Shown piece by piece: positions 1 through 41,633 of a stretch of 41,633 bases of DNA (position 1 is its first letter; every line of letters begins with the position of its first letter). Location: assembly GCA_021850635.1 (NCBI GenBank), contig JAJZLM010000003.1:1-41633 (forward strand), written 5' to 3'. Under the pieces are notes generated by a model. It searched no databases. It was not told the DNA's origin and was given only the letters and a program-made list of their open reading frames with translations. The stretch comes from Nanobdellota archaeon. Its GTDB lineage: Archaea > Nanobdellota > Nanobdellia > Parvarchaeales > Parvarchaeaceae. The position numbers and the translations under genes are program-made.

Positions 1-1413
1 GAAATCGAATCCAGAGGAGACACTTATAAATATGTAAGCAGATACGAGTGCCACCACTATGAATATGACTATGAATTTTTTGCTGTTTTTTTGGTCTAGT
101 CTAGCCAGTCTTCTGAAAAACTTTCCGTCATGAATGTGTCTCCCTTTATGAGGGTATATCAATCTATCTCCTACGGAGTATATCATGGAAGGCAACAGTG
201 TAAGCGCCGAGAGTAGGACTATCCCTATACCAACGGCATTCATCGCACCAGAACTCCCTATAAATGCCATGTTAAACGCGTACAGTACGATATAGGCGCT
301 TATTATGGTTATGCTACTGATAAGAACAGCACCCCCCGCCCATTTGAGAGATAGGCTAGCCGCTTTCTGCGGAGTAACACCGTAATCTCGCTCCTGTCGG
401 TATCTATAAAGTATATACACTATGTAATCTGTTGACAAACCTAGCATCAAGATGGATGTTATAGCAGGGTCGAAAAAGGATATGCTCTTATCAGCTATGA
501 ATCTGAAAATGGCAAAGAATATTGCGTAAGCGATAGTAAGGTCCACGCCGAATATAAGTAGGGGTACAAATGCGGCTACAGGAGATCTAAATATGAACCC
601 TGTAACTATTATTGCGATTAGGATCCCTATAATTATCGCGATGGTTGTCCCAGTTTGTGTACTGGATTTTATACTATCAGTAAGCGCGCTAGATCCCGTT
701 ATATATGAGCGGGTGTTAAAAAAGCCGCTTATCCTACCAATTGTGCTAGAAACGGCCGTGTAATTAGAAGCATTTACGACGGCTATAGTAGTGTTGTGCT
801 CAGCGTTGATAAGCGTAATCATGGTGCCGTTTGTGGGCATTACAGGGTAGTGTGGGAAATTGTATGTATTGAATATATACGCTGGAGTCGCGTTGTTGTA
901 CCCGTTTACCGAGTCAGATACAAATGAAAGTAGTGTGGGTCCTGGTTTTAGGTTATCCGATGAGTTCAGGCTGGAATATATCTTAAAGATAGCTTCCTTA
1001 TGTATTGTATAATTCAGTGATTGGCTCACATCCTGTGCAGTCACATTATCAGCAGTGTATAATGCGGATTCTATTATATGTGCCTGAGAAACTATTGCAT
1101 TGTAAGTAGAATTTAGAAGCAAAAACTCAACAGAATACACTGAGGTAAACCCGGTCTTAGCATAAGTGCTACTTAAGTTTTCAAACATCAACTTTGAATT
1201 GTTAGATAACAAGTTCGGGTTTGTGAATACGATTGCCTGCGTATGTGTAGCGTTTACAGCACTTGAATTCCCACCCGTCACATTGTAAGATACTATACTG
1301 AACAGATTTGCTGCAAATGGCGCGGCTATCAGGAAAGCCATAATCCAAACTAGAATTATATATTTTCGATTACGCTTTATCCACAGGTCAAAATCGTTTA
1401 GATTAGGATTCAT
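1..1413 (-). CDS. MMPL/RND-family membrane transporter (3' end truncated by window edge)
   Basis: Read by hand on the minus strand: ATG at 1413, open to the window edge. N-terminal TM, large extracytoplasmic Asn-rich domain, then a TM bundle with RFIADKSISFFDPAITSILMLGLSTDYIVYILYRYRQER, typical of MMPL/RND proteins. Confidence 0.85.
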   Translation of the reverse strand, partial: MNPNLNDFDLWIKRNRKYIILVWIMAFLIAAPFAANLFSIVSYNVTGGNSSAVNATHTQAIVFTNPNLLSNNSKLMFENLSSTYAKTGFTSVYSVEFLLLNSTYNAIVSQAHIIESALYTADNVTAQDVSQSLNYTIHKEAIFKIYSSLNSSDNLKPGPTLLSFVSDSVNGYNNATPAYIFNTYNFPHYPVMPTNGTMITLINAEHNTTIAVVNASNYTAVSSTIGRISGFFNTRSYITGSSALTDSIKSSTQTGTTIAIIIGILIAIIVTGFIFRSPVAAFVPLLIFGVDLTIAYAIFFAIFRFIADKSISFFDPAITSILMLGLSTDYIVYILYRYRQERDYGVTPQKAASLSLKWAGGAVLISSITIISAYIVLYAFNMAFIGSSGAMNAVGIGIVLLSALTLLPSMIYSVGDRLIYPHKGRHIHDGKFFRRLARLDQKNSKKFIVIFIVVALVSAYIFISVSSGFDF

Positions 1414-1488
1414 ACGCTCTCTATGAACCCTTATGTGCAGTGTACAATATAAAATCTTTTCATAAAAACCCTGTTTGGAAGGTTATGC

Positions 1489-1875
1489 TTATTTTTCCAG
1501 TTTTATAAGGGAGACCTGTCCGCTTTGTCCTGGTCTATTGACGACTATGCCGTTGCCGTCAGACGTTTCTATTACGCTACCTTTGGTTATTATATTTCTT
1601 CTAGCGTAGGATCTGTTAGACTCGTTTTTTATTACCTTGATTAGTGTGACTTTGCTTGTGGTCTTTTTGACAGAGTCGAACATGTTGCCAGTTTTCGCGT
1701 GAAGAAGCCTAACTTTCCTGTTTCCCCCCAGCGTTCTAACGTATACTCTTTTGTCTATTTCACCTACTTGTACTGGCGTAATAGTAGCTATCGTCTCGCT
1801 CTTTCTCTTGTCTCTTCGTTTTCCTTTGAATCCGCCGCCTCTTTTTTTAAGGCTGGGGCTGGTGCTTTTGGACAT
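1489..1875 (-). CDS. rps8e: 30S ribosomal protein S8e
   Basis: KKRGGGFKGKRRDKRK...RVYVRTLGGNRKVRLL...GSVIETSDGNGIVVNRPGQSGQV. Confidence 0.9.
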   Translation of the reverse strand: MSKSTSPSLKKRGGGFKGKRRDKRKSETIATITPVQVGEIDKRVYVRTLGGNRKVRLLHAKTGNMFDSVKKTTSKVTLIKVIKNESNRSYARRNIITKGSVIETSDGNGIVVNRPGQSGQVSLIKLEK

Positions 1876-1922
1876 ATCTTTATTCTATAATCAAGTAAGT
1901 ATATAAATCTTGTTAATCCCTT

Positions 1923-2252
1923 TTATAGGAGGCCTTCAAGGCCTCTACATAGGTCCGAAAATGCCTTCTCATTCTTTTTCCGGTTGCCCATAGGATTATC
2001 ATGAAACTCTAACGTGTTATATACTCCATTTTCTTTAAGCTGCACAGAAAGCCGCTCTATCGCCAATGAGTAGCCGTTAATCATCGGGCCGAAAAAAGAG
2101 TTAAAACTCATGATTAAAAGGCTGTTATCGAAATCGGGGCGGTATACGGAGAAGTAGAGTCCACTTGCATCAGCAGCTTTTCTCAAGTATTCTGTCCATT
2201 CGATCCCCACTTTACTTGGTAGATCCTTGATTTTAAAATATTCTGTCCTCAT
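1923..2252 (-). CDS. hypothetical protein
   Basis: Open frame immediately after the MBL-fold gene; likely start MRTEYFKIKDL at 2252. Confidence 0.6.
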   Translation of the reverse strand: MRTEYFKIKDLPSKVGIEWTEYLRKAADASGLYFSVYRPDFDNSLLIMSFNSFFGPMINGYSLAIERLSVQLKENGVYNTLEFHDNPMGNRKKNEKAFSDLCRGLEGLL

Positions 2253-2253
2253 A

Positions 2254-2916
2254 TTACTCCTCCGATGATTTAAGTATCTCAACTTTTAATCTGTCACCTA
2301 CAAGTTTCTTAAATTCTTCAGCTTCTTTTGCTGTGCCTATACCAGACCCATAGTGCGCCGGTATTACTACTCTTGGATTTATGACAGCCGCAGCCTCTGC
2401 AGCTTCCTCAGGTGTCATAACATACGTCCCGCTTACAGGTAGGAAGGCAACGTCCACTCTGATATCCTTCATCTCCTCTATAAAGTCGGTGTCTCCAGCT
2501 ATGTAAAGTCTCAAATCATCTACTATGAATATGTATCCTACATTACCTTTATTTTTTGGGTGGAATACTTCTTTTCCTGAGCGGAACTTGTTAACGTTGT
2601 AAGAAGGTACAGTCTTTATGGTTACACCATCGATTATTTTTACCTCAAAAGGAGAAACAAACACCTTTCTGTTGCCAAACGTGTCTAATCTAGGTCCGCA
2701 GTCTTTCGGTGCTATTATTACTCCAGAATCAGATATGACTTTTTTTATGCTATCTACATCTAGGTGATCGTAATGGTCGTGCGTTATAAGCACCAATCCC
2801 CCATCTTTGTAATCATCTTCTATCTTATATGGATCTGTGTACACTATCTTGTCCTTACCAGTGATCTTGAAACAGTTATGATGCATCCATTCTATCTTTA
2901 CTCCCTTATATTCCAT
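2254..2916 (-). CDS. MBL-fold metal-dependent hydrolase (UlaG-like)
   Basis: LITHDHYDHLD, AGDTDFI and PAHYGSG metal-binding motifs. Confidence 0.88.
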   Translation of the reverse strand: MEYKGVKIEWMHHNCFKITGKDKIVYTDPYKIEDDYKDGGLVLITHDHYDHLDVDSIKKVISDSGVIIAPKDCGPRLDTFGNRKVFVSPFEVKIIDGVTIKTVPSYNVNKFRSGKEVFHPKNKGNVGYIFIVDDLRLYIAGDTDFIEEMKDIRVDVAFLPVSGTYVMTPEEAAEAAAVINPRVVIPAHYGSGIGTAKEAEEFKKLVGDRLKVEILKSSEE

Positions 2917-2989
2917 GTTTACTTACATGCATCCTAGTAATTTAATATTTAGCAGAAGTCTTTTATAATATAGTATTGTCTAATATAAC

Positions 2990-3511
2990 ATGATACTTGG
3001 CAATGAAGATATAAAGGAGTTCATAGAGGCTGGAAAACTGTCCATATCGCCGCTTTCAGATGATACCATCAGGGAAAACGGTGTGGATCTTAGGATAGGC
3101 GATGAAATAATACGTTTTTCCGGCGACGGCAATGTAGCTAGGTTATCTGATAAAACTTCTATAGAATCTATATACAAAACAGAAAAGATAATTGGGAATT
3201 TCATTCTCGGTAAAAATGAGAAGATACTAATAAAAATAAAGGAAAGGGTTAAAATGCCAAATAATCTGGTCGGCTTTTGCAACCTGAGGTCTACATTTGC
3301 GCGGTTGGGGATAACGATTCCACCGACTATAGTAGACGCTGGTTATGAAGGTTATATCACGATAGGTGTATCTGGTGGAGCAGTACCTATAGAAATAGGA
3401 ACAGGTACGAGGTTTTTGCACCTAGTATTCAGCACGACTAAAAGCGACGTTACTTCACTGTATTCGGGTGTTTATCAGAACAGCAAAAGCGTAAGCGGTG
3501 CAAAGGTATAA
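2990..3511 (+). CDS. dcd: dCTP deaminase
   Basis: NGVDLRIGDEI, LRSTFARLGI, VDAGYEGYITIGV motifs of the dCTP deaminase/dUTPase family. Confidence 0.9.
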   Translation: MILGNEDIKEFIEAGKLSISPLSDDTIRENGVDLRIGDEIIRFSGDGNVARLSDKTSIESIYKTEKIIGNFILGKNEKILIKIKERVKMPNNLVGFCNLRSTFARLGITIPPTIVDAGYEGYITIGVSGGAVPIEIGTGTRFLHLVFSTTKSDVTSLYSGVYQNSKSVSGAKV

Positions 3512-3535
3512 ATTCTAACAATCCGAGGTAGATTC

Positions 3536-3652
3536 ATGAAAAGAAGCTCCAAAAACTGGAAGAAATATCACAAAGACAGGTGGAAGACCAGGAAAAAGAA
3601 GATGTTAGAGAGAAAGAGAATGAGAAGACTGATGCGCGAGAGGAGCGCATGA
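3536..3652 (+). CDS. small highly basic protein, eL41-like candidate (38 aa, MKRSSKNWKKYHKDRWKTRKKKMLERKRMRRLMRERSA)
   Basis: Not in the supplied ORF track. ATG 3536, TGA 3650-3652; C-terminal half resembles eL41 ([25 protein letters not shown], recalled from memory) with a matching ...MRxRSx terminus. Confidence 0.55.
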   Translation: MKRSSKNWKKYHKDRWKTRKKKMLERKRMRRLMRERSA

Positions 3653-3710
3653 TTCGTAGAGATCAATTATATTCAAATATTTATTAGTGGAGTGCTTTTG
3701 GTTCTCTGTT

Positions 3711-3828
3711 GCAGGGGTAGCGAAGCCCGGCCCAACGCGCAGGACTTAAGATCTGTCAAGCTCTATTGATTAAGATTTGGAAATCCTGCGGCTTAGCGCC
3801 CTCGTGGGTTCAAATCCCACCCCCTGCA
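3711..3828 (+). tRNA. tRNA-Leu(UAA) with a 32-nt intron (3751..3782)
   Basis: GCAGGGG/CCCCTGC acceptor stem + A; CAGGA/TCCTG anticodon stem; loop CTTAAG|A; long variable arm; T-arm GTGGG TTCAAAT CCCAC. Confidence 0.9.
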
Positions 3829-3882
3829 GTTCTGGTCCCAAAAAGTACAAGGTATTTAAGCTAGCCTATCCATTTCTTTTAA

Positions 3883-4116
3883 ATGGATAGAGATGACGTT
3901 TTCATAGGTATGCCGTTCTCTATAAAAACATACTACGACGATTTTAAGCGTGAGATACCTAGAATAGAAGAAAACATAAACAAACTAACTAAAACTCACG
4001 AATCGAGCAAAAAGAAATTTGAAGAAATGACTGAAAATCTTCTAAAACTAAAACAGACTGTAAATGATCTGTTTGTGGACCTAAGCGGCGACAAGGAAGG
4101 TATAAACAAGCCGTAA
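3883..4116 (+). CDS. hypothetical small coiled-coil protein
   Basis: 77 aa, charged heptad-like sequence, between two tRNA-Leu genes. Confidence 0.6.
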   Translation: MDRDDVFIGMPFSIKTYYDDFKREIPRIEENINKLTKTHESSKKKFEEMTENLLKLKQTVNDLFVDLSGDKEGINKP

Positions 4117-4175
4117 CCGTAAAATTCTATCATAGTATATTATTTTATAGCCTTGACTGTCTAAGATATTATAAA

Positions 4176-4278
4176 GCAGGGATAGCGAAGCCTGGCCAAA
4201 CGTGACAGACTCAAGAATTTCGCGTTCGGGTCATCTGTTCCCTTTGTGGGTTCGGGAGTTCAAATCTCCCTCCCTGCA
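4176..4278 (+). tRNA. tRNA-Leu(CAA) with a 17-nt intron (4216..4232)
   Basis: GCAGGGA/TCCCTGC acceptor stem; ACAGA/TCTGT anticodon stem; loop CTCAAG|A; long variable arm; T-arm GGGAG TTCAAAT CTCCC. Confidence 0.9.
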
Positions 4279-4304
4279 GTTTCATCTGTCTTAAAGTAAG
4301 AAGA

Positions 4305-6710
4305 TTAACTTACTTTAGATTCTCCGGAATTTTTAGTCACGGTTATCAAAGTATCTGCTATGTTCTTCATTATGTCTTCGTGCGTCACTATGACTATCTG
4401 TTTTATGTCGTTTATTCTGGTGATGCACGTTGAAAGGGCGTTTATGTCCTCTCTATCTAGTCCTGAAGTTGGCTCATCCATAATTAGCGATTCGTTCTTG
4501 TTTACGCCACCCAAAAGCGAAGCTATAGAAGAAAGCGCCATCCTATACGCCAGCGCTACCGAAGTTTTTTCGCCTCCAGACAAAGCCTTAGCGTCTAAAG
4601 TCTCGTTCCCAACCACTACCTTAACGTTATAGTCGTTATCTATGTCTATAGTGTATTCGCTATCGCTCCTTATCTCTGAGAATCTGGCCTGGAAAATAGA
4701 TTTGAACTCTCTTATAAATCTATTCCTTACGTACTCGCGTATATCCCGTATATCGCCTCTTAAGTTCTCCATCATAGACAAGAATTTCCCCCTTTTCTCA
4801 GATTCCTTTCTAAGTGCATCTCTCTTTTTTATTTTCAGCTTTATCTCATCTAATTTAGACTTATTATCGGATATTTCAGACTCACGGGACTCTATGTTTC
4901 CTTTTAAGCGAGACGAATCAGATTCCAATCTTTGTATCACAGAAGATAGTTCTCTATGTCTATTTTCGGAAGCGTCCATCTCCTGCTGGGAGAATCCTAA
5001 CTCGTCTAACTTACCTTTAGTAGATTCTACCTCTTCGTAAAGTTTATTTACTTCAGACTCTAACGAGTCCACTCTGACCTTTTTCATCTCTATCTCTTTG
5101 ATGTCATCTTCTATTTTATTTATAGCGTCTAATTCGTAATTCAAAGCCGACAGGTCTTTTGATAGCGCATTCTCTTCCGAGAGCAGTCTTTCGTATATCT
5201 TGTTCTTTTCTTCAGACAGTTTTCTTATATCATCAACACTTATTGCTGTTAATTCATTTTCCTTTGAAGAGACTCTTTTGGATATATCGTCTATTTTACC
5301 GTTCAGTATCCCTACCTCTTTATCGAGGTCTACCCTACTCTTTGAGGATTTCCCACGCTCAACCTCTGCGTATAATCCTTTTATTCTAGATTTTAGATCG
5401 AGTATCCTAGAATCATACTCTTTCTCTATGTGCCCCACATCTGTTATTTTGTTATTGCACACCGGACAAATCATGCTGCCGAGCGCAGAAGATTTTTCCT
5501 TTTCCAGCCATTTTATATATTCATTTAGCTGAGCTATCCTTCCACTTATTTCTTCTGCTGTGGTGAGAGTTTTTGCGACTTCAAGCCTTTCTTCAGCATC
5601 TTTGAGTTGCTTTTTAAGGTCGTCCTTTTCGTTTAAGAGCGCTGCAATCTCAGATTTTAGCCCGCTAACTTTAACAAGAATAGATCTCTCCAGAGCCTTC
5701 GCCTCAGACAATTCTTTATACGCATCTTTTTCAACCTGACGCTTCTGTTCCAGAGACATTTCTAAGTACTTTACTCTTTTTTTAATTTCAACTTTCCTAT
5801 TTTCATCTATCTTTGAGATCTCTACGCTCTTTTTCTCTATTTCTTTTTCCAGTGTAGATATGTTAGACCTAAGTTTTTCTATCCTTTCTGTCTTTTCGTT
5901 CATCTCGGCAGATAGTTTCGTGTGCTCGTTCTTCTTGTCACTGTAAAATTTGAATTCACTTTCTGCTTGCTTTAGTAGTACCTTATTGTTTTCCAGTTCG
6001 TTATTTATGCTGGTAAGTTCGCTTTTCGCTTTTTCATTGGCTTTTGTCAACTCATTTATCCTACTCTCTATCTTTATTAGATCAGATTCGTCTACGGCAA
6101 GAGCTTCTTCCAGTTTTTTGGCTTCTGCGTCATCCTTTAGTGAAGAGATCACATCTTTTAACATATCATATGTATCGATGTATCTGTTGAGTTGTAGCAA
6201 CTGGTCTATGTACTCTTGTTTAGACTGACCGCTATCGAATATAAGTTCTTTCAATTCATCCTGTTTTATGTACGTTATTGACTCGAACGTTTTGATCGGC
6301 GAATCGGATTCTATCTTCAGCGTCTTAAGTATGTAATCATTTAGGTCAGAAGCTCTATTCTGTAGATCCACAACGTGACCATCCTTCATTATAATATTGT
6401 CAGAATCGTCGTTTCTTACTGCATTTCCTATCTTTTTTAGTCCCCTTTTTATTATGTATTCTGATCCATTCTCCTCGAACTTTATCGAGATGTTACCGCT
6501 CGATGCTCCTCTGCGCAACAGCATCTTGCCTTCTTCCCTGCCTTCGCCTATCTTTCCGAACAGCGCGTATTCCAGCGCCATCAACATCGATGATTTTCCG
6601 CTGCCGGTGTTTCCAGTTATAATGTTAATCCCGTCGGTAAACTTAACAGTGCTGTTCCAATGGCTCCTTATGTTCTGCAAATCAATCTCTTTTATTATCA
6701 TATTTGTCAA
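4305..6710 (-). CDS. rad50: DNA double-strand break repair ATPase Rad50
   Basis: Walker A TGNTGSGKSS, long coiled coil with zinc hook CPVC, LSGGEKTSVALAYRMAL signature, MDEPTSGLD Walker B. Confidence 0.95.
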   Translation of the reverse strand: MTNMIIKEIDLQNIRSHWNSTVKFTDGINIITGNTGSGKSSMLMALEYALFGKIGEGREEGKMLLRRGASSGNISIKFEENGSEYIIKRGLKKIGNAVRNDDSDNIIMKDGHVVDLQNRASDLNDYILKTLKIESDSPIKTFESITYIKQDELKELIFDSGQSKQEYIDQLLQLNRYIDTYDMLKDVISSLKDDAEAKKLEEALAVDESDLIKIESRINELTKANEKAKSELTSINNELENNKVLLKQAESEFKFYSDKKNEHTKLSAEMNEKTERIEKLRSNISTLEKEIEKKSVEISKIDENRKVEIKKRVKYLEMSLEQKRQVEKDAYKELSEAKALERSILVKVSGLKSEIAALLNEKDDLKKQLKDAEERLEVAKTLTTAEEISGRIAQLNEYIKWLEKEKSSALGSMICPVCNNKITDVGHIEKEYDSRILDLKSRIKGLYAEVERGKSSKSRVDLDKEVGILNGKIDDISKRVSSKENELTAISVDDIRKLSEEKNKIYERLLSEENALSKDLSALNYELDAINKIEDDIKEIEMKKVRVDSLESEVNKLYEEVESTKGKLDELGFSQQEMDASENRHRELSSVIQRLESDSSRLKGNIESRESEISDNKSKLDEIKLKIKKRDALRKESEKRGKFLSMMENLRGDIRDIREYVRNRFIREFKSIFQARFSEIRSDSEYTIDIDNDYNVKVVVGNETLDAKALSGGEKTSVALAYRMALSSIASLLGGVNKNESLIMDEPTSGLDREDINALSTCITRINDIKQIVIVTHEDIMKNIADTLITVTKNSGESKVS

Positions 6711-7863
6711 ACCATTCTAATGATTTCTTTTTCATCTCTTCTGCGTTTGCACCGCTGTCTGTTGATTCTATAAGCAGCTTCGCAAGGGCTATCTGTTCGT
6801 CGTCGTATCCCCTCTGTTTTAGGAAATCCGTCTCTATCCTATGCATGTCTCCTTCGCTTACATCCACGGTTACATCATCGCTGTCCATAAGTTTTGAAGT
6901 GTTTATACTAGTATATGAATATCCGGCGTCATCTGCGGCTTTTTTTATGTCTATGATATTAAATTCGCTTCTCTTACCTAGAAGTTTTCCGCTTATCTTT
7001 ATAACTAAGATTTTTCCAGTGTTTTTTGTCAGCTTCGACAGTATATCTGTCTTAAGTGCTAGAGCATCCTTCCCGTCCGCAGAAAATACCAATATATCTT
7101 TATCGCGCGTGTTCAGTATCTTATATTCTATAGAAGATATCCCTCTATCGCTGTATTCCACTACGTAAAAGCCCCTGTTCGGGTTATCTATTATCTCCTT
7201 CTCATCGCAGTACTCCGTAGAGCCTGGATACTGTATTACACCTTTGTCGTACTTTATCCCGTCTTTATGTCCATGCCAGTGTCCCGCAGCGTAGTAATCG
7301 AAACCTTTCGGTAAGCTTTCCGTATCAAGGTCCTTGAATCTCTCTCCCAATGTGGAGATAGTGTGGTGGAATATGAATATCTTTATCCACGTATCAGGGT
7401 CCGCCTCTATGTGGAGCCTCTTGAATATGTAATTCTCTACTCTGCTTCTTTTTCCCTGTACGCCGCAGATGAACGCGTTGCGGTAGGTCTCTCCTTTTAG
7501 AATAAATTTGTCTTCCTCATTTTTTACGTACCTCTTGGAGTTAAGATTTACCAAGAGACCGTTCCTATCGAAAAGTTCCAGTATGCTATCCCTCTCCCCT
7601 ATACCCACGTCGTGTGAACCAGGCACTATGAAGATTTTTATGTCAGCTTCTTTTAACCTGTTAAGCTGATCAGTTACGAAAAGAAGCGCGTCTAAACTAG
7701 GGTTTCCTTCGTTGAACATGTCGCCTGCATGCACTATGAAATCGACTTTATCGTTTATGGCGAAATCTATCACCTGTCTGAACGAGTCTTGGATATCTGC
7801 GTTTCTAGTGTCATTCTTATACACAGCACCGATATGCGTGTCGCCGACATGTATGAATTTCAT
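6682..7863 (-). CDS. mre11: DNA double-strand break repair nuclease Mre11
   Basis: FIHVGDTHIGA, VHAGDMFNEG, VPGSHDVG, FHHT, AGHWHGH phosphoesterase motifs; overlaps rad50 start. Confidence 0.95.
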   Translation of the reverse strand: MKFIHVGDTHIGAVYKNDTRNADIQDSFRQVIDFAINDKVDFIVHAGDMFNEGNPSLDALLFVTDQLNRLKEADIKIFIVPGSHDVGIGERDSILELFDRNGLLVNLNSKRYVKNEEDKFILKGETYRNAFICGVQGKRSRVENYIFKRLHIEADPDTWIKIFIFHHTISTLGERFKDLDTESLPKGFDYYAAGHWHGHKDGIKYDKGVIQYPGSTEYCDEKEIIDNPNRGFYVVEYSDRGISSIEYKILNTRDKDILVFSADGKDALALKTDILSKLTKNTGKILVIKISGKLLGKRSEFNIIDIKKAADDAGYSYTSINTSKLMDSDDVTVDVSEGDMHRIETDFLKQRGYDDEQIALAKLLIESTDSGANAEEMKKKSLEWFDKYDNKRD

Positions 7864-7946
7864 GAATACTCTTTGAGACCATTAAATTTAACTCTTTCAC
7901 AAATTGTATACAATAGGCTTATAACCTTCGGATAGGCTATGTAATT

Positions 7947-8354
7947 ATGGAAGATAAATACGTCTACGACGAGACCGTTAGGATATACGATACAGACGCG
8001 CAAGGTGTAGTGCACTATGCTGGTTATTATAGGTTCTTTACTGATGCATTGGAGCAGTTCGCCAACCAGAAAGCGAAAAGGATGTATCCTCTTGTAAACG
8101 AGAAGGTATGGTTTGTAGTGGTAGAGTCCAACGCGAAATATTATAAATCTGCTAGGGTTGGTGACAAGCTAAAAGTAGGATTGGTTCCTACTCAACTCTC
8201 TAGCAAGGCACTGCGTTTCGATTTTGATATAAGGCGCGGTGAAGATTTGCTGTGCGAAGGTTACATAGTACAGGTAGCTATAGACAAGGATAAATGGAAG
8301 GCCACAGAGATACCTAAAGACGTGGTCGAAAACATATTTCAGAAGAAATCTTGA
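7947..8354 (+). CDS. acyl-CoA thioesterase (YbgC/4-hydroxybenzoyl-CoA thioesterase hotdog family)
   Basis: VRIYDTDAQGVVHYAGYYRFF hotdog catalytic motif. Confidence 0.88.
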   Translation: MEDKYVYDETVRIYDTDAQGVVHYAGYYRFFTDALEQFANQKAKRMYPLVNEKVWFVVVESNAKYYKSARVGDKLKVGLVPTQLSSKALRFDFDIRRGEDLLCEGYIVQVAIDKDKWKATEIPKDVVENIFQKKS

Positions 8355-8995
8355 AGCTTCTTGTCATCTATGTTCTTTAATGTAGCCCACGTGCTGCGTA
8401 TGTACTTCTTGTATTTTTTGTCGTGTATTAGCCCGTTTGCTTTTATTATACTAAGAAACCTTATCGTTCTAGGATCAGACGGATAACCGCTTCCAAAATC
8501 GTACTCGAGCTCCTTCTTTATGGAAGCAACCTCTCTTTCTCTAAGTGCTTTTGCCAGTATAGACGCAGCGGAAACCTCCACGTAGTTTCTATCTGCATAG
8601 TTTTCAACTATTAGGTCTTTTCCCGGTATCTTTTTTTCCAAAAACGCTTTTATTTTCTTGGTATTTGCGCTAGGGGAGTCTATTATGACAGTATCGCCTA
8701 CTAGGAAGTTTGCTATTTCTATCATCTTGTCAAGCTCCATTAGATTCAAGTTTGTTCCGTCCTTGTATCTGGTATCTATAGACTCTGGTTCTATCTTCTC
8801 TGTCTTGTAACCAGAAGAATTCTCAACTATAATTTTCTCTAATTGGTATATCCTGCGTATGCTAAGAAGCTTAGAGTCCTTTACTCCAGCGGCTTTCATC
8901 CTCGCTGCAACATCCGGTTCAAGACTCGCTCCGGCTACTATAAGCGGACCTATGACAGGGCCCCTACCAGCTTCGTCTATACCGATTCTATTCAT
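8339..8995 (-). CDS. rnhB: ribonuclease HII
   Basis: IGIDEAGRGPVIGPLIVAG, YKDGTNLN, AASILAKALRE, GSGYPSDPRT. Confidence 0.95.
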   Translation of the reverse strand: MNRIGIDEAGRGPVIGPLIVAGASLEPDVAARMKAAGVKDSKLLSIRRIYQLEKIIVENSSGYKTEKIEPESIDTRYKDGTNLNLMELDKMIEIANFLVGDTVIIDSPSANTKKIKAFLEKKIPGKDLIVENYADRNYVEVSAASILAKALREREVASIKKELEYDFGSGYPSDPRTIRFLSIIKANGLIHDKKYKKYIRSTWATLKNIDDKKLQDFF

Positions 8996-9320
8996 CTTTT
9001 ATACCTCTTGGTTTTGCCGTTTGATCCGACCTGTATCTTGCATGTCCGAATTGTATTATCATTTTTATCCCAAGTCGATCTAATCCAAGAGGTATATCGC
9101 ATGCTCCGTACGTGCTGCCTCCCCAAATGAATACTTCAGCTCCTGAATTCCTTTGTATAAAGTCAGCCATCTCCAGTGCGTGCATCTTGAAGCCGTCCGG
9201 TATCTGTATGGCGACCTTTTTGTAACTTTTGGATTTTATATAATCTATTATATAATCGAAGTCTATATCGTAGCTGTCACATAGCATTTTAATGCCCTCG
9301 TTATCAAGCTCGTATTTCAT
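8988..9320 (-). CDS. dph2: Dph2-type diphthamide synthase, N-terminal part (split gene)
   Basis: KKVAIQIPDGFKMHALEMADFIQRNSGAEVFIWGGSTYGACDIPLGLDRLGIKMIIQFGHARY matches Dph2 domain 1; ends just after the FGH(S) motif; overlaps rnhB start by 8 nt. Confidence 0.8.
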   Translation of the reverse strand: MKYELDNEGIKMLCDSYDIDFDYIIDYIKSKSYKKVAIQIPDGFKMHALEMADFIQRNSGAEVFIWGGSTYGACDIPLGLDRLGIKMIIQFGHARYRSDQTAKPRGIKDE

Positions 9321-9395
9321 ATATAACCAACACAATTTGGAACAATATTTAATAAGTGTTCGGTATTAATATCTTATACATAATGGAAGATTGCA

Positions 9396-10052
9396 ATGGA
9401 TAAAAAAGAACTATCAAAAGCTATAGAAATATTAAGAAAGAGATATAACGTAAAAATAAGAAGAGAGAAACCGTTCGAGATACTTGTGCATGGTATACTG
9501 TCCACAAGAACAAAAGATACTACAACTTTTCCAGCCCAAAAAAGGCTGCTTAGGGCAGCGGGTACTCCCTACAAATTAGCGCTGATGAAAGACAAGGAGA
9601 TAGAAAAACTGATCTATCCCGTAGGGTTCTACAAGACTAAAGCTAAACTTCTGAAAAGGTCGTGTGCTATGCTTATAGATGATTTCGGCGGCAAGGTACC
9701 TTCCGATAAAAAAGATTTGATGAAATTGCCAGGAGTGGGGCACAAGGTAGCGGCTTTAGTGCTCGTGTGGGCTTTCGGGCTCCCATATATACCAGTCGAT
9801 ACGCACGTGAATAGGGTGTCAAAAAGATGGGGGGTAGTAGGCGAAAGGGAAAAACCGGAACGCACCGAAGAAATACTAGAATCGATGCTACCAGACAGGC
9901 TCAAAATAATAGCAAATCACACCCTGGTAATGTTTGGGAGAGACATATGCAAACCCGTAAGGCCTATGTGCTACCGCTGTCCTGTTTATAGTTACTGCGC
10001 TTATAAGAAGAAAGAGTATTATAGAAGGATAGAAAGCGGCAAACTATTATAA
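9396..10052 (+). CDS. nth: endonuclease III-type DNA glycosylase/AP lyase
   Basis: HhH LPGVGHKVAALVL, VDTHVNRVSKRWG, C-terminal four-Cys Fe-S motif CKPVRPMCYRCPVYSYC. Confidence 0.92.
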   Translation: MDKKELSKAIEILRKRYNVKIRREKPFEILVHGILSTRTKDTTTFPAQKRLLRAAGTPYKLALMKDKEIEKLIYPVGFYKTKAKLLKRSCAMLIDDFGGKVPSDKKDLMKLPGVGHKVAALVLVWAFGLPYIPVDTHVNRVSKRWGVVGEREKPERTEEILESMLPDRLKIIANHTLVMFGRDICKPVRPMCYRCPVYSYCAYKKKEYYRRIESGKLL

Positions 10053-10077
10053 ATCTGTACGCATAGTATTATTATGT

Positions 10078-10851
10078 ATGATACCAGCAAAGAGCAGATC
10101 CGACTTTGTAACGTCTTTGTATTCTGGGATAGCACTCAAAGGAGTGTTGAAATGGCCTATACTACCAGTGTTCATAGCGTTGTCAGCTTCCTTATTTTTG
10201 ATAGTTTACGTCGGTTTATATTCTCTTCTCAACTTAGGCATAACTAATCAATTCGTGAGGGGGTACACAAACGTCTATCCATATTATGTGGTCCCATCAT
10301 CGCTCGCTCTAGTTGCACTGGCTTTCTTTTTATATTTTTATTTATTATCGCTGACGCTCGAGATAAAAGGGATGCTAGATTCCAAAGTACATAGAGGGAT
10401 GTTTACTATGATGGTAGCCACACTGTACAAATACCCGAAGTTCCTGGTAGCCAGCGTGTTCCAGTTGTTCGTCTTCATAGGCGGATTAATTTTGTTCGTT
10501 ATACCTGGTTTTTATCTAGGCACTAAGACTCTGTTTTTTTCCGTCGCAAGCTATAGCGGAGATTTTACGCTGTATGGAGCACTAAAGGAATCCAATTTCA
10601 CTGTGAGTGGTTCATTCTTGAAGTGCTTGTACCTTCTTATCGCATATTTCGCTATATTCGTAGCTTTAGTGTACACAATATCCTTTGCCGATCTATCTGC
10701 GATGTGGGATATCTTGTTTATCAGCGTGATAGTATCTTTTGTTTCTATATCATTCTTGTCCAGTTCGGATACGCTGTACTATATCATAAAGTCCCAGAGT
10801 ATGTATAGAAGGTCCCCGTTGATCAGGCAGTTTCTCGGCAACCCTATCTAA
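10078..10851 (+). CDS. polytopic membrane protein of unknown function
   Basis: 257 aa with multiple hydrophobic segments. Confidence 0.75.
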   Translation: MIPAKSRSDFVTSLYSGIALKGVLKWPILPVFIALSASLFLIVYVGLYSLLNLGITNQFVRGYTNVYPYYVVPSSLALVALAFFLYFYLLSLTLEIKGMLDSKVHRGMFTMMVATLYKYPKFLVASVFQLFVFIGGLILFVIPGFYLGTKTLFFSVASYSGDFTLYGALKESNFTVSGSFLKCLYLLIAYFAIFVALVYTISFADLSAMWDILFISVIVSFVSISFLSSSDTLYYIIKSQSMYRRSPLIRQFLGNPI

Positions 10852-10925
10852 AAGTACCGCCTATGCAATGGTAAATGCTTATTTTTTACCACTTTTTGGA
10901 CTTTTTACATAAAAATTCACTGAAC

Positions 10926-10941
10926 GAAAGCTTTATATATT
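10926..10941 (+). promoter_or_regulatory. archaeal BRE/TATA promoter of the rpo operon
   Basis: GAAAGCTTTATATATT about 50 nt upstream of rpoH. Confidence 0.65.
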
Positions 10942-10989
10942 CATATTATCAACTTTACTAATTGAAAAATCACTCATGAGGTTCCCTGC

Positions 10990-11223
10990 TTGGATTTAGA
11001 TGTTTTTAGTAGCCGTCTTTCGCCGAAGTATAGGATACTTGCTCAAGAAGAAGTAAATGACCTTTTGGATAGGTTTAAAGTATCCATAAGAGATATACCT
11101 AAGATAAAGTTTATAGACCCTGCTGTGAAGCAGTTGAATGCAAATGAAGGAGATGTAATCGAAATAACCCGCAACAGCACAACCGCGGGTGAAGCGAAGT
11201 ACTATCGCCTTGTTGTGAAGTGA
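10990..11223 (+). CDS. rpoH: DNA-directed RNA polymerase subunit H
   Basis: LSPKYRILAQEEVNDLL...LPKIKFIDPAVKQLNANEGDVIEITRNSTTAGEAKYYRLVV; predicted TTG start. Confidence 0.92.
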   Translation: MDLDVFSSRLSPKYRILAQEEVNDLLDRFKVSIRDIPKIKFIDPAVKQLNANEGDVIEITRNSTTAGEAKYYRLVVK

Positions 11224-11229
11224 TATAAT

Positions 11230-12702
11230 ATGGACAATGGTGAAAAACTGCTAGAAGCTTATATAAAGTCGAACAACATTGCAAGTCACCACATCTCGTC
11301 TTTCGAAGTTTTTTTGGATCAAGGCATACAAAAAATAATAGACAGCGAAGGCATGATAGAACCAGTTATAAAACCACAAGGGGTAAATAACTTCATAATA
11401 AAACTAGGCAAGGTTACGATCGGTAAGCCAGATGTACTGGAAGCAGATGGAGTACTAAGACAACTCAATCCAATGGAGGCTAGAATAAGGGATCTTACTT
11501 ACGATGCACCGATGGTGCTGACAGTCTCCTACATAGCGGATAAGAAACAAATAGCGGAAGAACAGGTCTCTATAGGCAGAATCCCCGTGGTCGTAAAATC
11601 TAAGTACTGCAATCTTCATGGCCTGTCTAGTGAGGAACTAGCTAAGCTCAGCGAAGATCCAGACGACCCCGGCGGCTATTTTATAATAAACGGCACTGAA
11701 AGAATAATAATAACCACAGAAGATCTTGCGCCTAACAATATCTTAGTCAGCAAGGAGAATCAAGAAGGATTCGTGTATTCAGCTAAGATATTCGCGGACG
11801 CTGAAAATATAAAAGTGCCGCATTCTATACAATTATCCAGCAGCAACCTACTGTATATAACGTTCGGGAAACTGAAAAAGGTGCCGATTTTTACTTTGAT
11901 TAAAGCATTGGGATTCACAAGCGATAGGGAGATCATAAAGAAGATAGCTCGCGGTGATGACGACATTGAAAACACAATAAACATAAACCTTTTGGCTTAC
12001 GATCCAGGCACGGAAAAAGAAGCTTTGGAGACTATAGGAAAATCTCTGCATTCAGTGCATCCGATAGACACAGCGTCTTCAAATATAGATGCTCTCCTGC
12101 TGCCTTTTATAGGTAAGGATGAGAAGTCAAGGAAATTAAAGGGAGAATACCTGATGTATGCTATATCTCTTTTACTATCATACGCTATAAATAAGAAAGA
12201 GGTAGATAAGGACCACTACTCCAATAAAAGACTCCACGCTGAGAACTACAATCTAGACATGCTATTCAGATTCGTGTTCAAACAGATACTAAACGATGCG
12301 AAATACAACTTTGAAAGAGGGATACGAAAGGACAGGATACCAAATCCAAAGCACATATTTACTTCTGACCAGCTCACTTCAAGGTTAAGGTCGTCTCTAG
12401 CTACAGGCCAGTGGGTCGGTGGAAGGGTCGGAATAACGCAACATCTTAACAGAAGGAGTTTTCCGGATACAGTCTCACATCTTAGAAAAGTAGAATCGCT
12501 TCTTACATCTAACAGAGAGAACTCAAGGGCTAGAGACCTACACGGGACCCATTTCGGAAGATTCTGCGCTACAGAAACCCCAGAAGGTCCTAATATAGGT
12601 CTGACAAAAAACATAGCAGTGCTTGCTAAAATATCCGAGGATGGGATAGACACAAAGGACGTGATGGAAAAGATAAAGGAATACGGAGTGAAATCTATAT
12701 GA
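11230..12702 (+). CDS. rpoB2: DNA-directed RNA polymerase subunit B'' (Rpo2N)
   Basis: GYFIINGTERIIITTEDLAPN, RLRSSLATGQWVGGRVGITQHLNRRSFPDTVSHLRKV, LHGTHFGRFCATETPEGPNIGLTKN. Confidence 0.96.
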   Translation: MDNGEKLLEAYIKSNNIASHHISSFEVFLDQGIQKIIDSEGMIEPVIKPQGVNNFIIKLGKVTIGKPDVLEADGVLRQLNPMEARIRDLTYDAPMVLTVSYIADKKQIAEEQVSIGRIPVVVKSKYCNLHGLSSEELAKLSEDPDDPGGYFIINGTERIIITTEDLAPNNILVSKENQEGFVYSAKIFADAENIKVPHSIQLSSSNLLYITFGKLKKVPIFTLIKALGFTSDREIIKKIARGDDDIENTININLLAYDPGTEKEALETIGKSLHSVHPIDTASSNIDALLLPFIGKDEKSRKLKGEYLMYAISLLLSYAINKKEVDKDHYSNKRLHAENYNLDMLFRFVFKQILNDAKYNFERGIRKDRIPNPKHIFTSDQLTSRLRSSLATGQWVGGRVGITQHLNRRSFPDTVSHLRKVESLLTSNRENSRARDLHGTHFGRFCATETPEGPNIGLTKNIAVLAKISEDGIDTKDVMEKIKEYGVKSI

Positions 12703-14501
12703 GTTTCGTTTTCGTGAATGGAGTTCTTACCGGTCAGACAGACGAGCCTCGTAAGTTAGTTAAGAACCTGATATCGGATAGAAGAGAGGGTAAACTCACG
12801 CAGAGTCTCAATGTACGTTACAGAGAGGAAACGGACACTGTAGTCATAAACACGGACGGCGGCCGCCTAATCAGAGCTCTCATAGTAATCAAAAACGGTA
12901 AGCCACTGGTCACAAAAGAGGACATAAACCTGTTAAGCGACGGACACCTTACATGGGACGACCTCGTAAAACAGGGTAAAATAGAATACTTAGACGCAGA
13001 CGAGGAAGAGGACGCTTACATTGCATTAAACGAAAACGAATTAACACAAGAGCATACTCATATGGAGATAACTCCCTTATCCGTATTCGGTACACAGGTT
13101 TCTATGCTTCCTTTTGTCAACCACAGCAATGCACACAGAAATGTTACTGCTGTGAAAAGTGTACAACAGGGAGTCGGAGTATACTCAAGTAATTATCTGA
13201 TAAGGATGGACAACGATTCTATGGTAGCTATAGACCAACAGATACCGGTGGTTAAAACTAAGATGTATGACGAGCCTTCCTTCAAAAACCATGTTTTCGG
13301 TCAGAACATAGTCGTAGCAGTGGTATCCTACTTAGGATATAACATGGACGACGCTGTCATAATAAACAAAGCTTCTATAGACAGGGGACTGTTCAGGTCC
13401 ATGTTCTTCAGGCCGTATAAAATAGAAGAGACCAGATATATAGGAGGACAGAGCGACAAGATAATAGTACCAGACAAAGACGTAGTGGGGTACAGATCCG
13501 AAGATGCTTATAGGTTCCTCGATGAAGATGGGATAGCTTTCCCGTCCGTAGAAGTGGACAGTGGAGACGTCCTAATAGGCAGAGTGTCTCCTCCAAGGTT
13601 TATATCCTCTATAGATAAGTTCAGACTAGGCGTTCAGAAACAGATAGAGACGTCTGTCGAATGCAGGACTGGAGAAGGAGGAATTGTGGACAACGTTTTC
13701 GTCACGTCTACGTTCGACGGTAATAAGTATGTATCTTTGAAAGTCAGGCAGGACAGGCGCGTAGAGATAGGAGATAAATTCGGTTCTAGAAGCGGACAAA
13801 AAGGCGTGGTCGGCATGCTTCTTAACGAGGAGGATATGCCTTTCACATACTCTGGTGTGATTCCAGATCTAATATTCTCACCGTATTCATTGCCTGCTAG
13901 AATGTCTATGTCATATATGCTAGAGCTTATAGCTGGTAAAGTAGGCGCACTCGGTGGTAGATATGTTGATGGCACCCCATTCATAGGAGAAGACGAAGAA
14001 TCGCTCAGGAAAGAGCTAAGTTCGTATGGCTTCAGAGAGGATGGAGTAGAGACTATGTATAATGGTATAACAGGAGAAGAGATGAAAGTCAGGATATTCG
14101 TCGGCGACATGATGTATATCAGGCTGAAACACTTCGTCTCTAACAAGATACAGTGGCGTTCTAGAGGGCCTATCCAGCTTCTTACTAGGCAGCCAACTGA
14201 AGGAAAATCAAAGAGCGGCGGACTTAGACTTGGAGAAATGGAGAAAGACTGCTTTGTTGCTTACGGCGCAGCGCTAGCGCTAAAGGAGAGGTTCGATTCG
14301 GACAAGATATCTATACCTGTATGTTCCAAATGCGGTCTCATCGCAGTATATAATGTGCGCAAGAAGACAGGATATTGCCAGATCGATGGAGAAGAAGCGC
14401 CTATAAAATTGATAGAGGTGTCCGCTTCGTTCAAGATTCTCCTCGATGAGCTCAAAGCGGTAGGCATATACCCGAAGATATTGTTAGGTAAAAAGGTATG
14501 A
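12699..14501 (+). CDS. rpoB1: DNA-directed RNA polymerase subunit B' (Rpo2C)
   Basis: VVSYLGYNMDDAVIINKASIDRGLFRS, GDKFGSRSGQKGVVGMLL, GEMEKDCFVAYGAA, C-terminal zinc finger. Confidence 0.96.
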   Translation: MSFVFVNGVLTGQTDEPRKLVKNLISDRREGKLTQSLNVRYREETDTVVINTDGGRLIRALIVIKNGKPLVTKEDINLLSDGHLTWDDLVKQGKIEYLDADEEEDAYIALNENELTQEHTHMEITPLSVFGTQVSMLPFVNHSNAHRNVTAVKSVQQGVGVYSSNYLIRMDNDSMVAIDQQIPVVKTKMYDEPSFKNHVFGQNIVVAVVSYLGYNMDDAVIINKASIDRGLFRSMFFRPYKIEETRYIGGQSDKIIVPDKDVVGYRSEDAYRFLDEDGIAFPSVEVDSGDVLIGRVSPPRFISSIDKFRLGVQKQIETSVECRTGEGGIVDNVFVTSTFDGNKYVSLKVRQDRRVEIGDKFGSRSGQKGVVGMLLNEEDMPFTYSGVIPDLIFSPYSLPARMSMSYMLELIAGKVGALGGRYVDGTPFIGEDEESLRKELSSYGFREDGVETMYNGITGEEMKVRIFVGDMMYIRLKHFVSNKIQWRSRGPIQLLTRQPTEGKSKSGGLRLGEMEKDCFVAYGAALALKERFDSDKISIPVCSKCGLIAVYNVRKKTGYCQIDGEEAPIKLIEVSASFKILLDELKAVGIYPKILLGKKV

Positions 14502-17023
14502 AACTGGATACGAACTTCGTTTTTAACAAAATAGACGGGATAGAATTCGGGATATTATCCCCAAAGACTATCCAAAAAATGAGTGTGGTAGCCGTAGCTT
14601 CGTCCGAGCTATATGATATAGATGGTTTCCCTGTAGACGGTGGTCTATCCGATCTTAGGATGGGTGTAACAGATCCAGGCTTGCTGTGTAAAACGTGCGG
14701 CAACACAATAAGAGACTGTCCAGGACACTTCGGCCACATAGAACTTGCGAGACCTACTTTCAACGTTAAGATGGTCCCATTCATCTATAACCTGATAAAT
14801 GCGACTTGTAATTCGTGCGGCAGGATACTCATACCAGAAAACAGCCTTAAGAAATTCAGCGAGCTATTAGTGAATGTAGAAGCACACGAAGGCCTGCAGA
14901 AAAAGAACAAGACGATAAAGGCTATAATAAAGCACGCAAAGAATGTAAGCGTCTGTCCTTTCTGTCACGAAAAACAACAGAAGATAAAACTTGAAAAACC
15001 TTATACTTTCATGTACGCTGGACAAAAGCTCACAGCGGTAGATGTACTTGAGAGGCTGGAGAAAATAAAAGACTCTGACCTGCAATTTATGGGTCTAGAC
15101 CCGGACCATTCAAGGCCGGAATGGATGGTAATAACGCTGTTGCCTGTGCCCCCTATAACCATAAGGCCTTCGATAACGCTGGAAAACGGTCAAAGAAGCG
15201 AAGATGACCTTACACACAAGCTTACGGACATAGTCAGGACAAACCAGAGATTGGCGGAAAACATAAAGTCAGGTGCACCGGAGATAATAATAGACGAGCT
15301 GTGGGACCTGCTTCAGTACCACGTCACTACTTTCATATCTAATGGAACCGCTCAGATACCAGTCGCACGTCACAAGTCAGGCAAGAAATTGAAGACGTTG
15401 GAAGACAGGATAAAAGGAAAGGAAGGACGTTTCAGAAGTTCAGTTCTTGGTAAGAGGGTAAATTATGGAGCACGTTCCGTCATAGCTCCAGATCCGTTTT
15501 TAAGACTAGATGAAGTAGGGGTGCCTATAAAGATCGCAAAGGAAATAACTTTTCCAGAATATGTTACCGATATAAACATAGACAGGATGAAAACGCTGAT
15601 AAGAAACTTGAATTCTTACCCCGGTGCTAATTATATAATAACCCCAGATGGCATAAAGAAGAAAATAACCTCCACGACAGTAGACAACACGGTAGAGGAG
15701 CTTAAACCAGGGTATATAGTGGAGAGGCACATAATGAACGGAGACATAATACTATTTAATAGACAGCCTTCTCTGCACAGACTATCTATAATGGGGCACT
15801 ACGCGAAAGTACTTCCTTATAATACACTAGGTATAAACCCTTCAGCTACACTGCCTTACAACGCAGACTTCGACGGAGACGAGATGAATATACATGTGCT
15901 TCAAAACGAGGAAGCGCTGGCAGAAGCAGATATGATAATAAACATAAAACACAATATAGTTTCCCCAAGGCACGGACTTCCTCTTATAGGTGCAGTCCAG
16001 GACTATATATCAGGATGTGCAATACTTACTTCAAAAGATATGGTAGTTGACAAAGCTACTGTAGAGTTGTTCCTATCAGCTATAGACTTGCCCGTCCCGT
16101 TGAAGAAAGAGAAATACAGCGGCAGAGAAGTTTTCAGTATGATACTGCCGGGCGATCTAAACTTTGAGGGGCAGAGTACGACGTATAAAATAACCAATGA
16201 CGATGATGCGTATGTCAGGATAAAGAATGGAAAGCTTCAGACCGGTGTTATAGACAGCGCTATTATAGGTAAGGAGAATGGAAGTCTCCTGCAGTTCCTT
16301 TTCGTAAGATACGGACCGGATCTAACATCGCGTTTCATAGACAGATTCTCCAAGCTGAGCCTAATAGTATTGCTTAAACACGGTATGAGCATAAGCATAA
16401 GAGATTTCGACCTGCCCGAAGCAGCGTATCACAAAATATCAGAAGTAGTAAAGGAAGGAGAAGTCTCCGCAAACGCTATACTAAACGAACCGTCAAAGCA
16501 GCTTTTGGAGCCCAAGATGGTTAGCCTCACGAATAAGCTCAAAGTCAGGGTGAAGAATATTATAAGCACTTTCATAGAGAGCAGGAACAACAATGTAGAA
16601 GCGATGATGAACACAGGTGCTAAAGGCAGTATGACTAATCTTATACCTATGGTCGGACTAGTCGGTCAGCAGCTCCTTAGGGACGCGAGGATAAACAATG
16701 GTTTCGAGGGAAGATTAACGGCGCACTTTAAGAAAGGCGATGAAGGTTTGATAGCAAAAGGATTCGTGACGTCTAATTACAAGAAAGGATTAAACCCGGT
16801 GGAATATTTCCTGCACGCTGCGAGTAGCCGTGAAGGGCTGATGGACAATGTGATTCGTACTCCTATCTCTGGTTATATGCAGAGGCGTCTGTCATCGGCT
16901 TTACAGGACCTCAAAGTGACTAAGGATCTTTCGGTAAGATTAGGGAATAAAATAATACAGTTCACTTACGGTGAGGATGGATTAGACGTGTCCGCCAGTG
17001 ATAAGGGAGAATTGAACATTTGA
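14498..17023 (+). CDS. rpoA1: DNA-directed RNA polymerase subunit A' (Rpo1N)
   Basis: [59 protein letters not shown] catalytic motif. Confidence 0.97.
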
Positions 17024-17024
17024 T

Positions 17025-18146
17025 ATGGAAATACCTGAAAAATACATAAAACTGTACAAGAAAAAATACGGTGAGAAAGCGGACATAGAGGAGCTTAAGA
17101 AACTGTATGAACATTCGCTCATAACTCCTGGGGAAGCCGTAGGTGTTATAGCTGCACAGAGTATAGGTGAGGCAAGTACTCAGCTTACATTAAGAACGAA
17201 ACACGCGGCAGGTCTTACTGTTATAAATACTACTTCGGGTCTGCCTAGATTGGTCGAGATATTCGATGCGAAAAAGGAGATATCCACGCCGGTGATGGAA
17301 CTGTACCTAAAACCAGAATATGCAAAATCCAAGGAAAAAGCGTCTGATTTCGCTTCCAGGATAATAGAAATAAAGATAGGGGATATAATATCATCTTATG
17401 ATATATCATTGCGTAAAAAATCAGTGGAGCTAATGCTCGATAGGGACGCAATGAAGGAATACGGCCTTAACATAAAGCACATAGAATCCAAGTTTTCCAA
17501 AACTAAGTTAAGCGCAAACATAGACAGCGAGAAGATAACTATCGTAGATAAATCAGCTGACAGCGTCAAGAAACTTATTAAATTGAGGAACAAGATGGTA
17601 GACGTAACCATATCCGGTATACCTCACGTAAGTAGGGCCATACTTAACAAGAACAATGATGGGACTTTTTGGATAAAAACTATGGGTTCTAACTTGGAGG
17701 AAGCCATGAAAATGGAGGAAGTGGACCAAAGCAAGACTGTATCGAATGATATAATGGAAGTAGCCAACGTTCTAGGTATAGAGGCTGCGAGGAATGTTAT
17801 AGTAGAAGAGGTTTACAACACCCTCCAGAATGTCGGGTTGAACGTTGATTTCAGGCATATCTTTTTGATAGCAGACGCAATGTGTGTAGACGGCACAGTC
17901 CGTGGCATCGGAAGGTATGGTCTTAGTGGAGAAACAGAGTCTGTTTTTGCGAGAGCTTCTTTCGAGATACCGCTTAAGCACTTGGTGGAGGCTAGCCTTT
18001 ACCATGAGACAGACAAGTTTAGCTTCGTTGCTAACAACATAATGTCTAATCAAGTGATACCTATAGGTACGGGAGCAATAAAGTTAGTGGTGAATGAAAA
18101 TGGAAGAGGAGATAAGGAAAAAGATACAGGAGAAAATAAAGAATAA
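17025..18146 (+). CDS. rpoA2: DNA-directed RNA polymerase subunit A'' (Rpo1C)
   Basis: [47 protein letters not shown]. Confidence 0.96.
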
Positions 18147-18357
18147 AGCTGTTTTTATAGGACTTAATTCAACTTTAAGAGGTATAGAGAACGGCGAAGT
18201 GGAGCTTGTAGTATACGCTTCAGACGTTAGCGAGAGCATAAAGAACGAGCTTTCGGAGTCTAAAGTAAAACTCTACGCATATGACGGGGACAATGAAGCA
18301 TTGTCCATAGCCTGTGGTAAATCCTTCAACATATCCGTTTTGGGACTTAAAAAATAG
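18094..18357 (+). CDS. rpl30e: 50S ribosomal protein L30e
   Basis: 87 aa L7Ae/L30e-like fold; position between rpoA2 and nusA as in other archaea; 5' end overlaps rpoA2 out of frame. Confidence 0.85.
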
Positions 18358-18360
18358 CGT

Positions 18361-18765
18361 ATGAGTATAAAATTAGACAGCGATACGATATCAGTAATGA
18401 ACGTTTTCTCTGATGTCACGTCTATACCAGCCAGAGATTCGTTCGTAGAAGACGATAAAGTAATATTCGTTGTAAGCCAAGGTCAAGCTGGCATAGCGAT
18501 AGGCAAAAACGGGGTCAAGATAAAGATGTTGCAGGAGATGTTAAAGAAAGAAGTCATAGTAATAGAATATTCAGACGACCCTGTAAAGTTATTCGAGAAT
18601 GTTATACACCCGAATAAGCTTCTGTCAGGCTACGTAGCCAACGATCAGGACGGTTCGAGGAAACTGGACGTGTATGTAGACGCGAAACCATCGCGTTCTA
18701 GGGTGAAACTGGTAAAATCGGTAATGCAAAGGTATTTTAATATAACTAATGTAAATATCAGATAA
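18361..18765 (+). CDS. nusA: transcription elongation/termination factor NusA (archaeal short form)
   Basis: VVSQGQAGIAIGKNGVKIKMLQEMLKKEV KH motif; conserved context. Confidence 0.92.
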   Translation: MSIKLDSDTISVMNVFSDVTSIPARDSFVEDDKVIFVVSQGQAGIAIGKNGVKIKMLQEMLKKEVIVIEYSDDPVKLFENVIHPNKLLSGYVANDQDGSRKLDVYVDAKPSRSRVKLVKSVMQRYFNITNVNIR

Positions 18766-18768
18766 ATT

Positions 18769-19206
18769 ATGGGAAATAAAACTAGAGGACTTTTCAATGG
18801 GAGAATGCTACTGAGAAGAAAGGATAGAGTAAGATTCAGTAAAAATAGGAGTAGGTCTCACCTTTTCAAGGACTGGGAGAAATTCGATCCATTAGAAGGA
18901 GCCCCACAGGCCAAAGGAATAGTGCTGGAAAAGGTTGAAGTTACTCCTAAGAAGCCATCCTCTGGTAAAAGAAAATCGTGCAAAGTCCAACTTACTAAAA
19001 ACGGCAAGATAGTGACCGCTTATATACCGATGAATAAAGGCATATCATTCGTGGACGAGCACAATGACGTCATGATAGAAAGGATAGGAGGAGCACAGAA
19101 AGGCGCTAGAGGAGACCTGCCAGGCGTCAAGTTTAAAGTGATAAGCGTCAATGGTATAGCGCTTAAAGAGCTAGTAAAAGGACGAAAGCAGAAACCAGTG
19201 AGATAA
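18769..19206 (+). CDS. rps12: 30S ribosomal protein S12
   Basis: LEGAPQAKGIVLEKVEVTPKKPSSGKRKSCKVQLTKNGK...IGGAQKGARGDLPGVKFKV. Confidence 0.95.
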   Translation: MGNKTRGLFNGRMLLRRKDRVRFSKNRSRSHLFKDWEKFDPLEGAPQAKGIVLEKVEVTPKKPSSGKRKSCKVQLTKNGKIVTAYIPMNKGISFVDEHNDVMIERIGGAQKGARGDLPGVKFKVISVNGIALKELVKGRKQKPVR

Positions 19207-19878
19207 ATGGAAGAAAAAGATAACGTCGTTGCTGAGAAAAAACATGCAAGAGAGGAGAAACACGAGGCCAATCCAGACGTGAAGGAAACGCAGGATATAA
19301 AGCTATTTGGAAAGTATGATTTCAACGTGGAACTAAAAGACCCCGGTCTAGCCAGAGTTATATCTATAAAGCCGGTTCTCATGCCTAAAAGCGGAGGGAA
19401 GACGTCGCAGCAGCGGTTAGCTCGTGGTAAAGTCAACATAGTGGAGAGATTGATAACTCACTTGATGGTGCCTGGTCACAAGGGTAAAAAACATCTAAGG
19501 TCCTCGAAGTTGGCGTCTGGTAGATTTTATACAGCATTTACAGTAGTCGACGAGTCTTTTGACAGGATACAAAAGGAAGGAAAGAGCCCAATCCAAGTCC
19601 TGATAAAAGCCGTAGAAAACTCAGCGCCAAAAGAGGAAGTAATGTCCCTTTTGATATCCGGGCAGAGAATAGCTAAGCAGGTGGATACTTCACCGATGAG
19701 GAGATTGGATCTTGCATTGAGATGGATAGCACAGGGAACTTTCCAGCTTTCATTCTCCGGTAAGAAAGCGAGCGACGCTCTGCACGACATACTTATAGGA
19801 GCGGCGAACAACCAAGATTCCGTGTTCCCAATCTCTAAGAAGATAGACACAGAAAGGCAAGCTGATTCAAGCAGATGA
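19207..19878 (+). CDS. rps7: 30S ribosomal protein S7
   Basis: NIVERLITHLM...NSAPKEEVMSLLISGQRIAKQVDTSPMRRLDLALRWIAQG, C-term ERQADSSR. Confidence 0.95.
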   Translation: MEEKDNVVAEKKHAREEKHEANPDVKETQDIKLFGKYDFNVELKDPGLARVISIKPVLMPKSGGKTSQQRLARGKVNIVERLITHLMVPGHKGKKHLRSSKLASGRFYTAFTVVDESFDRIQKEGKSPIQVLIKAVENSAPKEEVMSLLISGQRIAKQVDTSPMRRLDLALRWIAQGTFQLSFSGKKASDALHDILIGAANNQDSVFPISKKIDTERQADSSR

Positions 19879-20403
19879 TCGCTGCTTTTTATACGTTTTC
19901 TCTATACTAAGGATATACTTGCTGTAATCCTCATCAAAAACTTCCGGTCTTTTTCTTTCTTTGACAAAAGACACTATAGACTCGACGGTTTTGTCGATGT
20001 CTTTTGTATTATCCAGTTGTATAATATTCTTATGCAACCGCGATGCTTCCAGGAATTCTCCGTCTATAGCTTCGAACATAACATTGTCATACGCCTTTTT
20101 CCTGCTATAGTTCCTTTTTTTTAGACGCTCTGCCAACACCAAGGGAGAACAGCGGAGTACAAAAAACGTCTTTATTCTATGGTCTTTCAGAAAATGTGAT
20201 AGATGCGACACTATTATAGTATTATCCTCCAGAGCTACAGACAGCTTCTTGTTCATATCACGAACAGACACTTCCTTTTCCCTACCGTAGGGAATGTTTA
20301 GGAGTCGGTTTATCTCTACGACTTTATAACCAAGTTTTTTGCCTACAAGCTTGGCAACCTCGCTTTTTCCCACACCAGGCGTGCCACTTATCGCTATTAT
20401 CAT
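19867..20403 (-). CDS. Fap7/AK6-type putative adenylate kinase
   Basis: MIIAISGTPGVGKSEVAKLVGKKLGYKVVEIN; VLRCSPLVLAERLKKRNYSRKKAYDNVMFEAID. Confidence 0.88.
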   Translation of the reverse strand: MIIAISGTPGVGKSEVAKLVGKKLGYKVVEINRLLNIPYGREKEVSVRDMNKKLSVALEDNTIIVSHLSHFLKDHRIKTFFVLRCSPLVLAERLKKRNYSRKKAYDNVMFEAIDGEFLEASRLHKNIIQLDNTKDIDKTVESIVSFVKERKRPEVFDEDYSKYILSIEKTYKKQRSSA

Positions 20404-20457
20404 ATTCTATTACCCTCAGTTCGGCTTATATATTTGTCAAGTGCAATATTTTATGTT

Positions 20458-21984
20458 ATGGATGTAAGTTCGATTGCAGATTCACTTAACAGGAACGAGA
20501 AAAGTCTACTGGAATCTGTAAAGGATTCTCCGAAATACCTTTCGTATATCTCTACGGCAACAGCCATAGACAAGATGACCCTCCTAAACGCAGCTAGAAA
20601 GCTGCAGGACTACGATTTGGTAAGATTGATCATAGAACCAAAGGTCAAATATATCCTTACAGATACAGGCAAAGGTTACTTAGGGAGAGGGCTACCAGAG
20701 TACGCTATAATCAGAGAAGTCTCTGGAAATATTATGGCGACTTATGCAGACCTTAAGGCGGTCCTGAAACCGGACGAATTGAGCGCTGGCATAGGTCAAC
20801 TTAGGAAGAAAGGGATTCTGAACGAATCCGCAGGAAGATTCTCGGTGGACACGTCTAAGGTAGAGAGCATACGTGCGAAGAACGACATACTAGAGAGAGT
20901 ATACCGCGGAGAAGACGTAGCCGAGAACGATGACCTCACAGATCTTATAAAAAGAGGCATAATAGAAAGATCTATAACCCAAGATGAAAAAGTCGAGATA
21001 AGCGAAAATGGAAGGGCAGTAATTAAGGACCCAAATTTCAGAAAAGAGATGGTAGACAAACTCACGCCAGATATAATCAAGAACTGGAGAGACGTGCAAT
21101 TCAGAAGGTATTCTCTGGATGCAAGGCCACCTCTGCCTCCTATAGGTAAAAAAAATATAACTAAACAGTTCATATCTCAGATAAAAGCAGTATTAGTGTC
21201 GATGGGTTTTGAGGAGATGCAGAGCAATTACGTAGAGTCCAGCTTCTGGAATTTTGACGTAATGATGTTCAAGCAGGACCACCCAGATAGAGACATACAG
21301 GACACGCTCTATCTTAATGGAGTGTCCGCAAAGATCCCTTCAAAACTTCTTGATAACGTAAAAGAAGTCTATGAGAACGGATTCGAAGATAGCAAAGAGG
21401 ACAAGTCTATGGGATATGGCAGAGTGTTCGACCGAGATAAGAGCAAGGCAGTAATAATGAGGGGGCATACGACCGCCACTACATTCAGGTACATATACAA
21501 TAAGATAGCGAAGAACAAAGACGCCCCAGCTAAATATTTCTCGGTGAGTAAAGTGTTCAGGAACGAGACTGCAGACATATCACACCTCCCAGAGTTCTAC
21601 CAAATAGAGGGAGTAGTATACGATGATAATCTGACCGTGTCAAATTTGATGGGTTTCATAGAGGAATTTTATTCCAGGATAGGGATAGACGAGATAAGGT
21701 TCAAGCCTACTTACAATCCGTATACAGAGCCTAGCCTGGAGATACAAGCGTACAGCAAGAACAAGAAGGAATGGATAGAAGTAGGTAATTCAGGGGTGTT
21801 CAGGCCGGAGACTTTGCGTCCATTCGGCATAAAGAAGAATATTATAGCATGGGGTTTCGGTTTGGAGAGAGCTCTAGCTATGAGGTTGGGCGTAAGCGAT
21901 ATACGCTCCATTTATGGTACTTATATGGACATAGACTTTCTCAGAAACGTAGAGAGCGTGAATATCCTTAAGAGGTTCGAGTGA
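20458..21984 (+). CDS. pheS: phenylalanyl-tRNA synthetase alpha subunit
   Basis: FEEMQSNYVESSFWNFDVMMFKQDHPDRDIQDTLYL; MRGHTTATTFRYI; FSVSKVFRNE; GWGFGLERALAMRLG-like motif (AWGFGLERALAMRLG). Confidence 0.95.
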   Translation: MDVSSIADSLNRNEKSLLESVKDSPKYLSYISTATAIDKMTLLNAARKLQDYDLVRLIIEPKVKYILTDTGKGYLGRGLPEYAIIREVSGNIMATYADLKAVLKPDELSAGIGQLRKKGILNESAGRFSVDTSKVESIRAKNDILERVYRGEDVAENDDLTDLIKRGIIERSITQDEKVEISENGRAVIKDPNFRKEMVDKLTPDIIKNWRDVQFRRYSLDARPPLPPIGKKNITKQFISQIKAVLVSMGFEEMQSNYVESSFWNFDVMMFKQDHPDRDIQDTLYLNGVSAKIPSKLLDNVKEVYENGFEDSKEDKSMGYGRVFDRDKSKAVIMRGHTTATTFRYIYNKIAKNKDAPAKYFSVSKVFRNETADISHLPEFYQIEGVVYDDNLTVSNLMGFIEEFYSRIGIDEIRFKPTYNPYTEPSLEIQAYSKNKKEWIEVGNSGVFRPETLRPFGIKKNIIAWGFGLERALAMRLGVSDIRSIYGTYMDIDFLRNVESVNILKRFE

Positions 21985-21985
21985 T

Positions 21986-23635
21986 ATGGTGATGATAAAC
22001 ACTACTATAAGCGAGATGAATTCCATACTCAGGAAAAAACTGCTCAGAAAAGACTATGAAGAGGTATGCCTTAGGTACGGGATAGACCTCAGTGGTAGCG
22101 GAGAATACCTCAACTTTGAGATGTCATCTGACAGGATGGAGCTTATATCAAAGTATTCGGTTGGGTTTCTTTTAGGACAACTTTTGAGTGTAAACGTCCA
22201 CAGGTATGAAACCGTTACTGCCAAGCGCGCAGACATAACCATAAACGAAACGCACAGGCCTTTCGTGAATTTACTTCACGTTAAGCTCAACGGGAAAGCT
22301 GGAGACGTAATGGATGAACTAATCACCATACAGGACAAATTCGACAAGACTATCGGCAGGGACAGGAGAGTAGCGGCAATAGGAATGTTCGATTACGCCA
22401 AGTTAAAATTCCCGTTAAAATACTTGGAGATAGACGGCAAAGACGTTTCTTTTGTTCCACTGAATTACTCTGACAAAAAAACATACAAGGAGATATTGGA
22501 TGAGACGGATAAAGGCAGACAGTACGGGCATCTGTTGGGGAGCAAGCCTACAGCTTGGGTACAGAAAGGAGGGGATATATTCGCTCTCCCGCCTATCGTA
22601 AACGCAGACTTTTCTTCTCTCTCAAGCGATTCCAAAACTATACTCATAGACGTAACCGGTACAGACAAAGATGTGGTGAATGCCCTGACAAAGGCGTTGA
22701 TATTCAACATGCAGTTTTTCGGCGAGGTCAGCGTGCTAAAACCAGACTATTCGAGCAAAAGAATCGAAACCGGGATAGACTTTAAGCAGGTTCCTCTATT
22801 CTTGAAGGAGAAGGGAATAAAAGATGTTTTAGGTGTAGAAATAAGCAGCGGCGATATCAAGAGTACACTGTCTAGGCTTGGGTACCAGGTATCAACTGTG
22901 AGTGGCGGTCTATACGCGACACCACCTTTTTATAGGGGCGACGTTATCCATCAAGTCGACGTGATAGACGATATAATGAGAGTATACGGCTTAGACAAAA
23001 TAAAACCTGACTTTAGTAGAAAGTACACACCGGGAGCGACTTTGCCTGGGTCTCAGATAATAGAAATAATCAGGGATACACTTGTCGGGATGGGATACCA
23101 GGAACTTGACCTAAATATTATGACAAACGAGTCGTATCAGTTCAATAAAACAGGAATAAACGCCTCGGACTATGCGTCGTTTGTAGACACAAAGAACGCG
23201 GATGCAACTATGGTTAGGATAAATATAACGCCAGAAGCCCTGCACTTCGTGTCGAATAATCTGCATAAGAAGTTCCCGCAAAAAGTTTTTGATATAGGAT
23301 TTATAGTTTCGAAGGCGAACACAGATGTGAACTTCGCAAACGAAGAAAGGCTGTGCCTGCTTTCATGTGGCGCTGATTCTAACATGAGTGAAATGATAGT
23401 AGCATTGGAGAAGGTGATACACGAAGCCGTCGGTGACAAAGGCATGCGACTAGAAGACAGCGGTGACATGGAAGGGTTCTCCAAAACAGTGATAAAAGGA
23501 AGAGCCGGTGTAGTATATTACGATGGAAAGAAGATAGGCGTACTAGGTGAGGTACATCCAAGAGTACTCAATGAATTCGGGATAGAATTGCCTGCATCAT
23601 TCGCCGAAATATACTTGGATAAACTTCTTGTATGA
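21986..23635 (+). CDS. pheT: phenylalanyl-tRNA synthetase beta subunit
   Basis: B5-domain sequence YRGDVIHQVDVIDDIMRVYGLDKIKP; adjacent to pheS. Confidence 0.95.
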   Translation: MVMINTTISEMNSILRKKLLRKDYEEVCLRYGIDLSGSGEYLNFEMSSDRMELISKYSVGFLLGQLLSVNVHRYETVTAKRADITINETHRPFVNLLHVKLNGKAGDVMDELITIQDKFDKTIGRDRRVAAIGMFDYAKLKFPLKYLEIDGKDVSFVPLNYSDKKTYKEILDETDKGRQYGHLLGSKPTAWVQKGGDIFALPPIVNADFSSLSSDSKTILIDVTGTDKDVVNALTKALIFNMQFFGEVSVLKPDYSSKRIETGIDFKQVPLFLKEKGIKDVLGVEISSGDIKSTLSRLGYQVSTVSGGLYATPPFYRGDVIHQVDVIDDIMRVYGLDKIKPDFSRKYTPGATLPGSQIIEIIRDTLVGMGYQELDLNIMTNESYQFNKTGINASDYASFVDTKNADATMVRINITPEALHFVSNNLHKKFPQKVFDIGFIVSKANTDVNFANEERLCLLSCGADSNMSEMIVALEKVIHEAVGDKGMRLEDSGDMEGFSKTVIKGRAGVVYYDGKKIGVLGEVHPRVLNEFGIELPASFAEIYLDKLLV

Positions 23636-24081
23636 ACTGCGAGCTTTGTGGATTCACAGACGATAAATTCTATAGAGTAGAGATAGAGGGTGCAGTGATG
23701 ACGGTCTGCTCAAAATGTTCATCATTCGGCAAAATAATCAAAGAGGTAGAGGAACATGAAATAGAAAAGAAACCACAGAAATCATACGGATTCGTAGAGA
23801 GAAGCTTAAAGATGGATTACCTTGAGATACTTAATAATGCAATGAATGAGAAAAACATGACGGCAGAGAAGCTGGCAGAGGAAATAAAAGAGTCCCCATA
23901 CGAGATTAAAAAGATACTAAAAGGAAAGATAATGCCTACAGATGCAATAGCTAAAAAAATAGAGAGCGCTCTTAAGGTATCCATATATGAGGATATAGTC
24001 GGCACTTTCAAACCGACTAAGGAGTCCAACGAAGTTTCTATAGATTACATCGCTCAGATAAAACAAATGAAGCAGGGGTAG
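23632..24081 (+). CDS. archaeal multiprotein bridging factor aMBF1-like (Zn ribbon + HTH)
   Basis: N-term CELCG...CSKCSSFG zinc ribbon; C-term HTH MDYLEILNNAMNEKNMTAEKLAEEIKESPYEIKKILKGK; stop overlaps tRNA-Leu. Confidence 0.88.
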   Translation: MNCELCGFTDDKFYRVEIEGAVMTVCSKCSSFGKIIKEVEEHEIEKKPQKSYGFVERSLKMDYLEILNNAMNEKNMTAEKLAEEIKESPYEIKKILKGKIMPTDAIAKKIESALKVSIYEDIVGTFKPTKESNEVSIDYIAQIKQMKQG

Positions 24082-24157
24082 CGAAGCCCGGTCCAACGTG
24101 TGAGGCTTAGGACCTCATGGCTTAGCGCCCTCGTGGGTTCAAATCCCACCCCCTGCA
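24072..24157 (+). tRNA. tRNA-Leu(UAG), intronless
   Basis: GCAGGGG/CCCCTGC acceptor; TGAGG CTTAGGA CCTCA anticodon arm; variable arm and T-arm identical to tRNA-Leu(UAA) at 3711. Confidence 0.92.
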
Positions 24158-24232
24158 TTTATGCTCGCATTAAAGACGTTTTCTAAACTAGAGAGTCACC
24201 GCTCGTCATATCATCCGGTCGAATTAAGCTAG

Positions 24233-24287
24233 TCTTATCAAATGTGAGCGGGAAAACCCACACTCTTTAGAGGTGGGAGGATGTCAC
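24233..24287 (+). repeat. 55-bp structured repeat, copy A (IS605-type end/mini-element candidate)
   Basis: TCTTATCAAATGTGAGCGGGAAAACCCACACTCTTTAGAGGTGGGAGGATGTCAC; hairpin CCCAC(A)CTC-TTTA-GAGGTGGG; identical to copy B on the opposite strand. Confidence 0.85.
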
Positions 24288-24404
24288 CCTAAGAACCGTG
24301 AGATAGTAGGTGCTTAGCGTTTTCTGCTAAAAACTATAAAAAGCATTTAAATATTACCAAAATCATTAAGTAGTATAATTAAAAATGGAAAACGTGAGGT
24401 GTTT

Positions 24405-24797
24405 ATGGTGAATTTGCCTTTCGACAAGTTTTTGGATCTGTTCAAGAAGAAAGTGAACCTTGAAGAATCTAATGAGTACGTTGAATTGGAGGTAGACCAA
24501 AAAGATAGGCCTATCGCAAAGATGTATGTGAAGTATTTCGCTCTTGTGAAATTCGAGGACGCAGGCTCAGTTCTAAACGACATAAGATCAGGTTCGACGC
24601 TGTTGTTCATAAAGATAAAGGACATAAAAGATAAAGGCGGCATAGAAGAGCTGAAGAGGACTATTTCAAAGATAAAGAGGAGCGCTGACGCATCGGAAGC
24701 GCAGGTCGTAGGGATAGATGAGGATTACATCCTGGTCGTGCCTAACTTCGTGAAAGTGGAAAAAGGGGAGATTTTATCCCAGACTCCTACAGTTTAA
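24405..24797 (+). CDS. sepF: archaeal SepF-like cell division protein
   Basis: IKIKDIKDKGGIEELKRTISKIKRSADASEAQVVGIDEDYILVVP, SepF core. Confidence 0.82.
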   Translation: MVNLPFDKFLDLFKKKVNLEESNEYVELEVDQKDRPIAKMYVKYFALVKFEDAGSVLNDIRSGSTLLFIKIKDIKDKGGIEELKRTISKIKRSADASEAQVVGIDEDYILVVPNFVKVEKGEILSQTPTV

Positions 24798-25126
24798 TCA
24801 GAAGAGTTCTCTGTTAGAGCTAAGGCAGCTGCGGCTATAGCTGGTTTGTCCTGGTCCTTGATTATATTTAACATCGTAAACTTTTCGCATATAGAATCGA
24901 TCTCAGGCTTTTGAACGCGTCTTACCTTGATTGTATTGAACTGAAACTCTACATCCTTGTAGATTTCTACCGTGCTTTCATCCATACCTACTGTATCCGG
25001 TTTTGCAGTATCGAGTATGTTTTTTGCATCGTTAACGTTCTTTACTCTGTATATTTGGACCGCCGAATTTATCAGTACTGCCACTATCAATTGACCGTTC
25101 ACTATAGTTATTCCCGCGCTTTTCAT
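24794..25126 (-). CDS. hypothetical protein
   Basis: 110 aa, convergent with sepF; overlaps preceding methyltransferase by 95 nt. Confidence 0.6.
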   Translation of the reverse strand: MKSAGITIVNGQLIVAVLINSAVQIYRVKNVNDAKNILDTAKPDTVGMDESTVEIYKDVEFQFNTIKVRRVQKPEIDSICEKFTMLNIIKDQDKPAIAAAALALTENSSD

Positions 25127-25700
25127 AGATCTTTACCAACAGCAATTCTTCAAAGAAGAATTTCTTCCTGTCTAGAACTTTAAACTCAAAGTTAATAGAT
25201 TCCAGCGCCTTATAAACTTTACGCACGTCGTATACGGTGGAAATTATCAGGTAAATCTCGCCGCCTTCTTTGAGATGCTGCTTAGACTGCTTTAGTGCTT
25301 CTATTGTCAGCTCGTACCCATCTTTGCCACCACTAATAGACAGTTCAGCTGCATCTTTTCCGTTCCTATCGCCGGGCAAGTATGGAGGGTTCATATATAT
25401 AACGTCAAACGACAAACCCGCAAGGTCACTGAAAAGATCGGATATGACGGTCTTACAGTTTGTTAGGCCATTTTCCTCGATTTTTTGGTCTATAAACTTT
25501 ATGGAAGACTGATTTATGTCCGCGAACGTGACGCTTTTAGCCTTTTTGGCGGCTTCCAGGCCGACCACTCCCTTACCAGCGAACAATTCAAGTACGTCTC
25601 CTCTCGCGTACTCAACCGCTTCTGATAGTAACACAGAATCTTCCGCAGGGTCGTATACGAAACCATCCATTTTCCCCTCGTCCGTAGTTTGATATCCCAC
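25032..25700 (-). CDS. HemK/PrmC/Mtq2-type class I methyltransferase
   Basis: VLELFAGKGVVGLEAAKKAKSVTFADIN SAM motif; NPPYLPGD catalytic motif. Confidence 0.88.
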   Translation of the reverse strand: MGYQTTDEGKMDGFVYDPAEDSVLLSEAVEYARGDVLELFAGKGVVGLEAAKKAKSVTFADINQSSIKFIDQKIEENGLTNCKTVISDLFSDLAGLSFDVIYMNPPYLPGDRNGKDAAELSISGGKDGYELTIEALKQSKQHLKEGGEIYLIISTVYDVRKVYKALESINFEFKVLDRKKFFFEELLLVKIYEKRGNNYSERSIDSGSTDKFGGPNIQSKER

Positions 25701-25800
25701 ATTTGAAATTGCCGTGAAAGATTTATTAATGTTAAGGTTTATAATTTAACAGTGGTTGATAGGTGCTTTAAGCTTATACGCCTGTGTATGTTGTGAAAGT

Positions 25801-26283
25801 ATGGTAAAAAAGACGAGTCTGTATGTAATATCCGGCTCAGTGGTGCTCTTTATAGCGCTACTCATAGTGTCCGTGGTATATTCACCTAGGTCTCCAGTAG
25901 AGGCACTACAAACTGTCACTGTCAACTGCACTGGCGCAAACTTATCCTTCACGTACTACACCCCAAGCTCCATAAATGCACAGATAGATACGAATACTTT
26001 CGGAGTGGTACACGTCAATAGCACGGGCAACACCAATTCGTCTGTTAGCCTTACTGCTGATCAGACGGATGGACTTTCTGTGAGCGTGGCGAAGCCTTTC
26101 AACATGTCTTCGGGTAAGTACAACTACTACACGGAATACGAGATAATAAACCCCACTCTTTTAGGCAATTATACGCTGAACTTCAATCTTTCAAACTTCA
26201 GAGGATCGTGTCAGTATTCGAAGTCGTTCGACGTGAATGTACATGTAGTCAAATCACCGCAGAATTCGACTAACTCATCGTAA
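25801..26283 (+). CDS. membrane-anchored extracytoplasmic protein, unknown function
   Basis: N-terminal TM (SLYVISGSVVLFIALLIVSVVY) followed by Asn/Ser/Thr-rich extracellular-like domain. Confidence 0.7.
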   Translation: MVKKTSLYVISGSVVLFIALLIVSVVYSPRSPVEALQTVTVNCTGANLSFTYYTPSSINAQIDTNTFGVVHVNSTGNTNSSVSLTADQTDGLSVSVAKPFNMSSGKYNYYTEYEIINPTLLGNYTLNFNLSNFRGSCQYSKSFDVNVHVVKSPQNSTNSS

Positions 26284-26287
26284 TAAG

Positions 26288-26626
26288 ATGGAAAACAGCA
26301 TAATAACAGACAGGTCTCTCAGTACGATAGACAAGTCCAAAGACTATAAAGTTAGAGTCGTAGGTACTGTGGAGTCCATAGATGAGGGAATAGGCACATT
26401 CGTGCTTTCCGATGGAGGCGTAAAAATAACATGCCTGCCCCCAGTGTCTCCGAACGAAAAGCCAGAAAAAGGAGAAAAAGTCACGGTCGTAGGCAGGGTA
26501 GCCCAGGCAGGAAACGATGAGGTTGAGATAAGGACGGACCACATAGAAAGGATATCAGAGGCAGACTACGAAAATTACAATAAATATTTAAAGCAAAGAA
26601 GAGACTTATTAAGTAATGGAAGCTGA
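26288..26626 (+). CDS. OB-fold nucleic-acid-binding-like protein
   Basis: KVRVVGTVESIDEGIGTFVLSDGGVKITCL...GEKVTVVGRVAQAGNDEVEIRTDHIERI. Confidence 0.7.
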   Translation: MENSIITDRSLSTIDKSKDYKVRVVGTVESIDEGIGTFVLSDGGVKITCLPPVSPNEKPEKGEKVTVVGRVAQAGNDEVEIRTDHIERISEADYENYNKYLKQRRDLLSNGS

Positions 26627-27356
26627 ATTAAAGGATTCTGAATTGTTCAAAAAGATAATGGAGACAGTAGGTAGCCTAATGGCAGACGTTTCTATAGACT
26701 TTACGCCAGAAGGAATGTCGATAAAAGCCATGGATCCTGCCAATATAGCAATGATACTGTTCGAGAGCGGAAAAGACATGTTTGACACATTTAAGGTAGA
26801 CAAAGACACCAAACTTTCGGTGTCTTTAGATGATTTAAACGGCATACTCAGGCTGGTAAAGAAAGGAGACAAGGTCAAGATAAACGACAACGGATCAAAA
26901 ATGAATCTTGATATAAACGGCAAAACAAAGATGCATTTTGGCATACCGCTGATAGATGAGAATTATACCACTCAGAAAGTACCGCAGCTAAAGTTCACGG
27001 CCGAAGTGACTATACTAAGTTCGGTGGTCAAGGATGCTATAAAAGCAGGGTTTCTTGTGGACGATTCGCTTTATCTTACAGTGGATAACCAAAGGTTCAT
27101 ACTGAGTTCTAGGAGCGAAGAGAAGGAGTTCTCGGAGGACCTGTACATAAATGACAGCAAGGAACTTTTCAACATAAACTCAGAAGGTTTAACCAGGTCC
27201 AAGTATTCCATAGAATATCTGACAAAATTCGTAAACGCACTCGACCCCGAAAAACCGCTCAAGATGTCTTTCTCTAATAACTACCCGCTCAGGCTAGACT
27301 ATGATTTTGATGCGACTACAAAACTTTCTTTCGTGCTCGCTAACAGAATAGAATAG
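26616..27356 (+). CDS. pcn: DNA polymerase sliding clamp (PCNA)
   Basis: FTPEGMSIKAMDPANIAMILFE; LRLDYDFDATTKLSFVLANRIE C-terminus. Confidence 0.94.
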   Translation: MEAELKDSELFKKIMETVGSLMADVSIDFTPEGMSIKAMDPANIAMILFESGKDMFDTFKVDKDTKLSVSLDDLNGILRLVKKGDKVKINDNGSKMNLDINGKTKMHFGIPLIDENYTTQKVPQLKFTAEVTILSSVVKDAIKAGFLVDDSLYLTVDNQRFILSSRSEEKEFSEDLYINDSKELFNINSEGLTRSKYSIEYLTKFVNALDPEKPLKMSFSNNYPLRLDYDFDATTKLSFVLANRIE

Positions 27357-27361
27357 ACCCG

Positions 27362-27802
27362 TTAGAGAGATAAAAGTTCGTCTTCATAAACAGGTAAATT
27401 GATCAGGAGCTCCTTCAGTCCGTTTATGTCGACGCCGAGTATTTTACCGCTGGCCTCAGAGTGCTGCAGCAGAGAATTACTCTTGTTCCTTGTGACTAGG
27501 AGGATTATCTTCCTCTTGTATTCCAATTCAGGACGTAGTTTGACTAGGTTTTCCGCACGTATCTTCTGCTTCCTTATAAATTCGTCTTCTTCAGAAGGAG
27601 GTATGTACGCATGGTCTTTGCAGTCCACAAAGAAACACCTAGTACCATCGTAAGCTATCACGTCGACTTGGAATCTTCTCACGGTCTTGAACCTAACGTC
27701 AGCTTCTGTTTTGTAACCGAAACTCTCAAAAATGTCGTGCACTAACTTTTCAAAAGCCTTCCAGTCCGTGCTTTCGTGCTTTACTTCGACGTCGAAATAC
27801 AT
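27362..27802 (-). CDS. restriction-endonuclease-like (PD-(D/E)xK, Mrr_cat-type) protein
   Basis: FEKLVHDIFESFGYKTEADVRF...QVDVIAYDGTRCFFVDCKDH; start at 27802 keeps it clear of tRNA-Gly. Confidence 0.75.
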   Translation of the reverse strand: MYFDVEVKHESTDWKAFEKLVHDIFESFGYKTEADVRFKTVRRFQVDVIAYDGTRCFFVDCKDHAYIPPSEEDEFIRKQKIRAENLVKLRPELEYKRKIILLVTRNKSNSLLQHSEASGKILGVDINGLKELLINLPVYEDELLSL

Positions 27803-27811
27803 AATCAAAAA

Positions 27812-27898
27812 TGCATCGGCCGGGATTCGAACCCGGGCCTCCACCTTATCGCTGTATTATTGGCAAGGTGATGTCTTAACCAGCTTGACTACCGATGC
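27812..27898 (-). tRNA. tRNA-Gly(GCC) with a 14-nt intron (27847..27860)
   Basis: GCATCGG/CCGATGC acceptor; TCACC-TTGCCA|intron|A-GGTGG anticodon arm; T-arm CCGGG TTCGAAT CCCGG. Confidence 0.9.
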
Positions 27899-27975
27899 CA
27901 GGTAGCTGATACTAACTAGAACTAGACATTCACATTTATAAATTTATAGATAAGCTGGCGATTTACAGTTTGAAC

Positions 27976-28055
27976 AAAAAAAGGAACTTGCTGCCGAGGT
28001 TTATGCCAGCAAGTCCCCTAACAGACAAAATGCCCGCAGTATCTAATCCAGGGTT
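27976..28055 (-). ncRNA. candidate small non-coding RNA with 3' hairpin + oligo-U end
   Basis: Minus strand: TATA-like TTGATAAATATTG near 28072..28082, then AACCCTGGATTAGATACTGCGGGCATTTTGTCTGTTAGGGGACTTGCTGGCATAAACCTCGGCAGCAAGTTCCTTTTTTT; 8-bp perfect stem ACTTGCTG/CAGCAAGT followed by T7. Confidence 0.4.
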
Positions 28056-28105
28056 CTATTCCGAATATAGTCAATATTTATCAATGAGCAGATGCTAAGT
28101 GGATT

Positions 28106-30514
28106 ATGGACACGAAAGCCTTCGATAGCCTAAGCGTTGAAGAAACATTGGAACGGCTGAACAGCAGCCCCGCGGGCATCTCGGACGAAGAAGCGGAGTC
28201 CAGGCTGAAACAATATGGGTTCAACGAAGTCGTAGGTAAAAAACAGAGTGTCGTGCTGAAGTTTCTATCTAAGTTTGCAAGCACAATCTCGATAATACTA
28301 TATATAGTAATAGTCATCGCTGTTTACCTCGGTGATTACATAGACGCGTACATCATAGCGGGTCTTGTAATATTCAATGGAATAACGTCCTTTCTGGAGG
28401 AGTACAAGGCAGACAACACAGTCGAGCAGCTAAAAAGCAAACTAGCAGTAATAGTAAAATTAAAAAGAAGCGGAGAATGGAAGATAGTGCCTGCAAAAAT
28501 GCTCGTGCCGGGAGATATAATAAGGGTACGTATGGGGGATATCGTGCCCGCAGACGCGAAGATAATAGAGAGCGATTACCTTTCCGTAGACCAGTCTATG
28601 CTCACGGGAGAGTCTCTTCCTGTAGATAAAAACATCGGGGAGATAGCCTTTTCATCGTCCATAGTAAGGGAAGGAGAAGCTACAGCGGTAGTAATCTCCA
28701 CAGGTAAGAGCACGGCTTTCGGTAAGACAGCAGAACTGATAAACACAGCAAAAACAAAAACGCACCTAGAGTCCGAGATATTCAAGCTTCTGAAGTACCT
28801 TATGTTTCTGGATGCAGCTCTTATCGTAGGTGTTTTGGTAGGGTCGTATGCATTCGGTATGCATTTGCTGTCTATAGTGCCTTTCGCCCTGCTTCTGTTG
28901 CTTACTTCCGTGCCTGTTGCCCTCCCTGCAGCCTTTACCGTCGCGATGGCTTACGGTGCGCAAAGACTGTCCTCAAATAATATATTGATCACAAAACTCG
29001 AGTCCATAGAAGAAGCATCTACGATGAATATTGTATGCCTGGATAAGACGGGTACAATAACCAAGAATGAGCTGTCTATATCGGACCCTATACATGCAGG
29101 CAGTTTTTCAGAGGATGAAGTCTTAATGTACGGTTCGATGGCCTCGCGCGAAGAGGATAATGACCAGATAGACCTAGCGATAATAAAAGGAGCAAAGAAA
29201 AGAGGGATAAAGTCTTCTGGTTATGAACAGGTCTCATTTAAACCATTTACTCCAACCACAAAGATATCCAGCGCTGTACTGACGTTAAATGGGAAAAGAA
29301 TCGAAGTTGCAAAAGGTTTTCCAAAAGTAATAATAGGGATGTGCGGATCATCAGCCGGGGAGCTGGACAGCATAGCTTCTAATATTAAGAATCTGGAATC
29401 TAGAGGGTTCAGAACGATAGCCGTAGCTTACAAAGCGGACGTCGGATGGAAGCTAGTCGGGATAATACCATTAAATGACAAGCCTAGGGAAGACAGCAAG
29501 GAGCTTATAGACGAGCTGAAATCTTTGAACTTGCAGGTGAAGATGCTGACAGGCGACAATGTCGATGTCGCCAGGGTTATAGCTGAAGAAGTAGACATCG
29601 GTTCAAACATACTGGACTTAGGTGCTCTAAACGGCAAAAACGAGAGCGAGATAAATGACATGATTAAAAATGCGGACGGATTCGCAGGGGTTTTCCCGAA
29701 AGATAAATACACTGTAGTGAAAGCTCTACAAGACTCCGGCTTTCACGTCGGTATGACAGGCGATGGAGTCAACGATGCTCCGGCGCTGAAGCAGGCAGAA
29801 GTAGGCATAGCGGTCCTAAACTCTACGGACGTGGCCAAGAGCGCATCAGACATAGTCCTAACTTCGGACGGTATAGAACCTATAGTAAGCGCCGTTAAGG
29901 AGAGCCGTTCCATATTTGAAAGGATGGTTACTTATACGATAAAGAAAGTATCCAGAGTACTGAACCTGTCTATATTCCTATCTATCGCTTTCCTACTGTT
30001 GAAGTTCCTGCCTATATTGCCTACCCAGCTTGTACTTTCTATATTCTTGAGTGATATAGGAAGCATAAGTCTTTCAACGGACAATGAGCAGTACTCGGGC
30101 AGACCAGACACATGGAGTATAAAATCGATATTCTTAGTCTCTTTGATATTCGGCGTAGCCGCGCTCATAGAGGTTTCTTTGCTTTCGTATATAGCGCTAG
30201 GCTATTTAGGGTTTAATCACGGACAGTTCCAGACGCTGGTATTTCTTATATTCATAGTCTCTATGGAGATAACTACTCTGTCTATGAGGGAGAGAAAGAG
30301 TTTCTGGTCGTCTATGCCCAGCAAAGCAGTGCTTTTACAGATAATCTTATCCGTAAGCATAGTCATCGTACTTGCATATTATGGTATATTGATGACACCG
30401 ATAAGTCTTGCGTACATATTACTGACTTTAGGGCTAACAGTAGTGTTCCTGTTCTTTGTGGACGGCATGAAGCTGCTCGTGTTCAAAAGATTCCCCACGT
30501 TCATGTCGATATAG
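28106..30514 (+). CDS. P-type ATPase, plasma-membrane H+-ATPase-like (type III)
   Basis: DKTGTITKNE phosphorylation motif, MLTGESLPV, MTGDGVNDAPALKQAEVGIAV; resembles fungal/plant/archaeal proton pumps. Confidence 0.92.
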   Translation: MDTKAFDSLSVEETLERLNSSPAGISDEEAESRLKQYGFNEVVGKKQSVVLKFLSKFASTISIILYIVIVIAVYLGDYIDAYIIAGLVIFNGITSFLEEYKADNTVEQLKSKLAVIVKLKRSGEWKIVPAKMLVPGDIIRVRMGDIVPADAKIIESDYLSVDQSMLTGESLPVDKNIGEIAFSSSIVREGEATAVVISTGKSTAFGKTAELINTAKTKTHLESEIFKLLKYLMFLDAALIVGVLVGSYAFGMHLLSIVPFALLLLLTSVPVALPAAFTVAMAYGAQRLSSNNILITKLESIEEASTMNIVCLDKTGTITKNELSISDPIHAGSFSEDEVLMYGSMASREEDNDQIDLAIIKGAKKRGIKSSGYEQVSFKPFTPTTKISSAVLTLNGKRIEVAKGFPKVIIGMCGSSAGELDSIASNIKNLESRGFRTIAVAYKADVGWKLVGIIPLNDKPREDSKELIDELKSLNLQVKMLTGDNVDVARVIAEEVDIGSNILDLGALNGKNESEINDMIKNADGFAGVFPKDKYTVVKALQDSGFHVGMTGDGVNDAPALKQAEVGIAVLNSTDVAKSASDIVLTSDGIEPIVSAVKESRSIFERMVTYTIKKVSRVLNLSIFLSIAFLLLKFLPILPTQLVLSIFLSDIGSISLSTDNEQYSGRPDTWSIKSIFLVSLIFGVAALIEVSLLSYIALGYLGFNHGQFQTLVFLIFIVSMEITTLSMRERKSFWSSMPSKAVLLQIILSVSIVIVLAYYGILMTPISLAYILLTLGLTVVFLFFVDGMKLLVFKRFPTFMSI

Positions 30515-30758
30515 ATTATAAGGAGTTTCTAATTTTGAGCTGGTTTAAGTGGTACTGCACCATTTTTGCTTGAATATTCGTGAACACGAATCTTTGAGTG
30601 ATACTTTGCATTTAATCGACCGATTTAAAAAGCGCTTATCTTCTCTTAATTTGTTGAGATCTTACTCGTTTTTAAAACACTATATATATGTTAATTTACA
30701 CCTGGCTTGCTACGCAGAAAACACCAGCCAATCCATCTATGCTGATAGAATATCTGTA

Positions 30759-31388
30759 TTATACTCCCACGCTACCATATTCCCATAAGTATATGCATGC
30801 TACTGTGCTGTAAGGATGCCATAACCTTTCCAGTTTATCGAATCTTTCTTTGGTCGGATATTTTTTTAACTTGTACAGCCTCTTTATGCCATTTCTTATC
30901 CCAAGGTCATCCCTGGCGAGGACGTCTGTCCTGCCTAGACTGAATATAAGGAACATCTCCGCGGTCCATCTGCCTATCCCCTTTACTCCATCTAATTCAT
31001 TTATCACTGTTTCGTTAGGCAACCTGTTGAACTTTTTTAGCTCTACGCGCCCGTCAAGTATTCTTTCTGACAGATCCTTTATGTAAGATATTTTCTGTGG
31101 TGACAACCCAGCCGAAGAAAGCTGCTTATTAGAGGTATGCAGGTACTCTCTCGGCGTCGGCATCCTCCCACCGCATATCTCTTCCAATCGCTTTCTTATA
31201 GATTCAGCCGCAGCTCCGGATATTTGTTGGGAGATTATAGAGCGCACCAGAGTGCCAAAATAATCCGAATGTCTGTTTATGCGGATATATCCGATTCTGT
31301 CTATCACTCTTCCGATTGTTTTGTCTCTTTTTTTAAGGGATCTCATCGCCTCGAGCCATACTTCTTTTTTTGATATCGAATCAAACAT
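30759..31388 (-). CDS. HhH-GPD DNA glycosylase (AlkA-like 3-methyladenine glycosylase)
   Basis: LVRSIISQQISGAAAESIRKRL; LDGVKGIGRWTAEMFLIFSLGRTDVLARDDLGIRNGIKRLY. Confidence 0.9.
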   Translation of the reverse strand: MFDSISKKEVWLEAMRSLKKRDKTIGRVIDRIGYIRINRHSDYFGTLVRSIISQQISGAAAESIRKRLEEICGGRMPTPREYLHTSNKQLSSAGLSPQKISYIKDLSERILDGRVELKKFNRLPNETVINELDGVKGIGRWTAEMFLIFSLGRTDVLARDDLGIRNGIKRLYKLKKYPTKERFDKLERLWHPYSTVACIYLWEYGSVGV

Positions 31389-31436
31389 AAAAAAGATTAA
31401 TACCTCATGAACTATATATAGTACTGTTATTGTAGT

Positions 31437-32054
31437 ATGGATAGTTATAAGAAAAGACCAGCGCCAGGCGAGCATTACATAAAAGACTTCATAATATACG
31501 ACGCTTTGGGTGGCAAGGAAATAGATAGAGGCAAGTGGTCGCTTAAACTAACAGGCTTAGTGGAAAATAAATTGACGCTGTCATACGCGGATCTGTTGAA
31601 AAGAAGAGAAGTATCTTACATAGAGGATTTCAACTGCGTGACTGGATGGGCCGTTAAGGACGTGAGATGGGGAGGTGTTTCACTTCGGGATATAATCACA
31701 GAGGCGAAACCGACTAAGGACGCAAAGTGGGCAATGTTCAAATGTGCAGACGGGTATTCGACTCCAGTCAAGCTGGAAGACGTTCTATCCGGCGGGTCGA
31801 TCATCGCTCTAAAAATAAATGACAAGCCCCTGACATTCGAGCAGGGGGCCCCTGCGAGACCTTTCATACCCAGCCTATACGGATGGAAGAGCGCGAAATG
31901 GCTCACAGAGGTAGAACTGATCCAAGATTACGAAGATGGTTACTGGGAAAGATACGGTTATCATCAGCGTGGCAGAGTAGCAGAAGAAGAGCGATTCCAG
32001 AGCTACGAATGGAAGAATATAAAGAAGCACGTACGCAGGATTCTGAGGCTATGA
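31437..32054 (+). CDS. sulfite oxidase-like molybdopterin-binding oxidoreductase
   Basis: EDFNCVTGWAVKDVRWGGVSLRDII (conserved Mo-ligand Cys); PARPFIPSLYGWKSAKWLTEVEL; GYWERYGYH. Confidence 0.9.
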   Translation: MDSYKKRPAPGEHYIKDFIIYDALGGKEIDRGKWSLKLTGLVENKLTLSYADLLKRREVSYIEDFNCVTGWAVKDVRWGGVSLRDIITEAKPTKDAKWAMFKCADGYSTPVKLEDVLSGGSIIALKINDKPLTFEQGAPARPFIPSLYGWKSAKWLTEVELIQDYEDGYWERYGYHQRGRVAEEERFQSYEWKNIKKHVRRILRL

Positions 32055-32602
32055 CTGAAAATAGAAAGCATATCTCCAAGAGGAGGAGATTGCTCGTGCT
32101 CGATTTTGATGATACTTTATTTTTCACAGAAGAAGCTCTATCGCTGGCTTCGGAGGAAGTATTCGGAAAAAGGATACCTGTTTCCGAGATAAGGAAGATG
32201 GAAAATGCGGTGAAACAGCCATTTTATGAACACACCGCCGTGAAATACAAGGAGTATCTAAAGCCGAACGGTAGACTTATAGGGTTGTCTAAGACACTCA
32301 AGCTAAAAGGGTACGAAGTAATAGTCCTAAGCGGAAGGCACGAAGGCCAATTGGAAGAAACAAAATACAGCCTAGACCTGCATAAAATCCCTTACAAGGC
32401 GATAATACTCTCTAAGAAAGGCAGGACCATAAGCAATGCCGAGTGGAAAGCAAGAGCCTTATCTGAATATATTCCACGTTACCACGAGATACTTTTTTTC
32501 GATGACGATATCGCTAACATAAAGTTTATAAAGAAAAAATTCGCGGGTAAAAACATCAGATTTTTCCTCGTGAACAAGAGAGGAGAAAGAGAGATAAAGT
32601 AA
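32051..32602 (+). CDS. HAD-superfamily hydrolase, copy 1
   Basis: LLVLDFDDTLFF; VIVLSGRHEGQ; ILFFDDDIANI; start chosen at 32051 after the Mo-protein gene. Confidence 0.78.
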   Translation: MTENRKHISKRRRLLVLDFDDTLFFTEEALSLASEEVFGKRIPVSEIRKMENAVKQPFYEHTAVKYKEYLKPNGRLIGLSKTLKLKGYEVIVLSGRHEGQLEETKYSLDLHKIPYKAIILSKKGRTISNAEWKARALSEYIPRYHEILFFDDDIANIKFIKKKFAGKNIRFFLVNKRGEREIK

Positions 32603-32663
32603 GTTAGTGATACAAAGTGCGCTGCAGATACTGATTTAAACTATAATGATTCTATAAATCTGT

Positions 32664-33233
32664 ATGTCCGTTAAAAAAGGCCCTAAGAGGACAAAATCTA
32701 ATAGAGCCAGGAGAAAACTAATAGTCTCAGACTTAGACGGTACCATCTTCTTCATAGATAACAGCATAATTTTAGCATCGATGGAGCTGCTCGGTATGCC
32801 GTTTGATAGGAAAAAAGTTAGCAAACTGGAGATGTCGATAAAAAGAAACATCTATAATCTGGCGTTCTCAAAGTACAGCGATAATCTAGAACCTAACATA
32901 AGTTTAATGGAAAAATTCTTTAAAATGAAAAGAGAAGGGTACGAACTGATAATCTTAAGTGCAAGAGAAGAGACTTTAAGGAAACAAGCCGAAAGAAATT
33001 TGAGCATCTATGGGATAGAGTACGATAAGATGATACTACAGAAAGAACCATGGGATATCAACATCGAGAAATGGAAAGCTACCATCATAGAGGAGTATGT
33101 AGGCGGCTACGACGAGATACTTCTGTTTGAAGACACACAGAAGAACATAGACGAGATAAGGGAAAAACTAGGTGGTAGGTACATAAAGTATTTTCATGTC
33201 GATAAAAATGGAGTGAAAGAGCTAAAAGAGTGA
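32664..33233 (+). CDS. HAD-superfamily hydrolase, copy 2 (tandem paralog)
   Basis: LIVSDLDGTIFFIDNSIILASMELLG; LIILSAREETL; ILLFEDTQKNI; alignable to copy 1 along its length. Confidence 0.8.
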   Translation: MSVKKGPKRTKSNRARRKLIVSDLDGTIFFIDNSIILASMELLGMPFDRKKVSKLEMSIKRNIYNLAFSKYSDNLEPNISLMEKFFKMKREGYELIILSAREETLRKQAERNLSIYGIEYDKMILQKEPWDINIEKWKATIIEEYVGGYDEILLFEDTQKNIDEIREKLGGRYIKYFHVDKNGVKELKE

Positions 33234-33237
33234 TTTT

Positions 33238-34146
33238 ATGGTAACCGCTCTAATTTCGTCAAAGGAACTGAAAAGCGATGCGCTCAACTCCATAATCTCA
33301 AAGAAACTAGACAATATCAACGGAGTCCAGATAGCTCTGGATAAAAAAGGAGGGGTAATAGTGTATTCTTTGGATTATCCCACGTCGGTCAACGCGATGA
33401 TGCGTGCACTGTCCATAGCAGACGACGCAATATTCGTGATAAACGATGAGATCACCGCTATAGACGCAGAATTGGCCCTCGCCGTCGAAAACTCCGATAT
33501 AGATACAGTGATTCCGGTAAAATTAGAGTATTCAGATGAGAGCAGCTTTTCCAAATTGTTTGGAAACTACAAAGTAGGTAGGTCTAAGATCATCACAATG
33601 AAAGAAGCGGCGGAACTGCCTAAGATTGAGAGACGAAGTCCTGATTTTTCTTATGTATCTGTAGACAAGCATTTCATAGTCAAGGGGATAGGCAGCGTCA
33701 TAATAGGGTTCAACCTCGGCGGGACAGTAAAGAAAGGGGATAAGCTGCATCTTCTTCCAACATTAAAAGACGTTTCTATAAAGAGTATACAGATAATGGA
33801 TGTGGACTCCCAAACAGCAAGCAGCGGCCAGCACGTGGGGTTAGCGTTAAACAATATAAATGGGGAGGACCTTTCTGAGAACTACGCAGTGTCATCTATA
33901 GGCTCTGTGGCTGAAAAGTTCAGCTGCAAGTTTGACAAGTCAAAATTCTATAGTATAGAGACTTTAGCCGATAGGGACCTCGGGTGTGCGTTGCTCGGAA
34001 AGAATTTCAGCGTTTCCATAGAAGAAGCAGACACTTCTATAAGATTCAATAGACCTGTGCCTAAAATCGGCGGTAAACATCTTATAATGGACGCGAGTTT
34101 ATCAGTAGGCAAGAACAGAGTAGTAGGCAGCTTCGAATTCGCGTGA
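33238..34146 (+). CDS. SelB/EF1A-like protein with degenerate GTPase domain
   Basis: Domain-2/3-like HFIVKGIGSVIIGFNLGGTVKKGDKLHLLPTLKDVSIKSIQIMDVDSQTASSGQHVGLALNNI; no P-loop at the N-terminus. Confidence 0.78.
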   Translation: MVTALISSKELKSDALNSIISKKLDNINGVQIALDKKGGVIVYSLDYPTSVNAMMRALSIADDAIFVINDEITAIDAELALAVENSDIDTVIPVKLEYSDESSFSKLFGNYKVGRSKIITMKEAAELPKIERRSPDFSYVSVDKHFIVKGIGSVIIGFNLGGTVKKGDKLHLLPTLKDVSIKSIQIMDVDSQTASSGQHVGLALNNINGEDLSENYAVSSIGSVAEKFSCKFDKSKFYSIETLADRDLGCALLGKNFSVSIEEADTSIRFNRPVPKIGGKHLIMDASLSVGKNRVVGSFEFA

Positions 34147-34197
34147 CATCCTCCCACCTCTAAAGAGTGTGGGTTTTCCCGCTCACATTTGATAAGA
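34143..34197 (-). repeat. 55-bp structured repeat, copy B (IS605-type end/mini-element candidate)
   Basis: Exact reverse complement of copy A across 55 bp; begins within the last codons/stop of the SelB-like gene. Confidence 0.85.
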
Positions 34198-34205
34198 ATG
34201 CGCGC

Positions 34206-34223
34206 ACAAAAGCTTTATATATA
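34206..34223 (+). promoter_or_regulatory. BRE/TATA promoter
   Basis: CAAAAGCTTTATATATAC upstream of the 285-aa ORF at 34261. Confidence 0.6.
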
Positions 34224-34260
34224 CCTAATAATCATTATATGGTAGTAAAACTATAATAAT

Positions 34261-35118
34261 ATGGCAGGAAACGGAACAAATACGGGTCAAAGCGGTTCGA
34301 AGGCTAATAAGCTTAGTTTGGAGCAGGTACTAGGCGCCAGCAATTTCGATGCATATAAACAGATAGCGACGGTCATAGACAGCTACATGCAGACGAAGGA
34401 TCATCCAGGTTTCAGCGTGGTCAACATGGGCAATTATATGTATAACGCCTTGTTGACTATCTCAAAGGAAGTGACGGACCCAGCCCTAGCAGCGATGCTC
34501 GAGATGAAGAGGCACGCGCTTGAAGAATCTATAAAATACAAGACTATCACCAAAGAATCCCTTGACGGGATAGCGAACTATCTTAAGGACTTTCTGCCAC
34601 CTTATCTAGATAAAATAAAAGACAGTATCGGAGCGGACAATCATAAGAGTATGGCTATGGGTATAATGTTGAATATAGGCAAGTATCCCGATGAGTTCAA
34701 GAAGATATCATCGGTTAAAGGAGGAGCCAAGCCTGCTCAGCTTTCGCTTATATTAGATGAATTAAACAACGATTTGAACAACAATGATACTTCAAAAATC
34801 GCATCTTATTACAAGAAATTATCGTCTCCTGAAGTGGAAAAAGCATATGTAAAGTTAGGAATGACTCCGGACAATGCAAAAAAAGCGTTTGTGGACGGCA
34901 ATAAATGCTACGCTGATCTGGTAAATTCCTTGAGCGAAAATGCAAAGATAGAACACATGACCTACGTGCAAAAGATACTTATGAGTGAAATATACAGACA
35001 GAGCAAGAACATAGACGGAGATGCGCTAAAACAAGCGCTCGAGAGCTCTGACCCAGTGAACTACCTGAATATGTTGCCTTTAGCTGTAAAACAAGGCAGC
35101 AACTATTTGGGTGTCTAG
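34261..35118 (+). CDS. conserved-looking protein of unknown function (285 aa, helical)
   Basis: Complete ORF behind a consensus promoter; no recognised family. Confidence 0.8.
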   Translation: MAGNGTNTGQSGSKANKLSLEQVLGASNFDAYKQIATVIDSYMQTKDHPGFSVVNMGNYMYNALLTISKEVTDPALAAMLEMKRHALEESIKYKTITKESLDGIANYLKDFLPPYLDKIKDSIGADNHKSMAMGIMLNIGKYPDEFKKISSVKGGAKPAQLSLILDELNNDLNNNDTSKIASYYKKLSSPEVEKAYVKLGMTPDNAKKAFVDGNKCYADLVNSLSENAKIEHMTYVQKILMSEIYRQSKNIDGDALKQALESSDPVNYLNMLPLAVKQGSNYLGV

Positions 35119-35134
35119 ATAAGAAGCACGATAT

Positions 35135-35821
35135 TCACTTCAAAAGATACGGCTCTAGATCTTCTGCGTTTATTATAGGTTTGTCCAGTTTCTTCGCATC
35201 GTCTATGGCTATCCTCTGACAGGCAGTGTTGATGAATATATCTATTTTCCTGAATTCGTTCAGCCTAGCGTAATCTATCTCGTCCTGCACTACCGTATAC
35301 ACCGATGCTCCTTTTCTGCGAAAAGCTTCCTTGAGCAGTTCTACCCCGTATATCTGCCCGACTTTAGTGGACTCTATGAACATCACGCTCCTAGCATTAA
35401 GTGCTATGCCTATTCCTTGCAGAATACTCTTCCTGTATTTTTCCGCCGTGTTTTTGTCTATGACTTCGACGGTCTCGCTTTCTGGATCTGCATTTATCAC
35501 GCTCTTTCCGTATTTTATAGGTATACCGAGGACGTGAAACATCCCTTGGGTGAATGACAGGGTCGCATCGCAGTCGCTGCAATCTGCAGCGTAAACGTCG
35601 CAACCAAGTATCTGTCCCGGGTATCTTGCTCTGTACATCGAGCTCTTGACAACGAACTCCTTTTCTGGGGTTTTTGCTATAAAGTCGTTCATCTGGTCTA
35701 TGAACTGTATAGAGCATACCACGTTTATCTTGTTATAAGGGGATATAGCGTTCCTTATCTTCTTGTAGAAAGTATCGCTTAGCGCTCCTTTGAACCTTGC
35801 TTCTATAAACATCATTTCCAT
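35135..35821 (-). CDS. dph2: Dph2-type diphthamide synthase, C-terminal part (split gene)
   Basis: YRARYPGQILGCDVYAAD; MFHVLGIPIKYGKSVINADPESETVEVID; VMFIESTKVGQIYGVELLKEAFRRKG; IDIFINTACQRIAIDDAKKLDKPIINAEDLE match Dph2 domains 2-3. Confidence 0.85.
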   Translation of the reverse strand: MEMMFIEARFKGALSDTFYKKIRNAISPYNKINVVCSIQFIDQMNDFIAKTPEKEFVVKSSMYRARYPGQILGCDVYAADCSDCDATLSFTQGMFHVLGIPIKYGKSVINADPESETVEVIDKNTAEKYRKSILQGIGIALNARSVMFIESTKVGQIYGVELLKEAFRRKGASVYTVVQDEIDYARLNEFRKIDIFINTACQRIAIDDAKKLDKPIINAEDLEPYLLK

Positions 35822-35878
35822 ACAGATGTATATTTAGTAAAAACATATTTATATACTAGTTGAAAGTTAATGTAATCT

Positions 35879-36268
35879 ATGGAAACCAAGATAGTATTAA
35901 GCGATCCGAAAACAGGCAAGTCATACAATAAAACGCTGTCCTCTGACGAATCTACGTCTATTATGAGTAGAAAGTTAGGTGAGGAGATAGAGCTGTCGTT
36001 TTTAGGCCTTGACGGTTATTCTGCTGTTGTGACCGGTGGCAGTTACATGACGGGAACCCCTATGCGTAAAGAGATAGAAGGCATAGGTCTCAAATCTGCG
36101 CTGCTAAGTGGTGGCGTAGGCAATAGACAGGGGATAAAAAGGAGAAAAAGTGTAGCTGGAAACACTATCAGTCAATTCACGTCGCAAGTCAACCTCAAGA
36201 TAGTGAAGTACGGACAGAAGCCTCTGGAGGAAATATTCTCCGCAAAGACTGAGAGTCAGAATGGTTAA
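35879..36268 (+). CDS. rps6e: 30S ribosomal protein S6e
   Basis: LGEEIELSFLGLDGYSAVVTGGSYMTGTPMRKEIEG; GNRQGIKRRKSVAGNTIS. Confidence 0.93.
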   Translation: METKIVLSDPKTGKSYNKTLSSDESTSIMSRKLGEEIELSFLGLDGYSAVVTGGSYMTGTPMRKEIEGIGLKSALLSGGVGNRQGIKRRKSVAGNTISQFTSQVNLKIVKYGQKPLEEIFSAKTESQNG

Positions 36269-37451
36269 AAATATAATTATAGACATAATAGGCAGCTTTG
36301 CAGACGGTAAGACTACGCTTGTCAGAGCACTGACCAGTGAATCAACGCTAAGACACAGCGAAGAGAAAAAAAGAGGCATAACGATAAGATTAGGGTACGC
36401 TCATTTTATCCTGTATAAGTGCACGGAGTGTTCGGCTTTCAGTAGACATGAAAAATGCGAATTGTGCGGCGGCAAGGCGGAGATGTTCTACAGGGTCTCT
36501 ATCATAGATTCGCCAGGCCACAAGACCCTGATGACCATAATGTTGAGCGGAGCGCCATTAACAAGCGGAGCTGTGCTGGTAGTGGCTGCCAACCAAACAT
36601 GTCCGCAGCCACAAACAGAAGAGCACTTAGAAACGATAAAAATAATGGGCATAAAGAATCTAGTTGTAGCCCAGACAAAAGTAGATATAGTGGGAGCGGA
36701 GAGAGCGAAGAAGAGCAAGGAAGAGATACAGGCGTTCCTGGCGAAAAATGGTTTTGGAGGCACGAAAATAATACCAGTTTTGTCTATACATGATATCAAT
36801 ATAACGGAGTTGATACAGGAGATTGGAAAGTTTTCTCCGATCGAATACGATAGCGGAAAACCGAAGATGCTGGTTGTAAGAAGCTTCGACGTTAATAGAC
36901 CAGGTACCGACATAAGCAGTCTTAATGGAGGAGTATTAGGGGGCGGACTAGTGTCCGGACAGCTTTCGACCAGCGATAAAATAAGAATATACCCTGGAGT
37001 CCTCATAAATGACACTTGGAAACCAATAGATACAGAGGTCGCTGAGATACAAAGCGAGTTTGGGAAGGAGGAAAAAGCAGTGTCAGGACTTATGATAGGA
37101 GTAAAAACCAAGATAGATCCGTCGTTTGCTAGGAGAGACAGCCTAGCTGGAAGTCTGATAGTGTCTAGGGACAACCCGCCCGAATTCAAAGATAGGATAA
37201 GTATAACCTATCTACCGCTTGCAGAAAAGGAAAAAAACATATTCAAAAAACCCATCCAGAAGAATGAAACTGTTCTATTAAACATACTATCATCTAAGAT
37301 CTTGGGTACCGTGATATCAACACAGAACAATAAGATCACAATAATATTTAACAACTCACTGTTACCTTATTACATAGGCGACAAAGCCATAATCTCTAGA
37401 AAAGTAGACAATGTATGGGTCCTGGCTGGTTCCGGGACTGTGTATGCTTAA
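36261..37451 (+). CDS. eif2g: translation initiation factor aIF2 gamma
   Basis: LRHSEEKKRGITIRLGYAHFILYKC..C..CELCG zinc knuckle; IIDSPGHKTLMTIMLSGAPLTSGAVLVVAANQTCPQPQTEEHL. Confidence 0.93.
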   Translation: MVKNIIIDIIGSFADGKTTLVRALTSESTLRHSEEKKRGITIRLGYAHFILYKCTECSAFSRHEKCELCGGKAEMFYRVSIIDSPGHKTLMTIMLSGAPLTSGAVLVVAANQTCPQPQTEEHLETIKIMGIKNLVVAQTKVDIVGAERAKKSKEEIQAFLAKNGFGGTKIIPVLSIHDINITELIQEIGKFSPIEYDSGKPKMLVVRSFDVNRPGTDISSLNGGVLGGGLVSGQLSTSDKIRIYPGVLINDTWKPIDTEVAEIQSEFGKEEKAVSGLMIGVKTKIDPSFARRDSLAGSLIVSRDNPPEFKDRISITYLPLAEKEKNIFKKPIQKNETVLLNILSSKILGTVISTQNNKITIIFNNSLLPYYIGDKAIISRKVDNVWVLAGSGTVYA

Positions 37452-37815
37452 GATACTGATAGACACCAACGCGATGATATACGCTTTTGATGGCAAGAAG
37501 GACATAAACTCGATATTCAGCAGAGAAGTTAGGGATTCGTTTAGGTTCTACTCCTTGGATGCATGCATGAGAGAATTGGAGGGATTAGGCAGAAAAGACG
37601 TTATTAGATGGGCTAAAGAAAATAAGATAGAAATGATAAATACAGCCAGCAGTGGGAAGACAGACGATAAAATAATCGATGAGGCTGTATTAGCCGGTTT
37701 TACAGTGCTCACGGCGGATGCGGAGCTCATAAGACGAGCCGACGCGAGAAAAGTTAGCACAGTTAAGGTGTCTGGGAACCACCTAGTTTTCTCTAAAGAG
37801 ACAAGGAAACTTTAA
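37444..37815 (+). CDS. PIN-domain protein (Fcf1/VapC-like)
   Basis: LKILIDTNAMIYAFDGKKD...GKTDDKIIDEAVLAGFTVLTADAELIRRA; conserved position after aIF2 gamma. Confidence 0.85.
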   Translation: MLKILIDTNAMIYAFDGKKDINSIFSREVRDSFRFYSLDACMRELEGLGRKDVIRWAKENKIEMINTASSGKTDDKIIDEAVLAGFTVLTADAELIRRADARKVSTVKVSGNHLVFSKETRKL

Positions 37816-37841
37816 ATATACGGATATAGAACAATAGCCGT

Positions 37842-38111
37842 ATGGATAGCGATATTGTTTTTATAGGGAAGAAGCCGCTGATGACGTACGTACTCGCCGT
37901 ATTGACGCACGTCAATTCCGGGCACGATTTAGTCAAGCTCAAAGCGAGGGGAGTCATGATATCGAAAGCGGTTGACGTGTCCCAAGTCATAAAAAGGAAA
38001 TTCTCCAAGGATCTAAACATCGGAAGAATAGACATAGGCACCGAGGAGATAACCTCGGACGACGGTAAAAAAAGGAACGTTTCCTTTATATCTATAGAAA
38101 TGAAAAGGTGA
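37842..38111 (+). CDS. albA: DNA/RNA-binding chromatin protein Alba
   Basis: FIGKKPLMTYVLAVLTHVNSGHDLVKLKARGVMISKAVDVSQVIKRKF. Confidence 0.92.
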   Translation: MDSDIVFIGKKPLMTYVLAVLTHVNSGHDLVKLKARGVMISKAVDVSQVIKRKFSKDLNIGRIDIGTEEITSDDGKKRNVSFISIEMKR

Positions 38112-38114
38112 GAT

Positions 38115-38762
38115 ATGATAAATGAAAATGATTTTGTATTGATAGATTTTGTCGGAAGAATAAAATCATCCGGTAAGATATTCGACTTAACCAAGAAAGA
38201 AGTCGCAGAGAAGGAAGGTATAAACAACAAGGAATTAAATTTCTCGCCGGTGCTGGTGATACCAGCTTCCAACTACGTCTTGAAGGCAGTCGCTTCATCC
38301 CTCTTAGGAAAGGAGATAGGCGATAAATACACGCTGGAAGTCAAATCAGAGGATGCTTTCGGCAAGTTCGATCCAAAACTAGTCAAAACCATAGGATTGA
38401 GCATATTCAGGCAGAACGGAGTGAACCCTTCAGTCGGAGACGTAGTGATGCTGGATAATACACTGGCTACTGTGCTATCCGTAAGCGGTGGCAGAGTAAT
38501 GGTAAGCTTCAATAATCCTCTAGCTGGAAAGGACCTAGTGTACGAGATAGATATCGTCAAGAAATTAGAGGACACAAAGGAAAAATGCGCCGCAATATTC
38601 GAGCATTACGTCGGAAAGCAGCCGGATTCAACCGACATAGGTGACAATGCCGTAAAAATGTCGTATAAAGAAGAGATAAAGCCGTATACGAAAGACGCCA
38701 TAAGTTCAGACATCAAAAAATACATCGGCGGAGACCTCAAGGTAGAGATATCGAGCTCTTGA
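38115..38762 (+). CDS. FKBP-type peptidyl-prolyl isomerase (SlyD-like)
   Basis: [71 protein letters not shown]. Confidence 0.88.
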
Positions 38763-38790
38763 GGATACGTTTTTGAACGTGTCTTGCAAG

Positions 38791-38807
38791 CGCACCTTTA
38801 TATATTA
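38791..38807 (+). promoter_or_regulatory. BRE/TATA promoter of ftsZ
   Basis: CGCACCTTTATATATTA 30 nt upstream of ftsZ ATG. Confidence 0.6.
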
Positions 38808-38836
38808 CCAAATACAGAAATAAAATATCTAAAAGT

Positions 38837-39958
38837 ATGGAGATGGATTCAAACATATCCTCACAAGGGATAAAAGCGCCGAAATTCGATGAGAGCAAGA
38901 CGAAAGAATTTGACAAAGCGCTCGAAGAGCTGATAACTTCTAGAAGGACCAGCATAAAAGTCGTCGGTGTCGGCGGTTCTGGAAACAATACTATAAACAG
39001 AATGTTCGAAGTAGGCATAAAGGGCGCGGAGTTGATAGCTGTAAACACGGATGCTGCAGACCTTCTGTGTACGCCTGCGGATAAAAAGATACTGATAGGC
39101 AAGGAATTGACTAATGGATTAGGCGCGGGCGCCGATCCTCTCGTCGGAGAAGCAGCTGCAAAAGAACAAGAGCAAGAGATAAAGGAAGCGCTGCAGGGCG
39201 CTGACATGGTTTTTATATGCTGCGGTATGGGAGGAGGTACAGGAACCGGAGCTGCTCCAGTCGTAGCTCAAGTCGCCAAAAAACTGAACGCTTTGACGAT
39301 AGCCGTGGTCACGTTGCCTTTCAAGGCTGAAGGAAAAAGAAGGATGAATTCTGCTATGGGCGGAGTGGAAAAACTAAAGTCAGCTGTAGATACATTGATA
39401 ACGGTCCCTAACGAGAAACTTTTGGCTATAGCGCCTGGGTTGCCGGTAGCGATCGCGCTAAAGATAGCAGACGACGTACTCACAAACGCCGTGAAAGGAA
39501 TAACGGAACTGATAACTAAACCTGGCCTTATAAATGTGGATTTCGCGGACGTGAAGCGCATAATGTCCAATGGAGGAGTTGCGTTGATAGGCACGGGAGA
39601 GAGCGATGCAAAGGACAAAAAGCTTGAATCAGTTGTGGAAAAAGTATTGAACAATCCTCTTATAGACGTGGACACATCCACTGCTAAAGGCATGTTGATA
39701 GACGTAAGCGGAGGACCTTCGATGACTCTAGATGAAGCCAATAAGATAGTTGATCTAGTGAACCAAAAGCTGCCTGAAGAGATAAACATAATATGGGGCG
39801 CACATATCTTCCCAGATCTAAAGAACACTATAAAAGTACTTGCTATAATAACGGGAGTGAGCTCTAAACAGATAAGCGGAAAATCCATCTATGAAGAGAA
39901 AGAGCGCATGGAACGCAAGGAAGTAGAAGAGGAACTGGGCATAACATTCTTGAGCTGA
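38837..39958 (+). CDS. ftsZ: cell division GTPase FtsZ
   Basis: [46 protein letters not shown] tubulin signature. Confidence 0.96.
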
Positions 39959-39970
39959 AGCCCTTACATT

Positions 39971-40381
39971 ATGGACGAGAAGAAAAGCTTAGCCGATGCA
40001 AACATTGGTAGGGAAGAAAACGCTCCAACAGCATCGGAACAACCGAAAGAGAATAAGGTACAGCAGCCCGTCAACGCAGAAAACCAGGCGCAGAAACAGG
40101 CAGAACAGCCAGCAAAGGAGCACGTTAAACACGAGGAGCCGTTTAAAAGGGAGCGTAGAAGACTGCATCTCACAAGAACATTATCTAAAGTCAAGCTTCT
40201 TCATCCGCTGAACATAAAACGAAAAGTAAGCCATTATATAGTCGAATATAGCAGGGTCTTGCACCTCGCAAGAAAGCCTACGAAGACAGAATATAAGGAA
40301 CTCGCTATAATGGTCATAGTGGGCACCTCTATAATAGGAGTGATAGGCTTCATAGTACAGATGATAATACAGTTCATTTAA
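39971..40381 (+). CDS. secE: preprotein translocase SecE/Sec61gamma subunit with long N-terminal extension
   Basis: C-terminal RVLHLARKPTKTEYKELAIMVIVGTSIIGVIGFIVQMIIQFI; N-terminal ~75 aa Gln/Glu/Ala-rich. Confidence 0.85.
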   Translation: MDEKKSLADANIGREENAPTASEQPKENKVQQPVNAENQAQKQAEQPAKEHVKHEEPFKRERRRLHLTRTLSKVKLLHPLNIKRKVSHYIVEYSRVLHLARKPTKTEYKELAIMVIVGTSIIGVIGFIVQMIIQFI

Positions 40382-40430
40382 GCGACTCGCTTGAAATAAC
40401 TTTATAAACACCGAAGTGCTGGATGTACAA

Positions 40431-41306
40431 ATGTCATCTAATTATTATTGGATAATCGCGATTGTATCGATGATTTCTTTTACCCTTATAAACGTACTGT
40501 CGAAGATATCCTTCAATAAAAACGGTGAAATGCTGTCATACAAGTCTTTTCTACCAGTATACCTTGCGTTCTCAGCGATAGTCGTAGTCATAATAGCTTT
40601 TATAATGGTAGGCAACGTATACCTGCCTGTATACGCTACCGGATACGCTGCGCTTATGGGAGGGATGTACTGCTTTGCAGCGTACATAGCTTTTTTCAGC
40701 CTTGAGAACGAGAAGGTCGGGTCTATAACCATAATAGAGGATTCTCAGTTCGTAATATTATCTTTCTTATCTGCCGTGCTTTTTGTACAGTCCCTCATCG
40801 TAAAAGACGCTCTTCCATCGGTGCTTACTTTGGCAGGGGTCGTCTTAATCACGTTGAATGGCAAAGGGTTCAGAAAATTGTCCAGGTTCGCATTATTTGC
40901 ATTCGGAGCCGCGGTCACGTGGGTGATCATGTGGCTTGTGTTCTTTTCTACCGACCCAGTAGGAGTGTCGCCATTAGTATACTACGCGTGGGTCGCTGTG
41001 TTTACTGCGGCGGTATCCGTCCCATTTACGTTCATGATCGGCATGAAAAAAGAGGAATTTCACAGATTCAAATCGAGAAGCCTGCTGTCGTATGTATTTT
41101 TAGCTGCTCTTTTCAATGGACTGGGCACCATACTATTCTCCCTTGCGTATAAACTAAACGCGGTATATTCTCCCATAATAGTACAGATTTCGGTCCCTCT
41201 GGTAATAATAATATCCTTTATAGTCTTTAAGGAGAAGCTTAGCATCAAGCAGTTGACCGGTGCTGCAGCCATAGTAGCGTCGGTGTTCATCCTAATATTC
41301 TTATGA
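40431..41306 (+). CDS. EamA/DMT-family transporter
   Basis: ~10 TM segments; C-terminal AYKLNAVYSPIIVQISVPLVIIISFIVFKEKLSIKQLTGAAAIVASVFIL. Confidence 0.85.
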   Translation: MSSNYYWIIAIVSMISFTLINVLSKISFNKNGEMLSYKSFLPVYLAFSAIVVVIIAFIMVGNVYLPVYATGYAALMGGMYCFAAYIAFFSLENEKVGSITIIEDSQFVILSFLSAVLFVQSLIVKDALPSVLTLAGVVLITLNGKGFRKLSRFALFAFGAAVTWVIMWLVFFSTDPVGVSPLVYYAWVAVFTAAVSVPFTFMIGMKKEEFHRFKSRSLLSYVFLAALFNGLGTILFSLAYKLNAVYSPIIVQISVPLVIIISFIVFKEKLSIKQLTGAAAIVASVFILIFL

Positions 41307-41345
41307 CTTGCCGCAAAGCTTATAATAAACCTAAAGCATAACGGT

Positions 41346-41389
41346 TTATCAAATGTGAGCGGGAAAACCCACACTCTTTAGAGGTGGGA
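41346..41389 (+). repeat. structured repeat, copy C (44 bp shared with A/B, lacks the GGATGTCAC tip)
   Basis: TTATCAAATGTGAGCGGGAAAACCCACACTCTTTAGAGGTGGGA then divergent TGAAAGC; 55 nt upstream of tnpB ATG. Confidence 0.85.
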
Positions 41390-41444
41390 TGAAAGCGAAC
41401 TCAAAAATGGAAAACATAAATAACAGAAGAGGTAAAATAACAAT

Positions 41445-41633
41445 ATGCTGACGGCATACAAATTCAGGTTGTACCCAAATGAAAAACAGCAGAGCCTCTT
41501 CTCGAAATACTTCGGCTGCAGCAGGGTAGTGTGGAACAAAGCGTTAGAGTTAAAGGAAGAGTATTACAAAGAGCACAAGGACGACAAGACAAAGAAGGGA
41601 TTGAACTACTATGATACCGCAAGATTTTTAAGG
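41445..41633 (+). mobile_element. tnpB: IS200/IS605-family TnpB (OrfB) N-terminus, truncated by window edge
   Basis: Not in ORF track; MLTAYKFRLYPNEKQQSLFSKYFGCSRVVWNKALELKEEYYKEHKDDKTKKGLNYYDTARFLR, typical OrfB/TnpB N-terminal HTH. Confidence 0.88.

Follow-up and report, generated by a model that had tools for sequence, protein, structure and literature searches.

Dph2, the enzyme of the first diphthamide step on translation factor EF-2, is encoded in this archaeon by two separate genes, which in all probability (about 0.9) specify a working two-subunit enzyme derived from one fission, with a [4Fe-4S] cluster that would be assembled across two chains. Both genes lie in the window, i.e., the whole stretch of 41,633 nucleotides analysed here, which is all of contig 7 of a 570-kb draft genome (28 contigs, about 90% complete). 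They are 25.8 kb apart, and with their immediate neighbours they are as follows:

8339 to 8995, minus strand: rnhB (RNase HII; PF01351), directly downstream of dph2N
8988 to 9320, minus strand: dph2N, Dph2 domain 1 (110 aa, ATG start; PF01866 positions 2-59, TIGR00322 positions 1-83)
35135 to 35821, minus strand: dph2C, Dph2 domains 2 and 3 (228 aa; PF01866 positions 63-289, TIGR03682 positions 73-296)
35879 to 36268, plus strand: ribosomal protein S6e (PF01092), the divergent neighbour of dph2C

A search of the whole genome with PF01866 gives exactly two matches, which do not overlap on the profile and contain no internal stop: positions 2-59 in dph2N (window 9027-9200, minus strand; E = 2.1e-11) and 63-289 in dph2C (window 35153-35821, minus strand; E = 2.8e-35). 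No full-length Dph2 was found by this search in the about 90% complete genome. The initial annotation had proposed that Dph2 is split in two genes, with the remainder in the open reading frame at 35135-35821, and the complementary coverage of the two matches bears this out. At the sequence level, dph2N matches residues 5-85 and dph2C residues 93-309 of the Methanoperedens protein (6bxm), so that the two are adjacent without overlap, and both also match the Dph2 of Pyrococcus horikoshii (3lzc), the genus for which an alignment had been suggested. The small gene had first been delimited at 8988-9335 (115 aa). Its identification as Dph2 domain 1 stands, whereas the TTG start at 9335 was dropped in favour of the ATG at 9320 (MKYE...), which is the start common to its relatives; the ATG of dph2C at 35821 also agrees with relatives. 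The dph2N product ends in a short tail just past the FGH motif, and the gene shares its last 8 bases with the beginning of rnhB; rnhB is found, as originally described, where the rest of Dph2 would be expected.

The ligands of the [4Fe-4S] cluster in P. horikoshii Dph2 are given as Cys59, Cys163, and Cys287 (PMC11048331). Alignment to 6bxm, 6q2d, and 3lzc places one of the three cluster cysteines, of which each domain supplies one, in the small protein (Cys74 in YGACDIP, in the 110-aa numbering) and two in the large one (Cys74 in LGCD and Cys201 in TACQR), which is the division read initially from the window. These cysteines are invariant in 52 of 52 N-halves, 53 of 53 C-halves, and 10 of 10 intact proteins. 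Each half passes the PF01866 cut-off (33.2), but neither reaches alone the NCBIfam equivalog cut-off of TIGR03682 (202.8 bits), the scores being 57.5 and 145.5; only their sum, 203.0, does. Because each misses the equivalog cut-off singly, each half is to be taken as part of a Dph2 and not as a Dph2. For the same reason, i.e., because each half alone falls below a standard annotation cut-off, a missing full-length dph2 in such archaea gives no ground to infer loss of diphthamide.

The predicted structures agree with this assignment. The AlphaFold model of dph2N (pLDDT 87.9) retrieves Dph2 as its first 14 of 14 PDB matches, the best ones all archaeal, and the model of dph2C (pLDDT 89.6; TM 0.72-0.84 to Dph2 chains) does so for its first 15 of 15. 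At low E, both half models match Dph2 only, and the three-domain fold is recovered across the models of the separate halves. Relative to the archaeal Dph2 homodimer (P. horikoshii 3lzc/3lzd, Methanobrevibacter smithii 6q2d, Methanoperedens 6bxm), the summed domains, the three cysteines, and the predicted fold are the same, whereas here there are two genes, cut after domain 1, each half lies below the equivalog cut-off, and derived Trp and Pro residues are found near the first cysteine (see below).

The split is frequent among relatives. A search of related genomes gives a match in 54 of 55, almost always as two pieces and with the cut at about profile position 59/62; both pieces are present in 29 of the 31 genus and family relatives, the group in which the initial annotation had advised looking for the same arrangement. 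Across the phylum (148 genomes, all of one class), about 115 genomes, i.e., about 80%, have two or more Dph2 matches, a figure that counts genomes with at least two matches, not checked piece by piece. The cut site is identical in the class wherever coordinates were listed, which is not the case for every N-half. Nine of the 148 have only an intact gene, and two have no Dph2. Four others (G032, G099, G107, and G108) have tandem pieces in one frame, with only a stop codon and few bases between them; adjacent in-frame halves are found at L006 108-1208, L060 1894-2955, L061 2387-3499, and L062 2195-3229. At the PF01866 threshold, about 18 genomes yielded one half. In three of them (G102, G147, and G165), the N-half was recovered with a more sensitive profile, either complete or truncated at the edge of a contig. 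Nine genomes have only the N-half, two of them (G033 and G041) rated 100% complete, and about six have only the C-half; a class-wide profile did not find the C-half in the N-only genomes, the one weak match, of 37 residues, being in G035. As N-only and C-only genomes occur at similar rates, single-half genomes are read as metagenome assembly gaps; for the N-only ones, undetected divergence is the other reading.

Two kinds of additional copies were observed. G034 and G182 each have two C-half-like matches. G116, one of the 115 genomes, has an intact Dph2 plus a complete split pair, with profile matches at three loci:

C1:995276-996160, strand not given: Dph2 profile match
C1:741126-741671, strand not given: Dph2 profile match
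C1:803716-803952, strand not given: Dph2 profile match

In the phylogenetic tree (46 sequences, including the three Dph2 structures; row Mj6q2d is the M. smithii protein), all split forms are on one side of a single branch (support 99/92, recovered in 100% of bootstrap trees), and the intact forms group on the other side with the three structures. The position of G169, on a very long branch, is uncertain. Two signature residues follow the same division: a Trp eight residues before the first cysteine and the Pro of CDxP are present in 52 of 52 split N-halves and in 0 of 10 intact proteins. The tree and the two residues fit one fission with a later parting of the halves. That the intact copies of ten genomes are re-fusions was considered and dropped, as these copies group with the known structures, outside the split clade. 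The tandem in-frame pairs, together with the near pairs of halves on the same strand in G040 and G050, suggest that the gene was initially cut in situ, through the gain of a stop and of a new start, and the tandem halves of the four relatives are possibly a frozen intermediate of the fission. Should the single class-wide origin be true, the split would be a useful marker for Nanoarchaeota phylogeny.

The genomic context of each half is conserved in family f1. rnhB lies beside dph2N in every f1 relative (genera g1-g3) whose fetched stretch reaches rnhB, and, among the f1 relatives examined (genera g1-g3), G028 is the only one in which dph2C does not adjoin the genes of S6e and aIF2 gamma. Near the two halves are also two genes without a Pfam match, at 10078-10851 and 34261-35118 (both plus strand); homologues occur at the same places, in many relatives for the former and in some for the latter. 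This conservation bears on whether an intact gene might only look split through misassembly or a frameshift. That the assembly is a draft of 28 contigs would allow for such an error, but a single contig carries both pieces, far from each other and each beside conserved neighbours of its own, and about 30 other assemblies have them at the same two loci, which leaves an artefact with a negligible probability.

A pseudogene or ongoing decay, with dph2 broken, its pieces apart, and neither working, would seem natural for a gene in two pieces in a reduced genome. However, pairs of close relatives give, for each of the two halves, dN/dS values mostly in the range 0.02-0.1; the window's own dph2N and dph2C are saturated at synonymous sites against their nearest relative (G015). 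There are no internal stops, the catalytic cysteines are invariant, the loci are conserved, the split persists class-wide, and the EF-2 target loop is intact with Dph5 and Dph6 kept. Decay is thus very improbable, and the opinion given at the outset, that this looks like a working enzyme, is favoured by the coverage, the invariant cysteines, the purifying selection, the class-wide split, and the presence of the pathway. By these comparisons, the split is old, common to most of the class, and under strong selection.

The rest of the pathway is found elsewhere in the same genome, which contains genes for Dph5, Dph6, and EF-2. Its EF-2 carries LHEDAIHRGPAQ, including the diphthamide histidine that had been singled out for verification. 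The loop LHED(A/S/T)IHRGP(A/S)Q is found in the 12 genomes read besides G035, the window's own included. In G035, a relative of the same class, neither Dph2 half nor Dph5 was found, and the EF-2 loop (L140) reads IHVDHMHRGPAQ, with the histidine kept and its surroundings changed; the whole diphthamide modification has apparently been lost there. In G100, no Dph2 was detected, yet Dph5 and a normal EF-2 loop are kept, and this genome may be a counter-example or an assembly gap.

These data also bear on a changed role of the split enzyme, e.g., ACP transfer to a substrate other than EF-2, or partly separate roles of the halves. The derived W..(G)S motif before the first cysteine of split N-halves, absent from intact proteins, would agree with it, as would the genomes showing one half only and G116, where the split pair and the intact Dph2 could differ in function. 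However, this genome and most others have no Dph2 besides the split pair, which is accompanied, where checked, by Dph5, Dph6, and an EF-2 loop of normal sequence, and the genome without Dph2 and Dph5 has an altered EF-2 loop. A changed role is thus unlikely, if less so than decay.

The working two-subunit enzyme would have arisen by a single cut in the linker that follows domain 1, in an ancestor of most of the class (Nanoarchaeota sensu lato, with Parvarchaeota included), and the halves would then have moved to two fixed places in family f1. The domain 1 protein and the larger one, with domains 2 and 3, would associate non-covalently, two of each, in an assembly shaped like the normal Dph2 homodimer, the form that in archaea cleaves SAM to an ACP radical and modifies EF-2. 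In this assembly, the radical-generating [4Fe-4S] cluster would be held by one cysteine of one chain and two of the other. Such a shared cluster is most likely the mechanism; if true, a two-chain cluster after fission would provide a simple, testable case of a radical SAM-type enzyme that has been cut. The eukaryotic Dph1-Dph2 heterodimer similarly performs the first step of diphthamide formation with two different polypeptides, but there each chain is described as a paralogue of full length that has a cluster motif of its own (PMC11048331), whereas here the two would be parts of one protein.

The large half (window 35135-35821, minus strand) has an extra CxxC (DCSDCD; Cys81 and Cys84) after cluster Cys74, close to it in sequence. 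It is present in 29 of 29 C-halves of family f1 and absent from every other class sequence that was examined. The more specific combination of an obligate heteromer, a 1+2 cluster, a single ancient fission passed on to most of the class, and a CxxC that in this family may form a second metal or redox site is put forward tentatively.

The initial annotation had supposed the split of dph2 to be perhaps undescribed, which is not so. Table 1 of Podar et al. 2013 (PMC3655853) gives DPH2 as split in the nanoarchaeon Nst1 and as missing from N. equitans, and Dombrowski et al. 2019 (PMC6349945) attribute to Narrowe et al. 2018 the finding of split Dph1/2 in some members of the Parvarchaeota, Pacearchaeota, Woesearchaeota, and Altiarchaeota. 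The Nst1 genes (Nst 222-440, PMC3655853) are likewise two in a Nanoarchaeota genome, of a different lineage, and the likeness given by that table is in the two-gene state. By the description in the citing review (PMC6349945), the split reported in 2018 is the same phenomenon and includes the nearest named group of this genome. The named genomes closest to it, with 66-78% identity in the C-half, bear the labels Nanoarchaeota and Ca. Parvarchaeota, and this genome hence falls within an already reported group. The main text of a 2024 survey of archaeal gene fusions and fissions makes no mention of diphthamide. The split Dph2 is thus, by all sequence evidence, real and functional, and already known in kind; what the present analysis adds is its extent, the likelihood that it arose only once, the two signature residues, the control provided by co-loss, and the extra CxxC confined to one family.

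Dph2 is not the only protein in two pieces in the window, as RNA polymerase subunit B is likewise encoded by two genes (11230-14501, plus strand), a split described as common to many diverse archaea (PMC3655853).
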